Source: Zoogloea sp. (GTDB lineage Bacteria; Pseudomonadota; Gammaproteobacteria; Burkholderiales; Rhodocyclaceae). Taken from it: a stretch of 64,000 nt of DNA. The notes beneath the pieces were generated by a model. The model worked only from the letters and a program-made list of their open reading frames with translations, was not told the DNA's origin and did not search any database. Location of the stretch: contig NZ_JAKLLN010000001.1 of assembly GCF_023150065.1 (NCBI RefSeq), positions 502,545 to 566,544 of the forward strand. The letters run 5' to 3'. This document shows positions 1 through 64,000 of the stretch, piece after piece; the first letter of the stretch is position 1; every line of letters starts with the position of its first letter. Both the position numbers and the translations under genes were made by a program.

Positions 1-2
1 TC

Positions 3-914
3 AACGGCGAGTCAGGCTCGGGCAAGGAACTCGTCGCCCGCGCCCTGCATCGCCACAGCCCGCGCAAGGACGCCCCCTTCATTGCCATCAATACCGCTGC
101 CATTCCCCGCGACCTGCTGGAGTCCGAGCTCTTCGGCCACGAGCGTGGCGCCTTCACCGGCGCCCAGACCATGCGCCGGGGGCGTTTCGAGCAGGCCGAA
201 GGCGGCACCCTGTTTCTCGATGAGATTGGCGACATGCCTGCCGAGCTCCAGACCCGTCTGCTGCGGGTGCTGTCGGACAACAACTTCTACCGGGTCGGCG
301 GGCATCAGCCCATCAAGGCCAATGTGCGGGTCATCGCCGCCACCCACCAGAACATGGAAGAGCGCGTCCGTCAGGGCCTGTTCCGGGAGGATCTGTTCCA
401 CCGCCTCAACGTGATCCGCCTGCGTCTGCCGCCCCTGCGCGAGCGTCGCGAAGACATTCCGCCCCTGGCCAAGCACTTCATCGCCCTGTCGGCCCAGGAG
501 CTGGGCGTCGAGGCCAAGCGCCTGTCGGAAAGCACCCTCAAATATCTCCAGAGCCTGGATTTTCCCGGCAACGTGCGCCAGCTCGAGAACCTCTGTCACT
601 GGCTCACCGTGATGGCCCCCGGCCAGACGGTGGAGGTGGCCGATCTGCCTCCCGAGCTGAAGGATCAGCCTACCCGGGAGCAGCCCGCCAACTGGGGCGA
701 CGCCCTGATGGCCGAAGCTGACCGGTCCCTGGCCCAGAATCCGGGCGAGGTCTTCGACCGCCTGAGCAAGGATTTCGAGCGCATCCTCATCCGGCGCGCC
801 CTGGCGGCCACCGGCGGACGCCGCATCGAGGCAGCCCAGCTGCTCGGGATCGGCCGCAACACCATCACCCGCAAGATCCAGGAGCTGGGCCTTGAGGATC
901 CGGACCCGGTCTGA
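3..914 (+). CDS. glnG: Nitrogen regulator NtrC (C-terminal part, 5' end outside window)
   Basis: Sigma-54 activator of the NtrC type: it hydrolyses ATP to open RpoN promoters of nitrogen-assimilation genes when phosphorylated by NtrB. The reading frame is open from base 3, so the receiver domain and true start lie upstream. Visible parts are the Walker A motif GESGSGKE at the very start, the sigma-54-contacting GAFTGA loop near base 150, Walker B (TLFLDEIGD), the sensor/arginine-finger region ([11 protein letters not shown]), and a C-terminal Fis-type helix-turn-helix ([20 protein letters not shown]). The [17 protein letters not shown] stretch is typical of NtrC rather than of other activators. 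The ATG at 171 is internal to the AAA+ domain and is not the start. The family call is secure; NtrC over a close paralogue is likely but cannot be proved without the receiver domain. Confidence 0.9.
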
Positions 915-1009
915 AACGGCCTTCCTGAGTCGCGGAGCCGGTGTCTTGCACGTGCTCCGCGCCATCAACACGCCGCGCCCACTGCGCAGGGCGCCCGCCA
1001 TACTCCATA

Positions 1010-1849
1010 ATGACCGGCTTGTTTCCATTAGCCGGGAATCGATTCTTGGACCGTTCCGATTACGAAGCCCTCGATGCGGGGGCGGTGGCGGCTGCGCTGG
1101 GTGACCTGGCCGGCGCCTTTTCAGTGGTGCTCCTGGCGGAGTGCGATTCCACCAATACCCGTCTGCTGGCCGATTTGCCGCCCGATGATGGTCGCGTGCA
1201 TGTGCTCGCTGCCGACGTGCAGACCTCGGGGCGCGGGCGGCGCGGACGGGTGTGGCAGTCGTGGCCCGGGGCCAGTCTGACCTTCTCGGCCCTGTGGCGT
1301 TTTGCCCCGGGCTCGCCGGTGCCCGCCGGCCTGTCCCTGGTGGCCGGGCTGGCGGTGGCGCGGGCGCTGGAGGATCTCGGCGTCGAGGGGGTGCAGCTCA
1401 AGTGGCCCAACGATGTGCTGGTGCATGGGCGCAAGCTGGCGGGCATCCTCGTCGAGCTCACTCCCGGTCGAGGGCGGACTCCGGCGGCGGTGGTCGGCAT
1501 CGGCATCAATCTGCATCTGCCTCCCGATGCGGAGGTGGAATACGCCACCGGCGTGACCGATCTGGCCGACAGCCTGGGGTGCGCTCCCGGCCCGAGCGAG
1601 CTGCTGGGGCGGGTGCTGGTACAGCTCCATCGCCTCTTCGAGGTGTATGCCGCGGCGGGCTTTTCCGCCCTGCGTGGGGCGTGGCAGCAACGCAATGCCT
1701 TTGCCGATCTGCCGGTGAGCATCTCCGGCGAGGCCGAAGCCTTGAGCGGCATCTGTGCCGGCGTGGATGAGGACGGCGCGCTGCTGCTGAACACCGCAGA
1801 CGGGTTGCGCCGGGTGCTGTCGGGTGAAGTGTCCCTGAGGCTTGCCTGA
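1010..1849 (+). CDS. birA: Biotin--[acetyl-CoA-carboxylase] ligase without DNA-binding domain
   Basis: Activates biotin to biotinyl-AMP and attaches it to the lysine of biotin carboxyl carrier proteins. The 279-aa protein shows the ligase signature GRGRRGR (residues 74-80) and KWPNDVLVHGRKLAGI (from residue 131). The N-terminal winged helix of E. coli BirA is missing, so this is a monofunctional enzyme that should not repress bio genes itself. The ATG at 1010 starts directly before the conserved region; an upstream in-frame ATG at 941 would add 23 residues with no recognisable similarity. The stop overlaps the start of coaX by one base (TGATG), indicating a two-gene operon with translational coupling. 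Confidence 0.92.
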   Translation: MTGLFPLAGNRFLDRSDYEALDAGAVAAALGDLAGAFSVVLLAECDSTNTRLLADLPPDDGRVHVLAADVQTSGRGRRGRVWQSWPGASLTFSALWRFAPGSPVPAGLSLVAGLAVARALEDLGVEGVQLKWPNDVLVHGRKLAGILVELTPGRGRTPAAVVGIGINLHLPPDAEVEYATGVTDLADSLGCAPGPSELLGRVLVQLHRLFEVYAAAGFSALRGAWQQRNAFADLPVSISGEAEALSGICAGVDEDGALLLNTADGLRRVLSGEVSLRLA

Positions 1850-2568
1850 TGGATCTGCTTCTCGACGTAGGCAACACCCGCCTCAAGTGGGGCCTGCATG
1901 ACGGCAAGGGGTGGTGCGGCCAGGGGGCCGTGCTCCTGAGCGCCCTGGATGGCTTCGCCGACGTACTCGCCGGCCTGGGGCCGGTGGACCGCATGCTCGG
2001 AGCCAATGTGGCTGGCGCCACGGTGGGCGGGCGGCTCGGGGCCTTCCTCAAGCAGGCCGGTCTGACAGCCGAGTGGATACGCCCCCTGGACGAAGGTTAT
2101 GGTGTGCGCAATGCCTATCTCGATCCCTCGCGCCTGGGGGCCGACCGCTGGGCGGCGCTGGTCGGCGCCAGGGCGCTGCATGGCGGGGCTGCGCTGGTGG
2201 TCACCTCCGGCACCGCTACCACGGCCGATGTGCTGGACGGTCAGGGGGTCTTCCAAGGCGGCGTGATCTTGCCCGGCCTCGATCTGATGCGCCTCTCCCT
2301 GGCCCGCGACACGGCCCAGCTGCCTTTTTCCGACGGACGTTTCGAGCGCACTCCGCGGCGTACCGCCGATGCCATCCAGACCGGTTGCCTGCATGCCCAG
2401 CTCGGCGCGATCGAGCGCATGTTCCGTCTGGTGGCCGGCGAGCCGGGCAGCGTCTGTCTGCTCAACGGTGGCGCCGCCGCCGCGCTGGCGCCGCTGCTGG
2501 AATGCCCCTTACGGGAGGTGGACAACCTGGTGCTGGAGGGTCTGGCCTGCATGCGCCAGGCCGGATAG
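1849..2568 (+). CDS. coaX: Type III pantothenate kinase
   Basis: Phosphorylates pantothenate in the first step of coenzyme A synthesis. The 239-aa protein opens with the ASKHA-fold phosphate loop (LLLDVGNTRLKWG) and carries the GADRWAALVGAR motif near residue 105 and TSGTATTADVLDG in the second domain, all diagnostic of CoaX rather than CoaA. The birA-coaX pairing is common in betaproteobacteria. With coaE 0.8 kb downstream, two steps of CoA synthesis are encoded close together. A rho-independent terminator candidate follows at 2587. Confidence 0.95.
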   Translation: MDLLLDVGNTRLKWGLHDGKGWCGQGAVLLSALDGFADVLAGLGPVDRMLGANVAGATVGGRLGAFLKQAGLTAEWIRPLDEGYGVRNAYLDPSRLGADRWAALVGARALHGGAALVVTSGTATTADVLDGQGVFQGGVILPGLDLMRLSLARDTAQLPFSDGRFERTPRRTADAIQTGCLHAQLGAIERMFRLVAGEPGSVCLLNGGAAAALAPLLECPLREVDNLVLEGLACMRQAG

Positions 2569-2586
2569 GGTGCTGCAGGCCTTCAT

Positions 2587-2610
2587 GGCGCCCTGCCGCG
2601 GGCGCCTTTT
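2587..2610 (+). terminator. Rho-independent terminator after coaX
   Basis: A 7-bp GC stem (GGCGCCC at 2587-2593 with GGGCGCC at 2600-2606), a 6-nt loop and four T residues lie 18 bases after the coaX stop. The T run is short, so termination may be partial. Confidence 0.6.
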
Positions 2611-2642
2611 CCCGTGTCCTCGTATCGGTTAGTCTTGCTGCC

Positions 2643-3416
2643 ATGGCCCCACTACGTGTCGCTGTCATCATCCTGATCTTTGCCAACCTGCTGGCCCTCG
2701 CCCTGTGGAAGGGCTGGCTTGGCGGTGCTGCGTCCTATGGCGAGCCCGAGAGGCTCAGCAATCAGCTCAACCCCGAGCGCCTGCGCCTCATGACGGAAGC
2801 CCGGCCGCCGGCACCGCCGCCGGTGGTGACGAGATCCGCGCCTGCCGCCGAGCCGGACGACGCTCCGGTCGACGAGAAGGCTGAAAAGCAGGCAGAGAAG
2901 AAGGATGACGAGAAGGCGGCAGACAAGGCCCCGGAAAAGGCCGTCGCAGACGCGGTGGCCCCCCAGGCCTGCGTGGTGTTTGCCGGGCTGAGCGTCGATC
3001 AGGCACGGGAGCTGACAGCGCGTATCGCCAAGGCCGGAACGGGCTTCAAACTCAGCGAGACGCGCAGCGATGCGCCCTCGTCGTGGTGGGTGAATATCCC
3101 GGCCCAGGGCAGCCGCGAGGGCGCCGACAAGAAGGCCGCCGAGCTGCGCCGCCTTGGAGTGGATGACCTGTTCATCATGCAGGACCCGGGCCCCAACCAG
3201 TTTGCCGTGTCCCTCGGCCTGTACAAGAGCGAGGCTGCAGCCACCCGGCTGCTGGAGGCGCTCAAGGATAAGGGCGTGCGCAGTGCCCAGATCACCGCCC
3301 GGGGGGCGGGCGTCACGCGCATCGAGGTGCGTGGCCCCGGTGACAGCCTGGCGACCCTGGCCAGCGATCTCTCGGAGCGGCTGCGTGGTGCCAGCCGTCT
3401 TGAGTGCAGCCCGTGA
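2643..3416 (+). CDS. SPOR-domain membrane protein
   Basis: A 257-aa protein with one N-terminal membrane helix (residues about 5-22, rich in V, I, L and A), a Pro/Ala/Lys/Glu-rich linker (about 45-105), and a C-terminal SPOR-like domain (about 110-255, CVVFAGLSVDQARELTARI then PAQGSREGADKKAAELRRLG). SPOR domains bind denuded glycan strands at the division septum, so a role in cell-wall remodelling is likely but inferred. The frame is open further upstream, inside coaX; the ATG at 2643 is chosen because the membrane helix begins there and the coaX terminator precedes it. It overlaps the next gene, coaE, by four bases (GTGA). Confidence 0.8.
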   Translation: MAPLRVAVIILIFANLLALALWKGWLGGAASYGEPERLSNQLNPERLRLMTEARPPAPPPVVTRSAPAAEPDDAPVDEKAEKQAEKKDDEKAADKAPEKAVADAVAPQACVVFAGLSVDQARELTARIAKAGTGFKLSETRSDAPSSWWVNIPAQGSREGADKKAAELRRLGVDDLFIMQDPGPNQFAVSLGLYKSEAAATRLLEALKDKGVRSAQITARGAGVTRIEVRGPGDSLATLASDLSERLRGASRLECSP

Positions 3417-4036
3417 GCGCCGGGCCTTTCATTGTCGGCCTGACTGGCGGCATCGGTAGTGGCAAGAGCGCGGCAGCCGACCGCTTCGCTGAGCTGGGGG
3501 CCGGAATTGTCGATACCGACCGGATTGCCCACGCCCTTACCGCTCCCGGCGGAGCGGCCATGGTCGCCATCCGCGAGGCCTTTGGCGACGGTGTGCTGAG
3601 CGGCGACGGCGCCTTGAATCGCCCGGCCATGCGTGCACTGGCCTTCGAAAGTCCGGACGCACGCAAGCGCCTCGAAGCCATTCTCCATCCCATGATCCGT
3701 CAGGAGAGCGAGCGCCAGTGCCTGGCGGCCAGCGCGCCCTACGTCATTCTGGCCGTACCCCTGCTGATCGAATCCGGCACCTACCGGGAGCGCGTGCAGC
3801 GGCTGTGCGTGGTGGACTGTCCCGAAGCAGTCCAGGTGGCCCGCGTCATGCAGCGGAGCGGTCTCGATGAGCCCCAGGTGCGCGCCATCATGGCCGCCCA
3901 GGCCAGCCGGGCGGAGCGGCTGGCCGCGGCGGATGACGTGGTGGACAACGCCGGTTCGCTGGAGGCGCTGCGGACGCAGGTGGCCGGGCTGCACCACCGC
4001 TACCTGGCCCTCGCCGCGCCCCCGGGAGGCCTGTGA
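3413..4036 (+). CDS. coaE: Dephospho-CoA kinase
   Basis: Last step of coenzyme A synthesis: phosphorylation of the 3'-hydroxyl of dephospho-CoA. The 207-aa protein has the P-loop GLTGGIGSGKSA at its N-terminus, then DTDRIAHALT, HPMIR (residues about 91-95) and VPLLIESGTY, the usual CoaE signatures at normal length. The GTG at 3413 overlaps the previous stop as GTGA; a GTG at 3404 would add three residues and cannot be excluded. Part of a rightward group with zapD and yacG, an arrangement also found in many gammaproteobacteria. Confidence 0.93.
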   Translation: MSAGPFIVGLTGGIGSGKSAAADRFAELGAGIVDTDRIAHALTAPGGAAMVAIREAFGDGVLSGDGALNRPAMRALAFESPDARKRLEAILHPMIRQESERQCLAASAPYVILAVPLLIESGTYRERVQRLCVVDCPEAVQVARVMQRSGLDEPQVRAIMAAQASRAERLAAADDVVDNAGSLEALRTQVAGLHHRYLALAAPPGGL

Positions 4037-4096
4037 TATGATTCGCCGCGGTCAGACAGACATACACCGATACCCCACCCAGGCCCAGGCGCGCGC

Positions 4097-4852
4097 GTGA
4101 TCACCTACGAATATCCGCTCAACGAGAGGATCCGCACGCTTCTACGGCTCGAGCACCTGTTTGAGAAGGTCACACATTTCGTGCGGGCCGAAGGCTCACT
4201 TGAGCACCATGTGGCCTTGCTGACCCTGTTCGAGATCCTTGAAGTGGCCGGCCGCGCCGATCTCAAGGTGGACCTGGTCCAGGAGCTCGAACGCCAGCGT
4301 CAGATCCTGCTCTCCTTCCGCAACAATCCGCAGATATCCGAAGAGGCCCTGTCCGGTGCCCTCTACGAGATAGAACAGGCGTCCGCTTCCCTGCTCGCCA
4401 TGGCCGGCAAGACCGGCCAATATCTGCGGGAGAACGAGTGGCTGATGAACATCCGCAGCCGCGCCGCGATTCCCGGTGGTGCCTGCGAGTTCGACCTGCC
4501 TTCCTACCACCACTGGCTCAACCGGGAGGTTGAGTCCCGTCGCCGCGATCTCGGCGCCTGGGTGCATCCTCTGCTGCCCATCCGTGACGGGCTGGCCATC
4601 GTGCTGCGCCTGCTGCGGGCCAGTGGCCGGCCGGAAGAGCTGATGGCCCTGCGGGGGGCCTTCCAGCAGACCATGGGCGGGCGTACAGCCCAGATGATCC
4701 GCATCCGCGTGGCCTCGACGGCCATGTGCGTTCCCGAGACCAGCGCCAACAAATACGCCCTGAACGTGCGCTTCATGAACGCCGAGACGGTGGTCCGGCC
4801 GCGCCAGGCGGACATGGACATCGCCTTTGAACTGACTTTCTGCAATCTGTGA
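4097..4852 (+). CDS. zapD: Cell division protein ZapD
   Basis: ZapD (formerly YacF, DUF1342) cross-links FtsZ filaments and stabilises the Z-ring. The 251-aa protein matches the family from its first residues ([24 protein letters not shown]) to the C-terminal beta domain ending in AFELTFCNL. The start is a GTG at 4097, fixed by the conserved N-terminus. Its stop overlaps the GTG start of yacG (GTGA). Its client FtsZ is encoded 25 kb downstream in the dcw cluster. Confidence 0.95.
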
Positions 4853-5055
4853 GCGATTCTCCCAAGCCCCGCAGTGTCAAGTGCCCCACCTGCGGTACCG
4901 CCGTCGTCTGGGGCCCCCAGAGCCCGCAGCGCCCGTTCTGTTCCGAGCGCTGCCGTCTGATTGATCTGGGTGCCTGGGCGACCGACAGCTATCGTGTCGA
5001 GGGGGATTCGCCCCTCGATGACGAGTCCGATCCCCTCCGCGATCTGCGTCACTGA
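4849..5055 (+). CDS. yacG: DNA gyrase inhibitor YacG, zinc-binding
   Basis: A 68-aa protein with the YacG zinc finger: Cys12, Cys15, Cys31 and Cys35 (CPTCG and [14 protein letters not shown]). In E. coli YacG binds GyrB and blocks DNA binding by gyrase. GTG start, translationally coupled to zapD by a 4-base overlap. The acidic tail ([12 protein letters not shown]) fits the flexible C-terminus of the family. Confidence 0.95.
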
Positions 5056-5076
5056 GCGGCCTGCCGGCCGCTTCTT
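5056..5076. terminator. Hairpin between convergent yacG and Nudix genes
   Basis: GCGGCC (5056-5061), loop TGCC and GGCCGC (5066-5071), followed by TTCTT. It sits in the 26-base gap between converging genes. The T tract is interrupted, so this is a moderate candidate. Confidence 0.45.
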
Positions 5077-5081
5077 CCGTC

Positions 5082-6020
5082 TTAGCCCAGCCAGAAACTC
5101 CGGATGCCCGCTACGCCGTGGGCGCCGTGGGCTTTCGCCGTGTCCAGGTCATCGGGGGTGAGCCCGCCCAGGGCAAATACCGGCAGCGGCAGGGTGTGTG
5201 CCCGGGCTGCAAAACCGTCCCAGCCGATTCCGTCGCGTTCCGGGTGGCTGGCGGTGGGCTTGACTGCGCCGAGCAGGGCATAGTCGAGCCCCAGGGCTGC
5301 GGCCTGTTCCAGTTCGCTGCGGGTGTGGCAGGAGGCGCCGACCCATTCCAGCTCCGGGCGGGTATCGAGCGCTGCCAGCCGGCGCGCCGGCAGATGCACA
5401 CCGTCGGCACCGATGCGGACGGCGAGATCCACGTCGTCATTGATCAGGGTGATGGCGCCCGCGGCCCGGGTGCGTGCCAGCACGGCCTGGGCGAAGGCTT
5501 CCCTGTCGTTGGCTGGCAGGCCGGGTTCGCGGATCTGGACCAGGCGCAGGCCGCCGGCCAGGGCCTGGTCGAGGCGCGCCAGCTGGGTGTCGATGCCGAT
5601 CTCGGCGGCCTGGGTGATGGCCATCCGGCGGGGCAGGCGCAGGGCCTTGAGGATGGGGCCGTTGGCCGGCAGCATGGGCTCGACGCTCATGCTCGCGGCG
5701 TGCTGCCACGAGAGGGCGGCGTGCACCCGGTCGTGGATCTCGCCCCGCCAGGCCGGCACTTCGAAGAAGTGCAGATTGACGTGGGCGTGCTCGTAGAGGT
5801 GCTCCCGGGTCAGCCACGGCCAGGCTTCCAGGACTTCCATGTCGAGCTCCTCGCGAAGTTCGCGGATCAGGGCCTCGCGGGCGGTTTCGCCGGCTTCGAC
5901 CTTGCCGCCGGGGAATTCCCAGTAGCCCGGGTAGAAGGTGTCGGCGGCCCGCTGCCCGACCAGGAAGCTGCCGTCGGGCCGGGTGATGACGGCGGCGGCC
6001 ACATGCACGATCTTTCTCAT
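5082..6020 (-). CDS. Nudix hydrolase (MutT-like) fused to ThiE-like domain
   Basis: A 312-aa two-domain protein. The N-terminal half (residues 1-130) is a MutT-type Nudix hydrolase with a perfect Nudix box (G-X5-E-X7-REL-X-EEL, residues about 39-61), expected to hydrolyse oxidised nucleotides such as 8-oxo-dGTP. The C-terminal half (about 135-312) resembles thiamine-phosphate synthase: QIREPGL, INDDVDLAVRIGADGVHLP, GASCHTRSEL and FALGGLTPDDL. This fusion is widespread in beta- and gammaproteobacteria; whether the ThiE-like part is active is unknown. The ATG at 6020 overlaps the stop of the DUF815 gene (ATGA). An upstream extension of the frame has no family similarity. Confidence 0.9.
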   Translation of the reverse strand: MRKIVHVAAAVITRPDGSFLVGQRAADTFYPGYWEFPGGKVEAGETAREALIRELREELDMEVLEAWPWLTREHLYEHAHVNLHFFEVPAWRGEIHDRVHAALSWQHAASMSVEPMLPANGPILKALRLPRRMAITQAAEIGIDTQLARLDQALAGGLRLVQIREPGLPANDREAFAQAVLARTRAAGAITLINDDVDLAVRIGADGVHLPARRLAALDTRPELEWVGASCHTRSELEQAAALGLDYALLGAVKPTASHPERDGIGWDGFAARAHTLPLPVFALGGLTPDDLDTAKAHGAHGVAGIRSFWLG

Positions 6021-6880
6021 TGTTCGAAGCGTCCAGCGTAGTCCCGGGCAAACTGCCAGGCCACCCGGCCGCTGCGCGAGCCGCGCAGCAGTGCCCATTG
6101 CAGAGCCTCGCCGCGGGACGCAGGGATGGCGTCGGCGGGTACGCCGAACTCGCCCAGCCAGTGGTTCACCACCGCCAGGTATTCGTCCTGGCTGAAGGGG
6201 TAAAAGGAGATCCACAGACCGAAGCGCTCGGACAGGGAGATCTTCTCTTCAACCGCTTCGGCGGGGTGCACTTCGCCGTCCTTGTGTTTGGTGGCGGCAT
6301 TTTCGGAGAAATACTCCGGCATCAGGTGGCGGCGGTTGGAGGTGGCGTAGATCAGCACGTTGTCGGGTACCGCCGCCAGGGATCCGTCGAGGACACTCTT
6401 CAGCGCCTTGTAGGCGGGTTCGCCGTCTTCGAAGGACAGATCGTCGGTGAACAGGATGAAGCGTTCGGGGCGCCCTTCCAGCAGCTCGACGATGTCGGGA
6501 AGGTCGATCAGATCATCCTTGTCCACCTCGATCAGGCGCAGGCCTTCGGCGGCATATTCGGTCAGCAGGGCCTTGACCAGGGAGGACTTGCCGGTGCCCC
6601 GGGCGCCGGTAAGAAGCACGTTGTTGGCCCGCTTGCCGTTCAGGAACTGGCGCGTGTTGGCGACGATGCGGGCCTTCTTGTCGTCGATGTCCTGTAGGTC
6701 GGCGAGACGGATCTGGTGGGGGTGAAGCACGGCCTGCAGGCCGGCGGCGTTGCCCTTGCGGCGCCAGCGGAAGGCGCTTGAGGCCTGCCAGTCGGGTGCC
6801 TGCGGGGCCGCCGGGAGAAAATGTTCAAGGCGCTCGAGCAGTCGTTCGGCGCGGGCCAGGAAGTGGTTGAGGTCAGTCAT
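6017..6880 (-). CDS. DUF815-family AAA+ ATPase
   Basis: A 287-aa ATP-binding protein with P-loop TGARGTGKSS (residues 91-100), Walker B-like FILFTDDLSF and an arginine-rich C-terminal region. It matches DUF815 (YP_ATPase-like), whose cellular role is not established. It follows the 34-aa membrane protein and precedes the Nudix gene; both junctions are ATGA overlaps, so the three are translationally coupled. The ATG at 6880 is the only start giving the overlap and the complete N-terminal helical region. Confidence 0.88.
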   Translation of the reverse strand: MTDLNHFLARAERLLERLEHFLPAAPQAPDWQASSAFRWRRKGNAAGLQAVLHPHQIRLADLQDIDDKKARIVANTRQFLNGKRANNVLLTGARGTGKSSLVKALLTEYAAEGLRLIEVDKDDLIDLPDIVELLEGRPERFILFTDDLSFEDGEPAYKALKSVLDGSLAAVPDNVLIYATSNRRHLMPEYFSENAATKHKDGEVHPAEAVEEKISLSERFGLWISFYPFSQDEYLAVVNHWLGEFGVPADAIPASRGEALQWALLRGSRSGRVAWQFARDYAGRFEQ

Positions 6881-6981
6881 GGAGGGGCGTCCGTATCCTT
6901 GTTCTTGGGGCTGCGCAGGGCCAGGGCGACGATGATGAGCAGCACGGCGACGATGCCGAGTTCAAGGCCGATCAGCCACAT
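6877..6981 (-). CDS. 34-aa single-pass membrane protein
   Basis: A short reading frame coding for 34 residues: one hydrophobic helix (about residues 3-23, VAVLLIIVALAL) and a charged tail SPKNKDTDAPP. It is preceded by a good Shine-Dalgarno (AAAGGGA, about 7 nt before the ATG at 6981), and its stop overlaps the DUF815 start as ATGA, which together argue that it is translated. I do not recognise the family. The position suggests it may anchor or partner the DUF815 ATPase, an inference from coupling only. Confidence 0.65.
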   Translation of the reverse strand: MWLIGLELGIVAVLLIIVALALRSPKNKDTDAPP

Positions 6982-7068
6982 GGATGTTCCCTTTCGCAGG
7001 CCCGGTCCGGCAAAGCGGTGGTTATACTCGGGCGGGTATCGACAGCAAGCCAGGAGTTTACCCCATCC

Positions 7069-8313
7069 ATGTTTCCCGCCTTTTCCCGTCTGTCCGTTCT
7101 TTTTCCGGTGTTTCTTCTGGCGGCCTGCGCCGGTTCCCCCAGGCCGGTGAGCGAGCCGGCCCGTGCGCCGGTGAGCACGCCTGCTCCGGTGCCGTCTGCG
7201 CCGACTTTCCCGCCCCCTGCTGGCGCACCCGCAACAGGGGGCGCGCCTGCGCCTCAAGCCCTGGCGCGGCCCCTGCAGGCCGCCGACTGGTCGGATCTGC
7301 CGAGCTGGGCGGCCGATCCGGTGGAGGAGGCATGGCCGGCCTTTCTGGTCTCCTGCCGGGCAGTGAGCCGGCAGGCGGTGTGGCGGCCGGTGTGCGATGC
7401 GGCCAGAGCCCTGGGTGAGAACCCGGGGGGCACCGCGGCACGGCGTTTCTTCGAGGCACGTCTGAGCCCCTGGCGGGTGCTGAACGCGGACGGCACCCGG
7501 GAAGGGCTGGTCACCGGCTATTACGAGCCCCTGATCAAGGGCAGCCGCAGCCGTAGCAAGGCGTACCCGTGGCCGGTGCATGGCGTGCCGGATGATCTGC
7601 TGACCATCGACATGGGGGATGTCTTTCCGGACCTGAAGGGGCAGCGGGTGCGCGGGCGGCTGGTCGGCAACCGGGTCGTGCCCTATTACACCCGTGCCGA
7701 GGTGGCCCGCCAGGCGGAGCGCTTTGCCGGCAAGACCCTGCTCTACGCCGAGGATGCCGTCGAACTGTTCTTCCTCCAGGTGCAGGGTTCCGGGCGGGTC
7801 CAGCTGCCTGACGGGAGCGTGCTGCGGCTGGCCTATGGCGACGCCAACGGTCATCCCTATCAGTCCATCGGGCGCTGGCTGGTGGACAAGGGTGAGATGA
7901 AGCTGGAGCAGGCGTCCATGGAGGGCATCAAAAACTGGGCGCGGGCCAACCCCGGGCGTCTGCAGGAGATGCTCAACGCCAATCCGAGCTACATCTTCTT
8001 CCGTGAGGTGGCCCAGTCCGGCGGTGGTCCGGTGGGCGCCCTGGGGCAGCCGCTGACCGAAGGGCGCAGCCTGGCGGTGGATCCGCGCAGCATTCCCCTA
8101 GGGGCACCGGTGTTTCTGGCCACCACTCAACCCAACAGCCCCCAGCCCCTGCGCCGTCTCATGCTGGCCCAGGATACGGGGAGTGCGATCAAGGGCGGCG
8201 TGCGCGGGGATTTCTTCTGGGGCTTTGGCGCCGACGCGGGCGCCCTTGCCGGGCGGATGCGTCAGAAGGGGGAAATGTGGGTCTTATGGCCCAGGGATCA
8301 GGTGCCTCGATAG
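7069..8313 (+). CDS. mltA: Membrane-bound lytic murein transglycosylase A
   Basis: Cleaves the glycan strands of peptidoglycan to 1,6-anhydromuropeptides at the outer membrane. The 414-aa protein starts with a lipoprotein signal peptide with lipobox LAAC (Cys20). It then shows MltA blocks: VTGYYEPLIKGS, FLQVQGSGRVQLPDG, YGDANGHPYQSIG, and the C-terminal 3D domain with AQDTGSAIKGGVRGDFFWGFG containing the catalytic aspartate. The ATG at 7069 is chosen because the signal peptide begins there; an in-frame GTG at 7018 would bury it. A TATACT hexamer at 7023-7028 is a possible -10. Divergent from the DUF815 group. Confidence 0.95.
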   Translation: MFPAFSRLSVLFPVFLLAACAGSPRPVSEPARAPVSTPAPVPSAPTFPPPAGAPATGGAPAPQALARPLQAADWSDLPSWAADPVEEAWPAFLVSCRAVSRQAVWRPVCDAARALGENPGGTAARRFFEARLSPWRVLNADGTREGLVTGYYEPLIKGSRSRSKAYPWPVHGVPDDLLTIDMGDVFPDLKGQRVRGRLVGNRVVPYYTRAEVARQAERFAGKTLLYAEDAVELFFLQVQGSGRVQLPDGSVLRLAYGDANGHPYQSIGRWLVDKGEMKLEQASMEGIKNWARANPGRLQEMLNANPSYIFFREVAQSGGGPVGALGQPLTEGRSLAVDPRSIPLGAPVFLATTQPNSPQPLRRLMLAQDTGSAIKGGVRGDFFWGFGADAGALAGRMRQKGEMWVLWPRDQVPR

Positions 8314-8434
8314 CACGGATGCGTGAAAGCGTAGATTTGTAATAACTTTTGCGTAAATTCTTGGTTCGCTGGCACGGTGGCCCTGGCTATCGTGCGAAGC
8401 TCGCGTCCCTGTTCATTGACGCGATCCGATCTGC

Positions 8435-9301
8435 ATGATTACGGAGACCACCGTGCCCCTCACCGAACTGGTTCACTATTTCAACAAGCGCAACCGGCTC
8501 GCCCGCAGTGCCGGGGGCGAGGACTGCCTTGCGATTGTGGATGGGCAGGTTCGGGCGCAGTTTCGTGGCAATGTGCTGGGCAGCCTGTTTCAGCCAGTGG
8601 TCGAACGGCTCAGCGGGCAGGTGATCGGCCATGAGGCGCATCTCCAGGTGCTGGCCGGGGAGTGGTCGGGCGGGCCGACCCAGGGCGTGTTCCTGGAGGC
8701 CGCTGACGATCATGAGCTGGTTTACCTGGACCGGCTGGTGCGCACCTTGCACGCCCTCAATTTCCTGCTGGAGCGGGAGCAGCACGGGGGCTTCCTGGCC
8801 CTCAACATCCACCCGCAGCTGCTGCGGGTGGTGCGTGAGCACCATGGACATGTGTTCGAGTCCATCCTGGCGCGCTGTGGCCTGACCTCCGAGCGGATCG
8901 TGCTGGAGCTGTCCGATGACGGCTTTGATGGCATCTCGCGCCTGAGGTCTGCGATAGCCGCTTACCAGGCGCGGGGCTACCGGGTGGCCATCGACAATTT
9001 TGGCCGCCACACGGCCTGCCTGGATCGGCTGGAAGCGCTTGCGCCCGATATCGTCAAGCTTGATCGCAGCCTGATCGGCCACGCCGGCCATCTGAGCCTG
9101 GCCAAGCGGGTGATGACGGAGCTCAGCGGAGAAATCCGGCGTCTGGGTGCCCGGGTGGTGTGCCAGTGCATCGAGAACCCCCTGCAACTGCAGGTGGCGC
9201 AGGATGCCGGCGTGGACTGGCTGCAGGGCTATCGCATCGGCCGTCCGGCTGCCCACTGCCTGCCGGTGGTGCGGCCGCGCCAGCCCCGCGAAGCGGCCTG
9301 A
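8435..9301 (+). CDS. Stand-alone EAL-domain protein, probably catalytically inactive
   Basis: A 288-aa protein consisting of one EAL domain with a 50-residue N-terminal extension. Active enzymes hydrolyse c-di-GMP using two metals held by conserved acidic residues. Retained here: Glu67 (motif changed from EAL to EAH), Asn124, Glu158, Asp187, Lys208, Glu247 and Gln264. The DDFGTGYSSL loop-6 motif, however, reads DNFGRHTACL, so the second metal-binding aspartate is Asn188. That change, with loss of the loop, suggests a c-di-GMP-binding or protein-interaction role rather than hydrolysis; this is inference. No sensor, GGDEF domain, signal peptide or membrane segment is seen. It converges on dsbC. 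Confidence 0.85.
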   Translation: MITETTVPLTELVHYFNKRNRLARSAGGEDCLAIVDGQVRAQFRGNVLGSLFQPVVERLSGQVIGHEAHLQVLAGEWSGGPTQGVFLEAADDHELVYLDRLVRTLHALNFLLEREQHGGFLALNIHPQLLRVVREHHGHVFESILARCGLTSERIVLELSDDGFDGISRLRSAIAAYQARGYRVAIDNFGRHTACLDRLEALAPDIVKLDRSLIGHAGHLSLAKRVMTELSGEIRRLGARVVCQCIENPLQLQVAQDAGVDWLQGYRIGRPAAHCLPVVRPRQPREAA

Positions 9302-9355
9302 GCGGCGTGGGGCGGCGGGCCTGTTGGCCCAGGCCGGCCCCGGTTTTCCGAAGTC

Positions 9356-10084
9356 TTACTTGCCGCCTGCGGCCTGGGTCATGGCCTGCTCGAGCTGGGC
9401 CAGGGGCACGGCGCCGGGCAGACGGTTGCCGTCGGCGGTGAAGATGGTCGGGGTGCCGCTGACCTTGATCTTCTGGCCGAGGGCCACGTTCTTGTCGATG
9501 GCGCTGGTGTCGCAGCCGGCGGCTGCGGCGGCGGGCGTCTTGCCGGCGGTCATCCAGTCGTTCCAGGCTGCGGCCCGGTCCTTCGCGCACCAGATGTTCT
9601 TCGATTTCTCGGTGGAGTCCGGGCTGAGGATGGGGTACAGGAAGGTGTATACCGTTGCGTCCTTGAGGCCCAGCAGATCCTTGGCGAGGCGCTTGCAGTA
9701 GCCGCAGTTGGGGTCTTCGAAGCTGGCGATCACCCGTTTGCCGTTGCCCTTCACCTGCTTGATGGCCTGGTCGAGGGGCAGGGTGGCGAAGTCGATCTTC
9801 ATCAGCTGGGCCATGCGCGCCTGGGTGATGTTCTTACGGGTCTTGGCATCGATCAGGCTGCCGTCGATCAGGAAGCTGACATTGGCGTCGGTGTAGAGCA
9901 GTTCGCCCGACTTGAGCACGACTTCGTACAGGCCACCATAGGGGGTCTTCTTGATGCTCTCCACGGCGGGGGCGTTGAGAAAGTTCTCGACGTTTTTCTT
10001 GACCGAGTTTTCATCGGCCGCGTGGGCGACGCCCGCTGCGAGGAAAAGGGTGGCGAGCAGCGAACGTACGAAGGGGAATTTCAT
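9356..10084 (-). CDS. dsbC: Thiol:disulfide interchange protein DsbC
   Basis: Periplasmic disulfide isomerase and reductase, kept reduced by DsbD. The 242-aa protein has a signal peptide (cleavage after AHA, about residue 22), the dimerisation domain with GLYEVVLKSGELLY, and a thioredoxin fold with active site Cys127-Gly-Tyr-Cys130. The structural disulfide pair (IWC and AAGCD) and the cis-proline loop SGTPTIF are also present. The ATG at 10084 starts the signal peptide; the frame runs far upstream but has no recognisable content. A gap of 41 bases separates it from the upstream hydroxylase, so co-transcription is likely. Confidence 0.95.
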   Translation of the reverse strand: MKFPFVRSLLATLFLAAGVAHAADENSVKKNVENFLNAPAVESIKKTPYGGLYEVVLKSGELLYTDANVSFLIDGSLIDAKTRKNITQARMAQLMKIDFATLPLDQAIKQVKGNGKRVIASFEDPNCGYCKRLAKDLLGLKDATVYTFLYPILSPDSTEKSKNIWCAKDRAAAWNDWMTAGKTPAAAAAGCDTSAIDKNVALGQKIKVSGTPTIFTADGNRLPGAVPLAQLEQAMTQAAGGK

Positions 10085-10125
10085 CCGGGAATCTCCAGGG
10101 AAGGGGCAGGTGGGGCTCGGTGTGG

Positions 10126-11289
10126 TCAGAAACGGCCGGCGATGGCGTATCGGACCAGCGCATTGCGTACGACCGGCAGGCGGTTGGTGAGGTTCAGTCC
10201 AAGATTGCGCAGACCCGAAAGGAGCGGGTCGGCGGGCTTGAACAGCCGGTTGAGCCCATGGGTGGTGTACTGGAGCAGGGCGGTTTCTTCGGCGCGGGCG
10301 CGGGCGTAGGCGCGCAGGATGGAGAGTTCGCCCGGATCCCGCCAGGGGTCGAGGGCGGCGAGCTGCTCGGCGAGCACGCGGGCATCCTGGTAGCCCAGGT
10401 TGATGCCATGACCCGACAGGGGGTGAATGGCGTGGGCAGCGTCGCCAATCAGGGCCAGGCGGGGTTTGACCACGGTTTCGACGCGCATCAGGCGCAGCGG
10501 GAAGGCGGCGGCCGGGGTGACGGTTTCGAGGGCGCCCAGGCGGAAATCGCTGGCTTCGCCAACCCGCAGGGCGAGCGCCTCCGGCGACAGGGAGACGAGT
10601 TCGTCGGCCAGGGCGTCGGGGGCGGACCAGACCATGGACATGTAGTCCCCGGGCAGGGGCAGATAGGCCAGTACGCCGTCGGGGCGGAACCACTGGAAGG
10701 CGGTGTTGCGGTGGGGCTTCTCACAGCGGAAGTTGGCGACCACGCCTTTTTCGTCGTAGGGCGTGTTGCGGGCGCCAATGCCGGCGGCGTCCCGGACCCA
10801 CGAATCGCGGCCATCCGCCGCGACGATGAGCCTGGATTCCAGGCGGCGGCCGTCGGCCAGGGTCAGGCAGGCGCTGTCCTCTTCGAAGGCGAGGGCGGTC
10901 GGGGCGGCGGGGCAGAGCAGGGTGACGTTGTGCTGGCGCTTGACGGTCTCCCACAGCTCCAGCTGCATCTGGCTGGATTCGAGAATCCAGGCGAGTTCGC
11001 GCAGGCCGCAGTCGTAAGCCGAAAAATCCAGCCGTCCGCCGGCGTCGCCATGGATCTCCATGTCGTAAACCGGGGCCAGCCGTTGTGGGTCCAGGTGCTG
11101 CCAGATGCCGATGGAGGACAGGAAGTCCACATTGGCGGCGCTGATGGCGTAGATGCGGGGGTCCCAGCCAGTGGGCCGGGCCGGGGGGCGGGCTTCCACG
11201 ATACCGACTTTGAGGCGGCTGCCGCGCAGGGCGGCGGCGAGGGCTGCGCCGGCAAGCCCGGCGCCTACGACGAGTACATCGAATTTCAT
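10126..11289 (-). CDS. UbiH/UbiF/VisC-family FAD-dependent hydroxylase
   Basis: Flavin monooxygenase family that hydroxylates the ubiquinone ring. The 387-aa protein shows the Rossmann dinucleotide motif VVGAGLAGAALA (residues about 7-18), the middle motif IVAADGRDSWVR, and the FAD-ribityl motif LIGDAAHAIHPLSGHGINLGYQDA. Which ring position it hydroxylates (UbiF-, UbiH-, UbiI-, UbiL- or UbiM-type) cannot be told from the sequence alone, so no symbol is given. Pairing with dsbC is common in betaproteobacteria. Confidence 0.9.
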   Translation of the reverse strand: MKFDVLVVGAGLAGAALAAALRGSRLKVGIVEARPPARPTGWDPRIYAISAANVDFLSSIGIWQHLDPQRLAPVYDMEIHGDAGGRLDFSAYDCGLRELAWILESSQMQLELWETVKRQHNVTLLCPAAPTALAFEEDSACLTLADGRRLESRLIVAADGRDSWVRDAAGIGARNTPYDEKGVVANFRCEKPHRNTAFQWFRPDGVLAYLPLPGDYMSMVWSAPDALADELVSLSPEALALRVGEASDFRLGALETVTPAAAFPLRLMRVETVVKPRLALIGDAAHAIHPLSGHGINLGYQDARVLAEQLAALDPWRDPGELSILRAYARARAEETALLQYTTHGLNRLFKPADPLLSGLRNLGLNLTNRLPVVRNALVRYAIAGRF

Positions 11290-11352
11290 GGGGAAATCTC
11301 CTGCGCCGGGATTGTGCCGGACGGCGCAGGGGAAGTCACCCGCCGCGGGAGC

Positions 11353-11841
11353 TCAGCGCGGCGGCGGTGGAGGAGGAGGTGGGTAGGGGTAGGCCTGGGG
11401 CGGCAGCGGTGTTGCGCGGTAGCGGTAGGTGCTGCCGGGCAGCTGGTTGCCCTTGGCGTACATGCATTGCTGGTAGGCGATGTCGTAGCGGCGCTGGGCC
11501 TCGCTGCCGCTGAAGGAGGCTTGGCCGGCGCCGCTGGCGGTACCGGCCACCATGCCGATGGCGGCGCCTGTTGCGGCGCCGTGCTGGCCGCCGGCAAGTG
11601 CCCCTGCGGCTGCGCCAATGGCGGTGCCGGCGACGGCGTTGTCGACGAGATTGCGGTTGGCCAGCTCATTGGGTGCCGTGCCGATGGACTGGGCGGCGAA
11701 GTTGCGGCACAGGCGGTCGTCGGCAACGAACACGTCGAAGGGCTTGCCGGGGGCGGGCATCACGGCGACCCGGGGGCCGTCGGGCAGGTTGGCACAGCCC
11801 GCCAGCAGCGCCAGCAGAGTGAGGGGGAGGGCGTGTTTCAT
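11353..11841 (-). CDS. Glycine-zipper lipoprotein
   Basis: A 162-aa predicted outer-membrane lipoprotein. The signal peptide ends in the lipobox LLAGC (Cys16). A glycine-zipper segment follows (residues about 70-105, repeated GxxxG/AxxxG such as GTAIGAAAGALAGG), then YQQCMYAKGNQLPG and a tail of consecutive prolines (PYPPPPPPPPR). This architecture matches the YMGG/glycine-zipper proteins of beta- and gammaproteobacteria, of unknown role in envelope stability. Its ATG overlaps the stop of the upstream secreted protein (ATGA). Confidence 0.82.
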   Translation of the reverse strand: MKHALPLTLLALLAGCANLPDGPRVAVMPAPGKPFDVFVADDRLCRNFAAQSIGTAPNELANRNLVDNAVAGTAIGAAAGALAGGQHGAATGAAIGMVAGTASGAGQASFSGSEAQRRYDIAYQQCMYAKGNQLPGSTYRYRATPLPPQAYPYPPPPPPPPR

Positions 11842-12353
11842 CGCCGGGCTCCCTGCGGGACGGGGCTGCCGGAGGTGGCCGGCGTTGCACGCCAGCCGGA
11901 CGGGCATTCTTGGACGTAGGGGTAGTAGGCGCCGGCCGCGTCGCAGTAATACCAGGTACCGCTGGCTGCCGGCGCAGGGGCTGGAGTGGCCGGCGGGGTC
12001 GAGGGCATCGCGCGCCAGCCTTCGGCGCAGCTCTCCACGTAGGGGTAGTAGGCTTTCGCGCTGTCGCAGTAATACCAGTGCTGTGGCGCCGGGGCAGAAG
12101 GGGCGACGACGGGTTCGGGCTGCTCGATGACGACGGTCCGCGGTGGGGTGACGAAGGGGTAGAGCAGCAGGCCGGTGCCGGCAATCCACCATAGACTGTT
12201 GAAGTCGTTGCGGTGGCCATGCCAGTGGCCGGATGGATAGCCCCGAAGCGGGCCGCCGTATCGTCCGCCCGCTTCGGCGGGCGCTGCGGTCAGGATGCCG
12301 GCCACGGCCAGCGAAAGAAGCGCCGTCGCTGAACGGACAAATGGCGAGTACAT
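11838..12353 (-). CDS. Secreted protein with two WYYCD repeats
   Basis: A 171-aa exported protein. The signal peptide ends near AEAGG (about residue 28), followed by a His/Gly-rich stretch, a second hydrophobic segment (WWIAGTGLLLYPFV, about 55-68) and two near-identical modules: WYYCDSAKAYYPYVESCAEGW and WYYCDAAGAYYPYVQECPSGW, joined by a Pro/Ala-rich linker. Each module has two cysteines that could form a disulfide. Similar WYYC..YYPYV modules occur at the C-termini of small proteobacterial envelope proteins of unknown function. Translationally coupled to the glycine-zipper lipoprotein downstream; the pair is probably one envelope unit. Confidence 0.75.
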   Translation of the reverse strand: MYSPFVRSATALLSLAVAGILTAAPAEAGGRYGGPLRGYPSGHWHGHRNDFNSLWWIAGTGLLLYPFVTPPRTVVIEQPEPVVAPSAPAPQHWYYCDSAKAYYPYVESCAEGWRAMPSTPPATPAPAPAASGTWYYCDAAGAYYPYVQECPSGWRATPATSGSPVPQGARR

Positions 12354-12424
12354 GTAGGAACTCCGGAAAGGGTTGCATGCTCATTCCAGCACCGACTTCG
12401 CCCGCATATGTGTACCGGCGCTTC

Positions 12425-12473
12425 ACAGACGTAAGCAGATGCAAGCAGGAGGCGGTCTGTAAAATCTGCTTAC
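12425..12473. promoter_or_regulatory. Interleaved inverted repeats in divergent intergenic region
   Basis: Two perfect inverted repeats cross each other. ACAGAC (12425-12430) is complementary to GTCTGT (12455-12460), and GTAAGCAGAT (12431-12440) is complementary to ATCTGCTTAC (12464-12473). The element lies between the start of the leftward secreted-protein gene (12353) and the rightward 142-aa gene (12565). It could be an operator for the divergent pair or, in RNA, a pseudoknot-forming leader. No known family was recognised. Confidence 0.5.
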
Positions 12474-12564
12474 CAGTCGACCGCATCAGGAATGTGTCCG
12501 ATTTGGCTGCGTTGTGGCCGCCGGCTGGGGAGAATGTTGAATCCTTTACTGACAGGGCTGTTCG

Positions 12565-12993
12565 ATGGATGTACGCAAGCTGGTTGTCGCCCTCTGCATC
12601 GTGACCCTGCTGGCCGTGGGGGTCGTGCTTTTCCTCCAGCAGAAGGCTGCGCAGACGGGGCGTCCGTCCAACAATCCGGCCATTGCCGAGCATGTCGAGG
12701 TGCATCACGGCCCGGCGTTGCGGGCCATCGGTGTTCGTAGTCTGGGGGTGGACCGGCGCTCCGATGATGTGGTGGTGGTCTTTGCCGGTGGCGGGCGTCT
12801 GGGGCGGCGGGTGGCCGGGCGTCTGCCCGGGCTGGCAGGTGCCGGTGGCTGTGGCGAGCTGGATGTGGGGATATCGGTGGGGGATTCGATCACCGCCTGG
12901 GGGAATTCCAGGGCTCCGGAGTTTCGCTCCCGCCTGGACTGCGTGATTGCCGAAGTGGTGGAGCAGGCTGCCGACCTGCGGGGTGGCGATTGA
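12565..12993 (+). CDS. Hypothetical protein with N-terminal membrane anchor
   Basis: A 142-aa protein not recognised. Residues about 5-24 form one hydrophobic helix (LVVALCIVTLLAVGVVLFLQ) and the rest is predicted outside the membrane, with two cysteines (in GGCGELDVG and RLDCVIAE). GC content and codon use match the neighbours, so it looks like a real gene. It lies just upstream of the RNase P RNA gene, with about 40 bases between them, and divergently from the envelope-protein pair. Confidence 0.55.
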   Translation: MDVRKLVVALCIVTLLAVGVVLFLQQKAAQTGRPSNNPAIAEHVEVHHGPALRAIGVRSLGVDRRSDDVVVVFAGGGRLGRRVAGRLPGLAGAGGCGELDVGISVGDSITAWGNSRAPEFRSRLDCVIAEVVEQAADLRGGD

Positions 12994-13021
12994 TTCCGGG
13001 GCGCGACCGGTCGGCAGCGGC

Positions 13022-13027
13022 TATACT
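13022..13027 (+). promoter_or_regulatory. -10 element of rnpB
   Basis: TATACT lies 7 bases before the first base of the RNase P RNA stem, correctly placed for a sigma-70 start at about 13035. No convincing -35 is visible at 16-18 bp spacing. Confidence 0.6.
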
Positions 13028-13034
13028 CCCGGCC

Positions 13035-13424
13035 GGGAAGTTCGCCAGGCAATCGCGGTGCGTTCGCGCATCGAGGAAAGTCCGGGCCCCATAGAGCAGG
13101 ATGCCGGCTAACGGCCGGGCGCCATAGCCTTCGGGTGAAAGCGACGGAAAGTGCAACAGAGAGCAGACCGCCGATGGCTCCTCACGGAGATCAGGCAAGG
13201 GTGAAACGGTGGGGTAAGAGCCCACCGCGGACGTGGTGACACGGACGGCACGGTAAACCCCATCCGGGGCAAGGCCAAATAGGGGGACGTTGACGCTGCT
13301 CGCGGAGTCCCCGGGTAGGCTGCTAGAGCGGCGCGGCAACGCGTCGACCAGAGGAATGATTGCCCGGAAGGCCGGTCTCCAAACAGGCCTTCTCGACAGA
13401 ACCCGGCTTATCGGCGGACTTCCC
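13035..13424 (+). ncRNA. rnpB: RNase P RNA (class A)
   Basis: Catalytic RNA of RNase P, which trims tRNA 5' leaders. The ends pair as helix P1 (GGGAAGUUCGCC at 13035-13046 with GGCGGACUUCCC at 13413-13424). All universal blocks are present in order: GAGGAAAGUCCGGGC, GUGCAACAGAGAGCA, CCGAUGGC, AGGGUGAAACGGUG, GGUAAGAGC, GGCACGGUAAACCCCA, GGCAAGGCCAAAUAGGGG and GACAGAACCCGGCUUAUCGG. Length about 390 nt, normal for bacterial type A. Placement just upstream of mraZ is typical of betaproteobacteria. Confidence 0.97.
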
Positions 13425-13470
13425 AACTCCCCCCGGTTCATTCCACTTTTCCCCACCGATCCGCTGTTTT

Positions 13471-13503
13471 GTTTCGCAATGTTGCGCCGCGAAACGCTTT
13501 TTT
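13471..13503 (+). terminator. Terminator downstream of rnpB
   Basis: GTTTCGC (13471-13477) pairs with GCGAAAC (13489-13495) around an 11-nt loop and is followed by GC and six T residues. It lies 47 bases after the RNA. Confidence 0.6.
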
Positions 13504-13678
13504 ACCCCCGCATCCCTGAAGGGTGATGGCCTCCTTCATCTTGAGGCTGGTCTGCAGCGATTAATCAAGCACTTTTGCAATGTTTTCTAGGGTCATTGAT
13601 TTATAAGCGGATTTCTTCAAAAGCCCGCTCCCGTCTTCTAAGTGCTTGTGTCCAAAAGAGATTTACGTTCCGGTCAGC

Positions 13679-13707
13679 TTGACCGTGTATTTCTTTTGCT
13701 CTAAAGT
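13679..13707 (+). promoter_or_regulatory. dcw operon promoter (Pmra)
   Basis: TTGACC (13679-13684), a 17-bp spacer and TAAAGT (13702-13707) form a good sigma-70 promoter about 70 bases before mraZ. The last base of the -10 is the first base of the MraZ repeats, so repressor binding would cover the start site. Confidence 0.75.
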
Positions 13708-13741
13708 GGGGTGAAGTGGACGAAAGTGGGAGAAAGTGAGT
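13707..13741 (+). promoter_or_regulatory. MraZ operator, four 10-bp-spaced repeats
   Basis: TGGGG (13707), TGGAC (13717), TGGGA (13727) and TGAGT (13737) are each separated by exactly 5 bases (TGAAG, GAAAG, GAAAG). E. coli MraZ binds TGGGN boxes with 5-nt spacers at its own promoter. The first three boxes fit well and the fourth is weaker. This indicates autoregulation of the whole dcw operon. Confidence 0.85.
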
Positions 13742-13777
13742 TTTTCCTGCTCGTTCGGGTGAAGAAGTGGGGGAAAC

Positions 13778-14224
13778 ATGTTTCAAGGCGCAGCAGCGCT
13801 CACTCTCGATGCGAAGGGTCGCCTGGCGATACCGGCGCGGCATCGGGACGCGCTCGCCAAGCTCGCCGAGAACCAGCTCGTCCTCACGGCTCACCCCCAT
13901 CGCTGTCTCCTGATCTACCCCGCCCCCGCATGGGAGCCGATCCGCAACAAGGTTCTTGCGGGCTCCAGCCTTGAAAACCACTCCGCCCTGCTCAAACGTC
14001 TCCTGGTGGGTTTTGCCCGGGAAGAGGAAATGGACTCGGCGGGGCGGGTGCTGATCGCGCCGGAGCTGCGCACTTTTGGTTTGCTGGAGAAGCAGGTGCA
14101 TCTGGTGGGGCAGGGCGATCACTTCGAGCTGTGGTCGGATGCGGGTTGGCAGAAGCAGCAGGAGCAGATCTTCGCCCTCGGCGCCGATCTCTTGCCGGCA
14201 GGCTGGGAAACCCTGCCGCTGTGA
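13778..14224 (+). CDS. mraZ: Transcriptional regulator MraZ
   Basis: AbrB-fold DNA-binding protein with two SpoVT-AbrB repeats; it represses the dcw promoter in E. coli. The 148-aa protein shows the first repeat ([22 protein letters not shown], from residue 2) and the second ([19 protein letters not shown], about 84-102), the two DXXGR signatures. First gene of the dcw cluster. Its stop overlaps the GTG start of rsmH (GTGA). The operator repeats lie 37-71 bases upstream. Confidence 0.97.
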
Positions 14225-15150
14225 GCGCCGCCCCGCACATCACCGTGCTGCTGAATGAGGCAGTGGAGGCACTGTCCATTCGGCCGGACGGTGTTTACGT
14301 GGACGGTACGTTTGGCCGCGGCGGTCACAGCCGGGAAATTCTGGCCCGGCTCGGACCGTCGGGGCGCCTGATTGCCTTTGACCGCGATCCGGTAGCCGTG
14401 GCCGCCGGGCAGGCGGTGCAGGACCCCCGCTTCGAGTTGGTGCACGCGCCGTTTTCGGACTTTGCCGAGGCGCTGGCGGAGCGGGGTGTGGAGAAGGTGG
14501 ACGGCGTTCTGCTGGATCTGGGGGTGTCTTCTCCCCAGCTGGATGAAGCCGAGCGGGGCATGAGCTTCAGGTTCGATGCGCCGCTGGATATGCGTATGGA
14601 TACGACCCGCGGCGTGACCGCGGCGGAGTGGCTGGCGGAAGCGCCGGTTGCAGATATAACCCGCGTGCTGAGGGAATACGGTGAAGAACGGTTTGCTTAT
14701 GAGATTGCAAAGGCGGTTGTTGCTGCTCGGGCAGGGGGGCATGTTGCAACCACTGGACAGCTTGCCGCGCTCGTGGAAAAAGCGGTCCGCACACGCGAGC
14801 CGGGTCAGCACCCTGCGACGCGCACCTTCCAGGCTCTACGGATTTGCGTCAATCAAGAGCTTGAGGAGCTGTCGCTAGTCCTGCCCCAGGTGGTGGCAGC
14901 ACTGGCGGTCGGAGGCCGTCTGGTGGTGATCAGTTTTCACTCCCTCGAGGATCGCATCGTCAAACGCTTCATGCGTGACGAGTCGCGGCCGCCGCAGCTT
15001 CCGGCGCGCCTGCCGGTGCGTGCGGCCGACCTGCCCAAGCCCCGGCTGGGGCTGGTGGGCAAGGCGGTGCGTCCGTCCGATGCCGAGGTGGCGGCCAATG
15101 CCCGATCCCGCAGTGCGGTGATGCGGATCGCCGAGCGGACGGAGGCATGA
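14221..15150 (+). CDS. rsmH: 16S rRNA (cytosine(1402)-N(4))-methyltransferase
   Basis: N4-methylates C1402 in the decoding centre of 16S rRNA using SAM. The 309-aa protein begins [13 protein letters not shown], then carries the SAM site [35 protein letters not shown] and the C-terminal [15 protein letters not shown], all diagnostic of RsmH (MraW). GTG start at 14221 coupled to mraZ. The frame is open upstream inside mraZ, but homology begins at the GTG. Confidence 0.96.
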
Positions 15151-15151
15151 C

Positions 15152-15418
15152 ATGGCCCGTCTGACCGGATTTCTCGTGATGCTGGTGGTGGCGAGCAGCC
15201 TGGGGGTGGTCGCGTCCCAGCACCAGGCCCGCAAGCTGTACACGGCCGTTGAGCGGGAGCAGCAGCGTTCCCATCAGCTCGAGGTCGAGTGGGGGCAGCT
15301 GCAGCTGGAGCAGAGCACCTGGGCTGCCCACGCCCGGATCGAGAAACTCGCTCGCGAAAAGCTCGCGATGCGCCCCCCGCAATCGGGGCAGATCATCGCT
15401 ATCGAGGAGCGGCCATGA
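15152..15418 (+). CDS. ftsL: Cell division protein FtsL
   Basis: An 88-aa bitopic protein: short cytoplasmic N-terminus, one membrane helix (about residues 4-22, GFLVMLVVASSLGVVAS) and a periplasmic coiled coil (REQQRSHQLEVEWGQLQLEQ). It forms the FtsQLB complex that activates septal wall synthesis. Position between rsmH and ftsI confirms the assignment. Its stop overlaps the ATG of ftsI (ATGA). Confidence 0.95.
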   Translation: MARLTGFLVMLVVASSLGVVASQHQARKLYTAVEREQQRSHQLEVEWGQLQLEQSTWAAHARIEKLAREKLAMRPPQSGQIIAIEERP

Positions 15419-17172
15419 AAAAGGTCAAGAAGGGCGTCACCTTCAATCACAACCCCCTCCTGCGTTCCGAGCTGTCGGCCTGGCGGCCACGCTTCGTGCT
15501 GCTGTGCCTGCTCGGTGGTTCCCTGGCCCTGGTGGGGCGGGCGGCCTACCTGCAGGGGGTGCATGACCAGTTCCTGCAGGCCAAGGGCGAGTCGCGCTAC
15601 GCGCGGGTGCTCGAGGTGCCCGCCACCCGCGGCAAGATCACCGACCGGCAGGGTGACGTGCTGGCGGTGTCGTCGCCCGTCAAATCCGTGTGGGCGATCC
15701 CCGAGGATGCCCGCCTCGACCCCTCGCAGACCCGCCAGCTGGCTGGGTTGCTGGAGGTTGGTGTCAATGAACTGAACCAGAAGCTGTCGAGCGAGAAGGA
15801 CTTCATCTACCTGAAGCGTCAGGTGTCGCCCGAGCTCGCGGATCGCATCGCCGCGCTCAAGCTGCCAGGCATCCACGATCAGCGCGAGTATCGCCGCTTT
15901 TACCCCGGTGGCGACGTGATGGCCCACGTGCTGGGCTTTACCGGCGTTGACGACAAGGGCCAGGAGGGCATCGAGCTGGCCTTCGAGTCCCAACTTGCCG
16001 GCAAGCCGGGCTCCCGCCGCGTGGTCAAGGACCGGCGCGGCAACGTGGTCGAGGACGTGCAGTCGATCCGCCTGCCCCAGGATGGCCGCGAGGTGGCCCT
16101 GTCCATCGACAACAAGATCCAGTACCTGGCCCATGCGGCACTCAAGCAGGCCATGAACGACCACAAGGCCAAGGCCGGTGGCGTGGTGGTGCTGGATGCC
16201 AAGACCGGTGAAGTGCTGGCCCTTGCCAACGCACCCACTTACAACCCTAACAACCGGGTCAAGCTGACCGGTGACCAGCTGCGCAACCGGGCCCTGACCG
16301 ACACCTTCGAGCCCGGCTCGACCATGAAGCCGTTCACCGCCGCGATGGCCTTGGACAAGGGCAAGGTCACCGCTAACACTATCATCAACTGTGCGCCGGG
16401 CCGGATGACCATCGGTTCCGCCACCATTTCCGATGCCCACCCCCACGGCGCCCTGTCGGTGGCCCAGGTCATCCAGAAGTCGTCCAACATCGGCGCGGCC
16501 AAGATGGCGCTGAGCTTCCCGCCGGAGACCATGTGGAAGATGCTCGACGATCTCGGCTTCGGCTCGCCGCTCAAGCTCGGCTTCCCGGGTGAGGTGGGCG
16601 GGCGCCTGCGTCCGGCCAAGGCCTGGCGGCCCATCGAGCAGGCCACCATGTCCTACGGTCATGGCATGTCGGTCAATCTGATGCAGATGGCCAATGCCTA
16701 CCAGGTGTTTGCCCGCGACGGCGATCTCGTTCCCCTGTCCCTGTCGCGCCTGGATGCGCCGCCGGTGCATGGCACCCGTGTCTTCTCGCCGCAGACCGCG
16801 CGGGAAGTGCGGCAGATGCTCGAACTGGTGGTTCAGCAGGGCGGTACCGCACCCCAGGCCAGCGTCCCTGGCTACCGTGTTGGCGGCAAGACGGGCACCG
16901 CCATGAAACTGGTGGGCGGTCGCTACGCCCATAAGTACGTGGCCTCCTTTGTGGGGATCGCACCGATCTCCGACCCGCGTCTGATCGTCGCCGTGATGAT
17001 CGACGAGCCCAGCAATGGCAAGCACTACGGTGGTGATGTGGCCGCTCCGATCTTCTCCCAGGTCACGGCGGGGGCCCTGCGCTCGCTGGGTGTGGCGCCC
17101 GACGCGCCCCTCAAGCCGCTGCAGGTGGCCCGTCAGGGCGCATCCCAGCCTGTCGTGCGGGAGGCCATGTGA
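15415..17172 (+). CDS. ftsI: Septal peptidoglycan transpeptidase FtsI (PBP3)
   Basis: Class B penicillin-binding protein that cross-links septal peptidoglycan with FtsW. The 585-aa protein has a membrane helix (about residues 27-46), a pedestal domain starting at RGKITDRQGDVLA, and a transpeptidase domain with all three catalytic motifs: Ser302-Thr-Met-Lys305, Ser356-Ser-Asn358 and Lys492-Thr-Gly-Thr. The ATG at 15415 is fixed by overlap with ftsL. The stop overlaps the GTG of murE. Confidence 0.96.
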   Translation: MKKVKKGVTFNHNPLLRSELSAWRPRFVLLCLLGGSLALVGRAAYLQGVHDQFLQAKGESRYARVLEVPATRGKITDRQGDVLAVSSPVKSVWAIPEDARLDPSQTRQLAGLLEVGVNELNQKLSSEKDFIYLKRQVSPELADRIAALKLPGIHDQREYRRFYPGGDVMAHVLGFTGVDDKGQEGIELAFESQLAGKPGSRRVVKDRRGNVVEDVQSIRLPQDGREVALSIDNKIQYLAHAALKQAMNDHKAKAGGVVVLDAKTGEVLALANAPTYNPNNRVKLTGDQLRNRALTDTFEPGSTMKPFTAAMALDKGKVTANTIINCAPGRMTIGSATISDAHPHGALSVAQVIQKSSNIGAAKMALSFPPETMWKMLDDLGFGSPLKLGFPGEVGGRLRPAKAWRPIEQATMSYGHGMSVNLMQMANAYQVFARDGDLVPLSLSRLDAPPVHGTRVFSPQTAREVRQMLELVVQQGGTAPQASVPGYRVGGKTGTAMKLVGGRYAHKYVASFVGIAPISDPRLIVAVMIDEPSNGKHYGGDVAAPIFSQVTAGALRSLGVAPDAPLKPLQVARQGASQPVVREAM

Positions 17173-18689
17173 GCCTCGAGATCACCGAGAAGCAGGTCCG
17201 TCGCGTCCTCGACGCGCTGGTCGCGATGGGGGTGGAGCCCCGGCGTCTGTGTGCGGATTCCCGCCAGGTGCTGGCGGGCGATGTCTTCCTGGCCTTTCCG
17301 GGGTTGCGCGTCGATGGTCGCCGCTTCATCGAAAGCGCCGTCCATGCCGGCGCTGCGGCGGTGCTGTGGGAGCGGGATGGATACACCTGGGACGGGAGCC
17401 TGCCGGTGCCGAATCTGCCGGTGGAGGGCCTTTCGGCCCTGTCCGGTCATCTGGCCAACGAGGTGTACGGGCGTCCGTCCGAAACCTTGTGGACGGTGGG
17501 CGTGACCGGCACCAACGGCAAGACCTCGGTGACCCAATGGCTGTCCCGGGCCTTTGCTGCCCTTGGCCGCAAGTGCGGTGTCATCGGCACCCTGGGTATC
17601 GGCTTTCCCGGCGCCCTGTCGGCGAGTCTCAACACCACGCCCGACAGCCTCACCGTGCACCAGACCCTGGCCCATTTCCGGGAATCCGGTGCCGATGCCG
17701 TGGCCATGGAGGTTTCGTCCATCGGTCTCGATCAGGGGCGCCTCAATGGCCTGCGTTTTGATGTGGCGGTGCACACCAATCTGACCCGCGATCATCTGGA
17801 CTATCACGGCAGCATGGAGAACTACGGTGTCGCCAAGGCCCGGCTGTTCGACATGCCGGGCCTGCGTTCGGTGGTGCTCAATCTCGATGATCGCTTCGGC
17901 ATGGAGCAGGCCCGGCGCCTGGCCGGCAAGGGCCTTGAGGTGATCGGCTACACCCTGTTTCCGAGCAATGCCGACGCTGCACCTGTCAATCGCCTGCTGG
18001 TGGCCGATCGCCTCACCACCACGGCGGCCGGCATCCGCTTCACGGCCCGGTGTGGCAACGATGCGGCTGACATGTATCCGCATCTGGTCGGGCAGTTCAA
18101 TGTATCCAACCTGCTGGCGGTCATCGGCACGCTGATGGCGTCGGGTTTCACCCTTGAAGACGCTGCGATGGTGGCCGAAGGCCTCACCCCGCCCCAGGGG
18201 CGCATGCAGACCCTGGGAGGGATTGGCGAGCCCCTGGTGGTGGTCGACTACGCCCATTCCCCCGATGCCCTCGAACAGGTGTTGACGGCCGTCCGGGCCA
18301 CCGTGAAGGCGCGCAATGGCCGGCTCGTCTGCGTGTTCGGCTGTGGTGGCGACCGCGACCCGGGAAAGCGCCCCATGATGGGGGAGCTGGCCAGCCGGCT
18401 GGCCGATCAGGTCGTGCTCACCAGTGACAACCCCCGTGCGGAAGACCCGGCCCAGATCCTCCGCGACATCGTCGCCGGTGCGGGCACCGGGGCCGAGGTC
18501 GTGCCCGATCGTGCCGAGGCGATCCGTCGCGCCATCCTTGCCGCCGCCGCCGACGACGTGGTCGTGATCGCAGGAAAGGGGCATGAGCCTTACCAGGAGA
18601 TCAACGGCGTGCGTCACCCCTTTTCCGATGTCGAGCAGACCCGCGCTGCTCTCGAAGCCTGGAATGACGCCCAGGGAGCCCTTTCATGA
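17169..18689 (+). CDS. murE: UDP-MurNAc-L-Ala-D-Glu:meso-DAP ligase MurE
   Basis: Adds meso-diaminopimelate to the UDP-MurNAc dipeptide in the cytoplasm. The 506-aa protein has the ATP site VTGTNGKTSVTQWL and the amino-acid selectivity motif DNPRAEDP; the DNPR sequence marks DAP rather than lysine as substrate. GTG start at 17169 (GTGA overlap with ftsI). The stop overlaps the start of murF. Confidence 0.96.
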   Translation: MSLEITEKQVRRVLDALVAMGVEPRRLCADSRQVLAGDVFLAFPGLRVDGRRFIESAVHAGAAAVLWERDGYTWDGSLPVPNLPVEGLSALSGHLANEVYGRPSETLWTVGVTGTNGKTSVTQWLSRAFAALGRKCGVIGTLGIGFPGALSASLNTTPDSLTVHQTLAHFRESGADAVAMEVSSIGLDQGRLNGLRFDVAVHTNLTRDHLDYHGSMENYGVAKARLFDMPGLRSVVLNLDDRFGMEQARRLAGKGLEVIGYTLFPSNADAAPVNRLLVADRLTTTAAGIRFTARCGNDAADMYPHLVGQFNVSNLLAVIGTLMASGFTLEDAAMVAEGLTPPQGRMQTLGGIGEPLVVVDYAHSPDALEQVLTAVRATVKARNGRLVCVFGCGGDRDPGKRPMMGELASRLADQVVLTSDNPRAEDPAQILRDIVAGAGTGAEVVPDRAEAIRRAILAAAADDVVVIAGKGHEPYQEINGVRHPFSDVEQTRAALEAWNDAQGALS

Positions 18690-20062
18690 TGGATCTCCAG
18701 GAGGCCGCGCTGGCCACCGGTGGCACTGCGGTGGGCGGAAACGTTGCTTTCCGCTCGGTGAGCACCGACTCCCGTGCCATTCAGCCCGAACAGCTGTTCG
18801 TTGCCCTGCGCGGCGATCGTTTTGATGGCCACGAGTTCGTCAATGCCGTGGCAGCCCAGGGCGCCGTTGCTGCGATGGTCGATCGTGCCTGGGCGGCAAC
18901 CCATCCGGTGCCCCTGCCGCTGCTGGTGGTTGAAGATACGCGCCTGGGGCTCGGTCGCCTCGCCGCAGGCTGGCGTCGCCGCTTCGACCTGCCCCTGATC
19001 GGTGTCACCGGCAGCAATGGCAAGACCACCGTCAAGGAAATGTGCGCGGCGATCCTGCGCGCCCAGGCCCGCATCGACGGCTTCGACCCCGATCTGGCGG
19101 TGCTGGCTACCCGCGGCAACCTGAACAACGATATCGGCCTGCCGCTGATGCTGCTGCGCCTGTCGGGCAATCATCGCTCGGCGGTAATCGAGATGGGAAT
19201 GAACCATCCCGGCGAGATCGGCTATCTCACCCACCTGGCCAGGCCCACCGTGGCCATCGTCAACAACGCCCAGCGTGCCCATCTTCAGGGCATGGGCAGC
19301 GTCAACGAGGTGGCCCGGGAAAAAGGCGCGATCTACGAAGGCCTGTCCTCAGACGGCGTTGCCGTGATCAACCTGGATGATCCGTTTGCCGCGTACTGGA
19401 AGTCGGCCAACGCAGGCCGTCGTACGCTCACCTTCGGCCTGTCGCCCGATGCGGACGTCAGTGCCCGGTGTACCACCCATGGTTTTGCCAGCGATGTGGT
19501 GCTGAACTCGCCGAAGGGCGTTATCCAGTTCCGGTTGCAGGTGCCGGGCCAGCATAACGTGCGCAACGCATTGGCGGCCGCTGCGGCCTGCCTGGCCGCG
19601 GGCACCTCCCTCGCCGCGGTGGCGGACGGGCTGGGCGGCTACGCGGGTACCCCGGGACGCCTGCACCTGCGCAAGGGGCTGGGTGGTGCGGTGGTGATCG
19701 ACGATTGTTACAACGCCAACCCCGACTCCATGCGCGCGGGCATCGCCGTGTTGGCGGCCACGCCGGGCCGCAAGATCCTGGTCGTCGGCGACATGGGCGA
19801 GATTGGTGATCAGAGTTTCCAGTACCACGACGAGATCGGTGGCTACGCCAAGAGCGAAGGTGTCGACTTCCTGTTCGGGCTGGGTGAGATGAGCGAGGTT
19901 GCTGCGCGCAACTTCGGAGAAGGCGGACACCACTTCACCCGGCTCGACGATCTCGTCGCCGCAGTGAAGGCGGAAATGAATGCAGATACGGTGGTGCTCG
20001 TGAAAGGCTCGCGTTTCATGAAGATGGAACGGGTCGTGGACGCCATCGCGGAGAAGGTTTGA
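18686..20062 (+). CDS. murF: UDP-MurNAc-tripeptide:D-Ala-D-Ala ligase MurF
   Basis: Attaches D-Ala-D-Ala to complete the UDP-MurNAc pentapeptide. The 458-aa protein has STDSRAIQPEQLFVALRGDRFDGHEF at the N-terminus, ATP site VTGSNGKTTVKEM, and IDDCYNANPDSM with LVVGDMGE in the C-terminal domain. The ATG at 18686 overlaps the murE stop; an ATG one codon later is equally possible. Confidence 0.96.
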   Translation: MMDLQEAALATGGTAVGGNVAFRSVSTDSRAIQPEQLFVALRGDRFDGHEFVNAVAAQGAVAAMVDRAWAATHPVPLPLLVVEDTRLGLGRLAAGWRRRFDLPLIGVTGSNGKTTVKEMCAAILRAQARIDGFDPDLAVLATRGNLNNDIGLPLMLLRLSGNHRSAVIEMGMNHPGEIGYLTHLARPTVAIVNNAQRAHLQGMGSVNEVAREKGAIYEGLSSDGVAVINLDDPFAAYWKSANAGRRTLTFGLSPDADVSARCTTHGFASDVVLNSPKGVIQFRLQVPGQHNVRNALAAAAACLAAGTSLAAVADGLGGYAGTPGRLHLRKGLGGAVVIDDCYNANPDSMRAGIAVLAATPGRKILVVGDMGEIGDQSFQYHDEIGGYAKSEGVDFLFGLGEMSEVAARNFGEGGHHFTRLDDLVAAVKAEMNADTVVLVKGSRFMKMERVVDAIAEKV

Positions 20063-20122
20063 TGATTGTGTGTAGCGCAGAGGTGGGTGCGGTTTCTTCC
20101 GTAACGCGATCGGAGAAGCACC

Positions 20123-21211
<1,089 letters not shown>

Positions 21212-21217
21212 ACGGAC

Positions 21218-22612
21218 ATGGCACACATCGCGCCTCTCACCCTTGTTCTCGGCCTTGGCGAGTCCGGCCTGGCCATGGCCCGCTGGCTTGCCCGTCAGGG
21301 CGTGGCCCTGCGGGTGGCCGATTCCCGCGAGACACCGCCGGGCGTCGAGCGCCTGCGTGCCGATGCCCCGGGGGCGGAGTTGATCGTCGGGGCGTTTTCG
21401 GATGTGCTGCTGGATGGTGTCGGGCGTATCGCCATCAGTCCCGGTCTCGACCCCCGTCAGCCTCTGGTGAGCACCGCCCGGGCGCGGGGCATTCCGGTGA
21501 TTGGAGAGATGGATCTGCTGGCCGAGGCGCTGGCACAGCCGGGCCTCAAGTCGCGACCCATCGTCATCGCCATCACCGGCACCAATGGCAAGACCACCAC
21601 CACCACCCTGCTTGGCGAGATGGTCAAGGCGACGGGCGTCGACGCGGTGGTGGCTGGCAACATCAGCCCCGCCGCCCTGGATGTGCTGATGGCACGCCAG
21701 GATACCGGCCAGCCGCCGCCGGCTGCGTGGGTGCTGGAGCTTTCCAGCTTCCAGCTTGAAACGTCTCCCGCCCTGCGGGCTGTCTCCGCGACAGTGCTCA
21801 ACGTGACCGACGACCACCTGGACCGCTATGCCGGCATGGACGACTACGCCGGCACCAAGGCTGCGGTGTTCCATGGCGAAGGTGTGCAGGTGCTCAACCG
21901 GCAGGATGCCCGGGTGGCCGCCATGGCCCTGCCGGGGCGCCGCGTGTTCACTTTTGGTGTTGATGCCCCTGCCGGCCCTGACGACTTCGGCGTGATCGAT
22001 GCCGAGGGCGGTGACTGGCTGGCGCGGGGAGGCGAAAAGCTCCTGCGCCGCAGCGAACTTCCCCTCGCCGGCAGCCACAACGTGGCCAATGCCCTGGCGG
22101 CGCTGGCCCTCGGTGAAGCCGCCGGCCTGCCTCGGGCACCGATGATCGACGCCCTGAAGGCCTTCCGTGGCCTGCCCCACCGGGTCGAAAAGGTGGCCGA
22201 GCGCGAGGATGGCGTGAGCTATTACGATGACTCCAAGGGCACCAATGTCGGCGCGACGGTGGCGGCTCTTGAAGGGCTGCGTTGCAACGTGGTGCTGATC
22301 GCCGGCGGGGATGGCAAGGGGCAGGATTTCTCCCCCTTGAAGGATGCTTTCGCCCGCTACGCCCGCGCCGTGGTGCTGATCGGGCGCGACGCCGGGGCCA
22401 TTGCCGCAGCGGTGGATGGCTGTGAGGTGCCCCTTATTCACGCAGCCGACATGGACGCCGCCGTGCTCGAAGCCAACGCCCGGGCCCAGGCCGGCGACGT
22501 GGTGCTGCTGTCGCCCGCCTGTGCCAGCCTCGACATGTTCCGCAACTATGCCCATCGCGCCCAGGTCTTCATCGATGCGGTGCGCCGTCTGCCCGGAGTG
22601 AGCCCCGCATGA
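21218..22612 (+). CDS. murD: UDP-MurNAc-L-alanine:D-glutamate ligase MurD
   Basis: Adds D-glutamate to UDP-MurNAc-L-Ala. The 464-aa protein has the N-terminal [23 protein letters not shown] site [27 protein letters not shown], the DDSKGTN motif and the C-terminal [12 protein letters not shown]. The stop overlaps the ftsW start (ATGA). Confidence 0.96.
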
Positions 22613-23844
22613 AACTTGCTGCCAGCCTCTCCGGTTTCTTTGCCCGCCATGGTGTTGGTGATACCGCCCCGGTGACAAGCCAGGCCGTCGGGCGTCTGTT
22701 GCGTCCCAACGGACAACCGCGGGAGCTCGACCCCGCCCTGATCTGGTCGGCAGCAGCCCTGCTGCTGCTGGGCCTGGTGATGGTCTTCTCCGCATCCATC
22801 GCCACCGCCGAAGGCAGCCGCATGTTCGGCCATCAACCGGCGTATTTCCTGATCCGCCACGCGGTTTTCCTGGCCATCGGGGTGATTGCCGGGGTGGTGG
22901 TGTTCCAGATCCCCATGCGTGCCTGGCAGGAGATGGCGCCGTGGCTGTTCATCGCCGGGGTCGTGCTGCTGCTGATCGTGCTGATTCCCGGCATCGGGCG
23001 GGACGTGAACGGCGCCCGCCGCTGGCTGCCCCTGGGGGTGGTGAATCTGCAGCCCTCCGAGCTGATGAAGCTGTTTGCCGCGCTTTATGCCGCCGATTAC
23101 ACGGCCCGCAAACTGCCGCTGATGGGCAGTTTCAAGCAGGGCTTCATGCCCATGGCCGGGGTGATCCTGTTTGTCGGTTTCCTGCTGCTGAAGGAGCCCG
23201 ACTTCGGCGCCTTCGTGGTGATCACTGCCATCGCCTTCGGTGTGCTGTTTCTGGGTGGCATCAATGTGCGCCTGTTCGTGTTGCTGGCCATCGTCGCAAC
23301 GATCGGCTTCGTGCTCCTGATCACCTTCTCCGAGTATCGGCGGCAGCGCATCCTGGGGTTCATGGACCCGTGGCAGGACGCCTATGGCAAGGGCTACCAG
23401 CTGTCCCATGCCCTGATCGCCTTCGGGCGGGGGGAATGGTTTGGCGTGGGGCTGGGCGGCAGTATCGAGAAGCTGTTCTACCTGCCCGAGGCTCACACCG
23501 ATTTTCTGCTTGCGGTGATCGCCGAAGAGCTTGGCTTTGCCGGTGTCTTTCTGGTTGTCGCGCTCTTCGCCGTGCTCATCCAGCGGGCGTTTGCCATCGG
23601 CAAGCAGTCCGTGACCCTTGAGCGTACCTATGCGGCCCTGGTGGCCCAGGGCATCGGCATCTGGATCGGCGTGCAGTCCTTCATCAACATGGGCGTCAAT
23701 ATGGGCCTGCTGCCCACCAAGGGCCTGACCCTGCCCCTGATGAGCTTCGGCGGCTCCGGAATCCTGGCCAATTGCGTGGCCCTGGCGATCCTGCTGCGGA
23801 TCGACTGGGAGAACCGCCAGATCATGCGTGGGGGTAACGCCTGA
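22609..23844 (+). CDS. ftsW: Peptidoglycan glycosyltransferase FtsW
   Basis: SEDS-family polymerase that makes septal glycan with FtsI. The 411-aa protein has a roughly 45-residue cytoplasmic N-terminus, then about ten membrane helices, with SEDS signatures [30 protein letters not shown] (containing the catalytic aspartate region), [21 protein letters not shown] and [14 protein letters not shown]. Coupled to both murD (ATGA) and murG (TGATG). Confidence 0.96.
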
Positions 23845-24902
23845 TGCCGACCCTGATGGTCATGGCCGGTGGTACCGGCGGCCATATCTACCCGGGGCTC
23901 GCAGTGGCGGACGCCCTGCGCGACCGGGGCTGGAAGGTCGTGTGGATGGGCAACCCCGATGGCATGGAGGCACGCATCGTGCCGGCCAGTGGCTACGAGG
24001 TGGCCTGGGTGCGCTTCACCGCGCTGCGGGGCAAGGGCCTGCTGCGCAAGCTGTTGCTGCCGCTCAACTTGTTGCGCGGCTTTGCCCAGGCCCTTGGGCA
24101 GATCCGCCGGATCAAGCCCGATGTGGTGCTCGGCATGGGCGGATATGTCACCTTCCCTGGCGGCATGATGGCTGCCCTGCTGGGCAAGCCGGTGGTGGTG
24201 CACGAACAGAATTCGGTGGCCGGGCTGGCCAACCGCGTGCTCGCGGGGGTGGCCGACAAGGTGGTCACGGGTTTCCCCGATGTGCTGAAAAAAGGTGAAT
24301 GGGCCGGCAACCCGGTGCGTGCCGAGATCACCGCGGTGCCCGCTCCGGCCGTCCGTTTTGCAGGGCGTAGCGGCCCTCTTCGGGTGCTCGTCGTCGGCGG
24401 CAGCCTGGGCGCTGCAGCCCTCAACGAGGCGATGCCGCGGGCCCTGGCCCTGCTGGCACCGGAGGATCGCCCGCAGGTCACGCATCAGGCGGGCAGCAAG
24501 CAGATCGAGGCCCTGAAGGCGGCCTATCAGGCGGCCGGGGTCAGCGGCGAGTTGCTGCCCTTCATCGACGATATGGCCGAGCGCTATGCCGCGGCCGATC
24601 TGGTGATCTGTCGTGCCGGTGCCCTGACCGTGGCCGAACTGGCGGCAGTGGGGGTGGCCAGCGTGCTGGTGCCCTTCCCCCACGCGGTTGATGACCACCA
24701 GACCGGCAACGCCCGTTTTCTGGCCGATGCCGGCGCTGCCGTGCTGTTGCCCCAGACCGAACTGACACCGCAGCGCCTGGCGGCGCTGCTGCAAGAGATG
24801 AACCGCGCGCGCTTGCTGGGCATGGCCGAGAAGGCGCGGGGGCGGGCCAGGCCGGACGCGACGGCACGGGTGGCCGACGTGTGCGCCGGCCTCGCTGCGT
24901 GA
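23844..24902 (+). CDS. murG: UDP-GlcNAc:lipid I N-acetylglucosaminyltransferase MurG
   Basis: Membrane-associated GT-B enzyme forming lipid II. The 352-aa protein shows the glycine loop [52 protein letters not shown] and the donor site [15 protein letters not shown] with [10 protein letters not shown]. Starts at the ATG overlapping the ftsW stop. Confidence 0.97.
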
Positions 24903-24924
24903 AGAGTATTCAACAGGACAGAAC

Positions 24925-26319
24925 GTGAAACACAAAGTCAGAAGCATCCATTTCGTGGGCATCGGCGGTGCCGGGATGAGCGGCATTGCCGAAGTGCTGC
25001 TCAACCTCGGATACGGCGTCAGTGGCTCCGATCTGGGCGACAACGCCGCCACCCGCCGCCTGAAGGCGCTGGGCGCCCGGGTGATTCAGGGGCACGACGC
25101 CGGCAATGTGTCGGATGCCGACGCGGTAGTGACCTCCACCGCCGTCAAGGGGGACAACCCGGAGGTGATCGCCGCCCGGGCCAAGGGCATCCCGGTGGTT
25201 CCCCGCGCCCAGATGCTGGCCGAGCTGATGCGCCTCAAGCAGGGCATCGCCATCGCCGGCACCCACGGCAAGACCACCACCACGTCGCTGGTGGCCAGCA
25301 TCCTGGCCGAGGGCGGGCTCGACCCCACCTTCGTCATCGGCGGCAAGCTCAATGCGGCGGGGGCCAATGCGCGGCTGGGCAAGGGTGATTTTCTGGTGGC
25401 CGAGGCGGATGAGTCCGACGCCTCCTTCCTGCTGCTGACCCCGGTGATCTCGGTGGTCACCAACATTGATGCCGATCACATGGAGACCTATGGGCACGAC
25501 TTTGCACGCCTGAAGCAGTCTTTCGTGGATTTCCTCCAGCACCTGCCCTTTTACGGCGTGGCGGTGCTGTGTGACGACGACAAGCATGTGCGGTCCATCA
25601 TGCCGCTGGTGTCCAAGCAGATCGTCCGCTACGGCTTCTCCGAGTCCGCCAACGTGCGTGCCGAGAACATCCACGCCGAGGAAGGCCGGATGCGCTTTGA
25701 TGTGGTGCGCGTCAATGGCACCACCAGCCGCCTGTCGGTCGAGCTCAACCTGCCGGGCCGCCACAACGTGCTCAACGCCCTGGCCGCCATCGCGGTGGCC
25801 ACCGAGGTCGGCGTGTCGGACGAAGCCATCGTCAAGGCCCTGTCCGAGTTCAAGGGTGTGGGCCGGCGCTTCCAGCGTTACGGCGAGGTGGCGCTGCCGG
25901 GCGGCGGATCGGCCACCCTCATCGACGATTACGGTCACCATCCTGTCGAGATGGCCGCGACCATTGCCGCTGCCCGCGGCGCCTTTCCCGACAAGCGCCT
26001 GGTGCTGGCCTTCCAGCCCCACCGCTACACCCGCACCCGGGACTGTTTCGAGGACTTCGTGAAGGTCCTGTCCACCGTCGATGCGCTGCTGCTGGGCGAG
26101 GTGTATGCCGCCGGCGAGGCCCCGATCGTGGCAGCCGACGGCCGCTCCCTGGCCCGCGCCCTGAGGGTGGCTGGCAAGATCGAGCCGGTGTTCGTGGAGA
26201 GCATTGAAGACATGCCGGGGGCCATCCTGTCCTCGGCGCAGGATGGCGACGTGGTGATCACCATGGGTGCCGGCAGTATCGGCGGTGTGCCGGGCAAACT
26301 GGTGAGTGGCGAGGTTTGA
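24925..26319 (+). CDS. murC: UDP-MurNAc:L-alanine ligase MurC
   Basis: First Mur ligase; adds L-alanine to UDP-MurNAc. The 464-aa protein has [20 protein letters not shown] site [25 protein letters not shown] and DDYGHHPVE, and the C-terminal FQPHRYTRT. In many bacteria murB follows murC, but here ddlB follows directly and no murB is present in the window. Confidence 0.96.
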
Positions 26320-26323
26320 GGAC

Positions 26324-27238
26324 GTGAGCAGTCAATTCGGAAAAGTGGCGGTGTTGCTGGGCGGAACCTCCGCCGAGCGCGAGATCTCCCTGATGTCGGG
26401 CAAGGCCGTGCTGGCCGCCCTGCAGGCTGCGGGCGTGGACGCCCATGCCTTCGATCCGGCCGAGACCGACCTGCACATCCTCAAGGAGCAGGCCTACGAC
26501 CGCGTCTTCATCGCCCTGCATGGGCGGGGTGGCGAGGATGGCACCGTGCAGGGCGCCCTTGAGCTGATGGGCATTCCCTACACCGGCAGCGGGGTGATGG
26601 CCTCGGCGATTGCCATGGACAAGTGGCGTACCAAGCTGGTGTGGCTGGCCTCGGGCCTGCCCACGCCGCGCTTTGCGATCCTCGATGCCGCCACCGACTG
26701 GGACGCCGTGGCCGCCGACTTGGGCCTGCCCATCTTCGTCAAGCCGGCCCACGAGGGCTCCAGCATGGGCGCCACCAAGGTCACCGAGGCCGGGCAGCTC
26801 AAGGCCGCCTGGGAGCTTGCGGCAAAGTTTGATTCCCTGGTGCTGGCCGAGGAGTTCGTGGCCGGCCAGGAGCTCACCGCTCCCTTCCTTGGCGACAGGG
26901 CGCTGCCCTTGGTACGCATCGTGGCGCCCGGTGGCAACTACGACTATCAGAACAAGTACTTCACCGACGACACCCAGTATTTCTGCCCCAGCGGCTTGCC
27001 GGAGGCCCTGGAGCAGGACATCCAGGCCGCCATCGTGCGCTGTGCCAAGGTGCTGGGCTGCCGCGGCTGGGGCCGCGCCGACCTGATCCTGCGGGACGAT
27101 GGCAGCTACACGCTGCTCGAGATCAACACCGCGCCGGGCATGACCAACCACTCCCTGGTGCCCATGTCGGCCCGGGTGGCGGGGCTGTCCTTCGAGGCCC
27201 TGTGCCTCGAAATTCTCGCCGGAGCCCGCCTTGGCTGA
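26324..27238 (+). CDS. ddlB: D-alanine--D-alanine ligase
   Basis: ATP-grasp enzyme making the D-Ala-D-Ala dipeptide used by MurF. The 304-aa protein has [32 protein letters not shown], the ATP-grasp core [15 protein letters not shown], and the C-terminal [17 protein letters not shown]. The GTG at 26324, four bases after the murC stop, gives the usual Ddl N-terminus; a GTG at 26306 would add six residues and overlap murC by 14 bases. Confidence 0.94.
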
Positions 27239-28103
27239 TCTTCGCCCCACCTCCAACGTGCCTCCCGAGGCCAGCGGCAAGGCCGCCGGCGGGAAGCGTG
27301 CGCGCCCCGCGCGTCCGGCACGGGAGGTGAGTGGCAACGGGCTGTGGGATCGTCCCCAGCTCCTCAACCTGATCTCCGATGTGCTGCTGGTCTTTGGTGC
27401 CGCGGGCCTGGGTTATGCCGCCGTGGCGGCGCTGTCGCGCCTGCCGGTGTACCCCTTGCGGGAGGTCGTGGTGACCACGCCCCTGGCCCAGGTGACCCAC
27501 GCCCAGCTCGAATATGCGGCCCGCTCGTCCCTGCGCGGCAATTTCTTCACCGTTGATCTGGACGATGTGCGGGGAGCCTTCGAAAAGCTGCCCTGGGTGC
27601 GTCGTGCCGATGTGCGCCGGCGCTGGCCAGGAGGCATCGAAGTGCGCCTCGAGGAGCACGTGGCCTCGGCCTACTGGCGGGTGGGGGAGACCGGCGACAT
27701 GCGCCTGGTGAATCGCTATGGCGAGGTCTTCTCGGCCGCCAGCAATGCGCGGATGCCCGTCTTCAGCGGCCCCGAGGGTTCGTCCGGGGTGCTGCTGGCC
27801 AAGTTCGAAGACTTCACCAACAAGCTCGGGCCCCTCGGCAAGCAGCTGGTTGGCGTTTCCCTGTCGGCCCGGGAGGCCTGGCAGCTGAAGATGGAAGACG
27901 GTCTGACCATCGAGCTGGGGCACGATCAGGCCAAGGCGCCCATCGATGAGCGTCTGTCGCGCTTCGTGCGCCATTTTCCCAAGGCCAAGGCTCAGCTGAA
28001 CATGAATGTGGCGGTGGTGGACCTCCGCTACCCCAGTGGTTTTGCCCTGCGGCCGATCACGTCCGCCGCGCCGTCGGGCAAGCAAGAAAGTAAAGGTAAG
28101 TGA
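27231..28103 (+). CDS. ftsQ: Cell division protein FtsQ
   Basis: A 290-aa bitopic protein: basic cytoplasmic N-terminus of about 45 residues, one membrane helix (about 50-68, [18 protein letters not shown]), a periplasmic POTRA domain ([23 protein letters not shown] through [20 protein letters not shown]) and the FtsQ beta domain. It scaffolds FtsL/FtsB. The start is a TTG at 27231 overlapping the ddlB stop; a GTG at 27258 is an alternative. The stop overlaps the ftsA ATG by one base. Confidence 0.93.
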
Positions 28104-29332
28104 TGAGCAAAGAGTACAAGGAACTGATCGTCGGCCTCGACATCGGCACCTCGAAGATCACCTGTGTGGTGGCCGAACTCAAGCCGGACGGCCGCATGGA
28201 CGTGATCGGCCTGGGCACCCAGCCCTCCTCCGGTTTGAAAAAGGGGGTGGTGGTCAATATCGAGGCCACCGTCGATGCCATTTCCCGGGTCATCCAGGAA
28301 GTGGAGCTGATGGCCGACTGCAAGATCCGCGATGTGTATACGGGGATCGCCGGCAGCCACATCCGCAGCTTCAACTCCAACGGCATGGTGGCGATCAAGG
28401 ACAAGGAGGTCTCGCCGATCGACGTGGAGCGGGTCATCGAGACTGCCCGGGCCATGCCCCTGCCGGCCGACCAGCAGATCCTGCACATCCTGACCCAGGA
28501 ATTCATCATCGACGGGCAGGATGGTGTGCGTGAGCCGATCGGCATGAGTGGCGTGCGGCTCGAGGTGAAGGTGCACATCGTCACCGGCGCCGTCTCCGCC
28601 GCCCAGAACATCGTCAAGTGTGTGCGGCGCTGCGGGCTGGAGGTGCTGGACCTGGTGCTGCAGCCGCTGGCCTCGAGCTACGCGACCCTCTCCGACGACG
28701 AGAAGGAGCTGGGGGTGTGCCTGGTGGACATCGGTGGCGGCACCACCGATCTGGCCGTGTTCACCCAGGGCGCCATCCGCCACACCGCGGTCATTCCCAT
28801 CGCCGGCGACCAGGTGACCAACGATATCGCCATGGCCCTGCGTACGCCGACTGCCGAGGCAGAGGAAATCAAGATCCGTCATGGCGTGGCCATGCACACC
28901 CTGGCCGATGCTTCCGAGATGATCGAGGTGCCGGGGGTGGGTGACCGGCCGCCCCGCAAGCTGTCCCGCCAGGCGCTGGCCGACGTGATCGAGCCGCGGG
29001 TCTGTGAACTGTATGAGCTGGTCCAGGCCGAGCTGCGCCGTTCCGGCTACGAAGAGCTGCTGTCGTCGGGCATCGTGCTGGCCGGTGGGGCTGCGGTGAT
29101 GCAGGGGATGGTCGAGCTCGGTGAAGAAGTGTTTCACATGCCCGTGCGCATCGGTTATCCGAAGTACGACGGTGCGCTGGCCGATGTGGTCTGCGAGCCC
29201 CGTTATGCAAATGCAATGGGCCTGGTTATGGAGGGCGCAGCGCAGAAGCGGCGCGGCATCCAGGCGCGTCAGACGCGGAATGTGGGGCAGGTGTTTTCGA
29301 GAATGCGTTCCTGGTTCGAACGCAATTTCTGA
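28103..29332 (+). CDS. ftsA: Cell division protein FtsA
   Basis: Actin-like ATPase that tethers FtsZ to the membrane. The 409-aa protein begins KELIVGLDIGTSKITCVVAE, includes DIGGGTTDLAVF (phosphate 2), ASSGIVLAGGAAVMQG-type adenosine motifs (seen as SGIVLAGGAAVM), and ends with the amphipathic membrane-targeting helix VFSRMRSWFERNF. The ATG at 28103 (TGATG with ftsQ) has an AAAGG ribosome site. Confidence 0.97.
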   Translation: MSKEYKELIVGLDIGTSKITCVVAELKPDGRMDVIGLGTQPSSGLKKGVVVNIEATVDAISRVIQEVELMADCKIRDVYTGIAGSHIRSFNSNGMVAIKDKEVSPIDVERVIETARAMPLPADQQILHILTQEFIIDGQDGVREPIGMSGVRLEVKVHIVTGAVSAAQNIVKCVRRCGLEVLDLVLQPLASSYATLSDDEKELGVCLVDIGGGTTDLAVFTQGAIRHTAVIPIAGDQVTNDIAMALRTPTAEAEEIKIRHGVAMHTLADASEMIEVPGVGDRPPRKLSRQALADVIEPRVCELYELVQAELRRSGYEELLSSGIVLAGGAAVMQGMVELGEEVFHMPVRIGYPKYDGALADVVCEPRYANAMGLVMEGAAQKRRGIQARQTRNVGQVFSRMRSWFERNF

Positions 29333-29484
29333 TGGTGGATGCACCCTTCTGAGTGGGGTGTCTTGAATTGAATATTTGTGTGCAGTTGCCCTTTATTTAG
29401 TTATAGAATTTCAGGTTAATACTAAATATAGGACTGCTTGCGCACAGGGCAAATAAGCGCAGTTTCTTTTGGAGGCGAGGTTAA
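29333..29484 (+). promoter_or_regulatory. AT-rich ftsZ upstream region
   Basis: 152 bases between ftsA and ftsZ, far richer in A+T than the surroundings (about 29360-29435), in an operon where other genes touch or overlap. Several -10-like hexamers occur (TATAGA at 29402, TACTAA at 29420), but I cannot assign a matching -35. A dedicated ftsZ promoter is likely. GGAGG at 29471 is the ribosome site. Confidence 0.5.
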
Positions 29485-30621
29485 ATGTTTGAAATTGTTG
29501 AAAAGGCGAGCGGCGGCACCAACATCAAGGTGATTGGTGTCGGTGGTGCAGGCGGCAATGCCGTCGATCACATGATCCGCGAGGGTGTGCAGGGGGTGGA
29601 TTTCATCATTGCCAACACCGATGCCCAGGCCCTGTCCCGCTGCCTGGCCCAGACCAAGGTCCAGCTCGGCAAGACCGGTCTTGGTGCCGGCTCCAAGCCC
29701 GAGGCCGGCCGTGCCGCAGCACAGGAATCCCGTGATGCCATCGCGGCCGCCCTCGAAGGCGCCCACATGTGCTTCATCACCGCCGGCATGGGCGGTGGTA
29801 CCGGCACCGGTGCCGCTCCCGTGGTGGCCGAGATCGCCAAGGAAATGGGCATCCTGACCGTTGCCGTGGTGACCAAGCCCTTCGACTTCGAGAACCGCAT
29901 CCGTGTGGCCGAGAGCGGTGTGGAAGAGCTCTCCAAGCAGGTGGACTCCCTGATCGTCGTGCTCAACGACAAGCTGCTCGAGGTGTACGGCGACGACGCC
30001 GGCTTCGAAGACTGCTTCCGTTCCGCCGACAACGTATTGACCAGCGCGGTCGGCGGCATCGCCGAGATCATCAATGTGCCTGGCCTGGTCAATGTGGACT
30101 TCCAGGACGTGCGCACCGCCATGGCCGAGATGGGCCGCGCGATGATGGGCTCGGCCCAGGCTGCCGGTCTTGACCGTGCCCGCATCGCCGCCGAGCAGGC
30201 TGCCGTGTCCCCGCTGCTCGAAGGCACCGAGCTGTCCGGCGCCCGCTGCGTGCTGATCAACATCACCGCCAGCCGCAACCTGAAGATGTCGGAAGTCCGT
30301 GATGCCGTGAAGACCGTCCAGGCCTTCGCTGCCTCCGAAGCCTTCGTCAAGTACGGCACCGTGTTCGATGAGAGCATGGAAGACCGCATCCGCGTCACCG
30401 TGGTGGCCACGGGCCTCGGCGCCGTGCGCGCTGCGCAGATGCCGCGCAAGATCGAGGTAGTGCGTACCGGTACCGACAACATCGGCATGGAAATCGACTA
30501 CGGCAACCTGGAGCTGCCGGCGGTGATCCGTCGCACTTCCCGGACCACCGTCGAGGCCATGAGCGCCAACGGCATGTCCACCCTGGACATCCCGGCCTTC
30601 CTGCGCAAGCAGGCGGACTGA
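29485..30621 (+). CDS. ftsZ: Cell division protein FtsZ
   Basis: Tubulin-like GTPase forming the division ring. The 378-aa protein has the G-box GGGTGTG (residues 103-109), the T7 synergy region with LTSAVGGIAEIINVPGLVNVDFQDV, and the C-terminal FtsA/ZipA/ZapD-binding peptide TLDIPAFLRKQAD. A strong ribosome site (GGAGGCGAGG) and its own AT-rich upstream region suggest higher expression than the rest of the cluster. A strong terminator follows. Confidence 0.98.
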   Translation: MFEIVEKASGGTNIKVIGVGGAGGNAVDHMIREGVQGVDFIIANTDAQALSRCLAQTKVQLGKTGLGAGSKPEAGRAAAQESRDAIAAALEGAHMCFITAGMGGGTGTGAAPVVAEIAKEMGILTVAVVTKPFDFENRIRVAESGVEELSKQVDSLIVVLNDKLLEVYGDDAGFEDCFRSADNVLTSAVGGIAEIINVPGLVNVDFQDVRTAMAEMGRAMMGSAQAAGLDRARIAAEQAAVSPLLEGTELSGARCVLINITASRNLKMSEVRDAVKTVQAFAASEAFVKYGTVFDESMEDRIRVTVVATGLGAVRAAQMPRKIEVVRTGTDNIGMEIDYGNLELPAVIRRTSRTTVEAMSANGMSTLDIPAFLRKQAD

Positions 30622-30650
30622 CCGCTTCGGGCCGCTCCGGTGGCTCGAAA

Positions 30651-30693
30651 AAACGCGCAGCGGGAGGTCGCCTCCAACCGCTGCGCGTTTTAC
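30651..30693 (+). terminator. Terminator after ftsZ
   Basis: A perfect 13-bp stem (AAACGCGCAGCGG at 30651-30663 with CCGCTGCGCGTTT at 30678-30690), with a further GAGG/CCTC pairing inside the loop, followed by TTTTAC. It lies 30 bases after ftsZ and separates the dcw operon from lpxC. Confidence 0.85.
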
Positions 30694-30768
30694 GTTTACA
30701 GGGCGGATTGCTGCGGTGCAGCACTTTGCTTGTGTTAAGATTCAATGACTTGAATGCGGATCCGGATC

Positions 30769-31686
30769 ATGCTGAAGCAGCGCACCCTCAAAACCGTTGT
30801 CACCGCCACCGGCGTCGGGCTCCACAGCGGCGCCAAGGTGACGCTCACCCTGCGGCCGGCTGCGCCGGACACCGGCATCATCTTCCACCGGGTTGATCTC
30901 GACCCCGTGGTCGACCTGCCCGCCGACCCCTACGCTGTCTGCGATACCCGCATGTGTTCCGGGCTGCAGCGTGAGGGGGCAAAGGTCAATACCGTCGAAC
31001 ATCTGATGTCGGCCCTGGCCGGGCTGGGCATCGACAACGCCCACATCGACGTGGATGCGGCGGAGATCCCCATCCTCGATGGCAGCGCAGGGCCTTTCGT
31101 GTTCCTGATCCAGTCTGCCGGTATCGAAGAGCAGAAAGCCCCCAAGCGCTTCCTGCGGGTGCTCAAGCCTGTCGAGTACGTGGAAGGCGACAAGTGGGTG
31201 CGCTTGGAGCCCTACGACGGCTTCAAGCTCAGCTTTTCCATCCTCTTCAACCACCCGGCCATCGACAGCACCGGTACCTCGGTGGTGGTGGACTTTGCCG
31301 AGCACTCCTATGTGCGTGAAGTGTCCCGGGCGCGCACCTTCGGTTTCATGCAGGACGTGGAGTTCATGCGCGCCAACGGGCTCGGCCTGGGGGGCAGTCT
31401 GGACAACGCCATCGTGATGGACGAGTACCGGGTGCTCAACGCCGATGGCCTGCGCTACGCCGATGAGTTCGTGAAGCACAAGGTGCTGGACGCGATCGGC
31501 GACCTGTACCTGGCCGGCCACTCCCTGCTGGCCTCCTACAGCGCCTACAAATCGGGTCACGCCCTCAACAATCAGATCCTGCGGGTGCTTCTCGAAGACA
31601 AGACCGCCTGGGACATCGTGACCTTCGAGGAAGAGGCCAGCACGCCGCCGGCGGTGGCCCAGCTCTTCGATCTGGCCAGCGCCTGA
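30769..31686 (+). CDS. lpxC: UDP-3-O-acyl-GlcNAc deacetylase LpxC
   Basis: Zinc enzyme for the committed step of lipid A synthesis. The 305-aa protein (same length as E. coli LpxC) begins [21 protein letters not shown] and has the zinc/catalytic region [11 protein letters not shown] (Glu77, His78) and [15 protein letters not shown] near the C-terminus. The ATG at 30769 matches the family start; an ATG at 30754 would add five residues. It has its own promoter region after the ftsZ terminator. Confidence 0.97.
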
Positions 31687-31694
31687 GCTGAGTC

Positions 31695-31883
31695 GTGCTG
31701 ATCCTGCGACTGATCGCAGTGCTGGTGGCGATCGGCATCGCCGGTTCCCTGCTGGCCTTCGTGTTCACCCGTGATCGCCGCTATCTGGCGTTGGGGTGGC
31801 GGCTGTTCCGCTACGCCATCATCGTCGCGCTGGTGTTCTTTGCGCTCCTCATCCTTGAGCGCGTCTTCGTCCCCTTCGTCTAG
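31695..31883 (+). CDS. Small two-helix membrane protein
   Basis: A 62-aa protein: helix about 3-22 (LRLIAVLVAIGIAGSLLAFV), a basic loop TRDRRYLALGWRLFR, and a second helix about 41-56. GTG start 8 bases after lpxC, so probably co-transcribed. Similar small proteins follow lpxC in other betaproteobacteria, but I know no function. Its stop codon shares the palindrome CTAG with the stop of the converging dciA gene. Confidence 0.65.
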   Translation: MLILRLIAVLVAIGIAGSLLAFVFTRDRRYLALGWRLFRYAIIVALVFFALLILERVFVPFV

Positions 31884-32311
31884 CCGGCCTGCCTGACGAA
31901 GCGCTTCAGGGCCTTGGCCAGCGGTGAATCCGCCGGCAGGCTGGTGGCGAGGTGCTCAAGGCCTGAGCGCGTCGAGTCGCTCACGTGGCGGTGGGGCGGG
32001 GGCGCCGCGGCAGGCCGGTATTCCCGCACGGCCACCTTCACCTTGATGTCCCTGAGAATCACGCCCGCCCGGCCAAAGTCTGCCAGCAGGCTGGGTACAG
32101 CCTGGCGCAGCTTGACCGCCAGACCGGCACTTTCCACGTGGATGACCAGTTCCTCGCCTTTGAGGTTGGCCACCCTGCAGGCCTCCGCCATGTAACCCGG
32201 CAGCAGGGTCTCCAGTTGCTGTTGCAGGCGCAGCAGGCGGCCGGCATGGGCCTGGAGGCGGGCGAGGGCGTCACCGCTGCCCAGAAAATTGTCGATCGAA
32301 CTGGTGCTCAT
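31880..32311 (-). CDS. DciA-like protein (DUF721)
   Basis: A 143-aa protein of the DUF721 family, which includes DciA, the ancestral loader/activator of the DnaB helicase in bacteria lacking DnaC. The family core is the N-terminal half (LLPGYMAEACRVANLKGEELVIHVESAGLAVKLRQAVPSLL, here split over residues about 37-78), followed by a Pro-rich linker. Position next to and divergent from secA is the usual betaproteobacterial context. The DciA role is by family inference. Confidence 0.8.
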   Translation of the reverse strand: MSTSSIDNFLGSGDALARLQAHAGRLLRLQQQLETLLPGYMAEACRVANLKGEELVIHVESAGLAVKLRQAVPSLLADFGRAGVILRDIKVKVAVREYRPAAAPPPHRHVSDSTRSGLEHLATSLPADSPLAKALKRFVRQAG

Positions 32312-32415
32312 CAGGGCTTGGAAATCACGAAAGCGCCCCCATCGTAGGGGGAACGTTCAATGCGGACAAGAGTGAGCGGCGCCTTGTCCTGCGTCACGGC
32401 CGTGTCCGGGTGACA

Positions 32416-32424
32416 TGATAGAAT
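32416..32424 (+). promoter_or_regulatory. Extended -10 promoter of secA
   Basis: TGATAGAAT (TG-N-TAGAAT) lies 34 bases before the secA ATG. No clear -35 is seen at 17 bp, as expected for an extended -10 promoter. Confidence 0.5.
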
Positions 32425-32457
32425 CCGCCCTTTGCCGCGTTTTTCCTTCGAAATCAA

Positions 32458-35184
<2,727 letters not shown>

Positions 35185-35203
35185 GTCTTGGGTTTTCAGG
35201 CAA

Positions 35204-35231
35204 AGACGCCGGACTTGTGCCGGCGTTTTTC
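35204..35231 (+). terminator. Terminator after secA
   Basis: ACGCCGG (35206-35212), 7-nt loop, CCGGCGT (35220-35226) and a T run. It lies 20 bases after secA and shows that the following gene starts downstream of it. Confidence 0.8.
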
Positions 35232-35255
35232 GTTCACCGGGCGCCTCAAGCAACA

Positions 35256-36719
35256 ATGTCCCCTGCCGTTACCGAGGCAATGAACTCCAGTGAACTTTCT
35301 CTCGATCTGGCCGGCTGGATCGCCCGCATCCGCGGACGCGAGATGCCGGTGTTCGGTCGCACGGTGGACGCCCTGCGCGCGCTCATTGCCGATGACAAGG
35401 CGTCGGCGTCTGCCCTCGCGAAGGTCATCCTGATGGATGCTCCGATGACAACCAAGGTGCTCAGGCTTGCGAATAGCGCCTTCTTCAATCACTCCCACCA
35501 GGGCATCAGTACCGTTTCCCGGGCCATTGTCGTGCTGGGTTTCGATCCGGTTGTCGAACTTGCCCTGTCTGTCTCCCTGATCGACTCCCTGCTCAATCAG
35601 GGGATCCGTGAGAGGGTACATGCGGAGATGGCGCGCAGCTTTCATGCGGCGGTCCAGGCCCGCTGGATTGCCCGCAAGCGTGGTGAGGGGGCTGGTGAGG
35701 AGGTATTCATCGCTGCATTGCTCGGGCGCGTCGGAGAAATGGCGTTCTGGTGCTTCGGTGGCGAACAGGCGCAGCGGCTCGATCAGTGTCTGGTGCTTTC
35801 GGGGGGCAAGGAGGAAGAGGCCCAGCAACGAGTGCTGGGTTTCCCCCTGCGCCAGTTGTCCCACGGTCTGGTGAAGGAGTGGAAGCTGGGACCGCTGGTC
35901 TCGGCAGCCATGGAGATGGATCCCCGCGGCCGTGGTCCGGGCCGCTCCATCCTGCTCGCCCATCGCCTGGCCCGGGTTGCGGATGAGGGCTGGGATTCGA
36001 TCGGCGGGCGGCAAAGCATGCACGAGGTTGCCGATTACCTGGACCAGCCCGTGGCCACTGTCAGGGAGGATATTCTTGCCAATGCCGCAGAGGCCGCCAG
36101 GGTCGCGCGTGTCTTTGGCGCCCCCGAGGCCGCCGGGCTGATTCCGCAGGCAGCTCCGCTACCTGAAACGGCTGCTCCACCGGCACCTGTCGATCCCGAT
36201 GCACGCCTGCAACTGCGCATCCTCCACGACCTGGCGGAGATGAGCCTGGCTCGCGCGAACATCGCCGATGTCCTGCAAATGGTTGTCGAGGGGGTCTATC
36301 GTGCCATTGGCTGTCGACGTGTCGTTGTCGCCCTTCTGACGGAGGATCGTCAATCCCTTGTCGGCAGGATTGCCCTGGGTGCCGATGCGGATGCCCTGGC
36401 TGCCCGCTTTGTGTTCCCCATGGAGGGGGAGCCGGACGACGTGCTGGATGCGGCGATTGACAGTGGGGAAGCAGCCCTGGTCAACGCGGGGCGCCTGACG
36501 CGTCCCGGTGCGGAGCGGCTCGTCCGGGCGGCGGCCTGCAGCGACTGCGGGGTGGTCCCCATCGGCACGGCAAGCCGTCAGATCGGTGTCCTCTATGTGG
36601 ACTGCGGCGGCAAGCCCCTGGCCGGAGAATGCTGGGATGCGGTCCGGCACTTTGCCTTGCAGGCAAGCCTCGCTGTCGAGCTTGGCGCCACGGAACGGCG
36701 GGTCTTCTCCTCCTGCTGA
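35256..36719 (+). CDS. HDOD domain protein with C-terminal GAF domain
   Basis: A 487-aa cytoplasmic signalling protein. The HDOD domain (about residues 15-215; LAKVILMDAPMTTKVLRLANSAFFN, ISTVSRAIVVLGFD) is a catalytically inactive relative of HD phosphohydrolases and commonly acts as a protein-interaction module in chemotaxis, c-di-GMP or stress signalling. A Pro/Ala linker (about 300-320) leads to a GAF-like domain (about 325-480; ISLARANIADVLQMVVEGVYRAIGCRRVVV in part). No output domain is present. The ATG at 35256 is the first after the secA terminator; the ATG at 35280 is an equally plausible start, as neither has a strong ribosome site. Confidence 0.8.
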   Translation: MSPAVTEAMNSSELSLDLAGWIARIRGREMPVFGRTVDALRALIADDKASASALAKVILMDAPMTTKVLRLANSAFFNHSHQGISTVSRAIVVLGFDPVVELALSVSLIDSLLNQGIRERVHAEMARSFHAAVQARWIARKRGEGAGEEVFIAALLGRVGEMAFWCFGGEQAQRLDQCLVLSGGKEEEAQQRVLGFPLRQLSHGLVKEWKLGPLVSAAMEMDPRGRGPGRSILLAHRLARVADEGWDSIGGRQSMHEVADYLDQPVATVREDILANAAEAARVARVFGAPEAAGLIPQAAPLPETAAPPAPVDPDARLQLRILHDLAEMSLARANIADVLQMVVEGVYRAIGCRRVVVALLTEDRQSLVGRIALGADADALAARFVFPMEGEPDDVLDAAIDSGEAALVNAGRLTRPGAERLVRAAACSDCGVVPIGTASRQIGVLYVDCGGKPLAGECWDAVRHFALQASLAVELGATERRVFSSC

Positions 36720-36917
36720 TTATGCTGCAGGTGGCGCTGTGTCTGGCGTGGAGGGCCGATGCTGCCTTTTTCCTGGAGAGGCAGATCGGCGGAAGAAGTC
36801 AGAATGTGTCGAAAATCTTTACAGAGCGTGTCGCGGGCTTGGCGATCATTTTTTCTGATGTTTAAAAAATCCAATAAAATTAATGTGTTGTGATTCGATT
36901 CGGGTTTTGTGGAAAGT

Positions 36918-36934
36918 GGGCATGGAATCTGCTC
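36918..36934 (+). promoter_or_regulatory. Candidate sigma-54 promoter of the PEP-CTERM gene
   Basis: GGGCATGGAATCTGCT contains GG (36919-36920) and GC (36931-36932) exactly 10 bases apart. It matches the TGGCAC-N5-TTGC consensus at most informative positions. It is about 48 bases before the ATG at 36982. In Zoogloea-type floc formers, PEP-CTERM genes are controlled by RpoN with the PrsK/PrsR system, which fits. Confidence 0.65.
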
Positions 36935-36981
36935 TATGTTTTCTGCGCGTTATTGCCGCCTCTAATTCCGGAGAAACACTC

Positions 36982-37857
36982 ATGAAAATGAAACTTCTTG
37001 CCGCTGCAAGCGTTCTGGCGATGACCGCCACCGCAGCCGTCGCGGCTCCGTCGATGTACATCAACGTTGGCAGCAACGGCTACGAAATCCCCGTGCTGAC
37101 CGCCAACGATGGCAACACCACCACCGGCACCTTCACCCAGTTCGGCTTCACCCAGCTGTTCGCTACCTCGGTCTACGACCTGAGCGACGGCTCCGTGGAA
37201 GGCGCCTTCTACGACACCAACCTGGCCAGCGATTTTGCCAACCTGGGCATTCCCCGTAGCGGCACCGCCATGGATGGCACCACCGCCGTCAGCCTGACCA
37301 CCCCGACCATCGCTCAGGTGAACATCGATGCGCTGAGCCCGCTGGTTCCCCCGACCCTTCCTGGCACCGACAGCGAAGGTTTCGGCCTGACCTGGCAGCT
37401 GGAAGTCCGTTACAAGTTTGACGGCATCCTGTCTGCTTCCGGCCCGAACTACACCGGCGGCACCTGGGAACTGTACTTCAATGACTTCCTGAACGACGCC
37501 AACGACCGTACTGTCGTGTCCGGTCACCTGGTGAGTTCCGTGCTGCAGGTTGCCAACCTGACCCTGAACCTGGAAGTGGATTCCGCTGAAGCCGGCTTCC
37601 TGTACATCCAGGACGTTGGTGGTAACTACGTGTCCGCTGGCAAGGGCACCACCTTTGCTCTGGACACCAACGTGGATCCCCCGATCCCCGCCGCCAGCCA
37701 ACTGCTGTCCTTCGTTGATGGCAAGGGCAACTTGGTTGCTGTGCGTCAGACCGAACTGGACGGCTCCATCCGCCCGACCGTTCCTGAGCCCGCTTCCCTG
37801 GCTCTGGTGGGTCTCGGCTTCGCCGGCCTCTTCGCCGCCCGTCGCCGCAAGGCCTAA
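36982..37857 (+). CDS. PEP-CTERM sorting-domain protein
   Basis: A 291-aa secreted surface protein. A signal peptide (about 1-22, ending AVAAPS), a body rich in Thr, Asn, Gly and Asp without recognised domain, and the C-terminal PEP-CTERM tripartite tag: VPEPASLAL motif, hydrophobic helix and RRRKA basic end. The tag is recognised by exosortase EpsH, which processes such proteins in exopolysaccharide- or floc-producing bacteria. No exosortase, prsK or prsR lies in this window. Codon choice is strongly biased to C-ending codons, suggesting high expression. A sigma-54 promoter candidate lies upstream and paired hairpins downstream. Confidence 0.88.
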   Translation: MKMKLLAAASVLAMTATAAVAAPSMYINVGSNGYEIPVLTANDGNTTTGTFTQFGFTQLFATSVYDLSDGSVEGAFYDTNLASDFANLGIPRSGTAMDGTTAVSLTTPTIAQVNIDALSPLVPPTLPGTDSEGFGLTWQLEVRYKFDGILSASGPNYTGGTWELYFNDFLNDANDRTVVSGHLVSSVLQVANLTLNLEVDSAEAGFLYIQDVGGNYVSAGKGTTFALDTNVDPPIPAASQLLSFVDGKGNLVAVRQTELDGSIRPTVPEPASLALVGLGFAGLFAARRRKA

Positions 37858-37868
37858 GTCGGGAGCTT

Positions 37869-37927
37869 GAGACCCGCAAGGGTCTCGGCTGAAAAAGGGT
37901 CACTCGTCAGAGTGGCCCTTTTTTTAT
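37869..37927 (+). terminator. Tandem hairpin terminator after PEP-CTERM gene
   Basis: First hairpin GAGACCC-GCAA-GGGTCTC (37869-37886), then AAAGGGTCACTC (37895-37906 region) pairing with GAGTGGCCCTTT through a GTCA loop, followed by seven or more T residues. This is a strong terminator. Confidence 0.88.
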
Positions 37928-38040
37928 AGCCAAAGAATACGCAGACCTTTAAAGTATGTCGGGCAAGTGCCCGGGGTACTCCACAACCCTTCCCTTCTAG
38001 GGCACCGTCCAACCCGATACAGCCCGACTGGGTAGCTCAA

Positions 38041-39267
38041 TTGCACGGCATCCTGACTCTCCGCACCGCCGCCCTCAACGTCATTCGCCAGGTCAACCGC
38101 AGCAAGGCGGCCCTGACGGCTGTGGCGCTTGGCGTGACCGCCATGATGCTGGCGGCCGGCTTCATCGACTGGAATCTCCGCTTCGGGCGCGAGAACACCA
38201 TCCATTCCCAGCTGGGGCACATCCAGGTCATGAAGCCCCGATTCCTCGAACTGGGGCGCTCTGATCCGCTGTCCTATGTGCTTCCCAACAGGGAGCAGGA
38301 CATCAGGAAGATTCTGGACGGGCCGGGGGTGGTGGCCGTTGCACCGCGCCTGCTGATTTCAGGCTTGGCCAGCTCCGGAGAGACAACGTTGTCCTTCATT
38401 GGTGAGGGGGTGGATCCCGGCGTCGAGGCCGAGCTCTCCTCTGCGCTCCGGTTCCCCGAGGGGCGCAATCTGCAGCCTGGTGAGGAGAACACGGTGGTGG
38501 TCGGTCGAGGGCTGGCCGATAACCTTGGCCTGCGTCTGGGGGGAACCCTGGTGCTGGTTGCCAACACCAAAGGTGGTCGCATCAACGCGGTGGAGGCCAA
38601 AACGGTAGGTGTGTTTGAGTCCATCACCAAGGCCTACGACGATATCGCGCTGCGCATTCCCATTGGTCTGGCCCGCCAGCTCTTGCGCGTCGATGGCGAG
38701 CATCTGCGCATCGTCGTGCTGGACGATACGGCCCGAACCGCACAGACCCTTGAGTGGATGAAGACCAATCTTGGCACCTCCCAGTACGACGTGGTGCCAT
38801 GGACCCAGCTCGCCGATTTTTACAACAAGACGGCGTCACTCTTTGCCAAGCAGGTCGGCGTGATCTACATGATCATTGCGGTGATCATCGTGCTGGCGAT
38901 CTCCAATACCATGACCATGTCGGTCATTCAGCGGATCGGTGAGATCGGTACCATGATGGCCATTGGCGCCCGGCGCAAGGACATCCTGCTGCTGTTCATT
39001 GCGGAAGGGGTCGTGCTGGGCGTTGTCGGAACGATCATCGGTGTCTTTGTCGGCAGCCTGCTGGCCATGCTCATCAGTCTGATCGGCATTCCCATGCCTC
39101 CGGGGCCGGGCATGACCTGGGGCTACAGCGCAGGAATCCTGCTTACGCCGGGGACGGTGGTCTCGGCTTGCCTCACGGCCATGGCGACCACCGCCCTGGC
39201 CAGTCTCTATCCGGCCTGGAAGGCATCGCGGATGGAGATCGTCGAGTCCTTGCGTGCCTTGCAATGA
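38041..39267 (+). CDS. FtsX/LolCE-like ABC transporter permease (first of pair)
   Basis: A 408-aa MacB/FtsX-family permease: one N-terminal membrane helix (about 22-42), a large periplasmic domain (about 45-265), and three C-terminal helices (about 275-300, 325-350, 370-390), ending in the typical YPAWKASRMEIVESLRALQ. Such proteins work with a LolD/MacB-type ATPase in lipoprotein sorting or mechanotransmission. The start is a TTG at 38041, chosen because it lines up with the start of its paralogue downstream; no in-frame ATG precedes the first helix. No ATPase gene is adjacent. Confidence 0.82.
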   Translation: MHGILTLRTAALNVIRQVNRSKAALTAVALGVTAMMLAAGFIDWNLRFGRENTIHSQLGHIQVMKPRFLELGRSDPLSYVLPNREQDIRKILDGPGVVAVAPRLLISGLASSGETTLSFIGEGVDPGVEAELSSALRFPEGRNLQPGEENTVVVGRGLADNLGLRLGGTLVLVANTKGGRINAVEAKTVGVFESITKAYDDIALRIPIGLARQLLRVDGEHLRIVVLDDTARTAQTLEWMKTNLGTSQYDVVPWTQLADFYNKTASLFAKQVGVIYMIIAVIIVLAISNTMTMSVIQRIGEIGTMMAIGARRKDILLLFIAEGVVLGVVGTIIGVFVGSLLAMLISLIGIPMPPGPGMTWGYSAGILLTPGTVVSACLTAMATTALASLYPAWKASRMEIVESLRALQ

Positions 39268-39280
39268 CCGGATCCCGCGC

Positions 39281-40498
39281 ATGAAACATCTCCTCAACCT
39301 TGGTCTGCGGAATCTGCTCCGCAATCGTATCCGGACGGCCATCACCCTGGGCGCCATCGTTTTCGGGGTGTGCGGGCTGATTGTCTCCGGCGGCTTCGTC
39401 AGGGACATCTTCGTGCAGTTGGCGGAGGCTCTCATCCATTCCCAGAGCGGGCATGCCCAGGTGGGGCAGGAGGCCATCTTTGGTGCCGGCTCCCGCTCGC
39501 CGGAGCGCTATCTGCTGAAGGACCCCGACACCCTGAGAAAGACGCTGCAGGCCGATCCCGAGGTGAAGGACGTGATGGCCCGGATCACCTTTTCGGGGCT
39601 TCTGAACAACGGCAAGACGGATTACGCGATCATCGCCGAGGGGATCGAGCCTGATCGGGAGCTGGCCCTCGGTACCCATCTGCGGGTGCTGTCCGGGCGG
39701 ATGCTGAAGGATTCGGACCGCTTTGGGGCCATGCTCGGTGAGGGGGTGGCTGCCGCCATGAACCTGGCACCCGGCGATCAGGCGACACTGGTGGTGAGCA
39801 CTCTGGACGGGGCCACCAACACCCTTGATATCGAGGTGGTGGGGGTCTTCCAGAGCTTTTCCAAGGATTTTGACGCCCGTGCGGTGCGGATTTCCCTTGG
39901 GGCGGCCCAGGATCTGCTGCTGACCAAGGGTGTGGGCAAGCTGGTCGTGTCCCTCCGCTCTACCGATGGCACCGATGCGTTCATCGACCGGATGAAGCCC
40001 CAGCTTGCCGCGGATCTGCGCATTCTTGACTGGCGGACGCTGAACGACTTCTATCAGAAGACCGTGGATATCTACCAGCAGCAGTTCGGTTTTCTCCAGG
40101 CCATGGTCCTGCTGATGGTGTGCCTCAGCGTGATCAATACCCTCAACATGAGCCTGCTCGAGCGTGGCTGGGAGTTTGGCACCATGCGGGCTCTGGGCAA
40201 CCGGAGCAAGACCATCGTCTCCCTGATCGTGCTGGAGTCTCTGGTGCTCGGGGTGGTGGGGGCCACCCTGGGGTTACTGCTGGGGCTGGCTCTGGCCATG
40301 CTGATTTCCGGTGTGGGCATCCCCATGCCGCCGCCACCCAATGCCGAGATCGGCTACGACGCTTACATCCGCATCGTGCCCGCGGTCCTTCTGCAGTCCT
40401 GGGTCGTCGGTATTGTTGCGACCCTGCTCGCCTCCCTTTATCCGGCATTCCGCTCTTCGCGGGTGCCGATCATCGATGCCCTGAGAAGCCGCGCCTGA
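39281..40498 (+). CDS. FtsX/LolCE-like ABC transporter permease (second of pair)
   Basis: A 405-aa paralogue of the preceding gene with the same plan (helix about 17-38, periplasmic domain, three C-terminal helices, ending YPAFRSSRVPIIDALRSRA). Shared segments include IHSQ-SGH-QV near residue 55 and GIPMPPPPN/GIPMPPGPG before the last helix. Thirteen bases separate the two genes, so they form an operon and probably a heterodimer like LolC/LolE. The substrate is unknown. Confidence 0.85.
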   Translation: MKHLLNLGLRNLLRNRIRTAITLGAIVFGVCGLIVSGGFVRDIFVQLAEALIHSQSGHAQVGQEAIFGAGSRSPERYLLKDPDTLRKTLQADPEVKDVMARITFSGLLNNGKTDYAIIAEGIEPDRELALGTHLRVLSGRMLKDSDRFGAMLGEGVAAAMNLAPGDQATLVVSTLDGATNTLDIEVVGVFQSFSKDFDARAVRISLGAAQDLLLTKGVGKLVVSLRSTDGTDAFIDRMKPQLAADLRILDWRTLNDFYQKTVDIYQQQFGFLQAMVLLMVCLSVINTLNMSLLERGWEFGTMRALGNRSKTIVSLIVLESLVLGVVGATLGLLLGLALAMLISGVGIPMPPPPNAEIGYDAYIRIVPAVLLQSWVVGIVATLLASLYPAFRSSRVPIIDALRSRA

Positions 40499-40617
40499 AG
40501 GCGCGGCGCCTGCTTTCCCCCGCCCGGAGGGCCTCGCATCCCGAGGGTGCGTCTGAAACACATCCGGGCTTATCATCGTAGCCTTTGCCGACCGGCCTCG
40601 TTTCTGGAGTTTTCGTC

Positions 40618-41856
40618 ATGCCCGTTTTGCTTTCCTCCCCCGATGCTGCTGCACTGCTGCCGGTTCCTGGTGTCCGACTCGGGGTGACCGAAGCGGCCAT
40701 CCGCAAGCTCAACCGCAAGGATCTGACCCTCATCGAGCTCGCACCCGGCGCCCGGGTGGCCGGCGTGTTTACCCAGAACCGCTTCTGCGCCGCCCCGGTC
40801 CAGGTGTGCAAGGCACATCTGCCGGAGGGCAAGGTGCGTGCTCTGGTCATCAATACCGGGGTCGCCAATGCGGGCACCGGCGAGCCCGGCCTGGCCACTG
40901 CACGGGCCACCTGCGAAGCGGTAGCCGGCCTGTTGGGGATTCAGGCCAGCCAGGTGCTGCCCTTCTCCACTGGGGTCATTCTCGAACCCCTGCCGGTGGA
41001 CAAATTGATCGCCGGGCTTCCGGCGGCGCGGGATGCCCTCAAGGTCGATGGCTGGTACGAGGCCTGTCACGGCATCATGACCACCGACACGGTGCCCAAG
41101 GCGGCGTCCCGCCAGGTGAGCATCGGCGGCAAGACCGTGACGCTGACGGGCATCTCCAAGGGGGCGGGCATGATCAGGCCGAACATGGCGACCATGCTGG
41201 GCTTCCTAGCGACCGATGCCGATGTGGCCCAGCCGCTGCTGGATGCCCTGGTCAAGGAGGCGGCGGATCTGTCCTTCAACAGCATCACCGTCGACGGCGA
41301 CACTTCCACCAACGACAGCTTCATTCTGATGGCGACCGGCCAGGCCGGTAACGCAACCCTCGTCGATGCCCAGTCGGCCGATTACGCCGCTTTCCGGGCC
41401 GCCGTCCTGGATCTGTCCATCTGGCTGGCCCAGGCCATCGTCAGGGATGGGGAAGGGGCAACGAAGTTCATTACCCTGCAGATCGAGGGGGGCAAGGATC
41501 GGGAGGAGTGTCGCAAGGTGGGCTATGCCGTCGGCCATTCGCCGCTGGTGAAAACAGCCTTCTTTGCTTCCGACCCCAACCTGGGGCGCATTCTGGCTGC
41601 CATCGGCTATGCCGGCATCGATGATCTGGATGTGTCCCGTCTGCGTGTCTGGCTGGGGAGCGCCGGTGAAGAGGTGCTGGTGGCCGAGAAGGGCGGACGG
41701 GCGGAGTCGTACCGCGAGGATGCAGGCGCCCGCGTCATGCAGGAGGCGGAAATCACCGTGCGCGTCGATCTGGCGCGTGGCGCTGCTGCCGCTACCCTGT
41801 GGTCCTGCGATTTTTCCTACGATTACGTGAAGATCAACGCTGACTACCGCTCCTGA
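40618..41856 (+). CDS. argJ: Bifunctional ornithine acetyltransferase / N-acetylglutamate synthase
   Basis: Transfers acetyl from N-acetylornithine to glutamate, closing the cyclic arginine pathway. The 412-aa precursor self-cleaves before the catalytic threonine in MATMLGF (Ala191-Thr192 here). Other family blocks are [30 protein letters not shown] and the C-terminal [16 protein letters not shown]. The ATG at 40618 has a GGAG ribosome site 8-11 bases upstream; an earlier in-frame ATG at 40585 lacks similarity. A strong terminator follows. Confidence 0.96.
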
Positions 41857-41886
41857 GGGCCCCCCGGAAGGGGGCGTAGTCATTGC

Positions 41887-41915
41887 CAAGGCGCCTCGAT
41901 GGGCGCCTTTTTTTC
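41887..41915. terminator. Terminator between convergent argJ and mshJ-like genes
   Basis: AGGCGCC (41889-41895), loop TCGAT and GGGCGCCT (41901-41908 region) followed by seven T residues on the + strand. It ends argJ; on the other strand it lies only a few bases past the stop of the last msh gene. Confidence 0.85.
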
Positions 41916-41916
41916 G

Positions 41917-42507
41917 TCATGAGCCAGGGAGGCGGAGGTGTATCCAGTCCATGTCGCAACGGGTGATCAGAGCGGGGGCCCTGCCCGGTTCTTCCTGGCG
42001 TGACAGCTGGCAGCGGCTTGGTCTGATGGTGGGGCGGAGCTTGTGGAGCGTGTTGATGAATTCAAGGACGGCATCCTCGTGGGGCAGATCGGCACGCACG
42101 TGCAGGGTGTGTGCAAACAGGACGGGGGGCGCATCGGCGGAGGGCGCCGTGGGTTGGAGCGGGTGTTCGGGAGTGATCTCGTAGTCGAGCAGCGGGATCG
42201 CCAAGCTCGTCCGGAGGGATTCGAGCTGTTCCATCCAGGCCACCCTGTCTACGGGACTGCTGATGCCGGTGCGCAGAATACTGGCGTGACGGCTCAGGGC
42301 TTCCCGGGTCTGGCTGGCGACCTGTTCCGCCTCCTGGAGCCTGTGTTGGGTTTGTGTGAGGCTTTGGGCCGCCATTTGAGCCCTGTTCCGGGCCGTTTGT
42401 AGCAGGTGATGACTGCCTGCTGCCAGCCCGATCGCGCTGATGAGCATGAGGGCGCCCAGGAAGATGGGGGTGCGCAGGTGCAGGGCGGGGGTGGTGGAAG
42501 GCGTCAT
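41917..42507 (-). CDS. MshJ/PilO/GspM-like pilus assembly protein
   Basis: A 196-aa bitopic protein: short cytoplasmic N-terminus, one membrane helix (about 14-33, IFLGALMLISAIGLAAGS), a periplasmic coiled coil (about 40-85) and a small domain ending CDMDWIHLRLPGS. Length and plan fit PilO/GspM/MshJ, which build the inner-membrane alignment complex between cytoplasmic motor and secretin. Sequence similarity to any one family is weak; the call rests on architecture plus position as the last of six coupled genes. Confidence 0.7.
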   Translation of the reverse strand: MTPSTTPALHLRTPIFLGALMLISAIGLAAGSHHLLQTARNRAQMAAQSLTQTQHRLQEAEQVASQTREALSRHASILRTGISSPVDRVAWMEQLESLRTSLAIPLLDYEITPEHPLQPTAPSADAPPVLFAHTLHVRADLPHEDAVLEFINTLHKLRPTIRPSRCQLSRQEEPGRAPALITRCDMDWIHLRLPGS

Positions 42508-44021
42508 GGCGGGGAGACGGGAAGGCTGACACGGACTTCAAGTTGAGGCTCGGTGTCGCCGGGGAGCGATTCTGCGATGCGCATGGGCTCGGATGAGGCC
42601 ATTTCCGCAGGCTGCCGTAACACCTGGATCTTCGCTCCGGACAGGGTTCCCAGGGCTGCTAGAAGGGTTTGGGCCCGTAAGGCACGCTCCCGGGCTTGCC
42701 CGGCGCCGGAGGGGAGATGGAAGCGCATCCGCAAGGTCTGGTTGAGCGGGGCGGGCTCGGCGGGTGGAGGGTTCTGGGGGGCGGCTGTCCACTCCAGCTC
42801 CTGCAGCTTGAAACCGGGAGCGGATGCGAGGGCTGCTGTCAGCTGGCGCAATGCGGGCTCGGGCCCGGTGTTGCTGGTGGCAAGGGCGTGGACCCGGTCG
42901 AGGGTCTGGTTGAGGCGTTCGAGGGGGAGCGGGGTGGTGGGTGTTGCCGCGATCACGTCTTCAAGACGGGCCTCCTGCAGGGCTGCTTCGCGCAGGCTCG
43001 CCTCGGCAAGGCTGCGTTGCTCGCGGGCGGCGAGCAGGTTGAGACTGGTGTAGCTCAGGCAGGCGAGGAAGAGTGCGCCGGCAAGAACGCCGGCGATGCG
43101 CCCGATCTGTTGCTGGCGGTGTCCGCTGAGTGCTTCGGCCGGGGCGAACTGGGGGAGTCGGGGTTGGGCGGCAAGTGCCTGAAGCAGGAGGGGCAGGCTG
43201 TCGGTGTGGCTGGCGTCGTACTGCAGTTTCAGGGCGAGGGCCGCCTGCTTCAGGTGCATGGGCTGGAGATCGAGCCCTGCGCTGGCGGCCGTGGCCGTGG
43301 CGGGGAGAGGGGCTGGGACCTCGTGGGGGCTCAGGAGCAGTACCCGGGTGGATCGGTCGCGGGGCACGACGCGCTGGCTGAGCAGGTAGTCGAAGCTGCG
43401 TCGGATCTCGTCGCGCACGAAACCGGGATCAGGGCTGGCATGGGCGCCCTGGCTGGCGGTGAGGCGGCTGAAGCGGAGTTGTCCGTGCTCGAAGCAGGAC
43501 ACCCGCAGGCCTGCGGGCGTGGTGTGTGCGAGGAGAAAGGGCGCTGTGCCTGAATGGAGGGGGGCGGCCAGCGCCTGGGACAGGAAAGAGGCGCTCACCA
43601 CCTGGGTCAGGATGCACGGCGAGTGCAGGATTCGTTGCAGCCAGGGCTGGATGGCGCCGGGCCGGGTGAGTGCTGCGAAGAGGATCCGCTCGTCCCTTCG
43701 GCCGGTGGGCTCCCGGCCGAGGGACAGGTGGCTGCGGAAAGGCGTGTCGCCAAACAGGTGATCCTGGCGGCGGGCCAGCATGGGCCGGCGGTCACGCCCC
43801 CTGACAAAGGGCAGGGTTTCGAGGTGATGGGCTTCGTCCGGCAGGTCTGCCAGCAGGCTGATGCGGGTGCCGGCTGCCAGGCCCGCCAGGAAGGCCTCGA
43901 AGCGCGGTAACCCGTCGTCCAGGGCGAAGTGCTGATGGAGTTCGACGCCGCTGCGGCCGACGATGAAGGCGGTAAGGCCGGCGGGGTTGAGGTAGAGGAT
44001 ATAGGGAGAGGCCATGCTCAC
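42504..44021 (-). CDS. MshI/GspL-like protein: PilM-type plus PilN-type domains
   Basis: A 505-aa protein with a cytoplasmic actin-like half (about 1-290), one membrane helix (about 307-330) and a periplasmic half with coiled coil (about 333-370) and a ferredoxin-like fold. It combines what PilM and PilN do separately, as in GspL of type II secretion and MshI of MSHA pili. The start is a GTG at 44021 overlapping the upstream stop (GTGA); the ATG at 44015 is an alternative. The stop overlaps the mshJ-like start (ATGA). Confidence 0.72.
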   Translation of the reverse strand: MSMASPYILYLNPAGLTAFIVGRSGVELHQHFALDDGLPRFEAFLAGLAAGTRISLLADLPDEAHHLETLPFVRGRDRRPMLARRQDHLFGDTPFRSHLSLGREPTGRRDERILFAALTRPGAIQPWLQRILHSPCILTQVVSASFLSQALAAPLHSGTAPFLLAHTTPAGLRVSCFEHGQLRFSRLTASQGAHASPDPGFVRDEIRRSFDYLLSQRVVPRDRSTRVLLLSPHEVPAPLPATATAASAGLDLQPMHLKQAALALKLQYDASHTDSLPLLLQALAAQPRLPQFAPAEALSGHRQQQIGRIAGVLAGALFLACLSYTSLNLLAAREQRSLAEASLREAALQEARLEDVIAATPTTPLPLERLNQTLDRVHALATSNTGPEPALRQLTAALASAPGFKLQELEWTAAPQNPPPAEPAPLNQTLRMRFHLPSGAGQARERALRAQTLLAALGTLSGAKIQVLRQPAEMASSEPMRIAESLPGDTEPQLEVRVSLPVSPP

Positions 44022-45220
44022 AGCTTCATCCGAGTGATGATGTCGTAGACCGGCATCATGACAGCGCCCATGATGGCGAGGAGCAGCCCCCCCAGCACCA
44101 GGGTGAGGGTGGGCTCAATGCTGGCCTGCAGTTTTTCGATGGCCTCCCGTACGTCCCGATCGTAGAAGTAGCTGACGTTGGCGAGGGCCGTGTCGAGGGC
44201 GCCGGTGCTTTCGCCCACTCGCAGCATGCGGGTGACCAGGGGCGGGAACAGCTCGACCGTGCGGAAAGCATCCGACACCTTGCTGCCCTGGGTGATTTCA
44301 CGCCCGACGTGCTGCAGGCCCTGGCGCAGGGCGGTGTTGCCAACCACGTCCTCCGCGGACTGGATGGCGTCGATGACTGTGATGCCCGAGGCGTACATCA
44401 TGGCGAACAGGCCTGTGAAGCGGGCCATGATGATCTTGCGCCGGACGGCACCGAGCAGGGGCAGGCGGAGGAGGGCGGCATCGAAGCGGAGCCGCAGGCC
44501 CGGGCGGATCGAGATAGCGTGACGTACCAGTACTACTCCGACGATGCCTCCGAGCACGAGGAGCCAGCCGTAGTCGATGACAAAGCCGGACAGAGCGATG
44601 AGGATGCGTGTCTGCCAAGGCAGGGCTTGCCCGGCGCTCTGGAACAGGCGGGCGAGCTCGGGGACGACGTGGACCAGTGCGACGCCCAGGGCGGCGGTGA
44701 TCACGAGGGCCACGATGGCCGGGTAGATGGCGATGCGCCGGGCGTAGGCAGCGAGCTCGTCGTCGCGCTTGAGGGTCTCGGTGAGGGCGCCGAGCACTTC
44801 GGGCAGCCGACCCGTGTGTTCCCCGGCCCGGACCAGGCTGCAGAACACGCCGTTGAATACGTCCGGGTGGCGCTGCAGGGCCTGGGATAGACCGAGCCCG
44901 CCTTCGATGGCCTCGACGACGTCACCGATGACCTGCCTGAAGCGGGCCCGGTGGAGGGAGTCGCGCAGGTCGGTCAGGCTGTCGATGATCGGTACGCCGG
45001 CGCGCAGGAACTGCTCGAGGTGAAAGCAGAAGTTGATGAGCTCCCGCCGGCCGATGGGGCGTTGCCGCTGCCAGGTGATCCGCCGGACCGGGTTGGCGTG
45101 GAGCAGGTCGAGGCCGAGGCGGCGCAGACGCAGCTCAAGGTCGTCGAGGTTGGCCGCGTCCATGCGGCCGCGCACGGTGTGGCCGCGGGGGTTCATGGCC
45201 CGGTAGCTGAAGGTGCTCAT
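44018..45220 (-). CDS. MshG/GspF/PilC-family inner-membrane platform protein
   Basis: A 400-aa polytopic protein with two T2SSF domains (about 68-190 and 272-390), each with conserved FCFHLEQFLRAGVPIIDSL / FTGLFAMMYASGITVIDAI segments, three membrane helices, and the C-terminal LVLGGLLLAIMGAVMMPVYDI. It forms the rotary platform turned by the GspE-like ATPase to extrude pilins. Overlaps both neighbours by four bases. Confidence 0.9.
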   Translation of the reverse strand: MSTFSYRAMNPRGHTVRGRMDAANLDDLELRLRRLGLDLLHANPVRRITWQRQRPIGRRELINFCFHLEQFLRAGVPIIDSLTDLRDSLHRARFRQVIGDVVEAIEGGLGLSQALQRHPDVFNGVFCSLVRAGEHTGRLPEVLGALTETLKRDDELAAYARRIAIYPAIVALVITAALGVALVHVVPELARLFQSAGQALPWQTRILIALSGFVIDYGWLLVLGGIVGVVLVRHAISIRPGLRLRFDAALLRLPLLGAVRRKIIMARFTGLFAMMYASGITVIDAIQSAEDVVGNTALRQGLQHVGREITQGSKVSDAFRTVELFPPLVTRMLRVGESTGALDTALANVSYFYDRDVREAIEKLQASIEPTLTLVLGGLLLAIMGAVMMPVYDIITRMKL

Positions 45221-46929
45221 GGGAACAGTCGGTCCGTCAGGTCGACGACCCGCGCCAGTTCCTCGAGGGAGGTGTCGCCGGCGATGACACGCCGGGTGCC
45301 GTCGTCGGCCAGGCGGGTGAAGCCCCGGGCGGCGGCGGCTTGCTGCAGTTCCCGGGCGGTGGCGCGCCGGGCGATCAGCTCATCCAGGTCGGCGTCCAGG
45401 CGCAGCAGTTCCATGATGGCCAGGCGCCCCCGGTAGCCCTGATAGTCGCATTGGGGGCAGCCCACAGGCCGGTACAGGGTGGGGCGTGCGGGCTGGTCGG
45501 CGATACCAAGCAGGCGCATTTCGGGGTCGGTTGCCGGGTAGGCCTCGCGGCAGTGGGGGCACAGGCGGCGGACCAGGCGCTGGGCGACGATGCCGATCAG
45601 GTTGCCAGCCAGGATGTCGGGCACGATGCCCAGATCGAGCAGGCGTGGGATGGCGCCGATGGCCGAGCTGGTGTGCAGGGTGGAGTAGACCTGGTGGCCG
45701 GTCATGGCGGCCTGGAAGGCCATGCGGGCGGTATCTCCGTCGCGGATCTCGCCCACCAGGATCACGTCCGGGTCCTGGCGCAGCATGGCCCGTACGCCAT
45801 TGGCAAAATCCAGCCGGGCCGCCTCGGAGACGGCTGTCTGGCGGATCTGCGCCATGGGGTACTCCACCGGGTCTTCGAGGGTCATGATGTTGACGCCCTC
45901 GGCGTTGATGTGACCGAGGATGGAGTACAGCGTGGTGGTCTTGCCGCTGCCGGTGGGGCCGGTGACGAGGATCAGCCCCTCCGGCCGGGCGATCATCAGT
46001 TTGAGCAGGTCCAGCCGGGTGTCACTGAGCCCCAGTTCGTGCAGGCCGACGATGCCTTTCTGGCGGTCCAGCACCCGCAGCACGATGTTCTCGCCATGGA
46101 TGGTGGGTTGTGTCGAGACGCGGAAGTCCACCGGGCGGCCGCTGACGCTGAGGGAGATCCGGCCATCCTGGGGGGCGCGGGTTTCGGCGATGTTGAGCCC
46201 CGCCATGACCTTGATGCGCACGGCCATGGCGGGCCAGTAGGATTTGTGCAGGGCGCGGATCTGGCGCAGCAGGCCATCGATGCGGTAGCGGATGCGCAGG
46301 AAGGCGGTTTCCGGTTCGAAGTGCAGGTCGGAAGCCCCCCGTTTGACCGCGTCGGCGAGCAGGGCGTCGATCAGGCGCACGACGGGCTGGGCATAGGTGT
46401 CGGCCCGCCCCGTGAGACTGGTGGTGTCGGCCTCTCCGGTTTCGATCTCGTGAAGAATCCCGTCGATGGACAGCTCGTGTCCGTACAGCAGATCGATGGC
46501 GCAGGCGATTTCGGAGTCGCCGGCCAGGCGCAGTTCGACCGTGGCGCCACCAGGCAGCAGGCTGCGCAGTTGGTCCTGGGCCACGATGTCGGCCGTGTTG
46601 CTGGCGGCGGCGACCAGGTGGCATTGCTGGGCGTCATAGCTGAGGGGGATCAGGCCGAGGCGTCGTGCCGCCTGGCGGGGGACCAGGGCCAGGGCTTCGG
46701 CATCGGGCAGCAGGCCGGACAGGTCGGCACTGGCCTGGTCGAGGCTGCGGGCCAGCGCATCGCGCAGCGTGGCCTCGGAGAGAAAGCCCAGGCGCACGAG
46801 CTGCCGGCCGATGATCTCCCGGGTCCGGGTCTGTTCGCGCAGGGCGATATGGAGCTGGTCGGTGCTGATCAGGCCCAGGGCGATCAGGGTCTGGCCAAGG
46901 GGCTGATGGGCATGGGGGGCACGGTTCAT
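45217..46929 (-). CDS. MshE/GspE/PilB-family assembly ATPase
   Basis: A 570-aa hexameric secretion ATPase. An N-terminal MshEN region shows two 24-residue motifs (residues about 10-33 and 39-62) separated by 5 residues, the layout of the c-di-GMP-binding MshEN domain, but the lead arginine of each is replaced (Pro10, Ile39). Then the N2 domain, Walker A GPTGSGKTTTLYS, Asp box, Walker B VGEIRDGDTARMAF, His box STLHTSS, and the zinc tetracysteine CPHC...CPQC. Coupled by ATGA on both sides. Confidence 0.92.
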   Translation of the reverse strand: MNRAPHAHQPLGQTLIALGLISTDQLHIALREQTRTREIIGRQLVRLGFLSEATLRDALARSLDQASADLSGLLPDAEALALVPRQAARRLGLIPLSYDAQQCHLVAAASNTADIVAQDQLRSLLPGGATVELRLAGDSEIACAIDLLYGHELSIDGILHEIETGEADTTSLTGRADTYAQPVVRLIDALLADAVKRGASDLHFEPETAFLRIRYRIDGLLRQIRALHKSYWPAMAVRIKVMAGLNIAETRAPQDGRISLSVSGRPVDFRVSTQPTIHGENIVLRVLDRQKGIVGLHELGLSDTRLDLLKLMIARPEGLILVTGPTGSGKTTTLYSILGHINAEGVNIMTLEDPVEYPMAQIRQTAVSEAARLDFANGVRAMLRQDPDVILVGEIRDGDTARMAFQAAMTGHQVYSTLHTSSAIGAIPRLLDLGIVPDILAGNLIGIVAQRLVRRLCPHCREAYPATDPEMRLLGIADQPARPTLYRPVGCPQCDYQGYRGRLAIMELLRLDADLDELIARRATARELQQAAAARGFTRLADDGTRRVIAGDTSLEELARVVDLTDRLFP

Positions 46930-47819
46930 GGTGACGGATCCTGGGCGGTGAGGGTGCGCAGGCGTGAGGCACTTTCGGCCTGGTTGAAGCGTGCGGGACT
47001 GCGTGTGGCGAGCGTCAGGGCCTGGCGGTAGTGGTTTGCGGCGGCCCCGGGCTGGCCTGCCCGGTCGAGGGCGACGGCCAGGTTGTAGCTGAGATCGGGG
47101 TCGTCGGGCGCGATGCTGCGGGCATGGGAGTAGGTGCGCCCGGCTTCGGCCCAGCGGTGCTGGCGCGCCAGCGTGGTGCCGAGGCCACGCAGGGCGTCAA
47201 GGTCGTCTGGCTCGGCCTGAAGGGCCTCCCGGTACAGCATTTCGGCCTGGGAAACCCTGTTGCCGAGATAGGCGGCATGGGCCAGGGACGTGGTGTTGCC
47301 GGTGCCTGCGCCAGGCTGCAGGTGGATGGCTGTGTCCGGCTGGGGGGTGGTGGACCGATCTTGGGGTGCGCTCTTGCGAGTCGTGTTCCCGGGAGCCTGG
47401 CGGATCGGCGTGTCCGGGCGTTCGGCTGTGTGGGAAGGCGGGAAGGGAGGGGGCTCAGGGGCTGCTTCGGGAGGGCGCGTCACTGCGGCCCGCGCCCTCG
47501 GGTGTGGGGGCTCGGGCAGGGCCAGGGGCCGCATCTCGAACCAGATGCCGATGGCCAGTGCGCCAAGGGCCGTGGTGCCGAGGAGGCCGACTGTCAGGGC
47601 GTGACGCGGGGGTGGCTCGGTCGGTACTGTTCTGCCAGCGGGCTCGCTTTTTGCCTCTTGGGGGAGCTTGTCTGCGGTGGCGGCAGGGGCCGGTGCGCAA
47701 GGTGGCGGAGCGATGAGTGGTTCAAGCTCGAGTCGTGATTCCGGTACCTCGGGTGTGTGAGGCACAGGCCCGTGCGTGCCGTTACCGGTACGGCGCAGGG
47801 CATCCATGAGGAGGCTCAC
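46926..47819 (-). CDS. MshN-like TPR protein
   Basis: A 297-aa protein: N-terminal MSLLMDALRRTG motif, shared with MshN/GspB-type proteins and probably the contact to the cytoplasmic partner, a Pro-rich cytoplasmic stretch, one membrane helix (about 76-94), a long Pro/Thr linker and TPR repeats (about 180-285; YREALQAEPDDLDALRGLG, YSHARSIAPDDPDLSYNLA). Overlaps the secretin and ATPase genes by four bases each. Confidence 0.75.
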   Translation of the reverse strand: MSLLMDALRRTGNGTHGPVPHTPEVPESRLELEPLIAPPPCAPAPAATADKLPQEAKSEPAGRTVPTEPPPRHALTVGLLGTTALGALAIGIWFEMRPLALPEPPHPRARAAVTRPPEAAPEPPPFPPSHTAERPDTPIRQAPGNTTRKSAPQDRSTTPQPDTAIHLQPGAGTGNTTSLAHAAYLGNRVSQAEMLYREALQAEPDDLDALRGLGTTLARQHRWAEAGRTYSHARSIAPDDPDLSYNLAVALDRAGQPGAAANHYRQALTLATRSPARFNQAESASRLRTLTAQDPSP

Positions 47820-49672
47820 GGTTGGGGGCTTTCCGTGGCGGTGCCGGCTCTAGCCTCGGACGGGAAGTTCGGTGCCCCCGGCGACGGTCCCTTACTGAAG
47901 AAGCCGGCGTCCGGGAGCCTGTCCCGCAGTGGTGTCAGAGCGCTGACGAGTCGGGTGTCGGTGACGACCACCGGGCGCAGAAAGATGACCAGCTCGGTTT
48001 TCTGTATGCCGTTGTCGCGGTTGGTGAAGAGCTCACCGAGCAGCGGGAGTTGCCCGATCAGCGGGACGCGGCCGGTCTTGTAATCGATGCGGTCTTCCAT
48101 CAGGCCGCCCAGCACCGCGGTTTCGCCGTTCTCGATGCGCAGCACGGATTCGATCTCGCGGGTCCGGATCTGTGGGACCAGATTTGCGATGCTGCTGGGT
48201 ATGCTCGGGTTCGGGTCGCGGCGAAAATCCGAGATGCTGGAAATGGTGGGGCGGACGTTGAGGATGACTTCGTCGCTGTCGCTGATCTGGGGCGTGACGG
48301 TCATCACCAGGCCCACCGAAACCGACTGGGGCGTGGTGGTGACGGTGGTCAGGGCGCCGGCATTGGTGGTCTGGGTGGTGTCGGCCTTGACGCTGAAGTA
48401 GACGTACTCCTCGACCACCTTGATGGCTGCGGTCTGGTTGTTGAGTACCGATAGCTTCGGGCTGGACAGGACCTTGACCGTGCCGAAGCTCTCCAGCAGC
48501 TTGACGGTGGCGTCAATGCCTTCCTCGCTCTTGTAGGCGACGCTGAAAGGGGTGGTCGCATTGCCGGCCGTGCTGCCAAGCCCGGGACCGCTGATGCCGA
48601 AGCGTGTACCGCTGGTCAGGATCCGGCTCCATTCGATGCCCTGCCGGTAGGTGTCCCCCAGGCTGACTTCGACGATGGTGGCTTCTATGAGCACCTGACG
48701 TCGGGCGGCAGTTGTTACCCGTTCGATGAACTCGCTTACCTTCTCGTGCTGGCGGGCGGTGGCCCTTACCGTAAGGACCCCCGTCTCGCGGTTGACGATG
48801 ACCGATGCCGCTTCGCGGAAAGTGGACTTATGCACCGTTGTGGTGGTGTTGTTCTGCATCGAACTGGGGGCGTTGGGAGCGAGGACCTGGGGCTGGGCGC
48901 CGGTGCGGCCGCGGGCGCGGGGCTTGTTCGCGGCTGCGGCGCCAAACCCCGTGCCGGGGCCGCTGCTGCTGGCTGTTTCAACGTTCTCGATCACGGTCTC
49001 ACTGGATCCTTCGGGCAGGATCTTGTCCGTCTCCCGGAGCAGATCCCGTAGGTTTTTCTCGACGGATTCCCACAGCTGGTTGCGGGACGTGTTCTCGATC
49101 CGGGTGGCGGAAACATTGCCGCCCGCGGTCAGGGCCCCGGTTCCGGTGCCGGCCCCTCCTGCCATGCTGCTCGTCCCGCTGGTGGCGATCTGCGTGTTGG
49201 TCGAGACGGTGCCCGTCATGCTGCGATTGAGGTTGACGTAGTCCAGCCGGTAGCTGCGCAGGAACGGGGAGTCCGGCATCACGGCGAGATTCCTGCCGTT
49301 GATCTCGTAGCGCATGTCCACCTGCCGCGCCAGGCGATCCAGGATCTGCGGCAGGGTCTGGTCGATGGCATTGAGGGTGACGGTGCCGCTGAGGCCGGGA
49401 TGAATGTCGATGTTGATCCGGGCATCCCTGGCCAGGGCGAACAGCAGGTCTTGCACACGTACCGCGGTGACCACTACGGAGTAAGTCTCCAGCCGGGCAG
49501 CCGGCTTGGGTGGCGTCAGGGGCAGGACTTCCGGCGGCGGGCTTGAAGCGGGCGGCGCCTGGGGCGACCGGGTGTTGGCGCGGATGTGGCTTGAGGAGGG
49601 GAGATCCGGTGGATGGGACGCACAAGCGGCCAGCAGCAGGGGCAGCAACAGGAGGAGGCGGTGAGCTGGCAT
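47816..49672 (-). CDS. MshL-like lipoprotein secretin
   Basis: A 618-aa outer-membrane secretin. Signal peptide with lipobox LAAC (Cys17), an STN/N0 domain (about 75-125; RVQDLLFALARDARINIDI), a Gly/Ser/Thr-rich insert (about 155-185), a second low-complexity insert (about 245-285), an N-domain and the secretin barrel (about 325-595) with VLSSPKLSVLNNQTAAIKV, the VPLIGQLPLLGELF motif and a TELVIFLRPVVV end. First gene of the six-gene operon. Confidence 0.9.
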   Translation of the reverse strand: MPAHRLLLLLPLLLAACASHPPDLPSSSHIRANTRSPQAPPASSPPPEVLPLTPPKPAARLETYSVVVTAVRVQDLLFALARDARINIDIHPGLSGTVTLNAIDQTLPQILDRLARQVDMRYEINGRNLAVMPDSPFLRSYRLDYVNLNRSMTGTVSTNTQIATSGTSSMAGGAGTGTGALTAGGNVSATRIENTSRNQLWESVEKNLRDLLRETDKILPEGSSETVIENVETASSSGPGTGFGAAAANKPRARGRTGAQPQVLAPNAPSSMQNNTTTTVHKSTFREAASVIVNRETGVLTVRATARQHEKVSEFIERVTTAARRQVLIEATIVEVSLGDTYRQGIEWSRILTSGTRFGISGPGLGSTAGNATTPFSVAYKSEEGIDATVKLLESFGTVKVLSSPKLSVLNNQTAAIKVVEEYVYFSVKADTTQTTNAGALTTVTTTPQSVSVGLVMTVTPQISDSDEVILNVRPTISSISDFRRDPNPSIPSSIANLVPQIRTREIESVLRIENGETAVLGGLMEDRIDYKTGRVPLIGQLPLLGELFTNRDNGIQKTELVIFLRPVVVTDTRLVSALTPLRDRLPDAGFFSKGPSPGAPNFPSEARAGTATESPQP

Positions 49673-49704
49673 TGCAGTGGGTTAGGTCTATGTATATGGC
49701 ATTT

Positions 49705-49732
49705 ATTCTATTGCACTTTTATTGTTTTTGAA
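49705..49732 (-). promoter_or_regulatory. Candidate promoter of the msh-like operon
   Basis: Reading leftward, TTCAAA (49732-49727), 16 bp and TAGAAT (49710-49705) lie 33 bases before the secretin start in an AT-rich stretch. The -35 match is weak. Confidence 0.35.
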
Positions 49733-49820
49733 TAAGTGAGTGAGCCTGGCCTGCGAGGATGCATGTTCTGGGTGCGTTACGGGCTCCGCATGCCCGGAAC
49801 GGGTGCCCGGCTTCCCGTGT

Positions 49821-49836
49821 GTAAGTCCTGTGTAAG
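49821..49836 (+). promoter_or_regulatory. GTAAG-N6-GTAAG box upstream of acs
   Basis: GTAAG (49821-49825) and GTAAG (49832-49836), period 11 bp. Ten bases further is TTAAAT (49847-49852), a candidate -10. The same box and spacing occur before yjcH, and an inverted box before the response regulator gene. Likely binding site of an OmpR/PhoB-type activator. Confidence 0.65.
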
Positions 49837-49995
49837 ATTGATCAACTTAAATGCCGGTCGGACCCAGGGCCGGAGCACCAGAAAGCGCCACCATAAGGCG
49901 CATGCATCCATGAGGCGTGAGCGGCCGGATTCCCCGCCAGCAAGGTTTCAGAGCTAACAACGTTGCACACTCATAACACGAGGAGAGGTGAAAAA

Positions 49996-51954
49996 ATGAC
50001 GAGCGAAACCACCCAGAAGTTCTACTATCCGTCTGAAGAGGTGGTGAAGAACGCGGCCGTGTCGGGCATGGATGCGTACAAGGCCTTGTGTGCCGAAGCC
50101 GAGAAGGATTACGAAGGCTTCTGGGGCGCCCGTGCCAAAGAGCTTCTCGACTGGCAGACCCCCTTCACCCAGGTCCTGGACGAGAGCAATGCTCCGTTCT
50201 TCAAGTGGTTTGCCGACGGCAAGCTGAACGTCTCCTACAACTGCCTTGATCGTCAGGTCAAAAATGGTCTGGGTGACAAAGTCGCCCTGATCTTCGAAGG
50301 CGACAAGGGCGACGTCACCAAGGTCACCTACTCCGATCTGCTCGGTCGCGTCAGCAAGTTTGCCAACGCGTTGAAGGCTCAGGGTGTCAAGAAGGGCGAT
50401 CGCGTCGTCATCTATCTGCCGATGTCCATCGAAGGTGTGGTGGCCATGCAGGCCTGCGCCCGTATCGGCGCCACTCACTCCATCGTGTTCGGCGGCTTCT
50501 CCGCCCAGTCCCTGGCTGACCGCATCAATGATGCCGGTGCTGTCCTGCTGATTACCTCCGACGGCCAGAACCGTGGTGGCAAGGCGCTGCCCCTCAAGTC
50601 CATCGCCGACGAAGCGCTGGCCAGCGGCTGCCCCACCATCAAGAGCGTGATCGTGGTCAAGCGCACCGGCGCCGAGACCGCCATGGTCGCGGGCCGTGAT
50701 CTCTGGGCCGACGATCTGGTTGCCCAGCAATCCGACGTCTGCGAACCGGAATGGGTCGAAGCCGAGCATCCCCTGTTCCTGCTCTACACGTCCGGCTCCA
50801 CCGGCAAGCCGAAGGGCGTGCAGCACTCCACCGGTGGCTACCTGCTGCACGCCATCCTGACCATGAAGTACACCTTCGACATCAAGCCGGATGATGTCTT
50901 CTGGTGTACCGCCGACATCGGTTGGGTGACGGGTCACACCTACATCACCTACGGCCCCCTGGCCTGCGGTGCGACCGAAGTCGTCTTCGAAGGCGTGCCC
51001 ACCTACCCGGACGCCGGCCGCTTTTGGAAGATGATCCAGGATCACAAGGTCACCGTGTTCTACACCGCCCCGACCGCGATCCGTTCGCTGATCAAGTCTG
51101 CGGACAACACCCCGGCCGTGCATCCCAAGAACTACGACATGTCCAGCCTGCGCATCCTGGGTTCGGTCGGTGAGCCGATCAATCCGGCGGCCTGGGAGTG
51201 GTACTACGAGAACGTCGGCGGCAGCCGCTGCCCGATCGTCGATACCTTCTGGCAGACCGAAACCGGTGGCCACATGATCACCCCGCTGCCCGGCGCGACC
51301 CCGCTGATCCCCGGTTCCTGCACGCTGCCCTTCCCGGGCATCCAGGCCGCCGTGGTCGACGAAACCGGCACCGAAGTGCCTTGGGGTCAAGGCGGCATCC
51401 TGGTCGTCAAGCGTCCGTGGCCGTCCATGATCCGCACCATCTGGGGCGATCCGGACCGTTTCGTGAAGTCCTACTATCCGGCCGACTTCCAGGGCAAGCT
51501 GTACTTGGCGGGCGACGGCGCTATCCGCGACAAGGACACCGGTTACTTCACCATCACCGGGCGTATCGATGACGTGCTGAACGTCTCCGGCCACCGCATG
51601 GGTACGATGGAAATCGAATCCGCCCTGGTTGCCCACGAGAAGGTTGCCGAAGCCGCCGTGGTTGGCCGTCCGGATGATCTGACTGGTGAAGCGATCGTGG
51701 CCTTCGTGGTGCTCAAGGGTGCCCGCCCCACCGGCGATGAAGCCGCCAAGGTGGTCAAGGAGCTGCAAAACTGGGTGGGTCAGGAAATTGGCCCCATTGC
51801 CAAGCCGAAGGACATCCGCTTCGGTGAGAACCTGCCCAAGACCCGTTCCGGCAAGATCATGCGCCGTCTGCTCCGTCAGCTGGCCAAGGGCGAGGAAATC
51901 ACCCAGGACACCTCGACGCTGGAAAACCCGGCAATCCTGGAACAGCTCAAGTAA
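49996..51954 (+). CDS. acs: Acetyl-CoA synthetase
   Basis: Activates acetate to acetyl-CoA through acetyl-AMP. The 652-aa protein has the AMP-binding P-loop [19 protein letters not shown], the adenylate site [11 protein letters not shown], the hinge [16 protein letters not shown] and the C-terminal [10 protein letters not shown], whose lysine (about Lys620) is the site of inactivating acetylation in this family. The ATG at 49996 follows AGGAGAGG; an upstream in-frame ATG at 49963 is less well placed. It stands alone between terminators and shares a regulatory box with the acetate-uptake operon downstream. Confidence 0.97.
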
Positions 51955-51963
51955 GAGACACAT

Positions 51964-51985
51964 GCCCCGACTTTCAGGTCGGGGC
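51964..51985 (+). terminator. Hairpin after acs
   Basis: GCCCCGAC (51964-51971) pairs with GTCGGGGC (51978-51985) around a 6-nt loop, 9 bases after acs. It lacks a T tract, so it may stabilise the mRNA end more than terminate. Confidence 0.4.
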
Positions 51986-52094
51986 GATTTGCAGCCGGCC
52001 TTTGCAGGAATGGCCGGAAATAAAAACAGCGCAAATCGAATAAAGAAAAAACAGGGGAGGAACCCGGCGCAGTCAGGCCGGGGGTAGAGGGGGA

Positions 52095-52127
52095 GAAAAA
52101 GGCGCGAAATTCGCGCCTTTTTTTCGT
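52095..52127 (+). terminator. Terminator upstream of yjcH
   Basis: AAAGGCGCGA and TCGCGCCTTT form a near-perfect stem with a 3-nt loop, flanked by A and T runs (seven T residues). It closes the acs transcript about 145 bases after the stop and could work in both directions. Confidence 0.85.
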
Positions 52128-52241
52128 CCTGATTTCTTGCTCATTCGAACGCCTTGTTTTGAATGGTTTTTTTCAGGTTTTCGGATGTTGCAATGCAGTA
52201 TTTGATTGTCCGCCATCAAGGCGGAAATTTCATTTGTCAGC

Positions 52242-52257
52242 GTAAGGTCGATGTAAG
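52242..52257 (+). promoter_or_regulatory. GTAAG-N6-GTAAG box upstream of yjcH-actP
   Basis: GTAAG (52242-52246) and GTAAG (52253-52257), 11-bp period. TAACTT (52268-52273) begins 10 bases after the box, as TTAAAT does at acs. The start codon is 78 bases beyond the box. Confidence 0.65.
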
Positions 52258-52335
52258 TGTGTGCCGGTAACTTGCCACTACCCCTAAAGGAGTCCCTTTG
52301 GCTCCTGGCAGGTTAATTCGAAGAGGAGGAGAAAT

Positions 52336-52644
52336 ATGAAAGACGACCTCGGCGACCGCATCCGGGCAAACCCGAAATACCAGGAGCTGGTCTCGAAACG
52401 CAATTCCTATGGCTGGGTCATGACCGCGCTGATGTTGATCGTTTACTACGGTTACATCCTGCTGGTGGCCTTCAACAAGGATTTCCTGGCACAGAAGACT
52501 GGTGCCGGTGTCATGTCCGTCGGGATTCCCATCGGCGTGGGTGTGATTCTGTTCACCATCATCATCACCGGTATCTACATTCGTCGTGCCAATACCGAGT
52601 TTGACGATCTGAAGGCTCAGGTCATCAAGGAGGCCACCAAGTGA
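52336..52644 (+). CDS. yjcH: DUF485 membrane protein YjcH
   Basis: A 102-aa protein with two membrane helices (about 27-46 and 60-82) and short charged ends, the DUF485 plan. It is almost always encoded just before the acetate permease ActP and is thought to assist it, though its role is undefined. GAGGAGGAG precedes the ATG. The stop overlaps the actP start region. Confidence 0.93.
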
Positions 52645-54413
52645 TGCGCAATTCCAAACTCTTGCTCGGCCTTGTGGCCATGCTGGCTTCCGGTGTCGCT
52701 CTTGCTGCCGGTGCCGACATCGGTCAGGCTGAGAAGCAGGCCACCAACTGGACGGCCATCGTCATGTTCGGCATTTTTGTTGCCGGCACGATGTTCATCA
52801 CCAAGTGGGCTGCATCCAAGACCAAGTCGGCTGCCGACTTCTATACCGCGGGCGGTGGCATCACCGGCTTCCAGAACGGCCTGGCGATTGCCGGCGACTA
52901 CATGTCCGCCGCGTCCTTCCTGGGTATTTCCGCTGCGGTGATGGCCAACGGCTACGACGGCCTGATCTTCGCAATCGGCTTCCTCGTGGGCTGGCCCATC
53001 ATCACCTTCCTGATGGCAGAGCGTCTGCGCAACCTTGGCAAGTTCACCTTCGCCGACGTGGCCGGTTACCGCTTCCAGCAGACCCCGATCCGTGCCTTTG
53101 CTGCTTCCGGCACCCTGGTCGTGGTGGCCTTCTACCTCATCGCCCAGATGGTCGGTGCCGGTCAGCTGATCAAGCTGCTCTTCGGTCTCGAGTACTGGAT
53201 GGCGGTGGTGATCGTGGGCGCGCTGATGATGGTTTACGTGCTCTTCGGCGGCATGACTGCCACCACCTGGGTGCAGATCATCAAGGCCGTGCTGCTGCTG
53301 GCCGGTGCTTCCTTCATGGCCTTCATGGTGCTCGTCAAGTTCGGCTTCAGCCCGGAAGCGATGTTCGCCAAGGCTGTCGAGATCAAGAGCGCCCTGGCTG
53401 CCAAGGATGCCAAGCTTATCGCCGATGCTGCCACCGCTGCTGCGGCTTCCGGCAAGGATGTGGCGGAAGTGACCGCCGCGATGGCCGCCAAGAAGGGTGA
53501 CTCCATCATGGGGCCGGGCTCCTTCGTGAAGGACCCGATCTCCGCCATCTCCTTCGGTATGGCGCTGATGTTCGGTACCGCCGGCCTGCCCCACATCCTG
53601 ATGCGCTTCTTCACCGTGCCGGATGCCAAGGAAGCCCGCAAGTCCGTGGGTTGGGCTACTGTCTGGATCGGCTACTTCTACATCCTGACCTTTGTCATCG
53701 GCTTCGGCGCCATCTGCTTCGTGCTGACCGATCCGACCTTCCTGGATGCCAAGGGCACCCTGAAGGGTGGCGGCAACATGGCGGCCATCCACCTGGCCAA
53801 CGCAGTGGGCGGCAATATCTTCCTCGGCTTCATCTCCGCGGTTGCCTTCGCCACCATTCTGGCCGTGGTTGCTGGTCTGACCCTGTCCGGCGCTTCCGCC
53901 GTGTCCCATGACCTGTACGCCACCGTGTTCAAGAACGGCAATGCCGATTCCGCTTCCGAGCTGCGCGTCTCCCGCATCACCACCATCGTTCTGGGTGTGA
54001 TCGCGGTGGTTCTGGGCATCGCCTTCGAGAAGCAGAACATCGCCTTCATGGTGTCCCTGGCCTTCGCCATCGCCGCGTCCGCCAACTTCCCGGTGCTCTT
54101 CATGAGCGTGCTGTGGAAGGACTGCACCACCAAGGGTGCGGTGATCGGTGGCTTCCTCGGCCTGATCAGCGCCGTGGTGATGACTGTGCTGTCGGATTCC
54201 GTGTGGGTTGCGACCCTGGGTAATCCGAAGGGCTCCGCTCCGTTCCCCTACACCTCGCCGGCCCTGTTCTCCATGACCATCGGCTTCGTGGGTATCTGGA
54301 TCTTCTCGCTGCTCGATCGCAGCCCGAACGCCCAGCAGGAGCGTGCCGACTTCGCTGCCCAGCTGATCCGGTCCGAAACCGGTATCGGCGCAGCTGGCGC
54401 GTCGGGTCACTAA
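52644..54413 (+). CDS. actP: Cation/acetate symporter ActP
   Basis: Sodium:solute symporter family permease for acetate and related short acids. The 589-aa protein has a cleavable-looking N-terminal helix (ending ALAAGAD) and about 13 membrane helices. Family segments include [21 protein letters not shown] (split over residues about 58-80) and [26 protein letters not shown]. An Ala/Lys/Asp-rich loop (about 240-290) is longer than usual. Start: the ATG at 52644 overlaps the yjcH stop by one base; the GTG at 52641, 7 bases after AGGAGG, would add one residue and is a real alternative. Confidence 0.95.
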
Positions 54414-54454
54414 GCCGTACTCCCGGTTGGGCTCCGGCCCTCCCGGAGGCAAGG

Positions 54455-54492
54455 ATAAAACCCCGGTCTGCCGAGAGGCAGCCGGGGTTTTT
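54455..54492 (+). terminator. Terminator after actP
   Basis: AAAACCCCGG and CCGGGGTTTTT form the outer stem, with CTGCC-GAGA-GGCAG inside. It is a strong rho-independent terminator about 45 bases after actP. Confidence 0.9.
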
Positions 54493-54822
54493 CAATGGCT
54501 GGCCGGAATGGTCTGCAGGGTGTCGTGCGTCATGCCGCGTTGACGCCAAGGAGCTTGCGGCAGGCTTGCACGAAGCCTGGCCGGCCCTGTGCTAGACTCG
54601 AACGGAATTTGTAATGAGAGTTTGCGCCGCTTGCGCCCGGGGTGCCCATGGGAATGCCGGGCACGGACGTTTGCAGCTATCGGTTTGGGGTTTGCCGAAA
54701 AAGACGGCGGGGGATGATCCGTCGGGCGGACCAACCCCCGAGGCGGTGTCGCAGCTTGCGCAGCGAACGTGCCCCCAAGACCGAGTAAAAGGAGAACAGC
54801 GGGTTGACTGTGCCGTATCCCG

Positions 54823-54838
54823 CTTACTTCAAACTTAC
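54823..54838 (-). promoter_or_regulatory. Inverted GTAAG-N6-GTAAG box before the response regulator
   Basis: CTTAC (54823-54827) and CTTAC (54834-54838), that is GTAAG-N6-GTAAG on the minus strand, ending 24 bases before the ATG at 54863. It lies downstream of or across a possible promoter (TTGACT at 54804), a position that would suit autorepression. Confidence 0.6.
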
Positions 54839-54862
54839 ACTTCTGCTTCCCACGAAAACGCC

Positions 54863-55537
54863 ATGCGGATCCTGTTGGCCGAAGACGACCTGATTATTGC
54901 CGACGGCCTGTGCCGTGCGCTGAAGAAAGCCGGCTATGCGGTGGACCATGTCCCCAATGGTGCCGATGCCGATGCTGCTCTGCTGGTTCAGACCTTCGAC
55001 CTCCTCATTCTGGATCTGGGGCTTCCCAAACTGGTCGGTATCGAAGTCCTGCGGCGCCTGCGCTCCCGCAAGTGCGCCATGCCCGTGCTCATCCTCACTG
55101 CTCAGGATGGCATCGAGGATCGGGTGCGTGGCCTGGATGCGGGGGCTGACGACTATCTGACCAAGCCCTTTGCGCTGCCCGAACTGGAGGCGCGCGTCCG
55201 TGCCCTGACCCGACGCGGAACCGGCCAGGCGAGATGCATCGAATATGCCCGGCTGGCTTATGATCAGGCGGACAGGGTCGTCAAGATTGACGGTCAGGTC
55301 GTCGAACTGTCTGCGCGTGAAGTCGGGTTGCTCGAGGTGCTGCTGCTGCGTGCAGGGCGTCTGGTGAGCAAGGAGCAACTGGTCGATCACCTGTGTGGCT
55401 GGGGTGAGGAAGTCTCCAACAATGCCATCGAAGTGTATGTGCATCGCCTGCGCAAGAAACTCGAGCAAAGCGGTGTGCAGATCGTGACCGTAAGAGGGCT
55501 GGGTTACTGCCTGGAAAAGCCTGATGTGGTCGCCTAG
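54863..55537 (+). CDS. OmpR-family response regulator, TctD-like
   Basis: A 224-aa regulator: receiver domain with Asp8-Asp9, phosphoacceptor Asp51, Thr78 and Lys100, then a winged-helix DNA-binding domain (about 128-222; ELSAREVGLLEVLLLRAGRLVSKEQL, NAIEVYVHRLRKKL). It resembles TctD, the regulator of tricarboxylate uptake, in pairing with a TctE-type kinase. Its location after the acetate genes and the repeated GTAAG boxes make it the likely regulator of acs and yjcH-actP (inference). The ATG at 54863 starts the receiver fold. The kinase gene overlaps its end by 14 bases. Confidence 0.9.
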   Translation: MRILLAEDDLIIADGLCRALKKAGYAVDHVPNGADADAALLVQTFDLLILDLGLPKLVGIEVLRRLRSRKCAMPVLILTAQDGIEDRVRGLDAGADDYLTKPFALPELEARVRALTRRGTGQARCIEYARLAYDQADRVVKIDGQVVELSAREVGLLEVLLLRAGRLVSKEQLVDHLCGWGEEVSNNAIEVYVHRLRKKLEQSGVQIVTVRGLGYCLEKPDVVA

Positions 55538-57020
55538 ATGGCGTAAGGTGGCAGAAGAGGATGCCACTGATGGCAAGGCCTTCAACTCCCTGTTTGGGGA
55601 GATTCTCGACTGGATGCTGGCCCCCCTGCTGTTTCTGTGGCCAATTTCCATCATCGTCACCCACAACGTCGCCAACAGCATCGCCAACCAGCCCTACGAC
55701 CAGGCCCTGGCGGTTAACGTGCGGGCCATCGCCCGTCTGGTCAAGCTCGAGAACGGGCAGGCCCGGGTGAACTTTCCTGCGCCGGCGCGCCTGATCCTGC
55801 GGGCTGACGAGGACGACACCGTGTATTACCAGGTGCTGGGCTTCAAGGGCGAGCTGCTGGCCGGTGACAAGGATATTCCCCCGATCGCCGCGCCGGAGAA
55901 TGTGGTTCCCGACCTCGTGATGTTTCGCGATGAATCCATTGCAGGTGAAGAAGTGCGGGTGGCCTATCAGTTCGTACAGCCCATGGATAGCGTCCCTTCC
56001 AGGCTCGTGCTGCTCCAGGTCGCCGAAACGCGCAACAAGCGCAGCACCCTTGCCTCCCGGGTGGTGACGGGTGTGCTTCTGCCCCAGTTCGCCATCATCC
56101 CGATCGCGGTCATCCTGGTCTGGCTCGGCCTGTCCCGCGGCATCGCGCCCCTGAACCAGCTCCAGCGCCTCATCCGTCGCCGCCGCCCTTCCGATTTGTC
56201 GCCCATCTCGGTATCGGGGGTTCCGGAGGAGGTCCGGCCGCTGATCATTGCCTTCAACGAGATGATGGCCCGCCTGGAGGAGAATCTTCAGGCTCAGCAA
56301 CGTTTCATCGCCGATGCGGCGCACCAGATGCGGACCCCGTTGACCGGCCTGCGCATGCAGACAGATCTCGCCCTGATGGAAACCGACCCCGCCCAGGTGC
56401 ATCGGTCCCTGGTACATATCTCCCAGAGTGCGGAGCGAGCCGGGCATCTGATCAATCAGCTGCTCTCCCTTGCCCGGGCTGAAGCCAGTTACGAGAAAAT
56501 CTATGCGGTGGAGCGGGTGGATCTGGAGGTGCTGCTGCGGGCAATGCTGAGTGATTTCTTCCCGCGCGCCAGACAGAAGAACATTGATTTTGGCCTGGAA
56601 ACCACCGGCGAGCCGCTGATGATTGACGGCAACCCGGTTCTGCTTGGCGAACTGGTCAAGAATCTGATCGACAACGCGATCAAGTACACCCCTGGCGGGG
56701 GCTGCGTGACGGTTCGTACCATCGCCACGGAGCGCGCCATCCTGGAAGTGGAAGACACGGGTATTGGCGTGCCGGATGTGGACCGGGAGCGGGTTTTCGA
56801 GCGTTTCTATCGTGTGCTTGGAAGCACCGAAAGCGGTTCCGGCCTTGGCCTACCCATTGTCCGGGAGATTGCGGAGCTTCATCGCGCCAAGGTCAGCCTC
56901 ATACCCAATCCCAGCGGCAAGGGTACTATCGCCCAGGTTGTCTTTCCGCGCAGCCGTGCGGGTGAGGACACCTTGACGCCTGAACCCCGTGCCCTCGCAG
57001 AACAGTTTCCCCCTGCATGA
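55524..57020 (+). CDS. Sensor histidine kinase, TctE-like
   Basis: A 498-aa membrane kinase: helix 1 (about 29-47), a periplasmic 2CSK_N/TctE-type domain (about 50-180), helix 2 (about 183-203), a HAMP-like linker, the dimerisation domain with phosphoacceptor His267 (FIADAAHQMRTPLTG), and the ATPase domain with N box (ELVKNLIDNAIKYT), G1 (EDTGIGV) and G2 (GSGLGLPIV). The periplasmic domain of this family senses organic acids or a binding protein; acetate or a relative is a reasonable guess. Partner of the preceding regulator. Confidence 0.9.
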   Translation: MWSPRWRKVAEEDATDGKAFNSLFGEILDWMLAPLLFLWPISIIVTHNVANSIANQPYDQALAVNVRAIARLVKLENGQARVNFPAPARLILRADEDDTVYYQVLGFKGELLAGDKDIPPIAAPENVVPDLVMFRDESIAGEEVRVAYQFVQPMDSVPSRLVLLQVAETRNKRSTLASRVVTGVLLPQFAIIPIAVILVWLGLSRGIAPLNQLQRLIRRRRPSDLSPISVSGVPEEVRPLIIAFNEMMARLEENLQAQQRFIADAAHQMRTPLTGLRMQTDLALMETDPAQVHRSLVHISQSAERAGHLINQLLSLARAEASYEKIYAVERVDLEVLLRAMLSDFFPRARQKNIDFGLETTGEPLMIDGNPVLLGELVKNLIDNAIKYTPGGGCVTVRTIATERAILEVEDTGIGVPDVDRERVFERFYRVLGSTESGSGLGLPIVREIAELHRAKVSLIPNPSGKGTIAQVVFPRSRAGEDTLTPEPRALAEQFPPA

Positions 57021-57060
57021 AGCGTGTCGATCCAGGGCTGCAAGAAATTGCATTTTCCCT

Positions 57061-57089
57061 TTGACGTGGGGCGATACCTTGCCTATAAT
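57061..57089 (+). promoter_or_regulatory. tRNA-Phe promoter
   Basis: TTGACG (57061-57066), 17-bp spacer, TATAAT (57084-57089): near-perfect sigma-70 consensus, 12 bases before the tRNA. Confidence 0.9.
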
Positions 57090-57101
57090 GCGTTCCTCGT
57101 T

Positions 57102-57177
57102 GGCCAGTTAGCTCAGTTGGTAGAGCAGCGGATTGAAAATCCGCGTGTCCGTGGTTCGATTCCGCGACTGGCCACCA
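57102..57177 (+). tRNA. tRNA-Phe (anticodon GAA)
   Basis: A 76-nt tRNA with acceptor stem GGCCAGT/ACTGGCC, D-arm TAGCTCAGTTGGTAGAGCA, anticodon GAA at 57135-57137 in loop TTGAAAA, T-arm GGTTCGATTCC and an encoded 3' CCA. All invariant positions are present. Confidence 0.98.
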
Positions 57178-57189
57178 AGTAATTCAAGT

Positions 57190-57220
57190 AAAAACGCCGA
57201 TCCATGTGGTCGGCGTTTTT
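57190..57220 (+). terminator. Terminator after tRNA-Phe
   Basis: AAAAACGCCGA and TCGGCGTTTTT flank a 9-nt loop, 12 bases after the tRNA. Confidence 0.88.
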
Positions 57221-57447
57221 ACGTTCACGTCTTGATTGCCTGCATTTGCCGCTTGCGGCATTGGTCGTCGCTGCTGGTGGGCGCACATCGTGCCGTGCCA
57301 GGTATTTCCGCCCTCTATATCGGGGCAGGCTGGTGGAGCGATTGGAGCCCTGCCACCTGTGTGGCTAAACTGTACGCATCGTCAATAGCCCTGCAGGACA
57401 TGCCCTGGTCCGGGTGTTCGAGCCAGGCGCGGCCCTTGCCAGCGTTC

Positions 57448-59439
57448 ATGAAGCCAACCGTTCCTTTTTCGACCGCTCACCCGGCTTTTCTCCGCTGGCA
57501 GCAAGCTTGCGCGTCCGCTCGCCATGCCGACTGCCTGCTCCTCGCAGAGGAGATTGCCGGGCAGTGGGGAAATGATGGACTGGCGCTCCAGTTGCTGGGG
57601 GTTTCCCAGATGCTGATGGGGCATTTTCTGAAGGCCGTGCCAATACTCGAGCGGGCCTGCGCGCTGCGGAAGAACGATCCGCTGGTCTGGGATAACTACG
57701 GTGCCGCCTTGCAGCATGCGGGTCAGCGGGGCGGTGCGGCTCGCGCATTCCGACGCAGCCTGCAACTGGATCCGCGAGCGGCAGGGGTCTGGTGCAATGC
57801 GGCGACCAACGCGGTCCAGGATGGACAGCCGGAGGAGGGGCTGCGCCTGGCGGCACGGGCGCTGTCTCTGGATCCACGTCTGCCGCTCGCGCATGTGGCG
57901 CTGGGCACGGCACACGATGCAGCCGGACATCCGGCGGATGCGGAGGTGGCCTACCGCGCCGCCCTGGCTATTGATCCCGCCTGCGTGCCGGCGTTGACCA
58001 ATCTGGGGCGCGTCTTGCAGGAGCGGGGCGACAATCGGGCTGCCTGCACGGTCCTCGAAAAGGCGGTCGCCTTGTCGCCGGGGTCGGTGGAGGGGAACGC
58101 CAATCTTGCTCTGGTTTGCAGCATGATGGGTGAGCTGGGGCGTTCGGCTGAGGCCTATCAGCGGGTGCTCGACAGCAAGCCCGATGCTTTTTTTGCGTGG
58201 AGTGGGCTGCTGTATTGCCATGCCCACGATGAGGCGCAGTCGCCGGAGGCCCTGTTCGCCGCCCACCGGGCGTTCGGCGAGGCGCTCGAAGCAAGCAGCT
58301 TGGTGGCGGCCGGTCATGAAAACGTGCGCGACCCCGAACGCCGCCTGCGCATCGGGTTCGTTTCTGCGGATCTGTGTGAGCACCCGGTTGCGCGTCTGAT
58401 CGAGCCGATCTGGCGCACGCTCGACCGCGGAGCCTTTGCCATCCACGCTTACTTCAATCGTCGTGGGGCTGATGAGGTCAGTGTTCGCCTGCGTGGGTAT
58501 TGCGATGTGTGGCGAGAGGTTGCCGGGATGAGTGATGCCGCCTTGAGCGCGTGCATCCGCTCGGATGCGGTGGATATCCTGGTCGACCTGTCCGGACACA
58601 CGGCGGGGAATCGCCTTCCCGTTTTTGCCATGAAGCCGGCGCCGGTTCAGGTGGCGTGGATCGGCTATCCCGGAACGACAGGCCTGCGCGCTGTCGATTA
58701 CCGGCTGGTTGATCCGGTGGTTGCACCGCCGGGGCGACTCGATGCCGGCTTTACCGAGCATCTGGCCTATTTGCCTGCCATGTCGGTGCTGGAGCGGCCG
58801 GATGACTTGCCGCCCGTGGCGCCGGCGCCCTTTCTGGCACGGGGCGCCATCACTTTTGGCAGTTTCAACCGTATGAACAAGATTGGCGATGGCTGCCTCC
58901 GCATGTGGGCCCGCCTGCTGGATGAGGTACCCGGGGCGCGCCTGCTGGTCGGGGGTGTTTCCGATGGCGACGGGGAGCGGATCGAGGCGCGATGCGTGGC
59001 CTGTGGCCTGGATCCGGCCCGGGTCGAGCTGCGGCCGCGGGTGCCGTTGGCGGCCTATCTCGAGCAGCATGCGGAGGTCGACATCCTGCTCGATACCTTT
59101 CCGTTCTCGAGTGGTACGACCGCCAATTACGGGCTGTGGATGGGGGTTCCGACGATCACCCTGGCCGGGAACTCCCTTCAGCAGCGCCAGTGTGCCAGCC
59201 GCCTGCACCGGGCTGGTCTGGCGGATTTCGTGGCGGAAACGGAGGCGGAGTATCTCCGGATTGCCGTGCGCCGGGCTGGCGATGCTGCGGCACTGGCTGC
59301 GCTGCGCCCGACGATCCGGGCGCGCATGCAGGCCGACATGGATGTGCTTCCGGTGGAGATGTCTGCTGCGCTGGGAACGCGTCTGCGCCAGATGTGGGAG
59401 CGCTGGTGTGCGGGCGAGCCGCCCTCCGTCCTGCGTTGA
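57448..59439 (+). CDS. TPR repeat O-GlcNAc transferase-like glycosyltransferase (SPINDLY/OGT family)
   Basis: A 663-aa protein: N-terminal tetratricopeptide repeats (about 10-270; AYQRVLDSKPDAFFAWSGLL, AYRAALAIDPACVPALTNLG) and a C-terminal GT41 catalytic region (about 300-655) with RLRIGFVSADLCEHPVA, VDILVDLSGHTAGNRLPVFAMKPAPVQV (split), AITFGSFNRMNKI and DTFPFSSGTTANYGLWMGVP. GT41 enzymes move GlcNAc or similar sugars onto protein Ser/Thr; bacterial ones often modify surface or flagellar proteins. The ATG at 57448 is chosen as the last start before the repeats; the ATG at 57400 is possible. Confidence 0.88.
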   Translation: MKPTVPFSTAHPAFLRWQQACASARHADCLLLAEEIAGQWGNDGLALQLLGVSQMLMGHFLKAVPILERACALRKNDPLVWDNYGAALQHAGQRGGAARAFRRSLQLDPRAAGVWCNAATNAVQDGQPEEGLRLAARALSLDPRLPLAHVALGTAHDAAGHPADAEVAYRAALAIDPACVPALTNLGRVLQERGDNRAACTVLEKAVALSPGSVEGNANLALVCSMMGELGRSAEAYQRVLDSKPDAFFAWSGLLYCHAHDEAQSPEALFAAHRAFGEALEASSLVAAGHENVRDPERRLRIGFVSADLCEHPVARLIEPIWRTLDRGAFAIHAYFNRRGADEVSVRLRGYCDVWREVAGMSDAALSACIRSDAVDILVDLSGHTAGNRLPVFAMKPAPVQVAWIGYPGTTGLRAVDYRLVDPVVAPPGRLDAGFTEHLAYLPAMSVLERPDDLPPVAPAPFLARGAITFGSFNRMNKIGDGCLRMWARLLDEVPGARLLVGGVSDGDGERIEARCVACGLDPARVELRPRVPLAAYLEQHAEVDILLDTFPFSSGTTANYGLWMGVPTITLAGNSLQQRQCASRLHRAGLADFVAETEAEYLRIAVRRAGDAAALAALRPTIRARMQADMDVLPVEMSAALGTRLRQMWERWCAGEPPSVLR

Positions 59440-59456
59440 GTTGTACCCCTCTGGGT

Positions 59457-60311
59457 TTATCCGGCCGCACGCAGTCCGAGCCGCTGCCGTAGCCTGGCGG
59501 GGCTTTCCAGCGGTCGTTCCAACTCGGCGGCGAGACGCAGCATGCGCTTGATCAAACCGACGTTGCTGGCGGCCTCGCTGCGGCCGCTGTCCATCCACAG
59601 ATTGTCCTCAAGGCCGATCCGGACCCCATCGGTAAGCAGCAGGCCCAGCGTATTGGCTGTGAGCTGGCTGCGGCCGATACCGGCAAGGGCTGTCACGCTG
59701 CCATCCGGCAGATTGGCGAGCAGCGCACCGAGGCTGAGCGGGTCGGCCTGGGCTCCGGCGATGTTGCCGAGCAGCAGGTTGACGTAGGGTGCGCGGGGAA
59801 TGAGCCCTTCCCGCGAGAGCACCCGGCCGAAGTTCGCCATGCCCAGGTCGAACACTTCCAGCTCGGGCAGGATGCCGCGCGCCTGCATGTGTGCGGCGAG
59901 CTGTCGGATGGTGTCCGGCGCATTGATGCTGGCGGACTGAACGAAATTCAGGGAGCTCAGGGTGAGGCTGGCCATGTCCGGCTTTGCGTCGCCGTCGAGA
60001 TCGAGGACCCGTGCCCGCGACGCAAAGGACGCATCCTTGCGGCCACTGGTCGTGACGCACAGGATGGCTTCACGGCCGCCAGGCAGGGCGCGGATCGATT
60101 CGATCAGGCGAGCGTAGGCTTCAGGGTCACCGGTCTGCACGCCTTCCGGGTCGCGGGCGTGGAGGTGCACCATCTGCACACCGAGTTCCAGGCAGCGGGC
60201 AACGTCATCGACGATCTCCGCGTGGCTGAGCGGGACATGCGGGTTCATCGCGCGGGTCGGGATGACGCCGGTGCAGGCCAGGTTGAGGATCAGGGGATCA
60301 CCGCTGCGCAT
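59457..60311 (-). CDS. BKACE-family beta-keto acid cleavage enzyme (DUF849)
   Basis: A 284-aa TIM-barrel protein of the beta-keto acid cleavage enzyme family, whose founding member Kce splits 3-keto-5-aminohexanoate with acetyl-CoA in lysine fermentation. Family features seen are the zinc motif MVHLHARDPEG (two histidines), the NPHVPLSHAEIVDD N-terminus, ELEVFDLGMANF, VNLLLGNIAG and the C-terminal GLEDNLWM. The substrate is unknown, as members act on many beta-keto acids. One base separates it from the upstream acyltransferase gene, so they are one operon. Confidence 0.85.
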   Translation of the reverse strand: MRSGDPLILNLACTGVIPTRAMNPHVPLSHAEIVDDVARCLELGVQMVHLHARDPEGVQTGDPEAYARLIESIRALPGGREAILCVTTSGRKDASFASRARVLDLDGDAKPDMASLTLSSLNFVQSASINAPDTIRQLAAHMQARGILPELEVFDLGMANFGRVLSREGLIPRAPYVNLLLGNIAGAQADPLSLGALLANLPDGSVTALAGIGRSQLTANTLGLLLTDGVRIGLEDNLWMDSGRSEAASNVGLIKRMLRLAAELERPLESPARLRQRLGLRAAG

Positions 60312-60312
60312 G

Positions 60313-60981
60313 TCAGCCTCCGGTCACATCGAGGGCGCTGCGGCCCGCTTTTTTGGCCGGATTGCCCACGTAAACACCGTCGGCCTCGGTGTCGCTGACG
60401 ACGACCGCGCCGGCACCGATGAAGCTGCGTTCGGCAATGGCAAGGCCGTCGCGCAGGACGGCCCCGACACCGATGAAGGATTGCGCACCGATGGAGACAT
60501 TGCCGCCCAGCGTTACGCCCGCCGCCACGAAGGCGTGGTCGCCGACGACGCAGTGGTGCGAGATATGGGCCGCACTGCGGATGATCGCGTTGTCGCCGAT
60601 CCGGGCAAAGGGCTGGATGATCGCGTGTTCGTAGATCAGGGTGTTCTCGCCCACTTGAAGATCCGGCCAGACGCTCGCGCGGCTCGAAACGTAGCTTGCG
60701 AACCGGTAGCCGCGTGCCTTGCCCTCGAGGTAGCGGTCACGCCGGATGCTGTTGATGGCGTGATAGCCCAGGGGGATGATCAGATGTGCAGCCTCGGGGG
60801 GATGGCTTGCCTCGAGGTCCTCGAACGGCAGGACGGGCAGCCCCTCGTGCGTGTCTGCGTTCAGGAATCGTTGATCGACGGTGAAGGCAACGACTTGGTA
60901 AGGGCTGTCATGGGTAAGGCAATACCATGCCAGGCTGGCGAACGTGTTGTTGCCGAAGACGACGAGTGGAATGCGGCTCAT
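60313..60981 (-). CDS. NeuD/PglD-like sugar O/N-acyltransferase
   Basis: A 222-aa protein: N-terminal Rossmann-like domain (about 1-95; IPLVVFGNNTFASLAWYCL) and a left-handed beta helix of hexapeptide repeats (about 100-205; IYEHAIIQPFARIGDNAIIRSAAHISHHCVVGDH in part, with the acetyl-transfer histidines). This plan fits NeuD/PglD enzymes that acetylate nucleotide-activated amino sugars or sialic acids, but the glycine-rich GxGxxA motif is altered to VFGNNTF. Coupled to the BKACE gene. Confidence 0.82.
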   Translation of the reverse strand: MSRIPLVVFGNNTFASLAWYCLTHDSPYQVVAFTVDQRFLNADTHEGLPVLPFEDLEASHPPEAAHLIIPLGYHAINSIRRDRYLEGKARGYRFASYVSSRASVWPDLQVGENTLIYEHAIIQPFARIGDNAIIRSAAHISHHCVVGDHAFVAAGVTLGGNVSIGAQSFIGVGAVLRDGLAIAERSFIGAGAVVVSDTEADGVYVGNPAKKAGRSALDVTGG

Positions 60982-61029
60982 TGAGGCACGCTCCAGGTGA
61001 GTGCCACCAGAATTCTCGAAGTCCAGAGT

Positions 61030-61041
61030 ACAACATGTTGT
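61030..61041. promoter_or_regulatory. Palindrome upstream of the acyltransferase gene
   Basis: ACAACATGTTGT is a perfect 12-bp palindrome 49 bases before the leftward start at 60981. It is a possible operator; no matching regulator was identified. Confidence 0.35.
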
Positions 61042-61182
61042 TTCGCCCGAGGGAAGAGCCCGCAGCCATCATGGGGGCGGGCCCTTGGAGGTTGGCCCTG
61101 CTGAACGGCTTGTGGGTGGTGCCCTCGTTTCCCCCTCAGGAAGCGCCTGCCGCTGCCGGCGGTTTCCTTCGGGGGCTGTGGC

Positions 61183-61329
61183 TCAGAGGATCTGGCCGGC
61201 GAAGACTTCCTTGAAATAGGCTTCGAAGTCGAGCAGCCCGGCCGTGCGGGTGGCAAGGGCCTTGCGTTCGTCGGCGACGCGCTCGTTCAGCGGAGTCGTG
61301 ATGAGTCTGCGGAGGTAGTCGAGGTTCAT
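61183..61329 (-). CDS. 48-aa hypothetical protein
   Basis: A short gene coding for MNLDYLRRLI...EVFAGQIL, 48 residues, soluble and charged, predicted mostly helical. The start at 61329 has an excellent ribosome site (AAGGAG, 6-7 bases before the ATG). It is divergent from the broken LysR gene, with an intergenic region containing inverted repeats, so it may be or have been a target of that regulator. Family not recognised. Confidence 0.6.
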   Translation of the reverse strand: MNLDYLRRLITTPLNERVADERKALATRTAGLLDFEAYFKEVFAGQIL

Positions 61330-61362
61330 CTTGTTCTCCTTGTGTCATGGCAGAAAGGGCGC

Positions 61363-61405
61363 GGTCCGGTTTCCGGCAGAGGGGAGGGTTGTCAGAGACC
61401 GGACC
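61363..61405. repeat. Inverted repeat GGTCCGGT / ACCGGACC
   Basis: Perfect 8-bp arms (61363-61370 and 61398-61405) with a 27-nt spacer, in the leader of the 48-aa gene or in the divergent promoter. Confidence 0.4.
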
Positions 61406-61439
61406 TTGCTGTGCGCCTGAGCTAAATGTAGGTTTTGTG

Positions 61440-61453
61440 TTGCATTGCAGCAA
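61440..61453. promoter_or_regulatory. Candidate LysR-type site TTGC-N6-GCAA
   Basis: TTGC (61440-61443) and GCAA (61450-61453) form a dyad about 50 bases before the LysR start, where autoregulatory LysR boxes usually lie. Confidence 0.35.
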
Positions 61454-61501
61454 ACCACGTTTTCTGATGCTACGATTAAGTTTTACTTGATCGAAAACGT
61501 C

Positions 61502-62433
61502 ATGGGCTATCGATTGCCGCCGCTGCCTGCCCTGCGTGCCTTTGAGGCGGCGGCACGCCATCTGAGCTTCAAGCGGGCGGCGGAGGAGTTGTTCGTCACC
61601 CCGGCTGCGGTGAGCCTGCAGATCAAGGCGTTGGAGGCTTATGTCGGCGCGCCGCTGTTTCGCCGTCTGCCTCGGGTGCTCGAGCTGTCGGAACACGGGA
61701 GGGGCTGGATTGCCTGGCTGCCGCGGTCGAGCTTGTGCGGGATCGGCCTGAGGGGCTATTGACCATCCATGCGCCGCCGTCCTTCGCCCAACGCTGGCTG
61801 GTGCCGCGCCTGTCCCGTTTCAACAGCCTGCACCCCGACGTGGAGCTGCGCCTGGCCAGCGATGTGTGCAACATCGACGGCCTGGGACGCAGTGCGGAGG
61901 GCTTGCTGACGGATCCACGGGAAGCGGGCAGTGCCGTGGCGGTGCGCTTCGGGCTTGGCGACTATCCGGGCCTCTGTCGTGATGTCTTGCTGGCCCCCGC
62001 CTATGTGCTGGTGTGCAGCCCGGCGTTGCTGGCTCGAACGGGGCCATTGGCCACGCCAACAGACTGGGGGCGACAGGTTTTCATCCATGACGAGTCGATC
62101 CCCGACGAGGCGATGCGGCCGAGCTGGGCGGAGTGGTTCCGTCTGGCAGGCGTGGCGAACGTGGACGCCAGCCGCGGCCCGCGTTTCTCAAGTGCGGTGC
62201 TGGTGCTGGAGGCGGCCATGGGGGGACAGGGTCTGGCCCTTGCCTTGTGGCCGCTGGTTGAGGCGGATGTCCGGTCGGGGCGCCTGGTGATGCCGGTCGC
62301 CACGATGCTGCCATCCCGCTATGTGTACAGCCTGGTGGTGCCGGAGGCACTGGCCGGGCGCACGCTGGTAAGAGACTTCCGTGCGTGGCTGCTGGCGGAG
62401 GCCGAGGTGCCTGCAGCGCTCACGACGCCATGA
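61502..62433 (+). pseudogene. LysR-family regulator (GcvA-like), frame-broken
   Basis: The N-terminal frame from ATG 61502 gives a typical GcvA-type helix-turn-helix (LPPLPALRAFEAAARHLSFK, TPAAVSLQIKALE) up to about 61700, then runs to a stop at 61762. The substrate-binding domain continues in another frame to 62433 (GLDCLAAAVELVRDRPEGLLTIHAPPS, RWLVPRLSRFNSLHPDVELRL). The readable join is around LELSEHGR | GLDCLAAAVEL, where homologues have roughly 7-8 more residues. The frame change requires loss of 3n+1 bases. Either a real inactivating deletion or a sequencing/assembly error. Translation of the second part alone from GTG 61735 would lack the DNA-binding domain. Confidence 0.8.
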
Positions 62434-62533
62434 GGGGCTGCGTGCCGAAGGCGGGGCCTGCCCCTTTGTTCGATACCGTGGGGTCTTCGTGCGTCTGCCT
62501 TGATCCAGCCCCTGCTGTGCGCAAAAGGTCGGG

Positions 62534-62542
62534 TGATATAAT
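62534..62542 (+). promoter_or_regulatory. Extended -10 promoter of hemA
   Basis: TGATATAAT (TG-N-TATAAT) lies 38 bases before the hemA ATG; no strong -35. Confidence 0.65.
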
Positions 62543-62580
62543 CGCCGGCTGAAAAATTCCGCCCCTGCCTGGCGCCACCC

Positions 62581-63834
62581 ATGCAGCTGTTTGCCCTAGG
62601 ACTGAACCACCACACCGCGCCGCTTGCCATCCGTGAGCAGGTGGCGTTTCGCCCTGAGCGGCTGGTCCAGGCGCTGGCGGATTTTGTCCAGGCCAAGCCG
62701 GTCAAGGAAGCGGCCATCCTGTCCACCTGCAACCGCACCGAGCTGTACTTTGCCACCCAGCAGCCCCGTCATGCGGCCGACTGGTTTGCGGAGTATCACC
62801 GGGTGGCCCTGCAGGACTTGTCGCCCTACTTGTATACGTTGCCCCAGCGGGACGCTGTGCGCCACGTTTTCCGGGTGGCCAGCGGGCTCGATTCCATGGT
62901 GATCGGTGAGCCCCAGATCCTCGGCCAGATGAAGGACGCCGTGCGTCAGGCGGAAGAGGCCGGCACCCTCGGCGCCACCATGCACAAGCTCTTTCAGCGC
63001 ACCTTCTCGGTGGCCAAGGAGGTGCGCTCCACCACGGCGATCGGCGCCAACATCGTGTCCATGGCGGCGGCGGCGGTGCATCTTTCCGAGCGGATTTTCG
63101 AGCGGGTCAGCGACCAGCGAGTGCTCTTCGTGGGCGCTGGCGAGATGATCGAGCTGTGTGCCGCCCACTTCGGTGGCGAAAAGCCCCGCCGCATCACCAT
63201 TGCCAACCGTACGCTGGCCCGGGCCGAGGCTGTGGCCCAGCGCTTCGGCGGTGATGTGCTGCGCCTGGACCAGGTGGGCGAAGCCCTGCCGGGTTACGAC
63301 ATCGTTGTCTCCTGCACGGGCAGCCCGCTGCCGGTGATCGGCCTGGGCGTGGTGGAGCGGGCGCTCAAGGCACGCCGCCGCCGCCCCATGGTGATGGTGG
63401 ATCTGGCCGTGCCGCGGGATATCGAGCCCGAAGTGGCCGAGCTTGACGATGTGTTCCTGTACACCGTCGATGACCTGGCCCAGGTGGTTGATTCGGGTCT
63501 TGAATCGCGTCAGGCGGCGGTGGTCGAGGCGGAAGGCATCATTGATGAGCGGGTCGATGGCTTCCTGCACTGGCTTGATAGCCGCGATACCGTTCCGACT
63601 ATCCGGGCCTTGCGCGAGCATGCCGACCAGCTGCGCCAGGCCGAGCTCGAACGGGCTGTGCGCATGCTCGCCCGGGGCGACGATGCCCACAAGGTTCTGG
63701 AGTCCCTCAGCCAGGGGCTCACCAACAAGCTGATGCATGCCCCCACCCGCTTCCTGAGCGACGCGGAAGGCGACCACCGTGGCGATTGCGCCCAGCTGGT
63801 CCGGCGTCTCTTCAATCTCTCCAAGGACCACTAG
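62581..63834 (+). CDS. hemA: Glutamyl-tRNA reductase
   Basis: First committed enzyme of C5-pathway tetrapyrrole synthesis: reduces glutamyl-tRNA to glutamate-1-semialdehyde with NADPH. The 417-aa protein has [18 protein letters not shown], the catalytic cysteine in STCNRTELY (about residue 50), [12 protein letters not shown], the NADPH site [17 protein letters not shown] and the C-terminal dimerisation helix. prfA follows 48 bases later, the classical hemA-prfA arrangement. Confidence 0.97.
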
Positions 63835-63882
63835 CCCGTCGGGCCAGCGTCCTCATGCCTGCGGCCGCAGGCCGGTATCCCC

Positions 63883-64000
63883 ATGAAACAGCGAATCCGC
63901 GACAAGCTGGACAATCTTGCCGACCGTCTCCAGGAGCTCGACCGCCTGCTGGCCACCAGCGAGGCCGCCAGCGACATGGACAACTATCGCAAGCTGACCC
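63883..64000 (+). CDS. prfA: Peptide chain release factor 1 (5' part, truncated by window)
   Basis: Only the first 39 codons are in the window ([20 protein letters not shown], then [10 protein letters not shown]), a helical N-terminal domain typical of RF1, which recognises UAA and UAG stop codons. The hemA-prfA order supports the call. Confidence 0.9.

Follow-up and report, generated by a model that had tools for sequence, protein, structure and literature searches.

A GTAAG-N6-GTAAG box shared by acs, yjcH-actP and a predicted small RNA suggests an acetate regulon under an OmpR-type regulator in Zoogloea and its relatives

The window, by which we mean the whole stretch of 64,000 nucleotides of a Zoogloea sp. 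contig analysed here, contains a block of genes for acetate activation and uptake next to a two-component system (Table 1); for acs, the ATG at 49996 was chosen as the start. The response regulator combines a receiver domain (PF00072) with the winged helix domain Trans_reg_C (PF00486), both above cutoff, which places it in the OmpR/PhoB family. Its nearest NCBIfam models are TctD, PmrA and QseB, its best PDB matches are BasR/PmrA, and as a TctD equivalog (NF012023) it scores 231.5 bits, far below the cutoff of 337 bits. The kinase has 2CSK_N, HisKA and HATPase_c domains, with HAMP below cutoff.

Table 1 Features of the acetate block, in positions of the window
Feature	Position	Strand	Remarks
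Box 1, GTAAGTCCTGTGTAAG	49821..49836	+	acs promoter
-10 element TTAAAT	49847..49852	+	starts 10 nt past box 1
acs, acetate-CoA ligase	49996..51954	+	PF00501, TIGR02188 above cutoff
Box 2, GTAAGGTCGATGTAAG	52242..52257	+	yjcH-actP promoter
-10 element TAACTT	52268..52273	+	starts 10 nt past box 2
yjcH, DUF485 protein	52336..52644	+	PF04341
actP, cation/acetate symporter	52641..54413	+	PF00474, NF006903 above cutoff
Predicted small RNA, ~104 nt	54697..54800	-	anti-Shine-Dalgarno tail, hairpins, U-run
Predicted -10 of the small RNA	54807..54812	-	CACAGT here, weak; TANNNT in 34/40 loci
Box 3, GTAAGTTTGAAGTAAG	54823..54838	-	promoter box of the small RNA (sequence prediction)
OmpR-family response regulator, TctD/PmrA-like	54863..55537	+	PF00072, PF00486; proposed box binder
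Histidine kinase with 2CSK_N	55524..57020	+	PF08521, PF00512, PF02518; proposed partner

An exact pattern search returned the three copies of GTAAG-N6-GTAAG at the coordinates and on the strands claimed in the initial annotation, and allowing one mismatch gave the same three boxes in the window and nothing more. The expectation that such a pattern would be rare by chance was borne out, with a mean of 0.01 matches over 100 shuffles of the window and no shuffle reaching three. The genome-wide search that had been proposed as a check, covering the assembly of 5,245,242 bases in 251 contigs (97.85% complete), gave three exact copies in total, all within the window. The reversed pattern likewise occurs three times in the assembly, and the genome-wide count by itself is therefore unremarkable; the signal is the clustering of all three boxes in one 5-kb block, every one of them intergenic, as had been noted before. 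The spacings hold as well: the -10-like hexamers at acs and yjcH each start 10 bases downstream of their own box, and 24 bases lie between the end of box 3 and the ATG of the regulator. A box of this form, a direct repeat with a period of about 11 bp over the -35 region, sits 10 nt before the -10 element.

Conservation upstream of orthologous genes had been named as a further check, and the box was found to recur at acs and yjcH-actP promoters across the family. Among 69 family genomes that have a regulator orthologue, 67 carry an exact plus-strand box no more than 300 nt from acs (of the other two, G040 has one mismatch and G045 no box); among 21 in which the regulator was scored as absent, 7 do (Fisher p ~1e-9, kinship ignored). 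Orthologues were called at E ~1e-85, a cut of our own choice passed by 112 of the 150 family genomes; two genomes with homologues at 56-58% (G064, G148) were scored as lacking the regulator. The match between box and regulator is also seen in species contrasts within four genera, g12 (G074 versus G011 and G122), g23 (G129 versus G022), g18 (G017 versus G124) and g7 (G006 versus G071). Upstream of yjcH, the box was found at 16 of 19 loci. When all 5-mer words were counted as dyads at spacings of 0-12, GTAAG-N6-GTAAG ranked top upstream of acs (74 of 90 regions), yjcH (16 of 19) and the regulator (44 of 61), where the best dyads other than shifted copies of the box reached 6, 4 and 6, respectively. 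The promoter geometry is equally constant, the box being followed after 10 nt by TNNAAT in 69 of 74 acs promoters and by TANNNT in all 16 yjcH promoters. In the order sample, an acs box with TNNAAT was present in 9 of 9 family genomes and in 5 of 291 others; one of these five matches is located some 330 nt ahead of an acs gene.

Taken together, these comparisons strongly support an acetate regulon, probably run by the neighbouring regulator. Of the earlier proposal that this protein activates acs and actP, the box at both promoters across the family and its OmpR/PhoB-type position stand, and activation itself would be the predicted consequence. Alternatively, some other regulator might bind the box, with the neighbouring pair linked to it by position alone. 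Such a reading would accommodate the seven genomes that keep the acs box and are scored as lacking the regulator (G012, G043, G068, G077, G084, G119, G128), although these are 79-97% complete and assembly gaps may lie behind some of the apparent absences. It would also fit the related regulators outside the family, which show no nearby box: in the stretches examined, Burkholderiaceae-type homologues (66-72% identity) were accompanied by neither box nor small RNA. However, the co-occurrence extends over 90 acs regions and inside four genera, the boxes cluster round the neighbouring regulator, and the half-site resembles that of PmrA, its nearest solved relative. We therefore regard binding by another regulator as quite improbable.

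The third box requires a different interpretation from the one first given. The initial annotation took it as the site through which the regulator controls its own gene, and an operator, either activating or promoter-blocking, would agree with its location, the box ending 24 nt ahead of the ATG here and 8-155 nt ahead in the 44 boxed loci; a regulator promoter in the same space could still feel binding at box 3. Its direction, however, argues against this: all 44 boxes point away from the regulator and none towards it. In relatives, a minus-strand -10 element lies exactly 10 bases downstream of box 3, likewise pointing away, with TANNNT at this spacing in 34 of 40 loci and at none of 17 other spacings tried in the same direction; towards the regulator, TANNNT at spacing 10 was found in 0 of 27 testable loci. 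Box 3 is present at 40 of 42 regulator loci with a predicted divergent small RNA versus 4 of 19 without, so that 15 of the 19 regulator loci lacking the RNA lack the box as well. Copies of the RNA located away from the regulator carry their own exact box at two loci (L498, L500), and at a third, distant copy (L100) an exact box is absent. On grounds of direction, -10 spacing and co-occurrence with the RNA, we rejected autoregulation through box 3, which we consider unlikely; the box appears to belong to the promoter of a conserved, divergent small RNA and not to be a self-control site. The minus-strand -10 seen in relatives had been overlooked in the earlier reading, and the hexamer in the window, CACAGT, is weak: this -10 starts with CA instead of TA in all four members of the window's genus and in 6 of 40 loci overall. 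As a general lesson, a box near a regulator gene should not be taken as evidence of autoregulation before its direction and its -10 element have been checked.

The predicted RNA, about 100 nt long, consists of a free anti-Shine-Dalgarno 5' tail, a closing stem, a hairpin, a terminator hairpin and a U-run. Measured from the start of the box, the distance to the conserved 5' end of the RNA is 38-39 nt in 40 of the 41 exact-box sequences. A covariance model built on the unaided RNAalifold structure (R1) captured the terminator stem only and was dropped; its replacement (R2) is based on a structure drawn by hand from single-sequence folds, some of which miss the closing stem. The alignment used for the pair counts was fitted to this drawn structure and leans towards it; we therefore quote shuffling and sliding controls. 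The covariation score of 0.483 compares with 0.251 for shuffled alignments, was matched by 0 of 500 shuffles, and fell to at most 0.126 when the structure was slid. It might be asked whether the element is instead a plus-strand leader or attenuator of the regulator mRNA, as almost all carriers have it directly ahead of the regulator. Yet the pair positions hold 89 G-U against 20 A-C cells, counts that lean to the drawn structure, and these minus-strand G-U pairs would become mismatches if read from the plus strand; both the U-run and the -10 belong to the minus strand, and copies of the element occur away from the regulator. We rejected the leader because G-U cells outnumber A-C cells and because the U-run is on the minus strand, and hold it to be highly improbable.

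The divergent small RNA was found in 74 of the 150 family genomes, as a single copy in 71 of these. In the order sample it occurs in 7 of the 9 family genomes and in 1 of the 291 others. The lone non-family carrier is a genome with 6% contamination, where the RNA stands beside an 83% regulator. Among the matches listed, an Azovibrio MAG (L319) carries the RNA with a one-mismatch box. No Rfam family, RF02278 included, matched the RNA at gathering score in the window or in ten relatives, and the RNA appears to be undescribed and widespread in the family. As sequence features, it has its own promoter, a conserved structure and an intrinsic terminator, as expected of a base-pairing sRNA; this terminator is absent from the list that a simple scan of the window gave.

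Predicted targets, badH-, fadE- and paaY-type genes among them, tend towards acyl-CoA and aromatic catabolism, a lean that is suggestive only. A 13-nt complement of the tail occurs at start codons 23 times in 75 RNA-positive genomes (the 74 above plus G042, detected later) versus 8 times in 75 RNA-negative ones, a comparison inflated by shared ancestry; counted by genome, 20 of 75 versus 8 of 75 have such a match (p 0.02, kinship ignored), and a permuted 13-mer gave 10 matches across the 150 genomes. In this genome, a BadH-type gene has a run of 15 bases with perfect complementarity that ends at the start codon. FadB-type genes showed no clear difference at a threshold of at least 10 complementary bases (9 of 32 RNA-positive and 2 of 8 RNA-negative loci; 41 loci were tried, one without a start). 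Of the sites listed for AAGGAGAACA-N0-6-ATG in 41 genomes, at most 71 were inspected, and among these no family occurred in more than three genomes.

We propose that the regulator, driven by the adjacent 2CSK_N kinase, would bind GTAAG-N6-GTAAG as a dimer that covers the -35 region, and would activate three promoters, those of acs, yjcH-actP and the divergent small RNA. As the three promoters would share a regulator, a single signal (probably acetate or another, related carboxylate) would induce the uptake and activation of acetate and, along with them, a trans-acting RNA. With its unpaired anti-Shine-Dalgarno 5' end, GCUGUUCUCCUUUUACU, this RNA would most likely block the translation of mRNAs whose ribosome site matches, with acyl-CoA and aromatic catabolism genes as presumed preferred targets. 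The comparisons demonstrate, at the level of sequence, the boxes, their promoter geometry, their co-occurrence with the regulator and a conserved, covarying predicted RNA with its own box. The whole model of regulator, boxes, acs, yjcH-actP and small RNA we consider probable. That the system serves both arms of substrate choice, the box activating acetate genes and the RNA silencing the translation of competing acyl-CoA, fatty-acid and aromatic functions, is a tentative suggestion that we would sooner doubt than adopt; if true, it would amount to a post-transcriptional acetate preference in Rhodocyclaceae-type bacteria.

Acetate use is central to the Rhodocyclaceae-type bacteria, among which are Azoarcus, Thauera and the phosphorus-removing Accumulibacter. 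In the open-licence literature, we found neither a described regulator of acetate use in this group nor a report of the box, the regulator or the RNA. What the present analysis offers is a candidate regulator with its likely binding site, two promoters as putative targets, and a predicted structured small RNA for which Rfam gave no match.

Among known systems, CrbR is a LuxR-type regulator, unlike the OmpR-type protein (Trans_reg_C) described here. In Vibrio and Pseudomonas, CrbS/CrbR (MxtR/ErdR) is reported to be a two-component system that activates genes of acetate use, including acs (PMC5715377, PMC5436829, PMC8402216); in CrbS, a hybrid kinase and an SLC5 symporter domain are fused. The system proposed here would similarly switch on acetate-use genes, acs included, yet its kinase carries 2CSK_N in place of such a fusion, its box is different and a small RNA is predicted in addition; the OmpR-type regulator and the 2CSK_N kinase support the view of the initial annotation that the wiring differs from CrbRS/MxtR-ErdR.

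In CbrAB-CrcZ of Pseudomonas, a two-component system is connected with small RNAs and with the choice of carbon source, to which the link with a predicted small RNA and carbon choice proposed here is comparable. CrcZ titrates Hfq/Crc through A-rich repeats, whereas the RNA described here resembles a base-pairing RNA, with a single conserved anti-Shine-Dalgarno tail. The betaproteobacterial S17 (bdhR1, RF02278) is reported to be a short, conserved RNA whose free region is rich in C and U; it adjoins coq7, yields S17S by processing, and has PaaN, a fatty acid ligase and a gene of the acyl-CoA dehydrogenase family among its candidate targets (PMC11722255). Both are conserved short RNAs with a free region and acyl-CoA-type candidate targets; the present RNA would be set apart in not lying beside coq7, and RF02278 was not among its matches. 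With TctD, PmrA and QseB, finally, the regulator shares the OmpR-family DNA-binding domain, although it scores far below the equivalog cutoffs and has acetate genes as its proposed targets. The PmrA site is given as a YTTAAK direct repeat (PMC10927774), and the half-site found here, CTTAC (GTAAG on the reversed strand), is close to the PmrA half-site CTTAA.

Searching the 5.25 Mb assembly for GTAAG-N6-GTAAG, we found only three copies, all in the window and exactly where the initial annotation had placed them (expected in the window: 0.01). Since the assembly contains three copies of the reversed pattern as well, the signal lies in the clustering of the boxes in one 5-kb block. Next to them stand genes for acetate-CoA ligase (acs), YjcH (DUF485) and the cation/acetate symporter ActP, together with those of an OmpR-family regulator and of a histidine kinase with a 2CSK_N domain. 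Immediately 3' of the kinase gene lies a tRNA-Phe (GAA) gene.

Coordinates of the features in the window and at relatives' loci
Feature	Sequence	Position	Strand
Box, first copy	window	49821-49836	+
Box, second copy	window	52242-52257	+
Predicted small RNA	window	54697-54800	-
Box, third copy	window	54823-54838	-
Response regulator	window	54863-55537	+
Histidine kinase	window	55524-57020	+
tRNA-Phe (GAA)	window	57102-57177	
DUF4212-SSS symporter cassette	L117	6013-8090	
Box at regulator	L117	8199-8214	
Three GTAAG half-sites	L079	5773-5799	
Three GTAAG half-sites	L087	6624-6650	
Three GTAAG half-sites	L088	10277-10303	

A search for the regulator across 150 genomes from the window's family gave a match in 112 (E about 1e-85 or better), and 60 regulator regions and 90 acs upstream regions were examined. 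The box proved to be conserved upstream of orthologues, a check which the initial annotation had proposed: an exact copy lies within 300 nt upstream of acs in 67 of 69 regulator-positive genomes versus 7 of 21 scored without regulator; of 19 yjcH loci, 16 have an exact copy upstream, every one oriented toward yjcH. Four genera (g7, g12, g18, g23) contain species with both acs box and regulator and others with neither, and GTAAG-N6-GTAAG is the top-ranked dyad in each of the three promoter sets (all 5-mers, spacings 0-12). The seven genomes that retain the acs box although no regulator was detected in them (G012, G043, G068, G077, G084, G119, G128; 79-97% complete) speak against a strict link between the two.

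Exactly 10 nt past the box, acs promoters carry TNNAAT (69/74; A at the second position in only 3/74) and yjcH promoters TANNNT (16/16), a placement before the -10 element typical of an OmpR/PhoB-type activator. Just 5' of the box, acs promoters of several relatives (for example, L145, L164) contain GCTGCAGC-like repeats, which resemble PhaR sites. The solved structures nearest to the regulator are BasR/PmrA, which recognise direct repeats of YTTAAK (in an excerpt of PMC10927774), to be compared with CTTAC-N6-CTTAC on the opposite strand of the box. Judged from sequence, an acetate regulon very probably exists, and we are confident in predicting that the regulator uses the box to act on both acs and actP.

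Of the wiring initially claimed, activation of acs and actP agrees with the conserved boxes, but self-control of the regulator by the third box is probably wrong: the exact box upstream of the regulator (44/61 loci) always faces away from it (44/44), and TANNNT at spacing 10 on the regulator side was found in 0/27 loci. On the opposite side, among 40 loci with both box and a predicted divergent small RNA, 34 have TANNNT at spacing 10, and the motif stands at none of the 17 other spacings tested; CA replaces TA in the four members of the window's genus. A near-invariant block, GCTGTTCTCC, starts 6 or 7 nt past this -10. The exact box is present at 40 of 42 regulator loci with the RNA versus 4 of 19 without. 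Where the RNA lies about 4.8 kb from the regulator (L498) or as a second copy adjoins yjcH (L500), it has its own exact box; none was found at the second copy of L100. The other L498 box, about 180 nt before the regulator, is oriented away, toward a remote ActP homologue, and that of L117 points to a divergent symporter cassette, not to the RNA. In L079, L087 and L088, the half-sites (11-nt register) precede a second symporter of the SSS family, which shares about 45% identity with ActP and lies beside the same regulator-kinase pair; its family was computed for L088 only, where a DUF485 gene precedes it. Burkholderiaceae-type regulator homologues (L320-L338; 66-72% identity, adjacent kinase) have neither box nor small RNA within the stretches examined.

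That a small RNA gene stands under the third box we hardly doubt, and it is a more interesting find than the acetate regulon. Forty sequences of the RNA (84-116 nt) could be aligned. Folded one at a time, most begin with an unpaired 5' tail, to which a closing stem, a hairpin of variable form and a terminator hairpin with a U-run behind it are added. In a 56-sequence alignment, itself fitted to the model, both partners have changed in 13 of 17 pairs, and covariation scores 0.483 versus 0.251 when shuffled (reached in 0/500) and at most 0.126 when slid. The excess of G-U cells (89) over A-C cells (20) favours the minus strand. The model matches 74 of the 150 family genomes (single copy in 71) and, in an order-wide sample, 7/9 family genomes versus 1/291 others.

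Regarding targets, AAAGGAGAACAGC, the complement of the RNA's first 13 nt, was sought in the 150 genomes. Not counting the RNA gene itself, the 75 genomes with the RNA contain 31 copies, 23 of these at 0-3 nt before a start codon, versus 11 (8 at start codons) in the 75 without; all 150 together yield 10 copies of a permuted 13-mer. Fifteen of the 23 precede genes of acyl-CoA or aromatic catabolism, assigned through one representative per type and otherwise by similarity: 3-hydroxyacyl-CoA dehydrogenase (5), enoyl-CoA hydratase, FadE-type acyl-CoA dehydrogenase, salicylyl-CoA 5-hydroxylase-like protein and BadH (2 each), PaaY and HpaD (1 each). The other eight precede phosphoribulokinase and, by eye, GNAT, protease, PepSY-like (2), PAS, cyanase-like and DsbA-like genes; the eight at start codons in genomes without the RNA stand before pirin-like (3) and GNAT genes, one SDR gene and three others, also judged by eye. 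The window's genome offers BadH (above the NCBIfam cutoff; 15 perfectly complementary bases up to the start codon) and glyoxylate carboligase (11 complementary bases). Since common ancestry links many of the sites, and complementarity at FadB-type genes showed no clear difference between genomes with and without the RNA, the sites are a lead, not proof; repression of acyl-CoA and aromatic catabolism by the RNA is a tentative reading.

In the open-licence literature we found no report of this regulator, box or RNA. The S17/bdhR1 RNAs have target classes similar to those predicted here (as far as excerpts of PMC11722255 go), but lie at another locus than this RNA, for which an Rfam search gave no overlapping match. 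As initially claimed, the wiring is unlike CrbRS: to judge from partial descriptions of CrbS/CrbR, both kinase and regulator differ in architecture from the pair at this locus.
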